Shown piece after piece: positions 1 through 48,605 of a stretch of DNA of 48,605 nt. The position numbers were made by a program, and so were the translations under genes. Below the pieces are notes generated by a model. The model did no database searches. It was not told the DNA's origin and saw only the letters and a list, made by a program, of their open reading frames with translations. The DNA is from Bacteroidales bacterium. GTDB lineage: Bacteria > Bacteroidota > Bacteroidia > Bacteroidales > VadinHA17. The stretch's first letter is position 1. Each line of letters opens with the position of its first letter. The stretch is taken from positions 1 through 48,605 of the forward strand of contig JANYIW010000083.1 in assembly GCA_025358645.1 (NCBI GenBank). The letters run 5' to 3'.

Positions 1-1224
1 CCATCCATGATTCTGCCAGTAGAGCCATTCATTCTGTAATAACAAACCATTTTCATCAGCAATATCGTACCAGAAATCGGGCACAATGCCTACACAAATA
101 CGCATTGAATTCCAGTTGAGTTGTTTTGGATAATTTACAAGAAGGTTCTTCACCCATTCTTTATCCCAAACCAGGTTTCCGCAATCAGGATCTTCGAAAA
201 AACGCTGAAGTGTAATATTTGTGCCCCGAAGTAAATATTTGTCCCCATTCAGGTAGTAAAATTTTCCTTTAGCTGTAAAATCACGCATACCAAAATGATG
301 AATTACTTCATCGGAAATCCCTTTTTCAAACCTGAGTCTTGTTGTGGCATTATATTGAAATGGTTTCTCAGGTGTCCATGGCGTAAAATCTGAAAAAGGA
401 ATTTCAAGTGTCATTTCGCTCAGGTTATCTCTTTTTGCAGCGAATCTTCCTTGTGCGTTTGCTACAGCTTTGCCTGAGATCTTTTCAGTTATCACTACTT
501 CAATATCCAGTGAATCAATCATTGGATCCCTAGAAAAGATCTGTGACGGGATCAAGCTTCTGATCTGGGCTTTTATTGTAAGTTTATTATTTACTACTGA
601 GGGAAGAACAAGCAGTCTGTTAATACGGACATCCCCTGTGAATGAGAGAAATACATCATCCCAAATCCCGGGGAGATAGTGTTCTTTCTCCTTATCCGTT
701 CCACCTGCCGCCTCTGAAGGTAACCAGACTCTCTCCCCTACTCTGATAAGGATCTCATTGTCTGAACCAAATTTAATCGCCTGATTGATGGGAAATTCAA
801 TAGGGGTATAACATGCCATTGAAGTGCCCAGATCCATGCCATTAATATATACCTGTGTTACATACTGACTCTTTTTTATCGTAATCATCCCCTTTTTGTT
901 CTCAAGCGATTTCGGGATGAAAACATTCTTCCTGTACCAGCTGTAACGTGGTGTATAGTCGAGGTTATATAAATTGAATTGTACTTTTGCTTCCGGTTTG
1001 TCATGCCTTTTAAAGAATTTATCATATTCAACAATTTTTGGGTCGGCAAGATGTATTAATCCGGGTACCGGAATTGTCCTGGTAAACTTTTGCGGAGGAA
1101 AAGCATTTGTCGTCTGATCAAATTCCCATATACCGTTCAGGCTGATGACTGTTCTCGGATTCTGCCCGATTGTATATTGAGCAGTCGTAAATAATGCAAG
1201 GAAAAGAATTGCTAAGTGTTTCAT
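1..1224 (-). CDS. GH2-type glycoside hydrolase (beta-galactosidase/beta-mannosidase-like), C-terminal part beyond window
   Basis: This open frame is absent from the ORF track because it has no stop inside the window. It starts at 1224 with a Sec signal peptide (MKHLAILFLALFTTAQYTIG) and runs 408 codons to the edge. The N-terminus reads as the jelly-roll sugar-binding domain of GH2 enzymes (NGIWEFD early, RYSWYRKNVFIPKS near residue 100, then TQVYINGMDLG). A beta-sandwich domain follows, then the start of the TIM barrel (KYLLRGTNITLQRFFEDP, WNSMRICVG). The catalytic glutamates lie off the edge, so substrate cannot be decided. It probably acts in the periplasm or at the cell surface. It lies 127 nt downstream of the GH36 gene on the same strand, so the two likely form a polysaccharide-use pair. 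Confidence 0.8.
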   Translation of the reverse strand, partial: MKHLAILFLALFTTAQYTIGQNPRTVISLNGIWEFDQTTNAFPPQKFTRTIPVPGLIHLADPKIVEYDKFFKRHDKPEAKVQFNLYNLDYTPRYSWYRKNVFIPKSLENKKGMITIKKSQYVTQVYINGMDLGTSMACYTPIEFPINQAIKFGSDNEILIRVGERVWLPSEAAGGTDKEKEHYLPGIWDDVFLSFTGDVRINRLLVLPSVVNNKLTIKAQIRSLIPSQIFSRDPMIDSLDIEVVITEKISGKAVANAQGRFAAKRDNLSEMTLEIPFSDFTPWTPEKPFQYNATTRLRFEKGISDEVIHHFGMRDFTAKGKFYYLNGDKYLLRGTNITLQRFFEDPDCGNLVWDKEWVKNLLVNYPKQLNWNSMRICVGIVPDFWYDIADENGLLLQNEWLYWQNHGW

Positions 1225-1240
1225 ATCTTATATTTTTATT

Positions 1241-1257
1241 GCCACCAAGACACAAAG
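1241..1257 (+). repeat. Dispersed GCCACnAAGrCrCnAAG-type short repeat
   Basis: GCCACCAAGACACAAAG sits in the 127-nt gap between the two hydrolase genes. A related sequence lies at 25231-25247 on the other strand (GCCACGAAGACGCTAAA when reverse-complemented, 13 of 17 matching), and a CACAAAG cluster lies at 3669-3708. From memory this is a degenerate intergenic repeat type common in Bacteroidota; its function is unknown. Confidence 0.45.
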
Positions 1258-1351
1258 AAACTTACTAAATAACCTACTTCCTACAAAGTCGCAAATTGAT
1301 TTTCGTAGCGATTGGCACGAAAGTTAATAATCTTGAAGTTCCTGTAAAAAA

Positions 1352-3472
1352 TTATTGTTTAACACATATTTCGTATAAATTCCCTGAATATAATCCCGGG
1401 AGTTCTACTGTAAATCCTTTTTCATTCAACTCTTTTCCGGTTAAAGAGGTTACAACTTTTCCATCGATTTCTTTCACCTCGTATGTTTTCTCCGGGTCAA
1501 GGTATCTGACTGTGACGATTCGTTTGGTTTCTACTGATCCATGTCGGAAGATCCCAATAATGCCTCCGCTTTTTGTATCTGTATTGATTCGCTGGAATCC
1601 ATCCCACATTCCTTCCATTGGTTCGCCGAATCCCGGGAGATCCTGGCGAAAATTCATAATGCTATAGTTACGTTCCATTTTTTGCAACCAATCGGCATAA
1701 CCCCTGTATTTTTTCAAATCTGTCGCCGAAAGTTTCCTGGGATCACCTAATATGATTGGCAGAGCTCCCGCGATTGATTTGATATGTGTCTCCCAATCCT
1801 TATCCTGCATCTGCGGATTTCCAATTACTAATGATGTTGCCGGTATAGCAGGTGAACGCCACCAAGCCATATTACGGATCCTGATATCGGTCTTCTCTCC
1901 GGCTGCCCCTTCGAAATTGGAGAGCCAGTCACCTTCCGCATGTTTCAACAGTGCATAATCAATTAATTGGGTCCCTCCCATCGTTTCAAAAGTACAATCA
2001 ATAAAGAGCTCCGGTTTCGCAGCATGGAGTTCATCGAAGAGCTGCCACAGGCGTTCATAATTAGTATATAGCGATTCATTATGATCTTTGTGACCAGCGT
2101 GTTTAGTTGAATAACATCCCGATTGCGTGTGATCGTAGGTGTAAGCGCTTGTGACAACTGCAAAATCAAGCTTGAAATATTCCAGGCCAGAGTCTAACGA
2201 AAGTTTAAGTAAGATCCCTTTGATATAATCATACCATCCTGTGCCGAAACAGGCGGTATATTTTTCTTTGTCACCGGGCGCATGCAATGATGTAGGAGTA
2301 CCGTTCCTGTCAAGGACAAACCATTCAGGATGAGCCTTGTATGCTTTACTTTCAGGACTGGCACTGCCAATGCTTACCCAAAGACCTGGTTTCATTCCGA
2401 GTGATTTAATATAATCAAAAACAGGTTTCAGTCCGCCTGGAAATTTCTTATAATCGATTCCCCAGTCGCCGTAGTTGTCCTGCCAGCCATCGTCGATTAC
2501 AAATTCCTTCATACCTGCATCTGCAGCCGCTTTGGCTAATTCCATTACAAGTTTCTCATTTATGTTTTTATAGAATGGTTCCCATGTATTATATACGAAT
2601 GTTGGTTTCTCCTTAAGTTCTGAAAGCCTGATCCCCATATATTTCCGTACAAAATCGGGAACAGAAGTATTAAGCATCTCATCCGGAGTTTTTTGATGAT
2701 TATATACCATTGTAAATACCTGAGGCGTTTCAAACGACTCGCCTTTTTCAATCCATTTACGGAAGGGAAATGGAGCATTTTTATGGGTCAGACCTAAACA
2801 GATATCCTGTGTCTCATAAAATACTGACGTATGCTTCATTACACCGGTTGCTTCGTTACCAAGAACGATACCCTGCTCAGTATTCATGTCATGAACTATT
2901 ATCAGCGCATCCTGTTTCCCCCCATCATAATTACCTATGTACCTTCTTCTTCCATAATCGTGATATATCCAGCTATAAGTAACAGGATAATAATCGGGCA
3001 CTTCAAATTTTTCTACGTCAACTGATTCCAGCCTAATCGGATCTTCTGTTAAATTCTTAACAATAAGACTTTTACGAATAGCAGGTGAATTTGGATACAT
3101 AAGGAATTTCACAGTGAGTTCAATTTTTTTATCACTGCTTAACATGGTTACTGTTGCTCCGCTCCCATTATTTGAATCATCTGCAACCTGAATCTTTAAT
3201 AATTCCCATCGCCCTTTCCCAGAATAGACAACATCATTTACTTCGAACTGAAAGTCCGAACAACTATATGAAAAATAGCCAAAATCTCCCGCAATCGGCT
3301 TATATGAAATAGTTACAAAGGATCCGTCAACTGTTGGAAGTTTAATTGTTCTTCTGACTAGCCCATTGCAAAGGATAAGTTCTGTTTTTGTCCATTTTGC
3401 ATAGTTATTTATTACACCATAAATTTCTGTAGCAGTCAGAATAAGAATAGATAAAAGAATGGTTTTCTTCAT
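1352..3472 (-). CDS. GH36-type alpha-galactosidase, secreted
   Basis: The 706-residue protein has a signal peptide (MKKTILLSILILTATEIYG), an N-terminal beta-sandwich domain to about residue 280, a TIM barrel from about 290 to 610, and a C-terminal beta domain. Barrel motifs fit GH36/GH27 melibiases: FVYNTWEPFY, FVIDDGWQDNYGDWG, KPGLWVSIGS and GLEYFKLDFAVV, where the Asp of KLDF is the expected nucleophile. IDCTFETMGG and AEGDW follow, and the Asp of EGDW is a candidate acid/base. The expected reaction is hydrolysis of terminal alpha-galactosyl residues in the periplasm, but exact specificity cannot be read from sequence. The GH2 gene follows on the same strand. The start is the only one giving a full signal peptide. 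Confidence 0.82.
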   Translation of the reverse strand: MKKTILLSILILTATEIYGVINNYAKWTKTELILCNGLVRRTIKLPTVDGSFVTISYKPIAGDFGYFSYSCSDFQFEVNDVVYSGKGRWELLKIQVADDSNNGSGATVTMLSSDKKIELTVKFLMYPNSPAIRKSLIVKNLTEDPIRLESVDVEKFEVPDYYPVTYSWIYHDYGRRRYIGNYDGGKQDALIIVHDMNTEQGIVLGNEATGVMKHTSVFYETQDICLGLTHKNAPFPFRKWIEKGESFETPQVFTMVYNHQKTPDEMLNTSVPDFVRKYMGIRLSELKEKPTFVYNTWEPFYKNINEKLVMELAKAAADAGMKEFVIDDGWQDNYGDWGIDYKKFPGGLKPVFDYIKSLGMKPGLWVSIGSASPESKAYKAHPEWFVLDRNGTPTSLHAPGDKEKYTACFGTGWYDYIKGILLKLSLDSGLEYFKLDFAVVTSAYTYDHTQSGCYSTKHAGHKDHNESLYTNYERLWQLFDELHAAKPELFIDCTFETMGGTQLIDYALLKHAEGDWLSNFEGAAGEKTDIRIRNMAWWRSPAIPATSLVIGNPQMQDKDWETHIKSIAGALPIILGDPRKLSATDLKKYRGYADWLQKMERNYSIMNFRQDLPGFGEPMEGMWDGFQRINTDTKSGGIIGIFRHGSVETKRIVTVRYLDPEKTYEVKEIDGKVVTSLTGKELNEKGFTVELPGLYSGNLYEICVKQ

Positions 3473-3668
3473 AGAATGTACTTTTTCACCAGCGAATGCA
3501 GGTTGATTTACCTTAGGTTAGATTTGTAAAAATTTGTCTTTACTAAGATATTTATTTAAAATGATACTCTCTTGCCTTTAATAATTTAAGTACTATTTTA
3601 AGGACAGCATCTAAACCCCATTCAACTCATATAACTATTACCCACTCTGAGAACGTCAAAATCCATGA

Positions 3669-3708
3669 ACCACAAAGGGCACAAAGGTTACACACAAAGA
3701 TCACAAAG
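3669..3708 (+). repeat. CACAAAG repeat cluster (four copies)
   Basis: Four exact CACAAAG heptamers start at 3671, 3680, 3693 and 3702, so the spacings are 9, 13 and 9 bases. The array is intergenic and resembles the single short repeat at 1241-1257. Confidence 0.6.
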
Positions 3709-3774
3709 TCCCGATAGCTATGTTATACTTCAGAATTTTGGAAACAGATTCAAACTTCTCTTTTTTTATTTTGA

Positions 3775-3836
3775 ACCCCCTTTCATTTTCCCCCAAGGGG
3801 GAAATGTTTAGCTACTCCTTCCCCCGCGGGGGAAGG
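3775..3836 (+). repeat. Palindromic REP-like element, copy 1 (truncated)
   Basis: An ACCCCCTTT arm is followed by the perfect 18-bp palindrome TTTCCCCCAAGGGGGAAA (3787-3804), the linker GCTACTC and a second palindrome CCTTCCCCCGCGGGGGAAGG (3817-3836). This is the same order as copy 2 inside nuoM, but the distal AAGGGGGT arm is missing, so this copy looks truncated on its right side. It lies about 300 bp upstream of a RAYT transposase gene. Confidence 0.8.
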
Positions 3837-4132
3837 TTTGTTCTTTGTGGTTAAATCGGACTTCTTCATCAGCCACTAACAATTAATAGATTGCGAATAG
3901 AATTGATAACAATTTTTCATTTTGAATTGTTAACTTTGAGATATCAACACGTAATCTGACTAAAAACAAATATTCTCATATGGAAAACCTGGAGACGACC
4001 TATCTGAGGTTAAAACTCAGGAATACGCTGATAGCCAGAAGCTGCTGACTTACAAATTCAATTTCAAATATTAAGGAGCTGGCAAAAAAAGGTGTCATTA
4101 TCAGTATTGCGAAAATTCTTTAATGGTGAATT

Positions 4133-4774
4133 ATGACATTATACCAAAATAAATTCCGGGTTGAGACTACCCGTTTGAAGAATTGGAATTACGCATCGGA
4201 TGGTTGGTATTTTATTACCATCTGTACAAAAGGGAGGGAAAATATTTTTGGAATTATAGAACATGGTACAATGATATTAAACCAATACGGACGTATTGTA
4301 GAACAATGCTGGTTCGATTTGCCTAACCATTATTTCAATTTAATATTGGATGCATTTGTAATAATGCCCAATCATTTGCACGGAATAATGATTATCGACA
4401 ATACACGCGAAACGGTTGTATCGGTTAATGGGGGCGTTGGCGTATCGATCAATGGGGGCGTTGGTGTAGAGACGGGTTTGAAACCCGTCTCTACGGATAC
4501 GCAACCGAATATGAATAAACAACCGCAATCGGATACGCAACCGCAATCGGATACGCAACCGAATATGAATAAACAACTCAAATCATCAACAAACCCACAC
4601 GGGATATTTGAATTTGTGAGGGCATTGAAAACGTTTTCATCACGGAGGATGAATGAATTGGATAATACAGCAGGCAAATCACGATGGCAATTACGATTTC
4701 ACGACCACATTATTCGCGATAAAGAGGAATTGTATAGAATTCAACAGTATATTTTCAATAACCCGTCAACATAG
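4133..4774 (+). CDS. REP-associated tyrosine transposase (RAYT, Y1/IS200-like HUH family)
   Basis: The 213-residue protein has the Y1-transposase pattern: YFITICTKGRENIFG near residue 30, then the HUH motif in IMPNHLHGI near residue 85, and a C-terminal helix EELYRIQQYIFNNPS with the candidate nucleophilic Tyr. Such proteins nick single-stranded DNA at palindromic REP sequences and usually act as single-copy domesticated transposases. Between the HUH motif and the C-terminal domain lies a low-complexity linker of about 55 residues built from DNA repeats and a perfect palindrome, in frame. The protein ends at NNPST followed by TAG, where relatives usually read NPxxWxxD. The next codons read GKDSLK and then TAA, so a Trp-to-stop change is likely. 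Activity is uncertain. Confidence 0.82.
   Translation: MTLYQNKFRVETTRLKNWNYASDGWYFITICTKGRENIFGIIEHGTMILNQYGRIVEQCWFDLPNHYFNLILDAFVIMPNHLHGIMIIDNTRETVVSVNGGVGVSINGGVGVETGLKPVSTDTQPNMNKQPQSDTQPQSDTQPNMNKQLKSSTNPHGIFEFVRALKTFSSRRMNELDNTAGKSRWQLRFHDHIIRDKEELYRIQQYIFNNPST
4421..4468 (+). repeat. 24-bp direct repeat, two copies, inside the RAYT gene
   Basis: Two adjacent 24-nt units share AATGGGGGCGTTGG and differ at only a few positions. They encode the repeated peptide NGGVGV. The unit length is a multiple of three, which keeps the frame open. Confidence 0.85.
4466..4494 (+). repeat. Perfect 14+1+14 palindrome inside the RAYT coding sequence
   Basis: The arm GTAGAGACGGGTTT is followed by a single G and its exact reverse complement. 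It is read in frame as part of the transposase (VETGLKPVST). GTAGAGACG-type palindromes are familiar to me as dispersed repeats in Bacteroidota and cyanobacteria; this recollection was not checked. Confidence 0.85.
4495..4584 (+). repeat. 18/36-bp tandem repeat inside the RAYT gene
   Basis: Three units begin with GGATACGCAACCG and have lengths 36, 18 and 36. They encode DTQPNMNKQPQS, DTQPQS and DTQPNMNKQLKS. All lengths are multiples of three, so copy number can change without a frameshift. Confidence 0.85.
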
Positions 4775-4856
4775 GGAAAAGATTCGTTAAAATAATTATT
4801 TAGCTGATATGAACTAAGTCGGTACGAGAGCAGAACTCATAAATCCGACACGTCCT

Positions 4857-6278
4857 TTATAACGAAACATACTTTACGATTATATCGATCAGCCATCCCG
4901 GATAAACACCTAATACCAATATGCTTATCCCGACTATTGCAAGGGTAATATTCCCCGAAAGAGAGAGTTCAGGCAGTTTGATATCGCTCGTAGTTGAAAA
5001 GAGTGCAGTAATAATTCTTAAGTAATAGTAAAGCCCTATCACACTATTGATTATCAGAGATATTATTAGTACCATAAGTCCGGCTTTCATGCCCTCAAAA
5101 ATGACATAGAATTTAGCAATGAATCCTGCTGTCAAAGGAATTCCGGCAAGCGACAATAATGAAAGGGTAAATACAATTGCTATCCATGGCCTTTTCCAGA
5201 AGAGTCCTTTAAAATCCTCTATTTTTTCAGCTTCATGTTCATTTGTCGATAGAAGTGTTATTACTCCAAATGCCCCTACCGTTGTAAAAATATATGAAAT
5301 GAGATAAAAAATTGAAGCCTGTATTCCTCTGTTACTGCCAGTCAGTAATATTATTATCAGATACCCCATATTTGCTATAGATGAATATCCTAATAACCTT
5401 TTTATGTTTTTCTGTCTTATTGCGAGAATGTTTCCTACGAACATGGAAAGTATCGCAATACCTGAAATTGCAATAAATAAATAATGGTTATCGAATCCAT
5501 GGAGATTAAAGAAGAATCGTATAAGAATTGCCATCACAGCCCCTTTTGAAACAGTGGCTACATATGCCGAAACAGGTGCAGGCGCTCCCTGGTAAACATC
5601 AGGTGTCCACATATGAAACGGAACCAATGCCAGTTTAAAACCAATCCCTACCATCATCATTCCAAAGCCTGATAAAACCAATGGTGATAATTGTCCGGCT
5701 GCCGCTATTGCAGTTACAATTTCTGTAAAATGCATTGTTCCAAGTGCAGTGTATATCAGGGCCATACCAAATAGTAAAAATGCAGAAGAGACAGAAGCCA
5801 GGATCAGATATTTAATTCCGGCTTCAATAGAATTGCTTTTCGATCTTTGGAAGGCTATGAGAATATATAAGGAGATGCTAAGCGTTTCAATGCCCAGAAA
5901 GAAGAGTACGAAATGATTTGCAACTGCCAGTAGCGCTGCTCCCAGCGTAGATGTGAAGAGGACAATATAGTACTCTTCTCTCACCCCCTCGAGCTGTTTT
6001 ATGTAGTCATACGAGAGTAATGCCACCAGCAATGCCGAAATGATAATTATACCGAGAAAAAACAAACTATAGACATCAATAATAAACAATGGTTCAATCG
6101 TATGGGGAACCGAAGGCAGTATAAAAAATATCGAAATAAATGCGGCTATTAATGACAAAACTGAAAATCCATAAACAACATTATAATTTCTTAATAATGA
6201 AATTACAATCATAATCACGACAGGAGCTGTAGCTATTATGAGGAACGGCGTTAAACACAAAAAATCTTTGTAGGTCAT
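4857..6278 (-). CDS. nuoN: NADH-quinone oxidoreductase subunit N
   Basis: The 473-residue, hydrophobic protein has about 14 predicted membrane segments of the Mrp-antiporter type. It is one of the three proton-pumping arm subunits of complex I in the inner membrane. The conserved core reads PFHMWTPDVYQGAPAPVSAY followed by VATVSKGAV, with the lysine expected in the channel. It is the last gene of the nuo operon and its ATG overlaps the nuoM stop by four bases, implying translational coupling. Length is normal for the family. Confidence 0.95.
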   Translation of the reverse strand: MTYKDFLCLTPFLIIATAPVVIMIVISLLRNYNVVYGFSVLSLIAAFISIFFILPSVPHTIEPLFIIDVYSLFFLGIIIISALLVALLSYDYIKQLEGVREEYYIVLFTSTLGAALLAVANHFVLFFLGIETLSISLYILIAFQRSKSNSIEAGIKYLILASVSSAFLLFGMALIYTALGTMHFTEIVTAIAAAGQLSPLVLSGFGMMMVGIGFKLALVPFHMWTPDVYQGAPAPVSAYVATVSKGAVMAILIRFFFNLHGFDNHYLFIAISGIAILSMFVGNILAIRQKNIKRLLGYSSIANMGYLIIILLTGSNRGIQASIFYLISYIFTTVGAFGVITLLSTNEHEAEKIEDFKGLFWKRPWIAIVFTLSLLSLAGIPLTAGFIAKFYVIFEGMKAGLMVLIISLIINSVIGLYYYLRIITALFSTTSDIKLPELSLSGNITLAIVGISILVLGVYPGWLIDIIVKYVSL

Positions 6279-7915
6279 CTAATATTACTTAATGAAAAAA
6301 TTTCGTCTTCATGATTTTTACCCCCTTTCTTATTTCCCCCAAGGGGGAAAAGATTTTGAACTACTCCTTCCCCCGTGGGGGAAGGTTGGGAAGGGGGTAA
6401 TAAAAATAAGAAAGGATCGCCCGAGTTATATGCAGAATTCTGAAATGTTATCTCTTTTTGTTTAAGAAGGGTCTTCAGCAAAGCAGGTTTAGCTGTATTA
6501 AGTACTGGCTGAGGAAACAGACCGAGCCAGAGAATCGCAATGACCAATGATGCCGAGATTGCTTTTTCACGGAGTGTCAGATCATTCATCTTCCAGTCAG
6601 TATTTTTATTTCCGAGAAAGACCTTCTGAACAATCCTGAGAGAATATATTGTTGCAGCTATCAGTCCCAGACTTGCAAGACAGGACATCAGTATATTTGC
6701 TTTAAAAGCTCCGATCAGAATAAGAAGTTCCGCTATAAAATTCCCTAATCCGGGTAATCCCAGTGATGCCATGGAAAAAACGAGTCCTATAGCGCCCATT
6801 ACGGGAGCTTTTTCCCATAGCCCTCCCATTTTAGTAATATCCCTTGTATGAATACGTTCGTAAAGCTGACCAACAAGTATAAACAGTGCACCAGTACTTA
6901 TTCCGTGTGCAATCATCTGAATAACAACCCCCTGGTAAGCAATTTCATTAAATGAAAAAACACCGAGTATTACGAATCCCATGTGGCTGACACTTGTATA
7001 AGCGACGAGCCGTTTCAGGTCGGTTTGAGCAAATGCAAGCTTGGCACCATAAAGGATTCCAATTACCCCAAGCAACATTCCAAAAGGAGCAAACGATACT
7101 GAGGCCGATGGAAATAATGGAACAATAAACCGGAGAAGTCCATACGCTCCTGTTTTTAAAAGTAATGCGGCAAGGATGAGACTTCCTGCGGTGGGTGCTT
7201 CGGTATGTGCATCCGGCAACCAGTTGTGTAAAGGCACCACAGGCAGTTTTACAAGAAATGCAGCCAGGAACCCAAGCATTATCAGGAATGCAGTTGAAGA
7301 GGGCATCTCTGTCCCAAGTAGTTGCAGATAATCGAATGTATATAACCCGGTTGATCGTCCGTGGATAAAATATAAAGTAATTATCGCAATAAACATGAGC
7401 AGTCCGCTCGCCTGTGTATAGAGAAAGAATTTATTCGAAGCAGCAGTCCTGTTTTCATGGCCCCAGATACCAATCAGGAAATACATTGGCACCAACATCA
7501 GTTCCCAGAAGAAATAGAAAAGGAAGAGGTCCAGCGAAAGAAATACACCAGTTATCCCTGCTAAAATCAAAAGAAGATTGAAATGAAAGAATCCGACTTT
7601 TGATCCTATCTCTTTCCACGAAATTATAACAGAAATTATACCAAGGAAGAAAGTCAGAATGAGCATAACCAGACTCAGTCCGTCAAGTGCAAGGTGCAAG
7701 CTTATACCGAACTGAGGAATCCATTCAAGCTTAATATCAATCAGCCAGTCTTTATCCGAAGGAGTTGATTGTAAAACATATATAATAATAATAATAAGAT
7801 CTGAGAGCAAAGCTACAAGCGAAATAATACGAGGCAGGGCAGAGTTTCGTTTTCCTGTAATCCAGGCAAGAAATGCTCCTGCTAATAATATAACTATAAG
7901 ATAAATAAGTATCAT
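6275..7915 (-). CDS. nuoM: NADH-quinone oxidoreductase subunit M with repeat-encoded C-terminal tail
   Basis: This proton-pumping membrane-arm subunit has about 14 transmembrane segments. Motifs include FYFFWELMLVPMYFLIGIWG, with the conserved Glu, and LPDAHTEAPTAGSLILAALL followed by LLKTGAYG. At 546 residues it is longer than typical NuoM. The last 45-50 residues, after about NSAYNSG, come from a palindromic repeat (6318-6400) read in frame, giving a Pro/Gly/Lys-rich tail with the peptide FPLGGNKKGG. The frame survives and still ends in a four-base overlap with nuoN. The start overlaps the nuoL stop by four bases. Whether the tail affects assembly is unknown. Confidence 0.95.
   Translation of the reverse strand: MILIYLIVILLAGAFLAWITGKRNSALPRIISLVALLSDLIIIIIYVLQSTPSDKDWLIDIKLEWIPQFGISLHLALDGLSLVMLILTFFLGIISVIISWKEIGSKVGFFHFNLLLILAGITGVFLSLDLFLFYFFWELMLVPMYFLIGIWGHENRTAASNKFFLYTQASGLLMFIAIITLYFIHGRSTGLYTFDYLQLLGTEMPSSTAFLIMLGFLAAFLVKLPVVPLHNWLPDAHTEAPTAGSLILAALLLKTGAYGLLRFIVPLFPSASVSFAPFGMLLGVIGILYGAKLAFAQTDLKRLVAYTSVSHMGFVILGVFSFNEIAYQGVVIQMIAHGISTGALFILVGQLYERIHTRDITKMGGLWEKAPVMGAIGLVFSMASLGLPGLGNFIAELLILIGAFKANILMSCLASLGLIAATIYSLRIVQKVFLGNKNTDWKMNDLTLREKAISASLVIAILWLGLFPQPVLNTAKPALLKTLLKQKEITFQNSAYNSGDPFLFLLPPSQPSPTGEGVVQNLFPLGGNKKGGKNHEDEIFSLSNIR
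6318..6400 (+). repeat. Palindromic REP-like element, copy 2 (complete, inside nuoM)
   Basis: The outer arms TTACCCCCTT (6318-6327) and AAGGGGGTAA (6391-6400) are exact inverted repeats. Between them lie two palindromes, TTTCCCCCAAGGGGGAAA and CTTCCCCCGTGGGGGAAG, separated by a short linker containing CTACTC. This is the most complete copy in the window. It is translated as the NuoM tail on the minus strand. Confidence 0.88.
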
Positions 7916-9789
7916 TTACTAAGCAGGTAAGTTAATATTATCGTAATTCCAATAACAAATGACAGCAAATACCATCGCATTTTTCCGTTTTGAGTAGTAC
8001 TGAGCATCCGGTTGAATAAAAGAACCAGGCGGGATAATCCAATATTCCAAAGGTCAAAAAAATCGTCTTTATCGATAACAGAAAGCCAGACTATTGGTTT
8101 CACAAGCAGAGTATCATAAAGTTTGTCAAAGCCCCATCCTTTTTCAAAGAATTTGTTTATCCGGCTGTGGCTGTAAGGTGAAGACAGAGCCGGTTTTTTA
8201 TAGTAAATTAAATATGCGATATAGATTCCGGCCAGTACTATTATAGCTGAGAGTGCCTGAAACAGTAATTCCCTGCCTTCTCCGTTATTAACAACAATTA
8301 CTGGTAAAGTATTGTCAACAAGATTTGAGAAAAGATGAATATTACCAATTGATGAGGGCAGTTCTACAAATCCTCCTACAAGAGATAATACTGCAAGAAT
8401 GATTAAAGGAACTGTCATTAGTTTTCCCGGAAGAAAGGATGGTTGGGTTTTAGCTTCACCATAGAAGGTAACAAATATCATTCTGAATGAATAAAGTGCG
8501 GTTAACAATGCTCCGATAATCCCTGCCAGCCATAATATTATACTTCCGGTTTGCGATGAAAATGAATACCATAATATCTGGTCCTTGCTATAGAATCCAG
8601 CCGTTATAAGCGGTAGTGCAGAAAGTGAAGCAGAACCAATCAAAAAAGTATAAAATACAACCGGCATTTTCTTTCTCAGTCCGCCCATCTTAAAAATGTC
8701 ATGTTCTTCATCCAGAACTAATATCACGACACCTGCACCAAGAAAAAGCAGGGCTTTGAAAAAAGCATGTATCATAAAATGGAATACAGCGGCTGACCAT
8801 GCTCCTACACCAAGAGCAAGAAACATATAGCCTATCTGACTGATTGTGGAATAAGCAAGAATTCTTTTCAGGTCATGTTGCGCCAGAGCGCTGAACCCTG
8901 CAATCAGCAAAGTCAGTGCTCCTATAATCGCAATTGCAGACTGAACAACCGGAGCAAGACTGAATAACACATGAGTTCGGGCAATGAGGTAAACACCGGC
9001 GGTAACCATTGTTGCGGCGTGTATAAGAGCGCTTACCGGCGATGGACCGGCCATTGCATCAGGAAGCCAGGTTTGTAAAGGCAGCTGGGCCGACTTACCC
9101 AATGCTCCACCAAGCAATAATGCTGCTGTCAGTACTGCAATTGAAGATCCTGGAACCCACTTTGCAGATGCCTGTTGCATTAATTCGTTTATATTGACTG
9201 TGCCAAAATTCAGGAACAGGATGAAAATACCTATTATCATTGCCGTATCCCCGATTCGTGTAATGATAAATGCTTTCCTGGCTGCATAACCGTTTTGGGG
9301 TTCTTTATACCAGAAGCCTATCAACAGGTAACTGCATAGACCCACACCCTCCCATCCAAGGTACATAAGTAAAATATTGTCGGCAAGGACAAGTACGAGC
9401 ATTGAGCCAATAAAGAGATTCATATAGGCAAAGAACCTGGTGAAACCTTCATCTTTTGCCATGAATTCTATCGAGTACAGGTGTATCAGAAAGCCTACGA
9501 AAGTGATGACAAAGCAGAAAACCAACGACAGGGAGTCGAGGCTGAAAGATATATCAACCTTCAGATTACCGGCATTTATCCATTCCCATACATTAATTGA
9601 ATATGATTTGACTTCAGGCAATGATTTAAAAAAACTGATAGCCAGAATAAATGTTAGTACTGCAATGATGCCTATTGATCCGGCGCCGATAAAACCCGCA
9701 ATTTTCCGGCTCAGTTTATGGCCAAACAGTGCCAGTATGAGAAAGCTCAGAAAAGGGATTGCAGGTATGAGGGCAATAATAGTTGTCAT
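7912..9789 (-). CDS. nuoL: NADH-quinone oxidoreductase subunit L
   Basis: The 625-residue antiporter-like subunit sits at the distal end of the membrane arm and carries the long lateral helix at its C-terminus. Conserved stretches are MYLGWEGVGLCSYLLIGFWY and LQTWLPDAMAGPSPVSALIH, followed by AATMVTAGVYLIAR. Length and number of membrane segments (about 16) fit the family. It begins 12 nt after nuoK, and nuoM overlaps its end by four bases. Confidence 0.95.
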   Translation of the reverse strand: MTTIIALIPAIPFLSFLILALFGHKLSRKIAGFIGAGSIGIIAVLTFILAISFFKSLPEVKSYSINVWEWINAGNLKVDISFSLDSLSLVFCFVITFVGFLIHLYSIEFMAKDEGFTRFFAYMNLFIGSMLVLVLADNILLMYLGWEGVGLCSYLLIGFWYKEPQNGYAARKAFIITRIGDTAMIIGIFILFLNFGTVNINELMQQASAKWVPGSSIAVLTAALLLGGALGKSAQLPLQTWLPDAMAGPSPVSALIHAATMVTAGVYLIARTHVLFSLAPVVQSAIAIIGALTLLIAGFSALAQHDLKRILAYSTISQIGYMFLALGVGAWSAAVFHFMIHAFFKALLFLGAGVVILVLDEEHDIFKMGGLRKKMPVVFYTFLIGSASLSALPLITAGFYSKDQILWYSFSSQTGSIILWLAGIIGALLTALYSFRMIFVTFYGEAKTQPSFLPGKLMTVPLIILAVLSLVGGFVELPSSIGNIHLFSNLVDNTLPVIVVNNGEGRELLFQALSAIIVLAGIYIAYLIYYKKPALSSPYSHSRINKFFEKGWGFDKLYDTLLVKPIVWLSVIDKDDFFDLWNIGLSRLVLLFNRMLSTTQNGKMRWYLLSFVIGITIILTYLLSK

Positions 9790-9801
9790 TCGCCGGATAA
9801 A

Positions 9802-10116
9802 TTAATTTTGATCTTTTAAATTATTAACTGCGTCAGAATCAAGTGTCTTAAAATGATGGTAAACCTGAAGGATCAATGCTAACGCTATAGATACTTCAAC
9901 TGCGGTAACCGCAAGTATAAAAATGAACATGACCTGGCCATCGGGTTGTTTCCAATGAGTACCGGCAATAATAAATACCAGACCCGCGCTGTTAAACATA
10001 ATCTCGATGGACATTAACATAAAGATCATATTCCTGCGGACAAGCAAACCAATCAGTCCCAGAAAAAAGAGTATTCCTGCAAACAATATTTGTGTTTCTA
10101 AGGGTACTGTGAGCAT
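9802..10116 (-). CDS. nuoK: NADH-quinone oxidoreductase subunit K
   Basis: This 104-residue, three-helix membrane subunit of complex I has the conserved segments RRNMIFMLMSIEIMFNSAGL, with the membrane Glu, and VEVSIALALILQVY, with the second membrane Glu. These residues belong to the E-channel/central hydrophilic axis. It starts four bases after nuoJ. The C-terminus is slightly longer and more polar (HHFKTLDSDAVNNLKDQN) than in E. coli. Confidence 0.95.
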   Translation of the reverse strand: MLTVPLETQILFAGILFFLGLIGLLVRRNMIFMLMSIEIMFNSAGLVFIIAGTHWKQPDGQVMFIFILAVTAVEVSIALALILQVYHHFKTLDSDAVNNLKDQN

Positions 10117-10120
10117 AGTT

Positions 10121-10639
10121 CTATTTTATTTCAAGAAAACGATGTTTTACTTTTTTCTTCTGACTACCCAGGTGATACGCTCCTATCACGCCTGCCATCA
10201 GAAGTATAGCAGCAATTTCTACTCCAAGCAGATAGGTTGAAAAGAGTGAAATTCCAACCTGCTTTGGTAATATTGCCTCTTTATCTGATGGTATTGTCTG
10301 TCCACTTTTTAATGCGAAGATCAGGTTGACAAGCAGAACAGCAGCCAAAATTGAGGGAATAATCCACATGCGGGGTTTAAGCCATTTTTTTTCAGTTTCT
10401 CTTTCCAGACCTATATTCAGCATCATGGTTACAAAAATGAAGAGTACCATAATAGCGCCTGCATAAATTATTACCTCCAGAGCTGCAATGAACGGTGCAC
10501 TCAACAGATAAAAAATCACAGATACAGCTAAAAGAGATAAAATAAGATATAACAATGAATGGATTGCATTCCTTCCGGAAATGGCCATTACTGTTGAGAC
10601 AATTGCTACAACACCTGCTATATAGAAAAATACATTCAT
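10121..10639 (-). CDS. nuoJ: NADH-quinone oxidoreductase subunit J
   Basis: The 172-residue protein has five predicted membrane helices. The conserved stretch LEVIIYAGAIMVLFIFVTMM corresponds to the third helix with the pi-bulge known to take part in coupling quinone reduction to proton pumping. It lies between nuoI (16 nt gap) and nuoK (four-nt gap) in the usual complex I order. Confidence 0.94.
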   Translation of the reverse strand: MNVFFYIAGVVAIVSTVMAISGRNAIHSLLYLILSLLAVSVIFYLLSAPFIAALEVIIYAGAIMVLFIFVTMMLNIGLERETEKKWLKPRMWIIPSILAAVLLVNLIFALKSGQTIPSDKEAILPKQVGISLFSTYLLGVEIAAILLMAGVIGAYHLGSQKKKVKHRFLEIK

Positions 10640-10655
10640 TCTATCTGCATTTTAT

Positions 10656-11171
10656 TTAAGGTAAAAGTTCTTTCACATCTACAGGTTTCTCTTCATTATC
10701 CCCTTCACCTTTCCCTTTTACTCCCATATCAACACCCGCATTTTTGTAGAAGTCATATCCTGGATATTTCCCTTCACCGCTAATGAGTAAATGTTCCTTT
10801 TCATAAACCATATTCTGTCTGTCATACTCAGCCATTTCAAAGTCAGGTATAAGTTGAATGGCATAAGTAGGACATGCCTCTTCACAAAAACCGCAGAAAA
10901 TACATCTTGAAAAGTTGATCCTGAAGAATTCGGGGTATCGCCTGCCATCTTTATCTTCTGTCGCCTGAAGTGATATACAATCCACCGGGCATGCAGCAGC
11001 ACAGAGATAACATGCAACACATCTTTCTTTTTTCTCTGCATCGCGTGTGAGGACAATTCTTCCACGGTAACGGGGCGCAAGATATGGTTTGACTTCAGGA
11101 TATTCCACAGTTTCTGTTTTGTGAAAAACATGAAGAAAAATAAGCCACATGCTGCGAAGGATGCTTATCAT
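10656..11171 (-). CDS. nuoI: NADH-quinone oxidoreductase subunit I (two 4Fe-4S clusters)
   Basis: The 171-residue peripheral-arm subunit carries clusters N6a and N6b, which pass electrons towards N2 in NuoB. Two ferredoxin motifs are complete: [12 protein letters not shown] and [12 protein letters not shown]. An N-terminal amphipathic stretch ([15 protein letters not shown]) probably lies against the membrane. A charged tail after residue 135 is variable. The gene is separated from nuoH, its usual direct neighbour, by the inserted DUF559 unit. Confidence 0.95.
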
Positions 11172-11243
11172 AAATAGAGTTATATATTATTAATATTGTG
11201 TTTGTTATATAATATCATATCCTTAATTTTACTTATGTTAATT

Positions 11244-11684
11244 TTACAAGATTTGGAGAATCTTTTTTATTGAATTACCCCCTTTCTTATTTCCCCCAAG
11301 GGGGAAAGGATCGACAACTCCTTGAATTTTTTCTAAAACCCATCCTATTCTATTTTCAATATCAGTATTTCTGAACCTAATTATTGTTAGTCCGCTTGAC
11401 TCAAGATATTTTGTTCTTTCAAGGTCATATTCATGTTTACTTAAATGTATCAGTCCATCGACTTCAATTACAAGATAAGCTTCAAAGCAAAAAAAATCCA
11501 AAATATATATTCCGTAGGGATGCTGTCTCCTGAAATACAACCCATTCACTTTTCTATTTCTTATTTTCGACCACAAAATTTTCTCTGCTTCAGTCATTTT
11601 TTTCCTTAACTTCTTAGCTTTATCCTTTATAGCTAAATTTGCATCTAAACTTTGTTTTGCTCTATTGACTCTTATTTGAACCAT
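11244..11684 (-). CDS. DUF559 (Vsr-like PD-(D/E)xK nuclease fold) protein inserted in the nuo operon
   Basis: The 146-residue protein has the DUF559 pattern: AKKLRKKMTEAEKILWSKIR, then FRRQHPYGIYILDFFCFEAY, then LVIEVDGLIHLSKHEYDLER and RFRNTDIENRIGWVLEKI. The D...ExD residues match the Vsr/very-short-patch-repair nuclease fold, suggesting DNA cleavage; the biological role of the family is not established. The last 20 or so residues (GVVDPFPLGGNKKGGN) are encoded by a palindromic repeat also seen in the NuoM tail. The gene sits in the same orientation as the nuo genes and is probably co-transcribed. It has no place in complex I and is best read as cargo of the flanking inverted repeats. Confidence 0.85.
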   Translation of the reverse strand: MVQIRVNRAKQSLDANLAIKDKAKKLRKKMTEAEKILWSKIRNRKVNGLYFRRQHPYGIYILDFFCFEAYLVIEVDGLIHLSKHEYDLERTKYLESSGLTIIRFRNTDIENRIGWVLEKIQGVVDPFPLGGNKKGGNSIKKILQIL

Positions 11685-11776
11685 TATTTTTCACTTGATC
11701 ATTTAATTTCATTTACATTACTCTTGCCTATAACGGAACCATCATTTCCCCCTTGGGGGAAACAGGAAAGGGGGTA
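11276..11776. mobile_element. Candidate 501-bp mobile unit: DUF559 gene between 32-bp inverted repeats
   Basis: The left end (11276-11307) and the right end (11745-11776) are inverted copies of each other with 30 of 32 positions matching by my count. Each consists of a TACCCCCTTTC arm, a three-base spacer and the palindrome TTTCCCCC(AA/TT)GGGGGAAA. The DUF559 gene lies between them and its 3' end runs through the left repeat. The 9-mer TATTGAATT occurs at 11268-11276 and at 11788-11796, a possible but offset target duplication. Insertion lies exactly between nuoH and nuoI without breaking either. No transposase is encoded, so movement would need factors in trans. Confidence 0.6.
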
Positions 11777-11805
11777 CTCCTTGATGATATTGAATTTATC
11801 TTTTC

Positions 11806-12750
11806 TCATTTCATAAATATCAGGATAGCTCCGGTCACCAGAAGATTAAGTAATGCAAGGGGAAGTAAAACCTTCCATCCAAGCTCCATCAACTGATCAT
11901 ATCTTGGCCGGGGTAATGAAGCCCTGAGCAGGATAAATACACCAATAAAAAAGAAAGTCTTAAATAAAAACCAGAAAACCGGAGGTAGAAATGAAGGTCC
12001 GAGCCAGCCACCAAAAAATAATGTGGCTATTAGGGCAGAAATAAGTGTAACACCCAGGTATTCACCGACAAAAAACATCCCGAACTTCATACCGGAATAT
12101 TCCGAGTGATAGCCGGCAATAAGCTCGCCCTCAGCTTCCGGGATATCAAAGGGAAGTCTGTGAGTCTCCGCGATACCCGCGATAAAGAAAACAATAAAGC
12201 CAATAAACTGAGGAATGAAGAACCACCCGCCCTTCTGCGCTTCCACTATTTTACAGAAACTAAAGCTGTCAGCCATCATCACTACCCCCATAAGGGAAAG
12301 CCCCATGAATACTTCGTAGGTAAGCATCTGTGCCGATGCTCTCATCGCCCCAATTAAAGAGTACTTATTATTTGATGCCCAGCCGCCCAGTACAATGCTG
12401 TAAACACCAAGTGATGAATTTCCAAGGAAAAACAATATTCCAATATTTGAGTCATACACATAGAAATTCGGGCCAAAAGGGATAACTGCAAATGTAAGCA
12501 GGATGGTTACCATAAGAATTCCCGGAGCAAGAACAAAAACCGGCCTGTCTGAAAATGGAGGTACCCAATCCTCCTTAAAGAATAATTTAATAGTATCGGC
12601 AACAACCTGTCCAAGGCCGAAAGGGCCAACACGATTTGGACCCAGTCTGTCCTGCCATACTGAAAGAAGCCTGCGCTCAACCCATATCAATCCGGCTGCT
12701 ATAGTCAACGCTATCAAAAGTACTCCTGCTATTATAAAGACGTATTTCAT
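11806..12750 (-). CDS. nuoH: NADH-quinone oxidoreductase subunit H
   Basis: The 314-residue membrane subunit contacts the peripheral arm and forms part of the quinone site. Conserved segments are [20 protein letters not shown] and [20 protein letters not shown], with the acidic residues of the quinone/E-channel. I place the start at 12750 (MKYVFIIAG), 10 nt after the nuoG stop, rather than the ORF-track start at 12849. The upstream extension would overlap nuoG by 89 nt and adds a sequence not found in the family. The 3' end is followed by the DUF559 unit. Confidence 0.95.
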
Positions 12751-12760
12751 GAACAGTAAG

Positions 12761-15472
12761 TTAGAGTTTATGAAATTTCCCACGACCCGGAATATCAATA
12801 AATGGCATTCCCGGTAAATATACAGACAAACCGGCCAAGCCCTGTACAATACTTTTCCCGATTTTAACTTTTACTTTTAATTTAATTTTTAAAATCTCAA
12901 CTTGAACATAGTCACCATCTTTTACAGTAATGATGTCCGCATCTTTCTGATTCATCAAAACAAACGGTTCATGAATTCTTTGTAAGATGGAAGGACTAAC
13001 GGAACTAAGCTCATCGCTTCCAAAAATCTGATATACAGGAACAATTAGCCATTCATCTTTTTGAACCACTGTGATCTGAGCCTTATGTTTGAAATATATA
13101 TGATTACCTTCTATTGATGATTCGAAAAGTCTGACTCCCGGGTCGCCACCTTTCATAGAACCACCAGGTTCATCAAGATAATTATACATAGCCTGTACGG
13201 AATTCCATCCTGGCATCCAGTAAAAGGGTACAAGTGATGATGGTGGATTTTCTGGTTGTCCCTCCATGCTGAAGGCTAACGGGGAATCATTATCCTGTGA
13301 AACCTTTGTTTCACTAACTGCAAAATTTGCATTCATTGCAGTCCTGCCACTGTAACGGATTGTCTGTCGTGGTATTTTTGCGTTCAGCATCCGGAAATCT
13401 TCACCAGGCATATATTTCCTAAGCTTCGAAAAGAGAGGCAGGTCATTAGCCAGAGAATCGGCAATATCGTCAAACCGGTTCCATAAAACTTTATGATTTG
13501 TATCCCTTACTTTAATGAATTCCCCTATCCACTGCCAACTTTCCTTTATCTGATTCTTATTATCGATTGCTTTATAATAGCGCTGTGCCCGACCCTCATT
13601 ATTTACAATTGTACCTTCCGATTCGGAAAATGTTGCAACTGGTAATAAAATATCTGCATTTTGTGTAGTTCTGTTACTAAGTTGGTCGAGAACAATTATC
13701 TGTCTGCTTTTCTTAAACAGTTCATTGACTGAGTCTTCATCAGCTCTTCTGAATAAATCATTTTCAAGGACGACAAGAGTATCAATCTCTTTATTTTCAG
13801 CAATTAAGACTGCATCTTCAAATGATTTACCAGGAAGTAGTGACAGCCCCATACTATTGCATTCCGGCAGAACCATACTAAGCATAACAGTTGAACCATT
13901 AGACAGAAGTGCCATGGTTATATTCAGAACTGCATGTAAGATCGCTTCATCTCCGCAACTTATCCCCGATATTATCAAAGGATTTTTTGCATTTCTCAAT
14001 GAAAGTGCAATCTTACCGGCCAAATCCTGCAGATCTTTTTTCTTAGAATCTGAGTCCGGAGCCCTATCGTCAAGTTTTTGAGCAATACTATAACCTAAAT
14101 TTGCGATATCCTGTGGAGCAGCCCTGAATGCGTTCTCCGCAATTACATCCAGAGAATCAATAAACGGGGTAGCTATAAACACCGGACTTCTGGCATCCTG
14201 CGCCAGTAATCTTAAAGGTGCATCGTTCCATACTGGAATGCCCTTTTTCTTTGCTTCTTCATCAGGTACATTTCGCACAGCCTGTCGCAAAGCAAGTGCG
14301 ATCATAGGGGCCGTGTTAGTCAGATCTTCACCCAAAACTAAAATTGCATCAGCTTTCTCAATCTGTTTTAATGAAGGAGTGCGCACGCCTTTATTTTGGA
14401 AGAACTCTGAAATTGTTTTTGTTAACAGGAACTCTTTTTTTGAAATGCCGTGATAAAAGTTCTCTCTGCCCACAAGAGAGATTAATGCAAAATTAGACTC
14501 AAGGGATGCTCTGGGAGAACCTATTCCAATAATATTGTTATTCTTTGAAAGTGACTGATCCAAAATTGCGAAAAGCCGTTCGTTATCAACCGGTTCTGCA
14601 ATACCATCCTTTTCAGATCGGATAAGTGCAGTTTTAATCCGTTTTTCATCATTAATAAATTCATATCCAAACCGGCCTCTGTCGCATATAAAATATCCGT
14701 TAACAGCTCCATTGTACCTGCTCATTATCCGCCTCAGGGAACCATATCGTTCACTTATTATTGTATTGCATCCGACGCTGCAATGTACGCAGACTGAAGG
14801 AGCATTCGACAAATCCCATTTGCGGGTGAAATGTTTCTTCAGTGTTTTATCTGTGAAGACACCAGTCGGGCATACTTCTATAAGATTTCCACTGAATTCA
14901 TTTTCCAATGGGCCATCCTCATGCCTTCCAAAATATACCTGATTTCTGGAAGCAAAAACATTAAGATCTGTTCCTCCTGCATAATCCCTGTAAAACCGTA
15001 CACACCTGTAGCATTGAATGCAACGGTTCATCTCATGATTGATGAATGGGCCTAACTCCTGATTATTATAAGTCCTTTTTGGAAAATCATAACGCCTGTA
15101 ATTGTGGCCGGTCATCACTGTCATATCCTGCAGATGGCATTCGCCACCCTCATCACACACAGGACAATCATGAGGGTGATTGGTCATAAGGCTTTCGATT
15201 ACAGAAGCCCTGAATGCTTTTGCTTCAGGGTCATTAACTGAAACAATCAACCCTTTTGTTACAGGCTCCATGCAGGACATCACAATACGGCCTTTTGTAT
15301 CATCTTTATCTCTGAATTTCTTTACAGCACATAGCCTGCAGGCACCCACTGAACCCAGGGCAGGATGAAAACAGAAATGAGGGATGTCTATCCCAAACGA
15401 AAGACAGGTCTCGAGAAGATTCTTCTCAGGTTTTGCTTCATACAATTTCCCGTCTATCGTGATCTTTACCAT
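12761..15472 (-). CDS. nuoG: NADH-quinone oxidoreductase subunit G (N7-cluster type)
   Basis: The 903-residue subunit carries an N-terminal 2Fe-2S ferredoxin domain ([20 protein letters not shown]), a His/Cys cluster motif ([18 protein letters not shown]), a 4Fe-4S site ([10 protein letters not shown] ... IEVCPTG) and then a molybdopterin-oxidoreductase-like domain. CVHCSVGC followed 27 residues later by Cys gives C-x2-C-x3-C-x27-C, the N7 ligand set seen in only some bacterial complex I. Start 15472 is preferred over 15490 because GGAGG, formed by the last nuoF codons, sits seven bases upstream of that ATG. Only two bases separate it from the nuoF stop. Confidence 0.95.
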
Positions 15473-15486
15473 GCTTACCTCCAGGG
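15473..15486 (-). promoter_or_regulatory. Shine-Dalgarno sequence deciding the nuoG start
   Basis: On the minus strand the last codons of nuoF read TGGAGGTAAGC directly before ATG. GGAGG is a strong ribosome binding site with suitable spacing, unusual in this AT-rich Bacteroidota sequence, and it favours initiation at 15472 over the ORF-track start. Confidence 0.6.
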
Positions 15487-16749
15487 ACATTTTTTATCTG
15501 TAATATGCTTTATAAAATCATCATGAAAATATTTCAGCCCACTCTGCAATGGTTCAGCGGCACCGGGTGCGTGAGCACAAAAGGTATTGCCCGGACCCAT
15601 ATATTCAGCATTAAAATTCAAAAGATCAATGTATTCCATTTTACCGCTACCCTCCTCGATTGATGCAAGCATCTTTTCAACCCATGGGAGTCCTTCACGG
15701 CACGGTGTGCACCAACCACAACTTTCAAGTGCAAAGAATCTTTCAACATTATGAATAAATGCCACGGGGCATGTTTTATCATCCAGGATAATCATTGTAC
15801 CTGTTCCAAGTCTGCTACCTGCTGCAGCTACAGTTGAAAAATCCATTTTCACATCGAGATGTTCTTCAATAAGAAAGTCTGTTGAGACTCCGCCTGGCAA
15901 TGCACCTCTGAACCTGTGTCCGGCAATCATTCCTCCGGCATGATCCTCCAGAAGCTCCCGCATAGTTGTTCCCAGCGGCAGTTCCCATATTCCGGGCTTT
16001 TTCACTCTACCGCTTGCTCCATAGAGTTTGGTACCTCCCGTACCTGTCAGGCTTAATCCTTTAAACCAATCGGCGCCATTCTCGACTATATGCGAAATCC
16101 ATGAAAGAGTTTCAACATTATTCACAACAGTTGGTTTCCCAAATAGACCACTGATTGCAGGGTAGGGCGGTTTGGTACGCGGTACAGCCCTTTTACCCTC
16201 AAGTGAATTAAGTAAAGCTGTCTCTTCTCCGCAGATATACCTGCCTGCACTTGAATGTACATATAGGTCGAGGTTAAAACCCGATCCAAGGATATTTTTA
16301 CCCAGGTAACCGGCTTTATAAGCTTCATCTATAGCTTTACGAAGACCTGCCTCAGCTTTTTTATAAGCCCAACGAAGAAATATATATGCTTTTGAAGCCT
16401 GAATGGCATAGGCTGAAATAATCATTCCTTCAATGAGCTGATGTGGGTTGCCTTCAAGCAGATATCTGTCTTTAAAGGTACCTGGTTCCATCTCATCTGC
16501 ATTACATATCAGGTATTTTTGTTTGGAACTGTCTCCATCCATCGGGATAAGGCTCCATTTAACACCTGTTGGAAATCCAGCGCCACCCCGACCGAGTAAA
16601 TTTGACGCCTTGACAAGGTTTGTTACTTCGGCGGGTGACATGTTTTTCAGAACTTTCCGGAGATTACTATAGCCGCTATCCCGACTGTAATCTTCCAGAT
16701 TATAATCAGCAGAGTCTGGTCTAATATTTTTCGTTAATGGTTTTTCCAT
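15475..16749 (-). CDS. nuoF: NADH-quinone oxidoreductase subunit F (NADH- and FMN-binding)
   Basis: The 424-residue catalytic subunit oxidises NADH through FMN and holds cluster N3. LLGRGGAGFPTGVKWSLIP is the NADH site, ICNADEMEPGTFKDRYLLEG and AGRYICGEETALLNSLEGKR are the FMN-binding and Rossmann-like stretches. ESCGWCTPCREG plus a later Cys in NTFCAHAPGA supply the 4Fe-4S ligands. Many Bacteroides-type nuo operons lack nuoEFG, so its presence shows an NADH-dehydrogenase form of complex I. It begins six nt after nuoE. Confidence 0.95.
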   Translation of the reverse strand: MEKPLTKNIRPDSADYNLEDYSRDSGYSNLRKVLKNMSPAEVTNLVKASNLLGRGGAGFPTGVKWSLIPMDGDSSKQKYLICNADEMEPGTFKDRYLLEGNPHQLIEGMIISAYAIQASKAYIFLRWAYKKAEAGLRKAIDEAYKAGYLGKNILGSGFNLDLYVHSSAGRYICGEETALLNSLEGKRAVPRTKPPYPAISGLFGKPTVVNNVETLSWISHIVENGADWFKGLSLTGTGGTKLYGASGRVKKPGIWELPLGTTMRELLEDHAGGMIAGHRFRGALPGGVSTDFLIEEHLDVKMDFSTVAAAGSRLGTGTMIILDDKTCPVAFIHNVERFFALESCGWCTPCREGLPWVEKMLASIEEGSGKMEYIDLLNFNAEYMGPGNTFCAHAPGAAEPLQSGLKYFHDDFIKHITDKKCPWR

Positions 16750-16755
16750 CTCTGA

Positions 16756-17220
16756 TTATTTGTAACGCTTCAGTAATTCATCAATCTTTTCTGCTGTTAT
16801 TTTGTTAAAGTGATCATTGTTGATCATAAGTGCAGGTGCATTATCGCAATCACCAAGGCATGAGTTAGGGAGAAGCGTGAACCGTCCGTCAGATGTTGTA
16901 CCACCGAACCTGATACCAAGTTTCTTTGAGATGTGCTCATACAGTGATTCATAACCCATTATCATACAACTTACACTGTCGCAGATAAGTATTACATTCC
17001 TGCCGACAGGTTTACGATAGATCCTGCTGTAAAAAGTCGCAACACCATCGACCTCTTCATTCGAAATACTCAATAGCTGTGCAATATCCTTTACAGACTC
17101 GTCAGATACCCAGCCACGATGATGCTGAACAATTTTTAAAGCATCTATACATGCCACTGCAGGGTATGGATATTGTTTAATCTCTTCCTGTATCTCCTTT
17201 ATTTCCTCTTCACTCAGCAT
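16756..17220 (-). CDS. nuoE: NADH-quinone oxidoreductase subunit E (2Fe-2S thioredoxin-like)
   Basis: The 154-residue subunit has a helical N-terminus (HHRGWVSDESVKDIAQLL) and a thioredoxin-like C-terminal domain. The N1a 2Fe-2S ligands are complete: CDSVSC (C-x4-C) and CLGDC (C-x3-C). It pairs with NuoF in the NADH-oxidising module. It lies 39 nt after nuoCD and six nt before nuoF. Confidence 0.95.
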   Translation of the reverse strand: MLSEEEIKEIQEEIKQYPYPAVACIDALKIVQHHRGWVSDESVKDIAQLLSISNEEVDGVATFYSRIYRKPVGRNVILICDSVSCMIMGYESLYEHISKKLGIRFGGTTSDGRFTLLPNSCLGDCDNAPALMINNDHFNKITAEKIDELLKRYK

Positions 17221-17259
17221 TCCTGTAATTTTCTATATTTCGCGTATATTTTAAGATAT

Positions 17260-19014
17260 TTAACGATCGAGATCGGCCAAAACAAAATCCATTGCACCCA
17301 GGATTGCCAGCAGATCAGGTATTGTATATCCTTTAGTTATAAATGGCAACATTTGCATGTGAGGGAAGGAGGGCGTTCGTATTCTCGTACGGTAAGAGGA
17401 AGTGCTCCCATCACTTATAAGGTAATAACCATTACTGCCCTTGGCAGCCTCAATAGGTATCATTGCTTCCCCTGCAGGTATTACAGGACCCCATGAAACG
17501 CCCACAAAATGTGTTATAAGCGTTTCTATATCTATCATGGTTTTGTCTTTTCTCGGTGGGATTGCGAGAGGATGATCTGATTTGTAATGACCTGCTGGCA
17601 TGTTATTTACGCACTGTTGAATTATCCTAAGGCTCTGACGCATCTCCTCCATTCGTACAATGGCCCTGTCGTAACAGTCACCATTTTTCCCCAGAGGAAC
17701 ATCAAATTCAAATTTATCAATTCCGGAATAAGGTCGTTTCTTACGGTAATCCCAGTCAAAACCGGTAGCTCTGAGTCCGGAGCCGGTAATTCCCCATTCG
17801 ATCGCCTCCTTTGTGGTAAATACTCCGATACCAATTGTGCGAGCTTTTAATATTCTGTTTCTAAGAACAATATTATCAAATTCTTTAAGTCTCTTTGGAA
17901 AATAATTGAGAAACTCCTGCATCATCTTATCCCATCCCTCCGGCAGGTCGTGAGCAACGCCACCGATCCTGAACCACGATGGATGCATGCGTCCACCTGT
18001 GATTGCTGACACTATATCGAAGATCCTTTCCCTGTCGTTGAATGCATAGAATACAGGAGACATCTGACCCATATCCTGGGCAAATGTGCCAAGCCAGACT
18101 AAATGGCTGGCAATCCTGAACAGTTCGCTCATCATTATACGGATCACCTGTGCTCTGTCGGGAGGTTTAATGCCGGCTAATTTTTCAACAGAGAGAAGAT
18201 ATGCGAGATTATTCATAACACCGCTCAGATAATCAATCCGATCGGTATAGGGAATAAATGTATGCCATGATTGTCTTTCCCCCATTTTCTCAGCTCCACG
18301 ATGATGGAATCCTATATCAGGTATTATGTTTACAATATCTTCCCCGTTCAATTGAACTATAAGCCTTAACAAACCGTGTGTTCCCGGATGCTGAGGCCCG
18401 ATGTTCAGAAACATGAAATCGCTGTCTTCGCTTTTTGTGTCCAATCCATATTCTTCAGGATTAAACTTAAGATTTGCATCTTCTTCGTCTCTTAAAATAT
18501 CTGTAAGTACAAACGGATCCATTTCGGTAGCTCTTGCGTGATGATCTTTCCTTAATGGATGTCCCTTCCAGCTTTTTGGCATCAGAATCCTTGTCAGCCG
18601 TGGATGTCCGGTGAAGTTAATACCAAACATATCAAACACTTCCCGCTCATACCAATTTGCTGATTCCCATACAGTTGTTATGCTTGGAATATTTGTGTCT
18701 CCATTTGTCAGAGCCACCTTTATCCTGATATCCTGATTCCTATCAAACGAGGTAAGATGGTATACAATGGTAAAATCGCTGGCAGGCTGACCATCACGTT
18801 TAGTTCGTGTACGCTCATCTATACCAGTGAGATCATAAAGCATTTTAAAAGGCAGAGTGATTTCGTTTTTCAGATATTTCAGTACCTGAACCAGATCGTT
18901 CCTATTTATCCAAATTGTCGGAGTGCCATCTTTAGTCTGCTGTTGAGACAGAATAGTATGGTCACTAAATTCAGATCGCAGTTCAGAAATTATATCGTGA
19001 TCGTTATTACTCAT
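17260..19014 (-). CDS. nuoCD: NADH-quinone oxidoreductase fused subunit C/D
   Basis: At 584 residues this is a natural fusion of NuoC (about residues 1-190, with [20 protein letters not shown]) and NuoD (from about 200, opening with [15 protein letters not shown]). The NuoD half includes [20 protein letters not shown] and ends in [10 protein letters not shown], the conserved C-terminus by the quinone pocket. It forms the connecting module near cluster N2. The fusion is like that of E. coli and other lineages. It starts 27 nt after nuoB. Confidence 0.95.
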
Positions 19015-19041
19015 ATAAATTTTGACATTCGTAACCTGATG

Positions 19042-19662
19042 TTAAATTTCGTTCATCGGCCTTATGATACCCATTTTTGAACGTTCTTCCATTTTTTTAT
19101 CGCGCATCGAGGCCTTATCAGCTTTATGAATTCCCTGTGGTCCGATAACCCAACTGAAGGGACGTTGTTCTTTCCCTATTGATTCCCTAAGTAACAAAAG
19201 CCCTTCAAGAAACGCATCGGGACGCGGAGGGCAACCGGAAACATATACATCGACAGGCAAGAACTTATCAACACCCTGCACAACGCTATAAATATCATAC
19301 ATCCCACCCGAATTTGCACAAGATCCCATCGAAATGACCCACTTAGGAGCCATCATCTGTTCATACAACCTTTGTATTATGGGTGCCATCTTAAGAAACA
19401 CAGTGCCGGCAACAATCATCACATCTGCTTCCCGGGGTGTACCACGGATCACTTCTCCGCCAAATCTTGCAAGATCATACCGGCTTGTGAGTGCTGTGGC
19501 CATTTCTACAAAGCAACATGATAATCCAAAACCAAAAGGCCAGAGGGAATTTTTTCTTCCCCAGGAAATCATATCATCAAGTTTGCCAAGCAATACTGAT
19601 CTGCCAATATCATCGGTATTGTCCTTTCCGGGTACTGAATATTTGTCATTGGCTTTTATCAT
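19042..19662 (-). CDS. nuoB: NADH-quinone oxidoreductase subunit B (cluster N2)
   Basis: The 206-residue subunit holds the terminal 4Fe-4S cluster N2, which reduces quinone. Ligands are visible in [11 protein letters not shown] (the tandem Cys pair), [13 protein letters not shown] and [35 protein letters not shown] is the conserved region facing NuoD. Its ATG overlaps the nuoA stop by four bases. The C-terminal 40 residues are charged and variable. Confidence 0.95.
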
Positions 19663-20081
19663 TGGAGTTCATCATTAATCTTGTTTTTATACTTAAGTAT
19701 TCTCTTCCCATTTGGCCCAAAGTCCAGAGCTCCAATGCTTAGTTCATAGACCAACAGTACGACCAGTAATCCTATGAATATCAATATTCCTATATAACCG
19801 GCAAGTCCAAGTTCACGAAATGATACGGCCCACAGCATAATAAAAGCAGCATCAAGATCGAAAATGACGAAGAACATAGCTATAATATAAAAACCGGAAG
19901 AAAATCGTAGCCTTGCATCACCAGTCGGGGGTATTCCCGATTCATAAGGTTCATCCGTGGTCTTCTCCTTATGCCGCTCTCCCAGCACCCAGGAAAGACC
20001 TATCATTATTCCAATAAGGGAAATTACAATAAACGCGAAAACTATAAAAGGCCAGAAAGTAATATCTTGTACCAACAGCAT
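19659..20081 (-). CDS. nuoA: NADH-quinone oxidoreductase subunit A
   Basis: The 140-residue membrane subunit is the first gene of the operon. It has three predicted helices, the conserved [20 protein letters not shown] loop (YECG-P-G-A in relatives) and [19 protein letters not shown] with the membrane acidic residues. A TAnnTTTG-type -7 box lies only five bases upstream of the ATG, so the mRNA is probably leaderless or nearly so. The C-terminus overlaps nuoB. Confidence 0.93.
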
Positions 20082-20085
20082 AATA

Positions 20086-20093
20086 CAAATATA
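20086..20093 (-). promoter_or_regulatory. Candidate nuo operon -7 promoter box
   Basis: TATATTTG on the minus strand matches the Bacteroidota TAnnTTTG -7 consensus. A GTG lies 20 bases further upstream, one base from the TTG -33 element. With only TATT between the box and the nuoA ATG, transcription would begin at or next to the start codon. Confidence 0.5.
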
Positions 20094-20382
20094 ACAATAA
20101 ACAGATTTTATTTCACCTATCAGGAATTAAATCGAAAATTAAGAAAAAATGTCAGGTATATTTGAAAAAATCATAAAATAAAGAAAGGAAAACTCAAAAC
20201 AATTTCTTCTTTTTATCTTCTGTAATATGACTCTTTCTGATATTTAATAATCAATCCTGACAATGAACAATGAAAGTTGTAAAATTGTTTATATGCATAA
20301 CTACTCAAGAATTGTTTTAGGGTTAATTAAAAATAATAATAAAAAGATTACGCAACAGAACCTCATTAACTCTGATAATTTT

Positions 20383-20751
20383 ATGAAAGACAATACTAAT
20401 AAAACTAAGATTAATCTCCGGAAAAAAGATGACCCGGATAAAAATAATCCACAAGGTTACCCTTTATATCCTCCAGGTGAAGATATTTACGGAAAATTAC
20501 AAAAAGACAGAACAATTAATCCGGAAGATCCGTTCAATGTCAAAGAACCTGCTGACAATTATAAAACAGGAAAAAATAATGAGAAGGATTTTGACGACGA
20601 TGTTACCGGAAGCGACCTGGATATTCCAGGTTCAGAAGTTGAGGACGAGTTGGAAATAATAGGAAGTGAGGATGAAGAGAATAACTATTACAGTTTAGGA
20701 GGCGATGATCATAACGATCTTGAAGAGGATTATCTAGAATTGGAAGATTAA
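20383..20751 (+). CDS. Acidic conserved protein of unknown function
   Basis: I start this at 20383 (MKDNTNKTKINLRKKDD), giving 122 residues; the ORF-track start at 20263 adds 40 residues of less ordered sequence. The protein has a basic N-terminus, a Pro-rich patch YPLYPPGEDIYGK, and a very acidic C-terminal half with SDLDIPGSEVEDELE and EDEENNYYSLGGDDHNDLEE. I remember similar acidic DIPGSE...EDEENNYYSLGGD tails in unnamed Bacteroidota proteins, but know no function. It has no signal peptide or membrane segment and is probably disordered and cytoplasmic. It is divergent from nuoA and convergent with kup. Confidence 0.65.
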   Translation: MKDNTNKTKINLRKKDDPDKNNPQGYPLYPPGEDIYGKLQKDRTINPEDPFNVKEPADNYKTGKNNEKDFDDDVTGSDLDIPGSEVEDELEIIGSEDEENNYYSLGGDDHNDLEEDYLELED

Positions 20752-20824
20752 TATCACACATACGAATAAACTTCAAACAATTAAAGACTAAACGAATTGA
20801 CTGACAGAGATAAATGATAAAGAT

Positions 20825-22786
20825 TTAATTATTTTTTATCCGGCTGATTCTTGTCTTAACAGGTTGATCAATAGTAATAGGAACCTTTTCTTCAATAGTG
20901 TTTGCAGAATCGAGTTGCAATGCTTTTACATCGGAAATACACAGAAGCCTCGACAGGCTATGAAGAGCCAGCGTGATATTTTCCATGGCGGAAAGTTTAT
21001 AGTCATTCGGCATTATTCTGTCGATGAGAATATATTTAAAATCGGCAGGCATAGAATGCTTTTTAAGTGAGTCGAAAGTACTCTCAAGTTTTATTTCTCC
21101 TGCTGCTATCATATCTTCAAGTACTTCTTTGAAATAGAGATTGATTTTGGGTTCGACCTTAAATCCAATATGAAAATCCACTCGTATCAGAACTCCGGGT
21201 ATAATCTGGTTAACCTGGTAATCAATCCTGTCTGGCTCGTCGATCCTGTCCACATGCAATAACCAGTAAGTATCTGCGCGTTTGGGTTGCTTCTGGAAAA
21301 TAGAATAAATCACCTTTGATTCAACCTGATCAAGCCTGTTTGCTTTAATTATGTATACCAGGTTGGTTGCTGTTTTAGGAACAGAATTATCATTGGATAA
21401 GTCCTTAAACAGGTCAATATATTTGTAAAGGTCAGTAAAAGTTACATACCTGTTTTTCAACTTTCGTCCGAAATACCATCCAAACATAATAATGAAATAG
21501 AGAGATGCCAGCAATAAGGTGAACCAGCCTCCGTATTTGAATTTGTGAAGGTTGGCAATTAAAAAACTTCCTTCAATTGTAAGATATACTGTCAGCATCA
21601 ATAAAACCAGCCTGTGGTTCCATCCGCTTTGATAGGAATAATATGACAGCAATAAAGTTGTCATTATCATGGTAATTGTGATCGCCAACCCATAAGCAGC
21701 TTCCATGTTTGATGACTCTTTAAAGAAGAATACTACAAGGCTGCAGGTGATCCAAAGGAACCAGTTAACAAATGGGAGATAGACTTGTCCCCGTATAAAA
21801 GTAGGGTGTAATATTCTGATTTTGGGCCAGAAATTAAGGGAAACAGCTTCACTGAGAAGTGTATACGATCCGCTTATTAATGCCTGACTGGCAATTATGG
21901 CTGCAGCTGTAGATATTAATATCCCGGGTAAGAGGAACCACTTTGGCATAATTGAGTAAAACGGATTTATATCACCTCCTGAAACATCATTCATCATAAC
22001 CCATGCTCCCTGTCCAAAATAGTTCAATAACAGGGTGATCTTTACAAAGATCCAGGATACTCTTATATTTGCCCTTCCACAGTGACCAAGATCGGAGTAA
22101 AGTGCCTCCGCTCCCGTAGTACAGAGAAAAACAGCTCCCAGAAGGATAAATCCGCCGGGATACTCTCTCAGAAACCTGACTGCAAACGCTGGATTGATGG
22201 CTCGTAAAATGTCGGGATAATGCATAAGTTGAGAAAATCCAAACACCCCTAGCATCGTAAACCAGACAACCATTATCGGACCGAAAGAACCTCCGACAAA
22301 ATTAGTACCAAATTGCTGAATAAAAAACAATGCTCCAAAAATGATCAGAACAATTGGAATTACCGGAATGTCGGGATTAAAAAGCCTCAATCCCTCAATT
22401 GCCGATGTAACTGTAATTGAAGGCGTTATAACTCCATCTGCAAGTAATGCAGCACCCCCGGCCATAGTAAGAAGGGCTGCCCATCCTGATTTTTTCCTGA
22501 TCAGGGCAAAAAGTGCAAAAATGCCTCCTTCTCCATTATTATCAGCCCGCAGAGTAATAAGGATATATTTAACTGTTGTCTGAAGTGTAAGCGTCCAGAA
22601 TATACAGGATAAAGATCCATATATTAATAGTTCATTGATATTGCTTCTCCCTGCCAGAAGAATCGCCCTCATTGTATAAAGAGGGCTGGTCCCTAAATCA
22701 CCATAGACTACTCCAAGGGTGATGATCAGACCTGCAAATGATAACTTTTTAATGTCAAGATGATGTTCTTTACCTCTCATAATCAT
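20825..22786 (-). CDS. kup: Kup-type potassium uptake protein
   Basis: The protein imports K+ with protons (KUP/HAK/KT family). The N-terminus carries the signature LGVVYGDLGTSPLYT, then ADNNGEGGIFALFALI and GAALLADGVITPSITVTSAI. About 12 membrane segments run to about residue 430, followed by a cytoplasmic C-terminal domain of roughly 200 residues. I place the start at 22786 (MIMRGKEHHLDIKKL), since the ORF-track start at 22906 overlaps the upstream DUF3810 gene by 77 nt and adds a non-family extension. ATG codons at 22795 and 22780 are equally possible. It probably forms an operon with DUF3810. Confidence 0.92.
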   Translation of the reverse strand: MIMRGKEHHLDIKKLSFAGLIITLGVVYGDLGTSPLYTMRAILLAGRSNINELLIYGSLSCIFWTLTLQTTVKYILITLRADNNGEGGIFALFALIRKKSGWAALLTMAGGAALLADGVITPSITVTSAIEGLRLFNPDIPVIPIVLIIFGALFFIQQFGTNFVGGSFGPIMVVWFTMLGVFGFSQLMHYPDILRAINPAFAVRFLREYPGGFILLGAVFLCTTGAEALYSDLGHCGRANIRVSWIFVKITLLLNYFGQGAWVMMNDVSGGDINPFYSIMPKWFLLPGILISTAAAIIASQALISGSYTLLSEAVSLNFWPKIRILHPTFIRGQVYLPFVNWFLWITCSLVVFFFKESSNMEAAYGLAITITMIMTTLLLSYYSYQSGWNHRLVLLMLTVYLTIEGSFLIANLHKFKYGGWFTLLLASLYFIIMFGWYFGRKLKNRYVTFTDLYKYIDLFKDLSNDNSVPKTATNLVYIIKANRLDQVESKVIYSIFQKQPKRADTYWLLHVDRIDEPDRIDYQVNQIIPGVLIRVDFHIGFKVEPKINLYFKEVLEDMIAAGEIKLESTFDSLKKHSMPADFKYILIDRIMPNDYKLSAMENITLALHSLSRLLCISDVKALQLDSANTIEEKVPITIDQPVKTRISRIKNN

Positions 22787-22829
22787 ACCCTGCATGTTTA
22801 ACAGGATTTCTAAAATAAAGCGGGCAAAG

Positions 22830-23918
22830 TTAATAAATTTTCGAATTATAATACCAGGTAATAACCAGAGAAACGACCTGATTATAATTCTTAATCCCTT
22901 TGTCAATATTATTAGCTTTCAAATAACTATCGTTCACCGTGGATTGCATCTTTGAAAGAATTTTACTTTGAAGACCCGGGTAATACTTCTGCCTGAATCG
23001 TAAATCCCGCAAGACCCTCGTATCAATTTTATTCAAATAGTCACGATAATCCTTCATCTGAGTTGCATCCCTGAGAAAATATACCAGCAAAGACAGGTAT
23101 CCGGAATATTCCAGGCGCTTGTCTCCCGATTTTACACAAATTATATACGCAACAAGATTGGCCTCAGCTTCACTGGTAATTCCAAACTGGTGTCCTTTCT
23201 CATGAGCAAGCACGTAAGGATAATCCAGAGGAAGCAGATAATAATTCAAATGAATCTCATTGAAAAATGGTCCAAAATAACCGCTTACTCCTAATTTTGA
23301 ATAAATAGAACTTAGGAGCATTATTTTGGGACAACGGGTGCCATTTGGATAATTAATCCCTAATTCAAGGCTGTTTTTGCGGTAGGACTCCTCAACAAGC
23401 ATATCAATTGTTGAGTAATCTGCAGATGAAATAGGAATGTAATTGTAATTCGTATGTATAATTATTGAATCGAGGATCGACCGAAAAATCATTTCATCAG
23501 TTTTCGGGTTCTCCCAGCCAATCCGTTTTTCAATCTTTGGTCTGAAATAATTATAACCCCAGGCTATGTAGAAAAATGAATAAAGTAATGCCAGTAACTG
23601 TGCGGTTCGCAAAATATACCTGCCAAACTTCATTTTTCTGAACACAACCAAAAATAATCCACTAATTACCAACCATATAATCAATATCCAGAAGATATCC
23701 CACACTGAAAAAGGATATAATTTGCTAAAAGACGAGAATAAATTTGCAATAAAAGGATAGATCCCTCTCGAAAAATAATGCTCGACCAATTCACTGTTTC
23801 TGATAGCAAATTTAGTACTTAGAAAAACTAACACTGCAAGAAAGAAAGGCCACGAAAAGAGAATAATCTTTTTGACAATTCCACTCCATTTGTATTTACC
23901 AAAAATATCCATTCGCAT
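22830..23918 (-). CDS. DUF3810 membrane protein with HExxH motif
   Basis: The 362-residue protein has three N-terminal membrane segments (about residues 15-35, 50-75 and 85-120) and a large soluble domain. YVLAHEKGHQFGITSEAEAN contains HEKGH, a zinc-metallopeptidase-like HExxH, followed by EAEAN, where the second Glu could be the third ligand. DUF3810 is a Bacteroidota family; peptidase activity is inferred from the motif only. It has a second possible start at 23912. It lies just upstream of kup on the same strand. Confidence 0.82.
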   Translation of the reverse strand: MRMDIFGKYKWSGIVKKIILFSWPFFLAVLVFLSTKFAIRNSELVEHYFSRGIYPFIANLFSSFSKLYPFSVWDIFWILIIWLVISGLFLVVFRKMKFGRYILRTAQLLALLYSFFYIAWGYNYFRPKIEKRIGWENPKTDEMIFRSILDSIIIHTNYNYIPISSADYSTIDMLVEESYRKNSLELGINYPNGTRCPKIMLLSSIYSKLGVSGYFGPFFNEIHLNYYLLPLDYPYVLAHEKGHQFGITSEAEANLVAYIICVKSGDKRLEYSGYLSLLVYFLRDATQMKDYRDYLNKIDTRVLRDLRFRQKYYPGLQSKILSKMQSTVNDSYLKANNIDKGIKNYNQVVSLVITWYYNSKIY

Positions 23919-23985
23919 TATTTATATAAACAGAAGAAAGATAAGGTATATTTGACATAGTTTACAACACATCAGAGTTTAAAGG

Positions 23986-23993
23986 TATCTTTG
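23986..23993 (+). promoter_or_regulatory. Candidate -7 box for the capA-like gene
   Basis: TATCTTTG matches TAnnTTTG and lies 63 nt before the ATG at 24057. A second match, TATATTTG, lies at 23947-23954. Neither has a clear TTG at the expected -33 position. Confidence 0.35.
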
Positions 23994-24056
23994 AAGTAAC
24001 CAATATCAATTCCGGAGCTATAACCTGATAATTAATAATCTGATAATTGAGGACAC

Positions 24057-25211
24057 ATGAACCGAATAACTTTTAATCTCAGATCTGTACTATTTTTGTT
24101 TCTTTGTTTTTCTGTCTTTATTCCGGCGAAAAGCCAGAGTCAGCTATCTACAGACAATAAATTTTCTTTGCTTTTTATAGGTGATATAATGGGCCATGAT
24201 GAACAGATCTGGTCGGCAGAGAACAGGGAGAACCATTTATATAACTATGATGATGTGTTCAAATACATAAAGCCTGTCATTTCTGAAGCTGATATAGTAA
24301 TTGCTAATTTTGAAGTAACACTTGATGGTCAGCCTTATATGGGGTATCCACAATTCAGTTCACCGGCTGATCTTGCAGTTGCCTGTAAGAATGCCGGCAT
24401 TGAGTACCTCGTCAATGCAAATAATCACGCGGCAGACAGGAGAAAGAGAGGAATTATAAATACAATAAATAAACTCGACAGTATAGGAATTCCCCACACA
24501 GGTACCTTTCTGAATTTATCGTGCCGTGATAGTCTCACCCCATTAATGATTCACAAAAACGGTACTTCAATTGCCCTGCTCAATTATACTTTTAGTACCA
24601 ACGGGATAAAAGTCCCTGAACCGGTAATCGTCAATATGCTGGATAAAGAGATAATTACCGATGATGTTAATAAAGCGAAAAATAAGAAGGCAGATATCAT
24701 TATCCTGTTTTTGCACTGGGGAACAGAGTATGATACAATTCCATCAAAAAGCCAGACTGATCTTGCAGAATATTTCCAATCAATTGGTGTTGACATGGTA
24801 ATAGGTTCTCATCCGCATGTTCTTCAGAAAATGCTCCTGACCAAAAATATTACTACCGGCAATCAGGATGTAGTGGTTTACTCTCTGGGTAATTTTGTAT
24901 CGAACCAGAGAAAACCAAAAACTGATGGAGGATCAATGGTAAGAGTTGACCTAACAAAAAATGGTGATAAATACAGAATTTCAAATGCAGGTTTTTACCT
25001 TACATGGGTTTATACTCCAATCGAGAAATACAGAAAAAAATTCTTTATCCTTCCCTGCTCTGAGTTTGAAAACAAACCTGACTTCTTTGACAAACCTGAT
25101 GCATTTCTGCACATGAAAAAATTTATCAGTGATTCGAGGGAACTTCTTTATAAGCAAAACATCAATGTTAATGAGTATATTTTTAACGGAACTTCATGGT
25201 TATTAAAGTAA
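24057..25211 (+). CDS. CapA-like (PGA_cap) metallophosphatase family protein
   Basis: The 384-residue protein has a signal peptide (LFLFLCFSVFIPAKSQ) and a calcineurin-like fold as in poly-gamma-glutamate CapA. Metal-site motifs are LLFIGDIMGHDEQ, VIANFEVTL, NANNHAADR, FLHWGTEYD and GSHPHVLQ, followed by YSLGNFVSNQRKP. It probably acts in the periplasm on an unknown phosphoester or capsule-related substrate. No capBC genes are nearby, so a role in poly-glutamate export is not supported. It is divergent from DUF3810. Confidence 0.85.
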   Translation: MNRITFNLRSVLFLFLCFSVFIPAKSQSQLSTDNKFSLLFIGDIMGHDEQIWSAENRENHLYNYDDVFKYIKPVISEADIVIANFEVTLDGQPYMGYPQFSSPADLAVACKNAGIEYLVNANNHAADRRKRGIINTINKLDSIGIPHTGTFLNLSCRDSLTPLMIHKNGTSIALLNYTFSTNGIKVPEPVIVNMLDKEIITDDVNKAKNKKADIIILFLHWGTEYDTIPSKSQTDLAEYFQSIGVDMVIGSHPHVLQKMLLTKNITTGNQDVVVYSLGNFVSNQRKPKTDGGSMVRVDLTKNGDKYRISNAGFYLTWVYTPIEKYRKKFFILPCSEFENKPDFFDKPDAFLHMKKFISDSRELLYKQNINVNEYIFNGTSWLLK

Positions 25212-25230
25212 CCATTGAAAACCTTATCGA

Positions 25231-25247
25231 TTTAGCGTCTTCGTGGC
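25231..25247 (-). repeat. Dispersed GCCACGAAGACGC-type short repeat
   Basis: The reverse complement GCCACGAAGACGCTAAA matches the 1241-1257 repeat at 13 of 17 positions. It lies just after the capA-like stop codon. Confidence 0.45.
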
Positions 25248-25283
25248 TAAAAGTCAACCTTTCGTGAATTTACTTTAAATTAC

Positions 25284-25291
25284 TAGCTTTG
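25284..25291 (+). promoter_or_regulatory. Candidate -7 promoter box for DUF4290-murA
   Basis: TAGCTTTG, followed by CAG, matches TAnnTTTG. It overlaps the TTG at which the ORF track starts the next gene, so that start cannot be used if this box is real; the first ATG at 25304 lies 12 nt downstream. The -33 region (TTCG) is weak. Confidence 0.45.
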
Positions 25292-25303
25292 CAGAAAATA
25301 AAT

Positions 25304-25957
25304 ATGCCCATAATGATATACGATTATAATACGCAGAGGAAAAGAATGGCCTTGCCTGAATATGGAAGGAATGTTCAGAAAATGGTCGATCATATTAAGA
25401 CCATTGAAGACAGGGTTGAGAGAAACCGTGCTGCAAAGACCATAATTTCGATAATGGGTAACCTTAATCCTCATCTTCGCGATGTTGGCGATTTTAAACA
25501 TAAATTATGGGATCATCTGGCACTGATTGCAAGCTTTGAACTGGATATTGATTCACCCTATCCTGTTCCTGAACCGTCGAAATTCGTTGAAAAGCCACAA
25601 CAAGTGCCCTATAAGAAGGGAAGTATAAGATTTCTACACTATGGTCGTATTATCGAACTAATGATTAATGCTGCCTGCGAACTGGAAGAAGGAAAGGAAA
25701 AAGAATACTTTACTACTCTGATTGTCAATCAGATGAAAAAATCATATATTATCTGGAACAGAGGCCAGGTAGCTGATGAGGTGATAATAAAAGACATGAA
25801 ATTATTATCCAAAGGTAAATTGTTAATGACTGAGGGGGTTAGAATTCTTGAAGTCAGAGAACTGATTCCACCAGTTAAAAGAAAACCAATTGGGAAACCT
25901 CACGGGAAACAGCAGAATAAACAATTCGTTAAGAAAAAAGGACACATCAGACATTAA
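25304..25957 (+). CDS. DUF4290 protein upstream of murA
   Basis: This 217-residue cytoplasmic protein matches the DUF4290 family: YNTQRKRMALPEYGRNVQKM near the N-terminus, then DFKHKLWDHLALIASFELDI and HYGRIIELMINAACELEEGK. The C-terminal 25 residues are Lys/Gln-rich and probably disordered. I prefer ATG 25304 (or 25313) over the ORF-track TTG start at 25289. Its stop codon shares one base with the murA ATG, which indicates translational coupling. The function is unknown; its fixed place before murA suggests a link to cell-wall synthesis, which is inference. Confidence 0.85.
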   Translation: MPIMIYDYNTQRKRMALPEYGRNVQKMVDHIKTIEDRVERNRAAKTIISIMGNLNPHLRDVGDFKHKLWDHLALIASFELDIDSPYPVPEPSKFVEKPQQVPYKKGSIRFLHYGRIIELMINAACELEEGKEKEYFTTLIVNQMKKSYIIWNRGQVADEVIIKDMKLLSKGKLLMTEGVRILEVRELIPPVKRKPIGKPHGKQQNKQFVKKKGHIRH

Positions 25958-27264
25958 TGGGCACTTTTATTGTTCATGGAGGTAAACCGCTTAAGGGAGA
26001 AATAACGCCTCAGGGAGCCAAAAATGAAGCTTTGCAGGTAATATGTGCAACTCTGCTAACTTCAGAAAAAGTTACAATCAGGAACATTCCTGATATAAGC
26101 GATGTAAATATGCTGATTGAACTGATCAGCTGCATGGGCGTTAAGGTAACAAGAGAATCTGAATCAGTAACAAGTTTTGAAGCAGTAGATGTTGATCTTG
26201 ACTATCTCCAGACAAGTGCATTCAGGGTACAGAGCTCAAGTTTAAGGGGTTCCATAATGATAGTTGGTCCGCTACTGGCCAGATTTGGTAAAGCTTTTAT
26301 ACCTAAACCAGGAGGAGATAAAATCGGACGACGCAGAGTCGATACGCATTTTACCGGTTTCCAGAAGCTCGGAGCAAAGTTTGAATTTGATTCCAAAGAT
26401 CCGTATTTTAAAGTTGAAGCCCCATCATTAACAGGTACCTACATGCACCTCGATGAGGCTTCAGTTACCGGTACTGCCAATATTATAATGGCAGCAGTTC
26501 TGGCTAAAGGCCGTACTACAATATACAATGCAGCCTGTGAACCTTACGTTCAACAACTCTGCAGGATGCTGGTTTCAATGGGAGCAAAGATCGAAGGGAT
26601 TAGTTCCAATCTCCTTTATATTGATGGAGTAAAAGATCTGAGTGGATGTAACCATACGATCCTGCCGGATATGATTGAAATAGGATCATTCATAGGCATG
26701 GCGGCTATTACAGAATCAGAGATTACAATTAAAAACACTTCCTTCGAAAATCTTGGAATTATACCGGACTCCTTCAGACGTCTTGGAATAATTATCGAGA
26801 GAAGAGGCGATGATATCTTTATCCCAAGTCAAAAACATTACGAAATAGAAACTTTTATTGATGGATCAATAATGACCATTTCTGATGCTATCTGGCCTGG
26901 ACTGACTCCCGATTTAATTAGTGTGTTCCTTGTAACTGCAACTCAGGCAAAAGGCGCTGTCCTTATACACCAGAAAATGTTCGAAAGCCGTCTCTTCTTT
27001 GTAGATAAACTGATTGACATGGGAGCTCAGATTATTCTTTGCGATCCCCACAGAGCTACTGTAATTGGTCAGGATAAGATGATACGGTTAAAAGGTACAG
27101 TTATGTCGTCACCTGATATCAGGGCGGGTGTAGCTCTGTTGATTGCTGCTCTTTCTGCTGACGGCAAAAGTGTTATTCATAATATCGAACAAATCGACCG
27201 TGGTTATCAGAATATTGATAAACGGCTGAATGCACTCGGTGCGGATATTACCAGATTACCATAA
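25957..27264 (+). CDS. murA: UDP-N-acetylglucosamine 1-carboxyvinyltransferase, Cys-to-Asp type
   Basis: The 435-residue enzyme catalyses the first committed step of peptidoglycan synthesis, moving enolpyruvate from PEP to UDP-GlcNAc. Start (HGGKPLKGEITPQGAKNEAL) and length fit the family. The loop that in E. coli reads GGCTIGARPVD is here GGDKIGRRRVD, so the fosfomycin-binding Cys is replaced by Asp121. Asp at this position is known to keep activity and give fosfomycin resistance in other MurA proteins. PDMIEIGSFIGMAA and SPDIRAGVALLIAAL are conserved C-terminal stretches. Confidence 0.94.
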   Translation: MGTFIVHGGKPLKGEITPQGAKNEALQVICATLLTSEKVTIRNIPDISDVNMLIELISCMGVKVTRESESVTSFEAVDVDLDYLQTSAFRVQSSSLRGSIMIVGPLLARFGKAFIPKPGGDKIGRRRVDTHFTGFQKLGAKFEFDSKDPYFKVEAPSLTGTYMHLDEASVTGTANIIMAAVLAKGRTTIYNAACEPYVQQLCRMLVSMGAKIEGISSNLLYIDGVKDLSGCNHTILPDMIEIGSFIGMAAITESEITIKNTSFENLGIIPDSFRRLGIIIERRGDDIFIPSQKHYEIETFIDGSIMTISDAIWPGLTPDLISVFLVTATQAKGAVLIHQKMFESRLFFVDKLIDMGAQIILCDPHRATVIGQDKMIRLKGTVMSSPDIRAGVALLIAALSADGKSVIHNIEQIDRGYQNIDKRLNALGADITRLP

Positions 27265-27286
27265 CTTCCTGTCAGGTAATTAGGTC

Positions 27287-27320
27287 CCTGCCAATTTGTC
27301 AATTTCAAATGGTTGGCAGG
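27287..27320 (+). terminator. Inverted repeat after murA
   Basis: CCTGCCAA (27287-27294) pairs with TTGGCAGG (27313-27320) around an 18-nt loop, followed by a weak T-rich stretch (TATTTTGTT). It may end the DUF4290-murA transcript or attenuate into grpE. Confidence 0.4.
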
Positions 27321-27363
27321 TATTTTGTTAAATAACTTAAGTAAAATTGAAATACTTTGTGTG

Positions 27364-28008
27364 ATGATGAAAAAAAAGATGAAAAACCATGAAGAGTCAG
27401 GACTAAATAATATTAACAAATCAACTGAAAATAAAGAAAATACTGATACTCCTGATAATTATACCGAAGAGAGATCAGAGAATTCCGGATACGGTATATC
27501 TACAGAAAATGCATCTGAGGGTTTAGAGGACGACATTTTGGCTACTGACAAAGCGCTCACCTATGTAGGTGTTGTTGAAGAAAAACTGGCAGAGATGCAG
27601 GATAAGTATATTCGTCTTTCAGCTGAATTTGATAATTACAGAAAAAGAACATTACGCGAGAAGATGGATTTATCAAAATATGCCGGCGAAAACCTGCTCC
27701 TTGGCATCATTCCGCTGATGGACGATTTTGAAAGAGCTCTGAAACATATAGACGCATCAACAGATTGCATTGCTCTGAAAGATGGAATTGACATAATTTA
27801 CGGGAAGTTCAGTGACTTCCTTAAACAGAATGGAATAAAAGAAATTGAATCGCTAAACAGTAATTTTAATGTTGATCTGCATGAAGCGGTAGCAAAAGTT
27901 CCGGTCGAAGAAATTGATAAGAAAGGGAAAGTAGTTGATGTAGTTCTGAAGGGGTATTATTTGCAGGATAAAGTTATAAGGTTTTCGAAAGTTGTTGTGG
28001 GGGAATAA
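27364..28008 (+). CDS. grpE: Nucleotide exchange factor GrpE
   Basis: The protein (214 residues from 27364) releases ADP from DnaK. A disordered acidic N-terminus of about 60 residues precedes the long coiled-coil helix (EEKLAEMQDKYIRLSAEFDN followed by YRKRTLREK) and the C-terminal beta wing (LHEAVAKVPV ... GYYLQDKVIRFSKVVV). The ORF-track start at 27313 falls inside the preceding inverted repeat, so I chose ATG 27364; 27379 is another option. dnaJ follows 56 nt downstream; dnaK is not in the window. Confidence 0.93.
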   Translation: MMKKKMKNHEESGLNNINKSTENKENTDTPDNYTEERSENSGYGISTENASEGLEDDILATDKALTYVGVVEEKLAEMQDKYIRLSAEFDNYRKRTLREKMDLSKYAGENLLLGIIPLMDDFERALKHIDASTDCIALKDGIDIIYGKFSDFLKQNGIKEIESLNSNFNVDLHEAVAKVPVEEIDKKGKVVDVVLKGYYLQDKVIRFSKVVVGE

Positions 28009-28064
28009 ACCCTGAATAGGTCCAATGAAAGAATCGTGGCTGAATAAAATAAAAATCAATAGGG

Positions 28065-29198
28065 ATGGGGAAAAGAGATTATTATGAAGTGCTTGGTGTA
28101 TCGAAAGAGGCCACAAAGGAGGAGATAAAAAAAGCATACAGAAAACAGGCTTTGAAGTATCATCCTGACAAGAATCCCGGCGATAAAAAATCAGAAGAAA
28201 TCTTCAAGGAGGCTGCTGAAGCTTATGAAGTTTTAAGTAATGAAGAAAAAAAATCCCGCTATGATCGTTTTGGCCATTCGGGAATGGGTAATAATGGCGG
28301 TGGCTTTTCAGGTCAGGGTATGACAGTGGATGACATCTTCTCCTCTTTCGGTGATATTTTTGGTGGTTTTGGCGGATTCGGAGGCGGTAGAAGAGGCCGG
28401 AGGGTGATCAAGGGAAGTAATCTGAGAGTTAAGGTTAAGCTTACTCTTCAGGAAATTGCTGCCGGAGCAGAGAAGAAAATTAAAGTCACTAAATACGATA
28501 CATGTGATTCCTGCGGAGGAACAGGCGCAGCCGATCCATCAAGTATATCAACATGTTCCACCTGTCACGGTTCGGGGCAGGTTACCAGACTTACAAATAC
28601 AATGTTGGGTCAGATGCAGACTACAGCGGTCTGCCCTTCATGTGGTGGCGAGGGCAAAACCATTATAAAAAAATGCACTGCTTGTTACGGGGAAGGAATC
28701 GTACAAAAAGAAGAGGTTATCAAAATCAATATTCCTGCTGGTGTCGGAAAGGGAATGCAGATGACTGTCGAGGGTAAAGGAAACGCTCCAAGGAGAGGCG
28801 GAGTAAATGGCGACTTGCTGGTAGTGATTGATGAAGAAGAGCATCCCGACCTGATAAGAGAGGGCAATGATCTGATCTATAATCTGTTTATAAGTATCCC
28901 CGATGCAGTACTAGGTACCCATGTTGAAGTTCCTACTGTAGATAATAACGTAAAAATAAAAATAGAACCTGGTACCCAACCGGGAAAAATCCTTCGTCTT
29001 CGTGGAAAAGGATTACCTGAAGTAAATGGATATGGCCGTGGTGATCTGCTTGTTAACGTCAATGTCTGGATACCCAAAAGTGTTAATAAAGATGAACTGA
29101 AGATCTTTGAGAAATTCAAAGACTCTGACTCTTTCACACCCGATCCCGACAAAAATGATAAGGGATTTTTCGAAAGGATGAGAGGGTATTTTGAGTAG
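28065..29198 (+). CDS. dnaJ: Chaperone protein DnaJ (type I)
   Basis: The 377-residue co-chaperone delivers unfolded clients to DnaK and stimulates its ATPase. The J domain has the HPD tripeptide ([12 protein letters not shown]). A Gly/Phe-rich linker ([14 protein letters not shown]) follows. Four zinc-finger motifs are complete: [24 protein letters not shown] and CTACYGEG. The C-terminal substrate-binding and dimerisation domains complete it. It pairs with grpE immediately upstream. Confidence 0.97.
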
Positions 29199-29269
29199 GA
29201 AAAGCGTTGTGTTTCAAAGAGTTTTTTTATATTTACGTGACTTTTGATATATTTTAAAATTATTCCCTT

Positions 29270-30178
29270 ATGGCACTTTTTGAAGCAAAGAATGTCACAA
29301 AACAGTACGGCAATCAGCTGGCACTCGATAATGTAAGCATTTCCGTTCCTGAGCAATGCATTTACGGGCTGCTGGGACCAAATGGTGCAGGAAAAACAAC
29401 ACTAATCAGGATAATAAATCAAATAACCGGACCAGATACAGGGGAGTTATTCCTTAACGGGAAAAAGCTGCTGCCCTCTGATGTCCAGTTTATTGGATAT
29501 CTGCCAGAAGAAAGAGGTCTCTATAAAAAAATGAAAGTTGGCGAGCAGGCTTTGTATTTTGCACAGCTAAAAGGGCTTTCGAAAGCTGAAGCAATGAAAA
29601 GACTAAAGTACTGGTTTACAAAACTTGACATAATTGACTGGTGGGGTAAAAAAGTCGAAGAACTGTCAAAAGGAATGGCACAAAAGGTTCAGTTTGTGAC
29701 AACAGTACTTCACGAACCCAAACTTCTTATTTTTGACGAGCCCTTTACAGGATTTGATCCACTCAACACTAAAATTGTAAAAAATGAAATCCTGTTCCTG
29801 AGAGAGAGAGGCGCTACAATTATTTTTTCTACCCACAATATGGAATCCGTTGAAGAATTATGCGATAATATCACTCTGATTGATAAAGCAAAAACAATTC
29901 TTGAAGGAAGTGTGAATGAGATCCGGAGCAAATGGGCGGCAAACGAATATGATCTGGTATTTGACGGTGACGTGAAAATTGAAGGGAATGGTCATTATAA
30001 TATTCTGAAACAGCAGACTGAAAATAATAAAAGTATTATCAGACTAAAAACAACCAGTAATATCAATACAAATGATATTCTGCAAACTTTAATGATATCG
30101 GGCAATATCCTCTCTTTTAACCCGGCACTACCATCAATGAATGAGATTTTTATCAGGGTGATTGAAGCCCGTAATTAA
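29270..30178 (+). CDS. ABC transporter ATP-binding protein (NatA-like)
   Basis: The 302-residue ATPase shows Walker A GPNGAGKTT, signature ELSKGMAQKVQ (a variant of LSGGQ), Walker B LLIFDEPFTGFDP and the switch His in STHNME. A C-terminal domain of about 80 residues follows. The ABC-2 permease gene begins 30 nt downstream, so the two form an exporter. Similarity is to the NatA sodium exporter and drug-export ATPases; the substrate is unknown. Confidence 0.92.
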   Translation: MALFEAKNVTKQYGNQLALDNVSISVPEQCIYGLLGPNGAGKTTLIRIINQITGPDTGELFLNGKKLLPSDVQFIGYLPEERGLYKKMKVGEQALYFAQLKGLSKAEAMKRLKYWFTKLDIIDWWGKKVEELSKGMAQKVQFVTTVLHEPKLLIFDEPFTGFDPLNTKIVKNEILFLRERGATIIFSTHNMESVEELCDNITLIDKAKTILEGSVNEIRSKWAANEYDLVFDGDVKIEGNGHYNILKQQTENNKSIIRLKTTSNINTNDILQTLMISGNILSFNPALPSMNEIFIRVIEARN

Positions 30179-30208
30179 ACCTGCAATTAACCTCGAAACT
30201 GTTTTATT

Positions 30209-31567
30209 ATGAACAAGATATCCGTAATTATTAAAAGAGAATATGTAACAAGAGTTAGAAAAAAATCATTCATAATAATGACTATTCTTGCTCCTGTTCT
30301 CATGGCTGCTATAATTATTGTCCCCACTTTTATTATGATGAACCAGAGCGGTGATTTTAAAAAGATTGCAGTAATCGAAGATAACTCAGATCTTTTTAAA
30401 GGTGTTGTAAAGAATACAAAAGATGCTGAATTTGTATACCTTGAAAACACTAAAGTTGAGGACCTTAAAAAAACTTTTGAAAAAGCAGGTTATTACGGCA
30501 TTCTTTACATTTCTCCTGAACTGGTAAATACACCTAACGCTGTTTATATCATCTCAAAAAAACAACCGCCAATCGGCCTGCTTCAACATATTGAAGGCTC
30601 CCTTAAAAAGGAAATTGAGAGACAGAAGTTATTAGCATACAAGATTGATAATCTTGATGACATAATGAAAAACATCGAGACAAACGTCACTATCCAGACG
30701 AAAAAACTAGATGAATCCGGTGTTGAAAAAGGTACAAGTACGGGGATAGCAATGGCCCTTGCCTACATTCTTGGTTTCCTGATGTACATGCTGGTTTTCA
30801 TTTTCGGCGCACAGGTAATGCGAGGAGTAATAGAGGAAAAAACAAGCAGAGTTGTTGAGGTCATTATCTCGTCAGTGAAACCGATACAGCTGATGATGGG
30901 CAAAATAATTGGCATTGCACTCGTTGGTCTCACTCAATTTATGATCTGGATTTTCCTTACTGTTGGAATTGTAACAGTTCTCAAAACCACAATTCTTCCG
31001 AAATCAGGTATTACAGAAATATCACAATCAATGCCTCAGAATTTAATGTCGGGAAATCAGCAGGTCGCCGGAACTACTCAAACTGCACAGATGTCGCCAC
31101 AACTTGCCGAATTTTCCCAGATGTTCGATAATGCAATGAATCAGCCATGGGGTTTGATAATTATCTGTTTTATCTTTTATTTTATTACTGGTTATCTTCT
31201 CTATGCCTCAGTTTTCGCTGCCATAGGATCTGCAGTAGATAACGAAACTGAGACACAACAATTTATGCTACCTGTTACTATACCTATAATACTGGCGCTG
31301 ATGGTAGCTATGGGGACAATGCAAAATCCGGAAAGTTCACTCTCTTTCTGGTGCTCAATGATCCCATTAACCTCTCCTATCGTTATGATGGCACGTATTC
31401 CTTTTGGTGTGCCTGGCTGGCAAATAGTAATTTCAATGTTATTAATGGTGGTAACTTTCGGTGCATTTGTATGGATGGCAGCTAAGGTTTACAGAACCGG
31501 CATCCTGATGTATGGTAAGAAAACTTCCTGGAAAGAGATGTGGAAGTGGCTACGATACAGTGGGTAA
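30209..31567 (+). CDS. ABC-2 type permease (NatB-like)
   Basis: The 452-residue protein has one N-terminal membrane segment (SFIIMTILAPVLMAAIIIVP), a periplasmic domain of about 130 residues, and five or six C-terminal segments. GAQVMRGVIEEKTSRVVEVI is the conserved cytoplasmic coupling motif of the ABC2_membrane_3/NatB type. A Gln/Met-rich extracytoplasmic loop (about residues 270-310) lies between membrane segments. It works with the upstream ATPase; the exported substrate cannot be told. Confidence 0.9.
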   Translation: MNKISVIIKREYVTRVRKKSFIIMTILAPVLMAAIIIVPTFIMMNQSGDFKKIAVIEDNSDLFKGVVKNTKDAEFVYLENTKVEDLKKTFEKAGYYGILYISPELVNTPNAVYIISKKQPPIGLLQHIEGSLKKEIERQKLLAYKIDNLDDIMKNIETNVTIQTKKLDESGVEKGTSTGIAMALAYILGFLMYMLVFIFGAQVMRGVIEEKTSRVVEVIISSVKPIQLMMGKIIGIALVGLTQFMIWIFLTVGIVTVLKTTILPKSGITEISQSMPQNLMSGNQQVAGTTQTAQMSPQLAEFSQMFDNAMNQPWGLIIICFIFYFITGYLLYASVFAAIGSAVDNETETQQFMLPVTIPIILALMVAMGTMQNPESSLSFWCSMIPLTSPIVMMARIPFGVPGWQIVISMLLMVVTFGAFVWMAAKVYRTGILMYGKKTSWKEMWKWLRYSG

Positions 31568-31573
31568 AGAAAA

Positions 31574-31593
31574 GCACAGGGCACAGGGCAAAT
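31574..31593 (+). repeat. Short CACAGGG tandem
   Basis: CACAGGGCACAGGGCA is a short direct repeat, followed by CCATGATCTCCGTGGTG. It resembles the degenerate ACCAC/CACAAAG intergenic repeats elsewhere in the window, but the match is loose. Confidence 0.35.
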
Positions 31594-31655
31594 CCATGAT
31601 CTCCGTGGTGAAAAAAGATGAAAGATAAGAGACAAAAGTATAAAGCCAAAAGTAG

Positions 31656-32831
31656 ATGTCTAAAATATTAGTCATTGATGATGAAAGGGCAATCCGGAAT
31701 ACTCTCAAGGAGGTACTGGAGTATGAAAAATATGAAGTTGACCTTGCTGAAGACGGTCCGAAAGGACTTGAAATGTTTTCTGCAAATTCGTATGACATAG
31801 TACTCTGCGATATCAAGATGGCTAAAATGGATGGTATTGAAGTCCTCGGTAAAATATCTGAGACATCGTCAGATACCCCGGTTATTATGATCTCCGGACA
31901 CGGCAACATCGATACAGCTGTTGAATCAATAAAAAAAGGAGCATACGATTTTCTTGAAAAGCCTCTCGATCTTAACAGACTTCTCATTACGATACGCAAT
32001 GCAATGGATAAGTCGAAGCTTATCATTCAGACTAAGGTGCTTAAAAACAAGGTAAGCAAAATGTATGAGATTGTTGGTGAGTCAGAGGCTATTGTAAAGG
32101 TCAAAAGTATGATCGACAGAGTTGCACCTACTGAAGCCAGAGTGCTCATCACAGGATCAAATGGAACCGGAAAAGAACTTGTCGCTCATCAGATACATGA
32201 AAAAAGCTCCAGAGCAAAAGGTCCGTTTATTGAAGTCAATTGTGCAGCAATCCCCTCGGAACTTATTGAAAGTGAGCTTTTTGGTCATGAAAAAGGTTCA
32301 TTTACATCAGCTATCAAACAGAGGATTGGCAAATTTGAACAGGCAAACGGAGGAACTCTTTTTCTCGATGAGATAGGAGATATGAGCCTTTCAGCCCAGG
32401 CAAAAGTACTAAGAGCTCTCCAGGAAAATAAGATCACAAGAGTCGGTTCCGACAAAGATATTCATGTTAATGTCCGTGTCATCACAGCAACAAATAAGAA
32501 CATTAAAAAAGAGATCGAAAATAATGGATTCCGTGAAGATTTATATCACAGACTCAGCGTTATTCTAATTCATGTTCCTTCTCTTAATGAAAGAGAGGAT
32601 GATATTCCTCTTCTGGCAGAATACTTTAATTCATTAATCTGCAATGAATATGGAATGAGTAAAAAAGTGGTTAAAGAGGATGCTCTCAAAGAGCTGCAGA
32701 ATATCCAATGGACAGGGAATGTCAGAGAGTTCAGAAATGTTATTGAAAGACTTATCATCCTATGTCCTGCTGAGATCACCGGAAGCGATGTGCTTGCTTA
32801 TGCAAAACCCGTTTCGGGGAGTAACATATAG
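31656..32831 (+). CDS. Sigma-54-type response regulator (REC + AAA+) without DNA-binding domain
   Basis: The 391-residue protein has a receiver domain (ILVIDDERAIR, phosphoacceptor Asp52 in LCDIKM, later Lys in DFLEKPLD) and an AAA+ domain from about residue 140 (Walker A GSNGTGKE, Walker B GTLFLDEIGDMS, arginine finger region FREDLYHRLSV). The sigma-54 contact loop reads GSFTSA instead of GAFTGA. It stops 18 residues after NVREFRNVIERLI, so the usual Fis-type helix-turn-helix is absent. It may act without specific DNA contact or need a partner. No histidine kinase gene lies beside it. Confidence 0.9.
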   Translation: MSKILVIDDERAIRNTLKEVLEYEKYEVDLAEDGPKGLEMFSANSYDIVLCDIKMAKMDGIEVLGKISETSSDTPVIMISGHGNIDTAVESIKKGAYDFLEKPLDLNRLLITIRNAMDKSKLIIQTKVLKNKVSKMYEIVGESEAIVKVKSMIDRVAPTEARVLITGSNGTGKELVAHQIHEKSSRAKGPFIEVNCAAIPSELIESELFGHEKGSFTSAIKQRIGKFEQANGGTLFLDEIGDMSLSAQAKVLRALQENKITRVGSDKDIHVNVRVITATNKNIKKEIENNGFREDLYHRLSVILIHVPSLNEREDDIPLLAEYFNSLICNEYGMSKKVVKEDALKELQNIQWTGNVREFRNVIERLIILCPAEITGSDVLAYAKPVSGSNI

Positions 32832-32850
32832 TTATTTTGTCCCTTCTAAG

Positions 32851-32928
32851 TTTTACCCCCCATCCCCCCCAGGGGGGGCTAACTCAAACCTTAGTTTAAG
32901 CATCCCTATGGGGGGTTTGGGGGTGAAA
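32851..32928 (+). repeat. C7-A-G7 palindromic element between the regulator and the aspA-like gene
   Basis: The perfect hairpin CCCCCCCAGGGGGGG (32864-32878) is joined to a second GC-rich arm (CCCTATGGGGGG) by a spacer containing AAACCTTAGTTT. Outer arms TTTTACCCCC and GGGGGTGAAAA are near-inverted repeats. It has the same two-hairpin plan as the nuoM repeat but a different sequence, so it is a separate family. It could also end transcription of the upstream gene. Confidence 0.75.
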
Positions 32929-32950
32929 AACCATAGAAAAAAAGTTTATT

Positions 32951-34387
32951 ATGTTCCGGATTGAAAAAGACTCACTTGGAGAAAAACAGATTCCTGAAGA
33001 AGTTCTATACGGAATTCATTCTGTAAGGGCAATAGAAAATTTCCCGGGGAACTCACTCTTTCCTATTGAATGGTACAAATCCGTTGGTATCACAAAACAA
33101 GCCTGCTATAACACCTACAGGAAATTCCGGACAGCTGCTGAGGCCAAATTCGGTAATAACCTTACTTTCAAAATAATAAACGCCGATATTCTTAATGCAT
33201 TAACTGTCGCTGCCAGAGAAGTGTCTGACGGAGCTCATTATGATCATTTTATAATCCCTGCTGTCCAGGGTGGCGCCGGTACCAGTATTAACATGAATAT
33301 CAATGAGATAATTACAAATTCGGCACTCCTGATCACAGGACATAAGTGTGGTGAATACACTTTTATCGATCCCCTTGAACACGCGAATATTTATCAGTCA
33401 ACCAACGATGTAATTCCAACAGCTCTTACCGTAGCTGTAATGAAACTTTTGCAATCGCTCGAAGGAAAAATAAACATGCTTCGGCAGAAGGTTGAGGAAC
33501 TTGAGAAGAAAAGCAGAGAGATGCTTCGGCCAGGTTATACACAATTACAGGCTGCCGTACCATCTTCCTTCGGAATTCTTTTCAGCACATATAATGAAGC
33601 TCTTTCACGCGACTGGTGGAGAGTATCAAAATGCTCTGAAAGAATTAAACAGGTGAATCTTGGTGGTGGTGCTATAGGTACCGGATTATCACTGCCCAGG
33701 TTTTTTATAATGGAAGTTGTCCCTGAGCTGCGTAAGCTTACGGGACTGCCACTTGCACACAGTGAAAATCTTTCCGATGCAACCTCAAACTTCGACAAAT
33801 GGGTTGAGATTCATGCCACTTTGAAAGCCCATGCAGTAAACCTTGAAAAAATGTCTTCCGACTTACGCCTTCTGGCATCGGACTTTGCAGGTGAAAGAAC
33901 TATTTCAATCCCTGACCGTCAGGTAGGAAGCTCAATCATGCCCGGGAAGATTAATCCTGTAATACCCGAATTTGTCATTTCTGCAGCTCATAAAATATAT
34001 TCCAACGATGTTCTTATCTCCTCGCTCAGCGGACAGGGCACTCTTGAACTGAACGCCTACCTCCCGGTTATCGGAACAGCTGTTATTGAAAGCATTAATT
34101 TGCTTATTTCATGCAATAATACCTTATTAAACAACCTGTTCACAGGCCTGATTATTAACGAAACAGCAGGATATGAGGCCGTTATAAACAGTCCATCAGT
34201 TACCACAGCTTTAAATCCACATATAGGATATCACAAGGCAACTGAACTCGCCAGACTAATGAAAGATAAAAAGATCAACATCTTTGAAGCTAACAGTGTT
34301 CTGAAAATCATTGATGACTCTAAATTAAAAACAATTCTTGAACCCGGGAATCTTCTTAAACTTGGGTTTTCTCTTGATGATCTGTAA
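32951..34387 (+). CDS. aspA: Aspartate ammonia-lyase-like protein next to hydF
   Basis: The 478-residue protein belongs to the aspartase/fumarase superfamily. It opens with EKDSLGEKQIPEEVLYGIHS, has the substrate-site stretches AVQGGAGTSINMN and ANIYQSTNDVIPTAL, and the catalytic signature GSSIMPGKINPVIPE. These favour aspartase (aspartate to fumarate plus ammonia) over fumarase. hydF follows after 104 nt. From memory, aspA-like genes occur beside hydE/hydG/hydF in several anaerobes, where released ammonia may feed synthesis of the hydrogenase dithiomethylamine bridge; that role is inference. Confidence 0.85.
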   Translation: MFRIEKDSLGEKQIPEEVLYGIHSVRAIENFPGNSLFPIEWYKSVGITKQACYNTYRKFRTAAEAKFGNNLTFKIINADILNALTVAAREVSDGAHYDHFIIPAVQGGAGTSINMNINEIITNSALLITGHKCGEYTFIDPLEHANIYQSTNDVIPTALTVAVMKLLQSLEGKINMLRQKVEELEKKSREMLRPGYTQLQAAVPSSFGILFSTYNEALSRDWWRVSKCSERIKQVNLGGGAIGTGLSLPRFFIMEVVPELRKLTGLPLAHSENLSDATSNFDKWVEIHATLKAHAVNLEKMSSDLRLLASDFAGERTISIPDRQVGSSIMPGKINPVIPEFVISAAHKIYSNDVLISSLSGQGTLELNAYLPVIGTAVIESINLLISCNNTLLNNLFTGLIINETAGYEAVINSPSVTTALNPHIGYHKATELARLMKDKKINIFEANSVLKIIDDSKLKTILEPGNLLKLGFSLDDL

Positions 34388-34467
34388 TTAATCCCGGGTT
34401 TTTCTGTATTCTATCGTACAGTTTTGGGAACAGAATTACGCAGAGAAATATACTGATAATAAAATAC

Positions 34468-34475
34468 TAATTTTG
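34468..34475 (+). promoter_or_regulatory. Candidate -7 promoter box for hydF
   Basis: TAATTTTG followed by CAG matches TAnnTTTG and lies 16 nt before the hydF ATG. There is no TTG at the expected -33 spacing. If used, hydF can be expressed separately from the aspA-like gene. Confidence 0.4.
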
Positions 34476-34491
34476 CAGCAAATTACCAGCA

Positions 34492-35721
34492 ATGGTTACC
34501 AAAGGAAGAGAGTCAAAACCGCATATAGGAATTTATGGCCGTCGGAATAGCGGCAAAAGCAGCCTGATCAACTGTCTGGCAGGTCAGGATATTGCTATTG
34601 TCTCCGACCATGCTGGAACCACTACTGATCCGGTCAAAAAATCATTTGAAATATCCGACTTTGGACCTGTTATCCTTATTGATACTGCAGGTATTGATGA
34701 TTCAGGGGAACTTGGACAGAAAAGAGTTGACCGGACAATAAAGACTCTTGAAACGATCGATCTCGCTCTTCTCGTTGTGACTGATAATTCATGGGGGAAA
34801 TATGAGGATGAACTTATAGAAATGTTTAGTGCTCATGATCTTCTATATATTGTAATACACAGTAAATCTGACATTCAGGAGCCCACTGTTGAATTTAGAA
34901 AAAAAATATTCTCAGTCACAGGTAATTCGCTCTTTGAGTTTTCATCTATCGATAAAAGAAATTATGAGGAACTAATAGCTCTGATCCGAAGTAAAATCCC
35001 GGAACACTCATATAAAAATCCATCATTACTTGGCGATCTTATCAGTTACGGGGATATTGTACTTCTTATTACCCCTATCGATATCGAAGCTCCGGCTGGA
35101 CGGCTTATCCTTCCCCAGATGCAGGCTATCAGGGATATCCTTGACAATGAAGCTGTCGCTATAGTTTTAAAAGAAAGGGAGGTTGATGCATTCCTCAGGA
35201 AAACCAGGATAAAACCAGCGCTGGCAATTACTGACTCGCAGGTATTTGTCAAGGCAGATGCATCAATTCCTAATGATATCCCTCTGACCAGTTTCAGCAT
35301 CATGCTTGCCAGGTTTAAAGGGGATTTTGACAATTATCTTAAAGGCACTCCGACAATATCAACTTTAAAAGACGGTGACAGGGTGCTTCTTCTGGAATCA
35401 TGTACACATCATGTATCCTGTGATGACATCGGAAGAACAAAGATACCACGCTGGATAACCAGTTTTACAGGCAAAAAGATTGAATTTGATGTTGTAGCCG
35501 GACTTGATGCCTTATCAAGACCTGTTACTGACTACTCTCTTGTAATACAATGCGGTGGCTGTATGATAACAAGGAAACAGCTTTATAACAGACTTCAGGC
35601 AGCAATTAAAGCCGGAGTACCAGTTACCAATTATGGTATGGCAATAGCCTATGTACAAGGTATTTACAACAGAGCTATCGCGCCGTTTGTAAAAGGAAGA
35701 GATTCTGATACATATCTGTAA
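34492..35721 (+). CDS. hydF: [FeFe]-hydrogenase maturation GTPase HydF
   Basis: The 409-residue scaffold assembles the 2Fe subcluster with HydE and HydG and inserts it into the [FeFe]-hydrogenase. The N-terminal GTPase domain shows GIYGRRNSGKSSL, a Thr in HAGTTTDPV and the DTAGID motif. The C-terminal cluster domain has CTHHVSCDDIGR and later IQCGGCMITRKQ, giving the CxH...CxxC ligand set of its 4Fe-4S cluster. YNRLQAAIKAGVPVTNYGMA is a conserved C-terminal segment. hydE, hydG and the hydrogenase itself are not in the window. Confidence 0.95.
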   Translation: MVTKGRESKPHIGIYGRRNSGKSSLINCLAGQDIAIVSDHAGTTTDPVKKSFEISDFGPVILIDTAGIDDSGELGQKRVDRTIKTLETIDLALLVVTDNSWGKYEDELIEMFSAHDLLYIVIHSKSDIQEPTVEFRKKIFSVTGNSLFEFSSIDKRNYEELIALIRSKIPEHSYKNPSLLGDLISYGDIVLLITPIDIEAPAGRLILPQMQAIRDILDNEAVAIVLKEREVDAFLRKTRIKPALAITDSQVFVKADASIPNDIPLTSFSIMLARFKGDFDNYLKGTPTISTLKDGDRVLLLESCTHHVSCDDIGRTKIPRWITSFTGKKIEFDVVAGLDALSRPVTDYSLVIQCGGCMITRKQLYNRLQAAIKAGVPVTNYGMAIAYVQGIYNRAIAPFVKGRDSDTYL

Positions 35722-35818
35722 TCTCCATAATATTTAATGAACTCACCTCTATCCCCTCTCTGCTTCGTAACTACCCTTTATACACATCTACTTGTCGTAA
35801 GATATTTAGATTAATTAG

Positions 35819-35915
35819 CTGCTCTGAAAGAGCCAAATATGAATAACCCCCGGCGCCAGCCGGGGGTGGAACAGTCACCAATCTTCAACAGCTCTGAAGG
35901 AGCTGAATATAATAG
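35819..35915 (+). repeat. REP-like element with GCTCTGAAAGAGC and CCCCCGG hairpins
   Basis: GCTCTGAAAGAGC (a 5-bp stem) is followed by AATAACCCCCGGCGCCAG and then CCGGGGGT, forming an eight-base stem. The related AGCTCTGAAGGAGCT follows at 35890-35904. The motif GCTCTGAAnGAGC...AATA occurs twice here. I recall this repeat type from other Bacteroidota genomes. Confidence 0.65.
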
Positions 35916-36005
35916 TGATGGAAAAAACTTCTCATCTGGTGTAATACCTAAAGACCTAATCAATTGACAAAGTGATATGATACACATTATTTTTAATAAA
36001 AATGC

Positions 36006-36035
36006 TTGCTAATTGAAAAATCTATTCTACATTTG
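36006..36035 (+). promoter_or_regulatory. Bacteroidota-type promoter upstream of the AbiF-type locus
   Basis: TTG (36006-36008), a 19-base spacer, then TACATTTG (36028-36035) followed by CAG. This matches the -33 TTG / -7 TAnnTTTG consensus exactly, the best promoter in the window. Transcription would start near 36041. Confidence 0.65.
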
Positions 36036-36041
36036 CAGTAA

Positions 36042-36097
36042 TAATACCTGCCACGCTTCCCATTTGAACAGCGCACCCGGGCGGGTTTTCGCTTTTT
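36042..36097 (+). ncRNA. Short structured RNA upstream of the Abi_2 gene (abiF-RNA-like)
   Basis: A segment of about 56 nt starts just after a consensus promoter and contains GCCACGCTTCCC, then GCGCACCCGGGCGGGTTTTC closing with GC. ACCC-GGGC-GGGT can form a hairpin, enclosed by GCG/CGC, and a run of five T follows, as in an intrinsic terminator. A conserved 'abiF' RNA motif upstream of Abi_2/AbiF genes is described in the literature, and such RNAs have been reported as antitoxins of AbiF-type HEPN toxins. I match it from memory of the GCACCCGGGCGGGTTTTTCGC core; a covariance-model search would decide. Confidence 0.6.
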
Positions 36098-36135
36098 ATA
36101 GACTTGTCATATTAACTTATAATATCCGTTAATTT

Positions 36136-37035
36136 ATGCGATATTCCAAGCCCCCAGTATCACTAGAAAAGCAGTTAGCCTGCTTAAAAGATCGTGGGCT
36201 TAAAATTACGGATGAAGGCTCAGCCCTAGTTTATCTTTCTAACATTAGTTATTATAGGCTAAGGGCATATACCTACCCATTTCAAGACAATACTGCTGAA
36301 GACCATCCTTTTATAATACCAGTTTCATTTGAGGAAATTATCAACCTTTACAAATTCGACAGAAAATTAAGCCATCTGGTTTTCGGAGCTTTAGAGAAAA
36401 TTGAAATTGCCTTGAGGACTCAAATTATTTATCAATGGGCGATGAATAATGGTAGTCACTGGCAAATTAACCCTGCTTTATACCGAGATCTGGTTCGCTT
36501 TGCCGGACAGAGAGCTTCTCTTCAAGCTGAAATTGATCGAAGTAACGAAACGTTTATTGAGCATTATAAAACAAAATATTCAACTCCCTCTGAACCTCCT
36601 TCATGGATGAGTCTTGAAGTAACCAGCTTTGGTTTATTATCACAAATATTTCAAAACTTAAAAAAAGGACCTGAAAAGATAGCAGTAGCGAAACATTTTG
36701 GACTTAATGATATTAGTCTCCTTGAAAATTGGATGCATTGTTTTAGCAATATCCGTAATATTTGCGCTCATCATAGCAGACTATGGAATCGGAGGCTTAC
36801 TACACATATTAAATTGCCCTCCCGTCCATCCTACTCATTTATTAATAACTTAAGCGTATACCCATACAAGGTTTATGCAACTTTTTGTTGTATGCAATAT
36901 ATCCTGAATATCGTTGACTCAGGGAATGGATTTAAGTCAGAACTTAAAGAATTAATGACCGGGTGTCCTTTAGCCCAAGAAAAAGAAATGGGTTTTCCTT
37001 CCAACTGGGAGGTAGAAGATTTCTGGAAAGATTGA
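36136..37035 (+). CDS. Abi_2 (AbiD/AbiF-type) HEPN abortive-infection protein
   Basis: The 299-residue protein begins YSKPPVSLEKQLACLKDRGL, the typical Abi_2 start, then has ISYYRLRAYTYPFQ, FDRKLSHLVFGALEKIEIAL and the HEPN RNase motif in NIRNICAHHSRLWNRRL (R-x4-H). Members are RNA-cleaving toxins that stop phage growth; related AbiF proteins are reported relatives of Cas13. The gene directly follows a short RNA candidate with its own promoter. The ATG lies about 38 nt after the RNA's T-run. Codon use and AT content look like the neighbours. The target and trigger are unknown. Confidence 0.88.
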   Translation: MRYSKPPVSLEKQLACLKDRGLKITDEGSALVYLSNISYYRLRAYTYPFQDNTAEDHPFIIPVSFEEIINLYKFDRKLSHLVFGALEKIEIALRTQIIYQWAMNNGSHWQINPALYRDLVRFAGQRASLQAEIDRSNETFIEHYKTKYSTPSEPPSWMSLEVTSFGLLSQIFQNLKKGPEKIAVAKHFGLNDISLLENWMHCFSNIRNICAHHSRLWNRRLTTHIKLPSRPSYSFINNLSVYPYKVYATFCCMQYILNIVDSGNGFKSELKELMTGCPLAQEKEMGFPSNWEVEDFWKD

Positions 37036-37055
37036 CGATAATGACTATTGTTTAA

Positions 37056-37328
37056 ATTATTGGCAATGAATACTTTTCGTACTTACATGATCCTCTGACA
37101 TTTATATACCAGGTTAAAGATATTGGTCCCCTTATTAAACCAAATTATTTGGAATGTACTCCATTAATTCTTTCCCCATCTAGAACTGAGATATTATATG
37201 CTCAACCGCTCCGGGACTTTTGGTGGGATATTCAACGCGCCGGTAGCTTATGTCTTTCAGTGGGGGTGATAGGATATTCTCTTCCAAGTCATGATTTTTA
37301 TGCTAGGCAGGCATTATATAGTGTTTAG
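37056..37328 (+). pseudogene. Decayed SIR2-like defence protein, C-terminal remnant
   Basis: An open stretch of 90 codons with no start codon in a suitable place reads NEYFSYLHDPLTFIYQ, then PLRDFWWDIQRAGSLCLSVG and VIGYSLPSHDFYARQALYSV, then TAG. The VIGYSLPxxD...R motif after PLRDFWW resembles the C-terminal part of SIR2-like domains found in bacterial NADase defence proteins. The N-terminal NAD-binding half is missing; an in-frame TAA lies at 37053. It starts 20 nt after the Abi gene. Assignment is by motif resemblance. Confidence 0.6.
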
Positions 37329-37380
37329 GCTTCGTAAAAAGAAGTTGAGTACCTTTAATTCGGACAACCAGCAACAATTA

Positions 37381-40365
37381 TTAAAATCTGAAATAGATAA
37401 ATGGCATTACTTCTGATGTCTTCATCTGAAACAACAGGACTGCAACCACCATGATCACTGCAAACTGGGCAATAAGCGGAGATTTTATAAATGATCCTCT
37501 GTATGACTCTTTTATCCGCTCCGGAAGAAAATGGATTATATAGGCCACAGCCATCAGTATTAAGGCGCTACTGTAAGCCGGAAGAACAGTAAGGTATGAT
37601 CCCGGCGAAAAATTCTCAAAGATCTGTTTTAACATAATCTTTGCACTTTCCAGGTCAGAAGCTCTGAAGAAGATCCAGCAAAAGTTTACAAACTGGAAGG
37701 TTATAAAAACTGCAAATACCCGGCCAATCCATTTTGGCTTTGTATGACTTTTAAAAATAGAATCCCATATTTTATTAATTACCAGACCAATACCATGCAG
37801 ACCACCCCAGATCACAAACTTTAATGAAGCGCCATGCCATAATCCACCAAGAAGCATAGTTATCATCAGATTAAAGTAAGTTCGGATCTTTCCCTTCCTG
37901 CTTCCTCCTAATGAAATATAGAGATAGTCGCGAAGCCATTGCGACAATGAGATATGCCACCTTTTCCAGAAATCTGTAATGCTTCTCGCTTTGTAAGGGG
38001 AGTTAAAGTTTACAGGTAATCTGAATCCAAGAATCAATGCAACACCTATGGCAATGTCTGTATAACCCGAAAAATCACAGTAAATCTGTAATCCATATCC
38101 ATATATTGCCAAAAGATTCTCAAAACCTGAATAAATTGATGGAGCATCAAAGACACGATCAACAAGGTTAAGTGCAATGAAATTTGAGATGATTATTTTC
38201 TTTATCAAACCCTTGGAGATCATATAAAGAGCATGGCTGAATTCAGGCTTTGAAAGTCTGAATTCCTGATATATCTGAGGAATAAAAACAGACGCTCTCA
38301 CAATAGGACCAGCAACAAGATGGGGAAAGAATGAAACGTAAAAGCCAAAATCTATAATATTCCTCACCGGTTCCATCTTTTTCCGGTAAACATCAATAGT
38401 ATAGCTTAACGACTGAAAAGTAAAAAAGGAAATACCGACAGGAAGTATTATATAGCTTAAATCAAAAGATGTTCCGAGAATTGAATTAGAAAAAGTCGAA
38501 AGCAGGTCATAAACCCTGAATTGAGTCCCAAATAACTCATTTATTGTAGTGATAATAAATCCTGTATATTTAAAATAACCAAGCAGTCCGAGATTTGAAA
38601 TTATACTTAAGAGCACAAAAAACCTTCTTCCGGCCACTCTCTTTGATTTAAAGATCAAAAAACCACAGGTATAATCAATTACAATTACAAATAGCAGAAT
38701 GAATAAAAACAGACCGCCGGCTTTATAGTAAAAGAAGAGGCTGATCAAAAACAGGTACACATTCCTTATTAGCAATTTCTTATATACCAGGCTATAGCCC
38801 GCGAGTACAAAAAGAAAAAATATCCAGAAGGCAGGCAAAGTAAATACAAATGGTTTGCCCGGATCATAATTTAGTACTGAAAATACAAGAGATTTAAAAT
38901 AGCTTATTTGACCTGTCTTTGGTAGTGGGTTATTAATAACTATACGCGGAGCAGCCGGAACCCTGACTGGTATAGTATCAGTCATAGCCGATCGGGAAGA
39001 ATCAGTTACATGAATCACAAATAACGAAGATGCCAGCATCGCTGACAGTGAATCAGCTCCCTGACCAGTAAAGTGAATGAAATCTTTCTGGGCCAATGGA
39101 GGTTTCTTTTGTTCCCATTTAATAATTGATGATTTGCCTCCCATGGCCAGATATGAATTCCAGAAAGTAACATCAGCTTTCAGCGTGGCTCTTTTTTGAG
39201 CTTCAACTATGGCAGGAATATTACTATACGATTTTATACTATCACCCTCATTTGCTGCCATATCTGTAACACCAACAACTAATATGGGTGTTAACGGTGA
39301 AATCTCCTTAAGAAGAGAAATCTGTCTGACCAACCCTTTTTGATAATATGAATAATTGTCTTTTATATTTTTTACAATGTTTAAACCATAATGCAGAACA
39401 AACAGGTCGGGGGATAGCTTATTATATGACTCCTTTAGATTTTCCCTGTCAACCATCGTAAACTCAAGTCCGGCGCTTCCACGCTGAGGAATATTGTCAA
39501 CTACAACACCCGTTTCACTTTCAATACTTATTCCGTAAATATCGGGACTTACGCATCCTTCAAACTCTATCAGAATATTTCTTGCCCCGTATAACTGGCA
39601 TTTGATCTCATTATAACCTATGCCCGTCGTTAATGTGTCTTCAATTAATTTTTCACCATTACCTTTAACTATAATATGTACTTTCCCTTCCTTGTTTTCA
39701 TAAAATATCCGTAAAATATCATATACTGCCGAGGCGCTGTCTGCAACATTTGATGGGCTTATCCTTACAAATGCTTTTTCAGGATTTGATGTTGTTACTC
39801 CTTCTGGTAAATACCTGCAAATTGCCATGAATGGACCAAGTTTTCTATGCGAAATCTCTTTGGTTTTATAAGAAAGATAGTTATACCGTTTCCAGTTTGA
39901 GGATGAGTTTAGCCATACTGAATTAGTATACATTACCGGCATCAGAGGCAAAAACAATCCAGGACCTGTCCCTCCTCTTTCTCTTCTTAATGTTTGGCGC
40001 AGAAACGAAGTAACGCGGTCGCCTTCTATCTGTGAATCTCCATAATAAATGACCCTTACCTGTCCTTCGGAATACCTGAGAGAATCAAGAAATCTTTGTA
40101 ATGGATAATCTGACAGTTTTTCAGGGATTGTCTGTAACGAAAGGATTGATGTAATTGTATCTGCAGAACTTATTTTAGTTGTATCTGTCAGCTCAATTAC
40201 TATCGTGTCGTTGTTCTTGCTTCCTGATTTTAAACTATTTATAAGGCCTGAAGGCACAAATTCATAGATTGAAGGGAAAAGATGATTTGCAGGAATTATA
40301 TAATGAAGACCAGTAAAACAGGCCAGAAAGATCAATAATAACAAGAATGACCTTAAAGGACGCAT
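37381..40365 (-). CDS. SGNH-hydrolase / MBOAT O-acyltransferase fusion
   Basis: The 994-residue protein has an N-terminal membrane segment, an extracytoplasmic SGNH domain (about residues 95-460) and a C-terminal MBOAT domain with about 10-12 membrane segments. The SGNH blocks are visible: VIYYGDSQIEGDR, LHYGLN and QKDFIHFTGQGAD, with Ser, Asp and His. The MBOAT part shows FFPHLVAGPIVR, ITDFWKRWHISLSQWLRDYL and MLLGGLWHGASLKFVIWGG with the catalytic His. AlgI-like MBOAT proteins move acyl groups across the membrane and usually hand them to a separate AlgJ/DltD/PatB-type partner; here both are one chain. The acceptor is unknown; peptidoglycan is plausible as mltD precedes it by 14 nt. Confidence 0.88.
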   Translation of the reverse strand: MRPLRSFLLLLIFLACFTGLHYIIPANHLFPSIYEFVPSGLINSLKSGSKNNDTIVIELTDTTKISSADTITSILSLQTIPEKLSDYPLQRFLDSLRYSEGQVRVIYYGDSQIEGDRVTSFLRQTLRRERGGTGPGLFLPLMPVMYTNSVWLNSSSNWKRYNYLSYKTKEISHRKLGPFMAICRYLPEGVTTSNPEKAFVRISPSNVADSASAVYDILRIFYENKEGKVHIIVKGNGEKLIEDTLTTGIGYNEIKCQLYGARNILIEFEGCVSPDIYGISIESETGVVVDNIPQRGSAGLEFTMVDRENLKESYNKLSPDLFVLHYGLNIVKNIKDNYSYYQKGLVRQISLLKEISPLTPILVVGVTDMAANEGDSIKSYSNIPAIVEAQKRATLKADVTFWNSYLAMGGKSSIIKWEQKKPPLAQKDFIHFTGQGADSLSAMLASSLFVIHVTDSSRSAMTDTIPVRVPAAPRIVINNPLPKTGQISYFKSLVFSVLNYDPGKPFVFTLPAFWIFFLFVLAGYSLVYKKLLIRNVYLFLISLFFYYKAGGLFLFILLFVIVIDYTCGFLIFKSKRVAGRRFFVLLSIISNLGLLGYFKYTGFIITTINELFGTQFRVYDLLSTFSNSILGTSFDLSYIILPVGISFFTFQSLSYTIDVYRKKMEPVRNIIDFGFYVSFFPHLVAGPIVRASVFIPQIYQEFRLSKPEFSHALYMISKGLIKKIIISNFIALNLVDRVFDAPSIYSGFENLLAIYGYGLQIYCDFSGYTDIAIGVALILGFRLPVNFNSPYKARSITDFWKRWHISLSQWLRDYLYISLGGSRKGKIRTYFNLMITMLLGGLWHGASLKFVIWGGLHGIGLVINKIWDSIFKSHTKPKWIGRVFAVFITFQFVNFCWIFFRASDLESAKIMLKQIFENFSPGSYLTVLPAYSSALILMAVAYIIHFLPERIKESYRGSFIKSPLIAQFAVIMVVAVLLFQMKTSEVMPFIYFRF

Positions 40366-40379
40366 ATATTAAAAAAGAA

Positions 40380-41927
40380 TCAACTCTTTTTCTTAATCTT
40401 CAGCTTCTGTCCAACCTTTATTTTACCAGCATCAGAGATATTATTCAATGCCAGTACCTGATTCGTGGTAACATTATCAAACATCTTTACAATATCCCAG
40501 ATTGTATCGCCATTACGAACTGTATAAGTAATAAACTCACCTTCGGATTCCCCGGGGGAGAGGATTGCCAATAGTTGTGAATTGTATACAGCGGTTTTCC
40601 CCACCAGCGCTTGTTTCTCAGCAAAAGCCATTGTATTGATCTTTGAATAGTATTCAGATTTTGAAGGATCAATATATACTACCAGTTTCTGACCTACCCT
40701 TATATTATTACGGTTAATATTATTCCAGTTTCTGAGATCTGATAACCCCACCTTGTACCATTCAGAAACGAATCCAATGTTATCACCGTCCTTCACTGTA
40801 TAAATTAATTTTGTTCTGCCTTTAATATCGGTTGTTATATAAGAAGAGCGCGTAGGATCAGCTATACGGGTTGACTTACTTAAATAAAGATCGGGTTTGT
40901 ATTGCCTTATAGTGTCATTCAAATTAATAAAATCTCCAAGATGGTTCATTGGCAGAGTAAGAGTCTGAGGTTTTGAAGAACCCGGAACAAATCCTGTTTT
41001 ATATTGAGGATTGAGTGCATAAAGTTCTCCTAATGGAATACCCAAAACTTCTGAAATCTGTGCAAGATGGATATCTTTATTAACCATAATGGTATCAGTG
41101 GCAACAGGAATATTAAGTGGCAATGGCACTATATTATGCTCAGCGAAATAATTTATTGCGTATGCCGCCGCGATATATTGAGGAATATATCCCCTGGTCT
41201 CCCTGGGAAGCCTGTAATAAATATCCCAGTAATCCTTTTTATTGCCAGATCTTTTAATTGCCTTGTTTACATTGCCAGGACCGCAATTATATGCGGCAAT
41301 AACAAGAATCCAGTCATTATATATCTGATAGAGGTCTTTAATATATCGTGCAGCCGCATGGGTTGCTTTTAATGGGTCTCTGCGCTCATCAACAACGGAG
41401 TTAATTGTAAGTCCGTACATTCGTCCGGTGCTGTACATAAATTGCCATAATCCTGTTGCTCCCGAATGTCTGTTGACAACACCCGGATTAAGAGCGGATT
41501 CAATTACAGCCATATATTTAAGTTCTGCAGGAAGACCATAAGAATCGAAAACATCTTCAATCATCGGGAAATAATAATCCCTCAAACCAAGAACTGCACT
41601 GAATTTTTCTCTTTGCCTTATGGTATAAACTTCGATATGATTCCGGATGATATTATTGAAAGGCAGGCTGATTATTGAATTAATCTTACTCAGTCTCTTA
41701 ATATATACTGAATCAGGACATTGCAAGGGAATAGTGTCGCCCTGATACTCACTAAGGTTATTCTTGATAGCAATTTTAACGTACCACGTATTTACCAGGC
41801 TATCAAGATCACGGGCAATTCTATCACTACTGTTATCCGATTTAATGATAATAGTGTCAAAATCAGATGCTGCATTTGCCTTGAGAACTGCAAAGAAAAA
41901 AATTATAAGTATTATTTTAATTCTCAT
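40380..41927 (-). CDS. mltD: Membrane-bound lytic murein transglycosylase D-like, with LysM domains
   Basis: The 515-residue protein has a signal peptide (IKIILIIFFFAVLKANA) and a lysozyme-like SLT domain: LPAELKYMAVIESALNP, with the catalytic Glu, then GATGLWQFMYSTGRMYGL and VIAAYNCGPGNVNKAI. Two clear LysM domains follow (KLIYTVKDGDNIGFVSEWYK and ITYTVRNGDTIWDIVKMF) and a weaker one near residue 290. It cuts glycan strands between MurNAc and GlcNAc to give anhydro ends. It sits in the parA-parB-DUF5683-mltD order that I recall as common in Bacteroidota. Confidence 0.92.
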   Translation of the reverse strand: MRIKIILIIFFFAVLKANAASDFDTIIIKSDNSSDRIARDLDSLVNTWYVKIAIKNNLSEYQGDTIPLQCPDSVYIKRLSKINSIISLPFNNIIRNHIEVYTIRQREKFSAVLGLRDYYFPMIEDVFDSYGLPAELKYMAVIESALNPGVVNRHSGATGLWQFMYSTGRMYGLTINSVVDERRDPLKATHAAARYIKDLYQIYNDWILVIAAYNCGPGNVNKAIKRSGNKKDYWDIYYRLPRETRGYIPQYIAAAYAINYFAEHNIVPLPLNIPVATDTIMVNKDIHLAQISEVLGIPLGELYALNPQYKTGFVPGSSKPQTLTLPMNHLGDFINLNDTIRQYKPDLYLSKSTRIADPTRSSYITTDIKGRTKLIYTVKDGDNIGFVSEWYKVGLSDLRNWNNINRNNIRVGQKLVVYIDPSKSEYYSKINTMAFAEKQALVGKTAVYNSQLLAILSPGESEGEFITYTVRNGDTIWDIVKMFDNVTTNQVLALNNISDAGKIKVGQKLKIKKKS

Positions 41928-41942
41928 AGTTCAATTTTTAGT

Positions 41943-42578
41943 TTAAAAGTTTATTATCAAGTCCACACCTACTCCTGCCCCCATGAATCCACCTGGTAAT
42001 GTCATCTGTATTGGAACGAGTGTAAGATTAAGGTTTGGACTTACATCGTAGTTAAAAAGACTGGCATCCACATTTGCATCAAGGATGGAAATAAGATACC
42101 ATCCTGCGATGCCAATATACGAAAGATCCCGATATCTTTTATAATAGTCAACCATCCGTAGCATTGCATCTTTATAATATGAATAAGATGAAAGACTAAA
42201 AGTTTTTGGATGCAGAACAGGATCATAAGTAGCAGGGTCAGCTAGTATCAGTCTCGTATAGCTCTGAGTTTGAGGAATTTGATCTGTAAAATCCTGATAA
42301 GCTTTCATATACATGTTATAATTCTTTGAGTTGAAACCAGCAGAATAGATAAGAGCGCCAAAACCTGCATATACTACAGGTATCTTCCAGAGTTTTCTAT
42401 TATATATCTGACCAAGTCCGGGGAATGAGACAGCCATCATTGTTGCCTTAAGTGTCTCAGGTTTAAACTTCTGCTTAACTGGTTTGGCAATAGTGACTGT
42501 ATCCTGCGAAAAGATGTTTTGTTGAAAGCAAATCAACTGCAGGATAACTATAATCAGTATTTTATGAATAATCTTCAC
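41943..42578 (-). CDS. DUF5683 protein
   Basis: The 211-residue protein has a signal peptide (IHKILIIVILQLICFQQNIFS) and the DUF5683 core FPGLGQIYNRKLWKIPVVYA, then YRDLSYIGIAGWYLISILDA and ASLFNYDVSPNL. The first segment resembles TM2-like 'GxGQxYNxK' repeats and there are two or three hydrophobic stretches. Function is unknown. Its place between parB and mltD, 15 nt before mltD, suggests an envelope role coupled to division or segregation genes, which is inference. Confidence 0.85.
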   Translation of the reverse strand: MKIIHKILIIVILQLICFQQNIFSQDTVTIAKPVKQKFKPETLKATMMAVSFPGLGQIYNRKLWKIPVVYAGFGALIYSAGFNSKNYNMYMKAYQDFTDQIPQTQSYTRLILADPATYDPVLHPKTFSLSSYSYYKDAMLRMVDYYKRYRDLSYIGIAGWYLISILDANVDASLFNYDVSPNLNLTLVPIQMTLPGGFMGAGVGVDLIINF

Positions 42579-42641
42579 AATAAAAACTTACTGGTCTTTA
42601 TGTTCTAAAACCAGTATAACGGCCGATAAAGATAATTATTT

Positions 42642-43529
42642 TCAGGAGTTCAGGCGGTCAAATACTCCTAAAATACGTTCCATCTCTTCAGGGGTTTCAA
42701 ATGAGATCACGATTTTCCCTTTGCCCTTATCGTTTATTCTGAAGTTTACTTTGGCTGAAAATATCTTATTCAGATGTTCGGAGAGCTGCGTGAAATCATC
42801 ATTTAGCTTTTTCTTTTTTTCATTCTTAACCGGATCCTTGCTCTTTTCAGACTGTAATTGTCTGACAAGGTCTTCTGCCTGACGCACAGATAGTTCGCCA
42901 TCAATGATTTTATAATACACATTGATCTGCTTTTTCGGATCTTCAATATTTACAAGCGTCCGGGCATGTCCCATCATCAGGTGCTTATTTTTAATGCCAA
43001 GCTGTATTTCGGCCGGAAGTTTCAGAAGGCGCAGATAATTTGCTACAGTTGATCTTTGTTTTCCCACCCTGTCACTCAATTGTTCCTGGGTGAGCTTACA
43101 TTCCTCGATCAGCCGCTGGAAACTAATTGCTACTTCCACGGCATCAAGGTCTTCCCGCTGAATATTTTCAACCAGCGCCAGTTCAAGCATTGCCTGATCA
43201 TCTGCTGTTCTGATATATGCAGGTACATGAGTAAGTCCGGCCAGGCGCGCTGCCCTGAGTCTTCTTTCGCCGGCAATAAGCTGGAAGCGACCTGCGCCAA
43301 TCTCACGTACTGTGAGTGGTTGTACTATACCAAGCTTTTTAATTGAATTTGAAAGTTCTTCAAGCGCTTGTTCATCAAAGCTTGTCCTGGGTTGAAAAGG
43401 ATTTGCTTCGATCGAATCGACAGAGATATCAAGGTTTGCCTCAACTTTTTTCTCAAGGACCTCTTTTTCCACGCCATCTATCAATGCACCAAGACCTCTT
43501 CCCAACGCATTTTTCTTTATCATAATCAT
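42642..43529 (-). CDS. parB: Chromosome partitioning protein ParB
   Basis: The 295-residue CTP-dependent clamp binds parS and spreads along DNA to segregate the origin region. GRGLGALIDG at the N-terminus matches the ParA-stimulating segment. The CTPase motifs are AGERRLRAARLAG and ENIQRED, followed by the helix-turn-helix LTQEQLSDRVGKQRSTVANY and the conserved HLMMGHARTLV. A Lys-rich linker leads to the C-terminal dimer domain. ATG at 43529 and 43523 are both possible. No TGTTTCACGTGAAACA-like parS was seen in the window. Confidence 0.95.
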   Translation of the reverse strand: MIMIKKNALGRGLGALIDGVEKEVLEKKVEANLDISVDSIEANPFQPRTSFDEQALEELSNSIKKLGIVQPLTVREIGAGRFQLIAGERRLRAARLAGLTHVPAYIRTADDQAMLELALVENIQREDLDAVEVAISFQRLIEECKLTQEQLSDRVGKQRSTVANYLRLLKLPAEIQLGIKNKHLMMGHARTLVNIEDPKKQINVYYKIIDGELSVRQAEDLVRQLQSEKSKDPVKNEKKKKLNDDFTQLSEHLNKIFSAKVNFRINDKGKGKIVISFETPEEMERILGVFDRLNS

Positions 43530-43560
43530 TATTGTTTCCGCTAAATGAAAAGTCCTTTAT

Positions 43561-44340
43561 TTATTTTTTAACTCTTATTTCCTGTTTCTCAATCAGCTCT
43601 TTGGCCAGATTAAGATAGTTGACTGTGCCTCTAGAATCGGCATCATAAAGGATAGCCGGCTGACCAAAACTTGGCGCCTCTGAGAGTTTTACGTTTCTCT
43701 GGATTATAGTTTTAAAAACCATTTGCTGAAAATGCTTATTGACCTCATCAGCAACCTGATTTGATAATCTGAGACGTGCATCAAACATTGTCAGAAGGAA
43801 ACCCTCAATTTCAAGTTCAGGATTAAGATTATTCTGAATAATTTTTATTGTATTAAGAAGTTTGCCAAGACCTTCGAGAGCAAAATACTCGCACTGAACC
43901 GGTATTATAACAGAGTGCGACGCTGTAAGGGCGTTAACGGTTAGAAGACCCAGAGAAGGAGAGCAGTCAATTAGAATATAATCATAATCTGCTTCGATTT
44001 TTTTAAGTACCTCTTTTAGAATCTTTTCCCTTTCATGCCTGTCGAGCATTTCAATTTCTGCACCCACGAGATCAATGTTTGATGGTATTATTGAAAGGTT
44101 CTCAATCTCACATTTTAATAAAGCATCCTGTGGTTCTTTCCCATCAATCAGGCAATCATATATTGTGCATCTTATCTGCCGGGTATCGATTCCAATACCT
44201 GAAGTTGCATTTGCCTGTGGGTCTCCATCTACGATCAATACCTTCTTTTCAAGAACGGCAAGACTTGCTGCAAGGTTTATGGCTGTTGTAGTCTTCCCCA
44301 CTCCACCCTTCTGATTTGCTATAGCTATAATCCTTCCCAT
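43561..44340 (-). CDS. parA: Chromosome partitioning ATPase ParA (Soj)
   Basis: The 259-residue ATPase has the deviant Walker A motif [20 protein letters not shown], switch [11 protein letters not shown] and Walker [18 protein letters not shown]. There is no N-terminal DNA-binding domain, so it is the chromosomal Soj type. It moves ParB-parS complexes along the nucleoid. It is the first gene of a minus-strand run of five (parA, parB, DUF5683, mltD, SGNH-MBOAT) with gaps of 14-63 nt. Confidence 0.95.
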
Positions 44341-44658
44341 TTTTTAAGTTATCGAGTTAGTTTTTGAGTTTCAAATTTACTATTTATGCCCTTCTGCCAC
44401 CGGCAGTAAAAGATGTAATTGTAAACATTTTTTTTGTGGTTTTCAACACTTTATCAACATCCGTCGTTTTGACCTTAAAATGTAACTTATTGATTATATG
44501 ACAAATTAAGAATCGGACATACAGCAGATCTGCTTTTCACTGGTTCGGGTAAGGAAAACAGCAAGTCTGATAAACAGATCATTAAAGTGATATTAAACCG
44601 GATTTTAAAAAAATTGTCTATTTATTTCCATCTTTGTCCGCCACATATACAAATTATC
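44341..44658. other. 318-nt divergent intergenic region, parA / DAG-kinase-like gene
   Basis: It contains a candidate parA promoter (TAAATTTG, minus strand, 44372-44379), the inverted repeat CTGCC-ACC-GGCAG (44394-44406) over the matching -33 region, and the perfect 12-bp palindrome AGCAGATCTGCT (44523-44534). TTATCAACA near 44450 is one base from a DnaA box but stands alone. No RNA gene was seen. Confidence 0.5.
44372..44406 (-). promoter_or_regulatory. Candidate parA promoter with overlapping inverted repeat
   Basis: On the minus strand TAAATTTG matches TAnnTTTG, with GTG 18 bases upstream as a weak -33 element. CTGCCACCGGCAG spans that upstream region and could bind a dimeric repressor. 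The box lies 31 nt before the parA ATG. Confidence 0.4.
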
Positions 44659-45612
44659 ATGAGTCATAGTAACGATCAGAAAGAATGGCTGATCATTGTA
44701 AATCCTAATGCCGGTAGCGGAAGAGGTGAAAAAGACTGGGACAAGATCTCAGATCTTCTAAAAAAAGAGGACATATCATTTACCGTTAAATTTACAGAAA
44801 AAAAAGGTCACGCTATCCGATTTACAATTGAAGGTATTGCAGAAGGTTACAGGAAGATAATTACAGTGGGTGGTGACGGGACTCTGAATGAGGTTGTTAA
44901 TGGGGTCTTTTTAAATAAGGTTTGTTCAACAACTGATATTTCCCTCGCACTGATACCTGTCGGAACAGGCAACGATTGGGGCCGGATGTTTGGGATTCCT
45001 CTTGATTATAAAAAAGCAGTAAGTATTATTCATGAATATAAACTGATGCTACATGACGTGGGCCTTGTAAGTTTCTATGACAGGTCGGAGAAAAAGGAGA
45101 GATATTTCATAAATATAGCCGGACTGGGATTTGAATCGGTTGTTGTAAAAAGAACCAATCATCAGAAAGACAGGGGCCACAGTGGCAAACTCTTATATTT
45201 CTACAACCTTCTTATGAGTCTTATTTCGTATAAAAACACGAAGGCAAAGATTATTATAGACGGTGATAAGCTCACTGCAGATGTTTTCTCACTTAATGTT
45301 GGCAACGGCCGTTATTGCGGAGGAGGTATGAGACAAACTCCCATGGCTCTACCTTATGACGGACTACTCGATGTAACGATAATAAAAGGGATGGGTAAGT
45401 TTGAGATAATCAGGAACCTGAAGATCCTTTATGATGGCACAATCCTTCAGCATCCGAAGATTAGCGGATATAAGTGTAAAAATATAAAGGTCAGTTCCGA
45501 TTCTGTAATGTACGCTGAGGCTGATGGTGAATCGCTTGGTCAGACCCCTTCAGAATTCAGTATAATCCCGGAAGGTATTAAAATTGTTTATGGAAGTAAA
45601 ATTATTCCATAA
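44659..45612 (+). CDS. Diacylglycerol/lipid kinase family protein (DagK/YegS-like)
   Basis: Starting at 44659 (MSHSNDQKEWLIIVNPNAG) the protein has 317 residues; the ORF-track start at 44587 adds an unrelated extension. Motifs of the DAGK catalytic domain are IVNPNAGSGRG, TVGGDGTLNEVVNGV and PVGTGNDWGRMFGIP. SLNVGNGRYCGGGM and YAEADGESLG mark the C-terminal lobe. It phosphorylates a lipid such as diacylglycerol with ATP at the inner membrane face; the exact lipid is uncertain. Its end overlaps the convergent cyclotransferase gene by 11 nt. Confidence 0.9.
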   Translation: MSHSNDQKEWLIIVNPNAGSGRGEKDWDKISDLLKKEDISFTVKFTEKKGHAIRFTIEGIAEGYRKIITVGGDGTLNEVVNGVFLNKVCSTTDISLALIPVGTGNDWGRMFGIPLDYKKAVSIIHEYKLMLHDVGLVSFYDRSEKKERYFINIAGLGFESVVVKRTNHQKDRGHSGKLLYFYNLLMSLISYKNTKAKIIIDGDKLTADVFSLNVGNGRYCGGGMRQTPMALPYDGLLDVTIIKGMGKFEIIRNLKILYDGTILQHPKISGYKCKNIKVSSDSVMYAEADGESLGQTPSEFSIIPEGIKIVYGSKIIP

Positions 45613-46723
45613 CCTTAATCTCGAATAGTTTAGGCCATCTCTTACCTGTAACGAAGATTCTTTTACCCTGATTATCGTATGCTATGCCATTTAAAACATC
45701 GGTCTCTGCATCACGGTCCGATTTGGGCAAAATACCTTTCAAATCAATATATGCAAGAACTTTACCACTTACCGGATCAATTCGCGCTATGAGATCAGTC
45801 ATCCATACATTTGCCCAAATCTCTCCGTTAATATACTCAATTTCATTAAGTTGGTCCACTTTCTTCTTATTATCATAAACTTCAATTCTTTTAACAATAG
45901 TAAACATCTCCGGCTCAAAGAAATAGAGAATATTTGTACCGTCGCTCATAACAATCATGTCATCTATAGTTGTCAAACCCCAACCCTCTGTTTGATAATA
46001 GATCTTATTTATCAGTTTAAAATCCGACTTATTATACACAAATCCAATTTTATTTTTCCATGTCACCTGATATATCCGGTCGTGGTAAAGTGTAATACCT
46101 TCACCAAACAATGAGTCATCAAGGTTAAGTTGCCGTATGACTTTCCCTGTTTCGAGCGCCACCTCCCTTAGTGTAGATCCTGTTTCCTGCCCGGTGCCCT
46201 CATATAATACACCGTTGTCATAAACAAGTCCCTGGGTGAATGCATCCCTGTTGTGAGGATATGTATGAATTACCTTATACCCATACTTTTTTGGAACCAG
46301 ATCTGAATAAATTATCATGAACCGCGTAATAGTATTCTGAGGTTTACCTCCTTTGAATGCAGTCACTTTCAATGATTTTCTGCCAGTGGTTACTGTGAAA
46401 ACGGGAGAGATAGAATACTCCCATGGATATGATTTAACAGATGTAACATATTTCCCATCGAAATAAACAGTTACAGAGTCGGGTACTCTTGTTTTATCTT
46501 CAAGGGCAAGTATGACTTTAACAGGTTGGTAGAGTTTAAAACCTGTATTTTCTTCAGGTGAAATTATTTTAATAAGTTTCGAAGAAACCTCTTCATTCAA
46601 TCCCGTTGATGTATGAACCCCTGACTCTTTCATTTTTCCCGATCGGCCGGAACAAGAAAGTGTCCATGTCAGCGGAAGCATTACTGAAAGGAATATGAGA
46701 TATTTCTGATAATCAGTTTGCAT
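45602..46723 (-). CDS. Glutaminyl-peptide cyclotransferase-like lipoprotein
   Basis: The 373-residue protein has a lipoprotein signal ending in LTWTLSC (lipobox, Cys24). A beta-sandwich domain of about 110 residues precedes a five-bladed propeller domain of the plant/bacterial glutamine cyclotransferase type: YPHNRDAFTQGLVYDNGVLY, EGTGQETGS, DSLFGEGITL and QLNEIEYINGEIWANVW, then LNGIAYD. Such enzymes turn N-terminal Gln into pyroglutamate on exported proteins. The extra N-terminal domain and lipid anchor place it on the periplasmic side. It is followed upstream by the HAD gene, 11 nt away, same strand. Confidence 0.87.
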   Translation of the reverse strand: MQTDYQKYLIFLSVMLPLTWTLSCSGRSGKMKESGVHTSTGLNEEVSSKLIKIISPEENTGFKLYQPVKVILALEDKTRVPDSVTVYFDGKYVTSVKSYPWEYSISPVFTVTTGRKSLKVTAFKGGKPQNTITRFMIIYSDLVPKKYGYKVIHTYPHNRDAFTQGLVYDNGVLYEGTGQETGSTLREVALETGKVIRQLNLDDSLFGEGITLYHDRIYQVTWKNKIGFVYNKSDFKLINKIYYQTEGWGLTTIDDMIVMSDGTNILYFFEPEMFTIVKRIEVYDNKKKVDQLNEIEYINGEIWANVWMTDLIARIDPVSGKVLAYIDLKGILPKSDRDAETDVLNGIAYDNQGKRIFVTGKRWPKLFEIKVME

Positions 46724-46734
46724 TCGATTTGTTT

Positions 46735-47163
46735 TCAGGGTAAAAAACGTTTAAAAATATTCCTTCGGGCCGACGATATTCTTTTCTCAGCCTCCAGTTC
46801 ATGAAGTTCATAAGGGGCTAATATCTGCCAAACACCGCTCCAACCCGGAAAACCTCCAATATTTTTATCGTCAATATATATATCAGCATCTACCTTCCGG
46901 CTCACTGTTTCATCGAATAGCTCCTCAGGGTAGTTTTTATTGACCGCATAAAATTCAATTCCATTATTCCTGCAATATACTACCGCTTCATCAAGTTCTT
47001 TACCAGCACGAAATGTCCATAGGATTAGCCTTGCACCTAGTTTTTCGAGCTCCTTAAGTGTCTGAAAGGCAAAAAGTTTCTCTTTGCCTATTCCTGGATA
47101 CTCGTGGTCAACAATTGTTCCGTCAAAATCAACTGCAATCTTTATTCCTGTAAAGTCAACCAT
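46735..47163 (-). CDS. HAD-superfamily hydrolase, BT0820-like
   Basis: The 142-residue protein has HAD motif I AVDFDGTIVDHEYP, motif II Thr in LILWTFRAGKELDE and motif III/IV region DADIYIDDKNIGG. It lacks a large cap domain, fitting the small BT0820-like Bacteroidota phosphatases. The substrate is unknown. A TAGATTTG -7-like box lies at 47184-47191 on the minus strand, 20 nt upstream. It probably shares a transcript with the cyclotransferase gene. Confidence 0.85.
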   Translation of the reverse strand: MVDFTGIKIAVDFDGTIVDHEYPGIGKEKLFAFQTLKELEKLGARLILWTFRAGKELDEAVVYCRNNGIEFYAVNKNYPEELFDETVSRKVDADIYIDDKNIGGFPGWSGVWQILAPYELHELEAEKRISSARRNIFKRFLP

Positions 47164-47183
47164 TCACTTTATCTAATTTGATA

Positions 47184-47191
47184 CAAATCTA
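47184..47191 (-). promoter_or_regulatory. Candidate -7 box for the HAD-cyclotransferase pair
   Basis: TAGATTTG on the minus strand matches TAnnTTTG; no TTG is present at the expected -33 spacing. Confidence 0.35.
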
Positions 47192-47341
47192 ATAATAAAT
47201 GAGAAAAGAATGACTTAATTAATAACATGCAACTCACAATGAATTGCTGATTTTACCACCTTGTATTTTCCCATAGGAGGAAATGTTTTATATTTATCTT
47301 ATTTTTACTCCACTTATAAATATACAATATCTTATTTCAAC

Positions 47342-48061
47342 ATGAAACATATTCCAAATTTCATTACATCGCTTAACCTGCTATCGGGATTTATTGCAAT
47401 TATTTTTGCAGCCCAGGGGAATATAGTAACAGCTTCCTGGCTGATACTTGCAGCGATGATCTTCGATTTCCTCGATGGTCTTTCCGCCCGTTTACTGAAA
47501 GCATATTCTCCCGTGGGAAAAGAACTGGACAGTCTTGCCGATGTTGTAAGTTTTGGAGTCGCACCCGGATTAATAATATACTATCTTCTTAGTGAGGCCA
47601 TATCATCGAATGCTCCTATTAATATAAATACAAATGTTTTAATAGCTGTACTATTAATGATGATCGCAGCAATAATGCCGATATGTGGAGCGATACGACT
47701 GGCAATATTCAATTTGGATTCAACACAGTCTAAAGCCTTTAAGGGGTTACCGATCCCTGCAAATGCTCTTGCAGTAATTTCCATTGTTATTGCCAGCCAT
47801 TATACACAATCCCCGTTAATCAACTCATTTACAGGATCTCCATTTTTGCTAATACTCTCTACCATTATATTATGCTTATTAATGGTCAGCCGAATACCCT
47901 TGTTTTCTCTCAAAATTTCAAATATGAAGCTAAAAGGAAATGAAGGAAGGTATATTCTTTTTGGTCTGGTTTTAATTGACTTAGTGATTTTTGGACCGGC
48001 AGGAATTACTTTAATAATACCCCTTTATATTATTTCTTCAGCAATATCACTGGCCTTCTGA
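47342..48061 (+). CDS. pssA: CDP-diacylglycerol-serine O-phosphatidyltransferase
   Basis: The 239-residue membrane enzyme makes phosphatidylserine, precursor of phosphatidylethanolamine. The CDP-alcohol phosphotransferase motif is complete: DFLDGLSARLLKAYSPVGKE followed by LDSLAD. About seven membrane segments are visible. I chose ATG 47342 (MKHIPNFITSLNLLSGFIAI), the family's typical start, over the ORF-track TTG at 47261. The 3' end overlaps a convergent 40-codon gene by 15 nt. Confidence 0.93.
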   Translation: MKHIPNFITSLNLLSGFIAIIFAAQGNIVTASWLILAAMIFDFLDGLSARLLKAYSPVGKELDSLADVVSFGVAPGLIIYYLLSEAISSNAPININTNVLIAVLLMMIAAIMPICGAIRLAIFNLDSTQSKAFKGLPIPANALAVISIVIASHYTQSPLINSFTGSPFLLILSTIILCLLMVSRIPLFSLKISNMKLKGNEGRYILFGLVLIDLVIFGPAGITLIIPLYIISSAISLAF

Positions 48062-48169
48062 TCCGGAAAAATTCTTTTCGTAAACGGATAATGCATATTT
48101 TATAGCAACCCAGACTAATAAAATAAAGGCTGGCCATAATAGGTATTGAAGAATTTGACTTATATACAT
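48047..48169 (-). CDS. 40-residue single-span membrane protein downstream of cydB (CydX-like)
   Basis: This frame is too short for the ORF track. It begins MYISQILQYLLWPAFILLVW, one membrane helix, and ends IKYALSVYEKNFSGSEGQ with a charged tail. Size and topology match CydX, the small subunit that stabilises cytochrome bd in E. coli (37 residues), and it lies in the same position, 67 nt after the cydB stop. Sequence similarity to CydX itself is not obvious, so a functional analogue is inferred. It overlaps the end of pssA by 15 nt in the opposite direction. Confidence 0.6.
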   Translation of the reverse strand: MYISQILQYLLWPAFILLVWVAIKYALSVYEKNFSGSEGQ

Positions 48170-48236
48170 GATTTAGTGTATTATTGTCTGATTGTCTGAA
48201 TGTCAAATGCAATGTAATGTGTGGTTACCGGATACT

Positions 48237-48605
48237 CTAATATTTATGTTCGTCTGATTTCATCTCCTCTTCTGTGATCCTGTTATTATTTATTGCTTTC
48301 CATGCATACCAGATGTACACCACAACAATAGGGATAATAAAAGAAACATACATCATGGTTTTTAATGTAAAAAGACTCGAAGATGCATTTCTGATAGTCA
48401 AAGAGCTTTGCAGGTCAAAAAGTGACGGGTAAAATGAGGTTCCATTAAAACCGGCAACAAGAAACAAGGAGAAAACTGCAAGTATTGTACCAGCGCCGGA
48501 AAACCAGATTCCTGAAACACTTTTCCTGAAAACAGTTATTCCAATACCATAAAGAACACTCACAACTCCGGCGAGGAAAAGAATCAGAACAACAGGCATC
48601 TGAAT
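48237..48605 (-). CDS. cydB: Cytochrome bd ubiquinol oxidase subunit II, C-terminal part
   Basis: The frame is open to the window edge (123 residues visible, entering as IQMPVVLILFLAGV). It shows two to three membrane helices and FYPSLFDLQSSLTIRNASSS followed by TLKTMMYVSFIIP, the C-terminal hallmark of CydB in Bacteroidota. The oxidase reduces oxygen to water with quinol at high affinity. cydA should lie beyond the edge. A 40-codon CydX-like gene follows. Confidence 0.88.
   Translation of the reverse strand: MQMPVVLILFLAGVVSVLYGIGITVFRKSVSGIWFSGAGTILAVFSLFLVAGFNGTSFYPSLFDLQSSLTIRNASSSLFTLKTMMYVSFIIPIVVVYIWYAWKAINNNRITEEEMKSDEHKY

Follow-up and report, generated by a model that had tools for sequence, protein, structure and literature searches.

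A conserved one-helix membrane protein encoded directly after cydB in Bacteroidales, a probable small subunit of long-Q-loop cytochrome bd

With cytochrome bd, which is a drug target, anaerobic and nanaerobic bacteria can exploit trace oxygen or dispose of it. Several small proteins are known in connection with these quinol oxidases. CydX of Escherichia coli lies against transmembrane helices TM1, TM5 and TM6 of CydA and clamps the heme-bearing bundles, its loss impairing assembly, while a second one-helix subunit (CydH) occupies another site of the enzyme (PMC6853902). CydX also forms the dimer interface, via a Met1-Trp2 contact (PMC13189123). Reports of CydX are confined to alpha-, beta- and gammaproteobacteria, where its CydA partner almost invariably has a long Q-loop (PMC4325964), and a 2026 structural paper attributes it to only some of the long-Q-loop enzymes (PMC13189123). 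The same survey that defined this distribution described CydY in epsilon/delta operons with long Q-loops lacking CydX, and CydZ in short-Q-loop operons; it also noted that all long-Q-loop operons without CydX encode a small hydrophobic protein ahead of cydAB (Allen et al., PMC4325964). In Campylobacter, CydY/CioY is a 34-aa one-helix protein whose gene follows cydB and in which a Trp, a Pro and a Tyr are conserved; it co-precipitates with CioA and has been modelled at the CydX site (PMC11955535). Porphyromonas gingivalis has no downstream cydX, cydY or cydZ, yet its CydAB works (PMC4668044).

The window, i.e., the whole 48,605-nt stretch of DNA that we analyzed, is the complete contig C299 of a draft Bacteroidales genome. 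The end of the contig that concerns us here carries the following features.

47342..48061, plus strand: pssA (CDP-diacylglycerol-serine O-phosphatidyltransferase), convergent with the small ORF; TIGR00473, E=2.8e-36, above cut-off
48047..48169, minus strand: small ORF of 40 codons, its product a one-helix membrane protein; supported by the ORF itself, conservation, synteny, dN/dS and AlphaFold2
48170..48236, minus strand: gap of 67 nt separating cydB from the small ORF
48237..48605, minus strand: C-terminal part of cydB (cytochrome bd subunit II), 122 codons; PF02322, E=4.3e-12

The small ORF starts with ATG and encodes a 40-aa protein (MYISQILQYLLWPAFILLVWVAIKYALSVYEKNFSGSEGQ). A preliminary description had reported a 40-codon ORF after cydB, partly opposite the end of pssA, and its coordinates and length are confirmed, the last 15 nt of pssA overlapping the end of the ORF. 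The gap to cydB has no terminator-like site. At 48183-48204, it contains 2.8 copies of a directly repeated 8-mer, ATTGTCTG; CAATCAGACA-like repeats also precede the small gene at locus L008. cydB is truncated by the contig end, and its N-terminal part is found on contig C360 of the same genome, where the gene order is DUF4492-cydA-cydB and cydA encodes 518 aa. From the two cydB halves, we infer that C299 and C360 join inside cydB and that the full operon, divided by the assembly, is cydW(DUF4492)-cydA-cydB-ORF. On the minus strand of C360 (L173), DUF4492-cydA-cydB is accompanied by a gene that, by eye from its translation, resembles an A-type flavodiiron protein (oxygen or NO reductase), and, assigned in the same way, by AI-2E-like transporter and hsp20-like genes. 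A similar flavodiiron-like gene, again assigned by eye, adjoins cydB at two other loci (L245 and L254).

The partner oxidase belongs to the long-Q-loop type, since its CydA aligns end to end with that of E. coli bd-II (E=7e-126) and bd-I (E=7e-125). The E. coli CydA reference was taken from the PDB comparison and not from an E. coli plasmid record (L281, CP061260.1), in which the cydA and cydB frames look broken (frameshifts) upstream of an intact cydX. DUF4492 (PF14899) precedes cydA at 54 of the 60 loci that have the small gene and enough upstream sequence, and it presumably corresponds to the upstream small hydrophobic protein of Allen et al. Judging from position and size, it would also be the CydW encoded by the upstream gene of P. 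gingivalis (PMC4668044). Like the small ORF, DUF4492/CydW is a small membrane protein of the same operon, present on C360, but it is a different family, encoded upstream of cydA and 82 aa long.

When the small ORF was compared by tblastn with 60 relatives, it was found in 25 genomes of the same genus, with weaker matches in other families of the order. Wherever relatives had enough sequence, it was located directly 3' of cydB, with the ATG at the identical codon. For 30 sequences at the genus level, dS was usable in 163 pairs, and the median dN/dS of these was 0.165 in the ORF frame but 1.4-1.6 when either of the other forward frames was read. In keeping with a coding sequence, differences within the genus are most frequent at third codon positions (0.48 vs. 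0.27 and 0.20). Conservation of the ORF is not owed to pssA since the overlap is missing in most relatives and one of them (L027) has pssA in another arrangement. This shows that the ORF is a protein-coding gene under purifying selection. The preliminary description had named an unconserved frame in relatives as the result that would speak against it; the tblastn and profile searches and the dN/dS analysis revealed the opposite, a frame that is conserved, linked to cydB and selected.

An alignment of 133 family sequences (A2) defines a family of proteins of 32-56 aa with one helix. The best conserved positions are W12 (92%), P13 (98%) and I16 (92%), followed by a Ser/Thr at position 19, an aromatic residue at position 20 (Tyr in 70%, Trp/Phe in 23%) and Glu/Asp at position 31 (74%). 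About 83% of the members have an aromatic residue (or His) within three residues after Met1. The C-terminal flank has ~3 K/R residues and a mean net charge of +2.0, while the N-terminal side is slightly acidic (-0.4), and by the positive-inside rule only, an N-out/C-in topology is therefore predicted. AlphaFold2 modeled the small protein as a single helix spanning residues 3-34, with a mean pLDDT of 87.6. None of the 133 members has a convincing match in Pfam or NCBIfam, and the A2 profile matches no PDB chain up to E=10 when all chains are searched. Curated models of this small-protein family are thus lacking in both Pfam and NCBIfam, and annotation pipelines will probably overlook the gene.

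To define the distribution of the family, a profile of 27 sequences (A1) was searched in 247 genomes sampled from Bacteroidales, which revealed the small gene in 101 of them (E<=0.05). Linkage to cydB is strong: cydB is upstream on the same strand at 87 of the 89 order-level loci examined, and at 83 of these 89, the ORF starts within 200 nt of the cydB stop. The reverse approach, starting from 80 CydB loci in a collection of named genomes (two of which end too soon to score), identified the small ORF at 66 of 78 scorable loci. Carrier isolates include Marinilabilia salmonicolor, Geofilum rubicundum, Alkaliflexus imshenetskii, Carboxylicivirga and Mangrovibacterium lignilyticum; Draconibacterium is a further cultivable carrier. 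Beyond the order, sampling of 345 genomes across the class and 396 across the phylum yielded hardly any matches, which makes the gene a near-exclusive property of Bacteroidales. The "Bacteroidota" scope proposed earlier was hence too wide. A tblastn search of plasmids with the family consensus found nothing. Two contigs labeled Chlorobi (L132) and Polaribacter (L159) have a CydB that falls inside Bacteroidales in the tree, and are probably mislabeled or contaminated bins.

On the CydB tree, presence of the small gene is clustered, requiring 9 changes compared with 22.8 in shuffles. A Paludibacter-like clade is devoid of the small gene, which appears to have been lost several times, including within the genus of the window. 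Since several genomes of this genus keep cydB when the gene is absent, and no convincing copy was found elsewhere in same-genus genomes lacking it, the oxidase dispenses with the small protein in some genomes. Intact cydB and convergent pssA with no small gene between them are seen at loci L102, L106, L107, L110 and L115 and in genomes G001, G003, G010, G012, G013, G014 and G025. In several close relatives lacking the gene, short imperfect GGCAGGCGGCAGG-like and AGAGCGGAGAGC-like repeats are present where it would be. A good family match (MYWREILWLISWPLMIWILHLIITSAINKYEDK...) near position 1000 on the minus strand of another contig (L206, G500:C112), adjoining a dihydropteroate synthase-like gene and with no cydB within 1 kb, might be an orphan copy.

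The small gene is thus selected, tied to cydB and matching in predicted topology. We consider it very likely that its product belongs to the long-Q-loop cytochrome bd as a structural subunit, most likely at the CydX site. The small-subunit reading of the preliminary description is strengthened by selection, cydB linkage and the conserved frame; that the protein is part of the complex, the precise place it occupies there and its requirement for activity are inferred. According to this reading, the cydW(DUF4492)-cydA-cydB operon would express the small protein as a single helix with a periplasmic N terminus and a cytoplasmic, K/R-rich C terminus. The helix would most likely sit in the place of E. 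coli CydX, at CydA TM5/TM6 (and TM1), and clamp the four-helix bundles holding hemes b558 and b595, which would allow the heme site to assemble and stay stable. The protein may also aid dimerization, the aromatic residues close to Met1 recalling the Met1-Trp2 dimer contact of E. coli, which is only an analogy. It is probably a functional equivalent of CydX. A bolder version, in which the protein is an independently evolved subunit unrelated to CydX/CydY that was convergently recruited to the groove of CydA TM1/5/6, its repeated loss marking clamp-free oxidases, seems to us rather doubtful.

It is improbable that the protein is a transient assembly or heme-insertion factor acting on CydA/CydB rather than a permanent subunit. 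Such a factor could share the operon and the linkage to cydB, and if it were useful without being essential, its loss from lineages retaining cydAB would be understandable. However, the characterized one-helix proteins encoded at the same position, CydX and CioY, co-purify or co-precipitate with the oxidase (PMC6853902, PMC11955535), and the covariation with TM6 presented below, if real, suggests stable packing.

The site of the helix was explored by covariation, using 138 paired sets of CydA, CydB and small protein and two scoring methods. Among all helix pairs, the highest scores went to CydA L234 with F15 and I227 with I23, which both involve TM6 and are consistent with antiparallel packing at matched depth. 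When packing was tested with a register and an orientation set in advance from hydropathy, TM6 alone stood out among the CydA helices (nominal p 0.006 with a tolerance of 4-5 residues, 0.019 with 3). By combined score, antiparallel, depth-matched packing on TM6 comes first of 36 helix-by-orientation tests including CydB, with a nominal p of 0.004-0.005 that is not significant after correction for all 36 tests. CydB helices 1 and 9 score almost as high as TM6, and one of the two methods places them above it (nominal p 0.005-0.016); an unrestricted search of packing bands gives p of about 0.1. Covariation is therefore suggestive of antiparallel packing on CydA TM6, at the CydX site. The closeness of CydB helices 1 and 9 is in favor of another location, on CydB or at a CydH-like site blocking the oxygen channel, from which the protein would tune oxygen access or quinol specificity, and the second one-helix subunit of E. 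coli does sit elsewhere than CydX. We regard this as less probable still, because TM6 is first in the combined score and provides the two strongest pairs, and because CydX and CydY, like the small protein, are encoded next to cydB, while E. coli CydH is encoded at another locus (PMC6853902).

That the ORF arose by chance, or owes its conservation to a 3' UTR structure, a regulatory RNA or the pssA overlap, might be suggested by its short length and its absence from protein family libraries, but is ruled out for practical purposes by a low dN/dS in its own frame only, a protein signature that is kept while DNA and spacing diverge, and an overlap of just 15 nt that most relatives lack; the RNA version is rejected as there is no Rfam match.

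A subunit at the CydX site of long-Q-loop cytochrome bd thus remains our preferred reading, which has practical implications. In P. gingivalis, the downstream small subunit was reported missing (PMC4668044). A conserved Bacteroidales counterpart would be an overlooked component, to be included when bd enzymes are expressed, purified or modeled, and because the gene has been lost naturally within a single genus, closely matched genomes with and without it can be paired to ask what the small subunit does. Cytochrome bd small subunits are an already known kind of protein; the spread of this family in Bacteroidales appears undescribed in the literature that we searched.

Comparison with CydX (YbgT/YccB, PF08173, TIGR02106) shows shared architecture and divergent sequence. 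As the preliminary description had put it, position and size are CydX-like: the gene is directly 3' of cydB on the same strand, and the family members are of 32-56 aa with one helix, compared with about 30-50 aa for CydX. Both partner with a long-Q-loop CydA, and an N-out/C-in topology would be common to them, on the Bacteroidales side by the positive-inside rule only. Both have a Trp at the start of the helix and an acidic residue 19 positions further on (W6-E25 in CydX, W12-E31 in Bacteroidales). In contrast, the Bacteroidales family has neither the MWYFxW start nor a counterpart of G9, and Pro follows Trp. Dissimilarity to proteobacterial CydX, also noted at the outset, is borne out by the models, none of the 133 members matching PF08173 or TIGR02106. 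A canonical CydX encoded elsewhere in these genomes was considered and rejected, since none of 198 genomes of the order has one over the PF08173 cut-off. When aligned by hhalign with 13 CydX sequences, the family reached a probability of 52% (P=1.4e-4), a score matched by shuffled columns in 1/400 and 5/400 cases and with rotations scoring alike. Because these controls reach the score, the case for homology with CydX is weakened despite the W...E spacing.

CydS, CydH, CydZ and CydP resemble the Bacteroidales protein in being small, or built of one helix, and in their link to bd oxidases, and each differs from it. CydZ (DUF2474, PF10617) belongs to short-Q-loop enzymes, whereas the partner here has a long Q-loop, and the family has no Pfam match. 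CydS is likewise a component of short-Q-loop enzymes, CydH is encoded by an unlinked gene in E. coli (PMC6853902), and neither is matched among PDB chains. CydP is an annotated small gene beside Legionella cydA, for which there is no Pfam, NCBIfam or PDB match.

The likeness is closest to CydY/CioY of Campylobacterota and some Deltaproteobacteria, which also consists of one helix and is encoded directly 3' of cydB in a long-Q-loop operon without CydX. Its conserved W, P and Y have counterparts in Bacteroidales (92%, 98% and 70%), as compared by description and not by residue register. The Bacteroidales family differs in belonging to another phylum and in its K/R-rich C-terminal flank, often with an acidic tail. 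The proposal of a "distinct" small subunit is sound with respect to CydX models, to which the family is unlike, but "distinct" is perhaps too strong given that W/P/Y, position and operon type match CydY/CioY. Judged by described features, CydY/CioY is the most similar known kind. Homology of the Bacteroidales family to CydY is likely on these grounds, and the family may be CydY in a new phylum.
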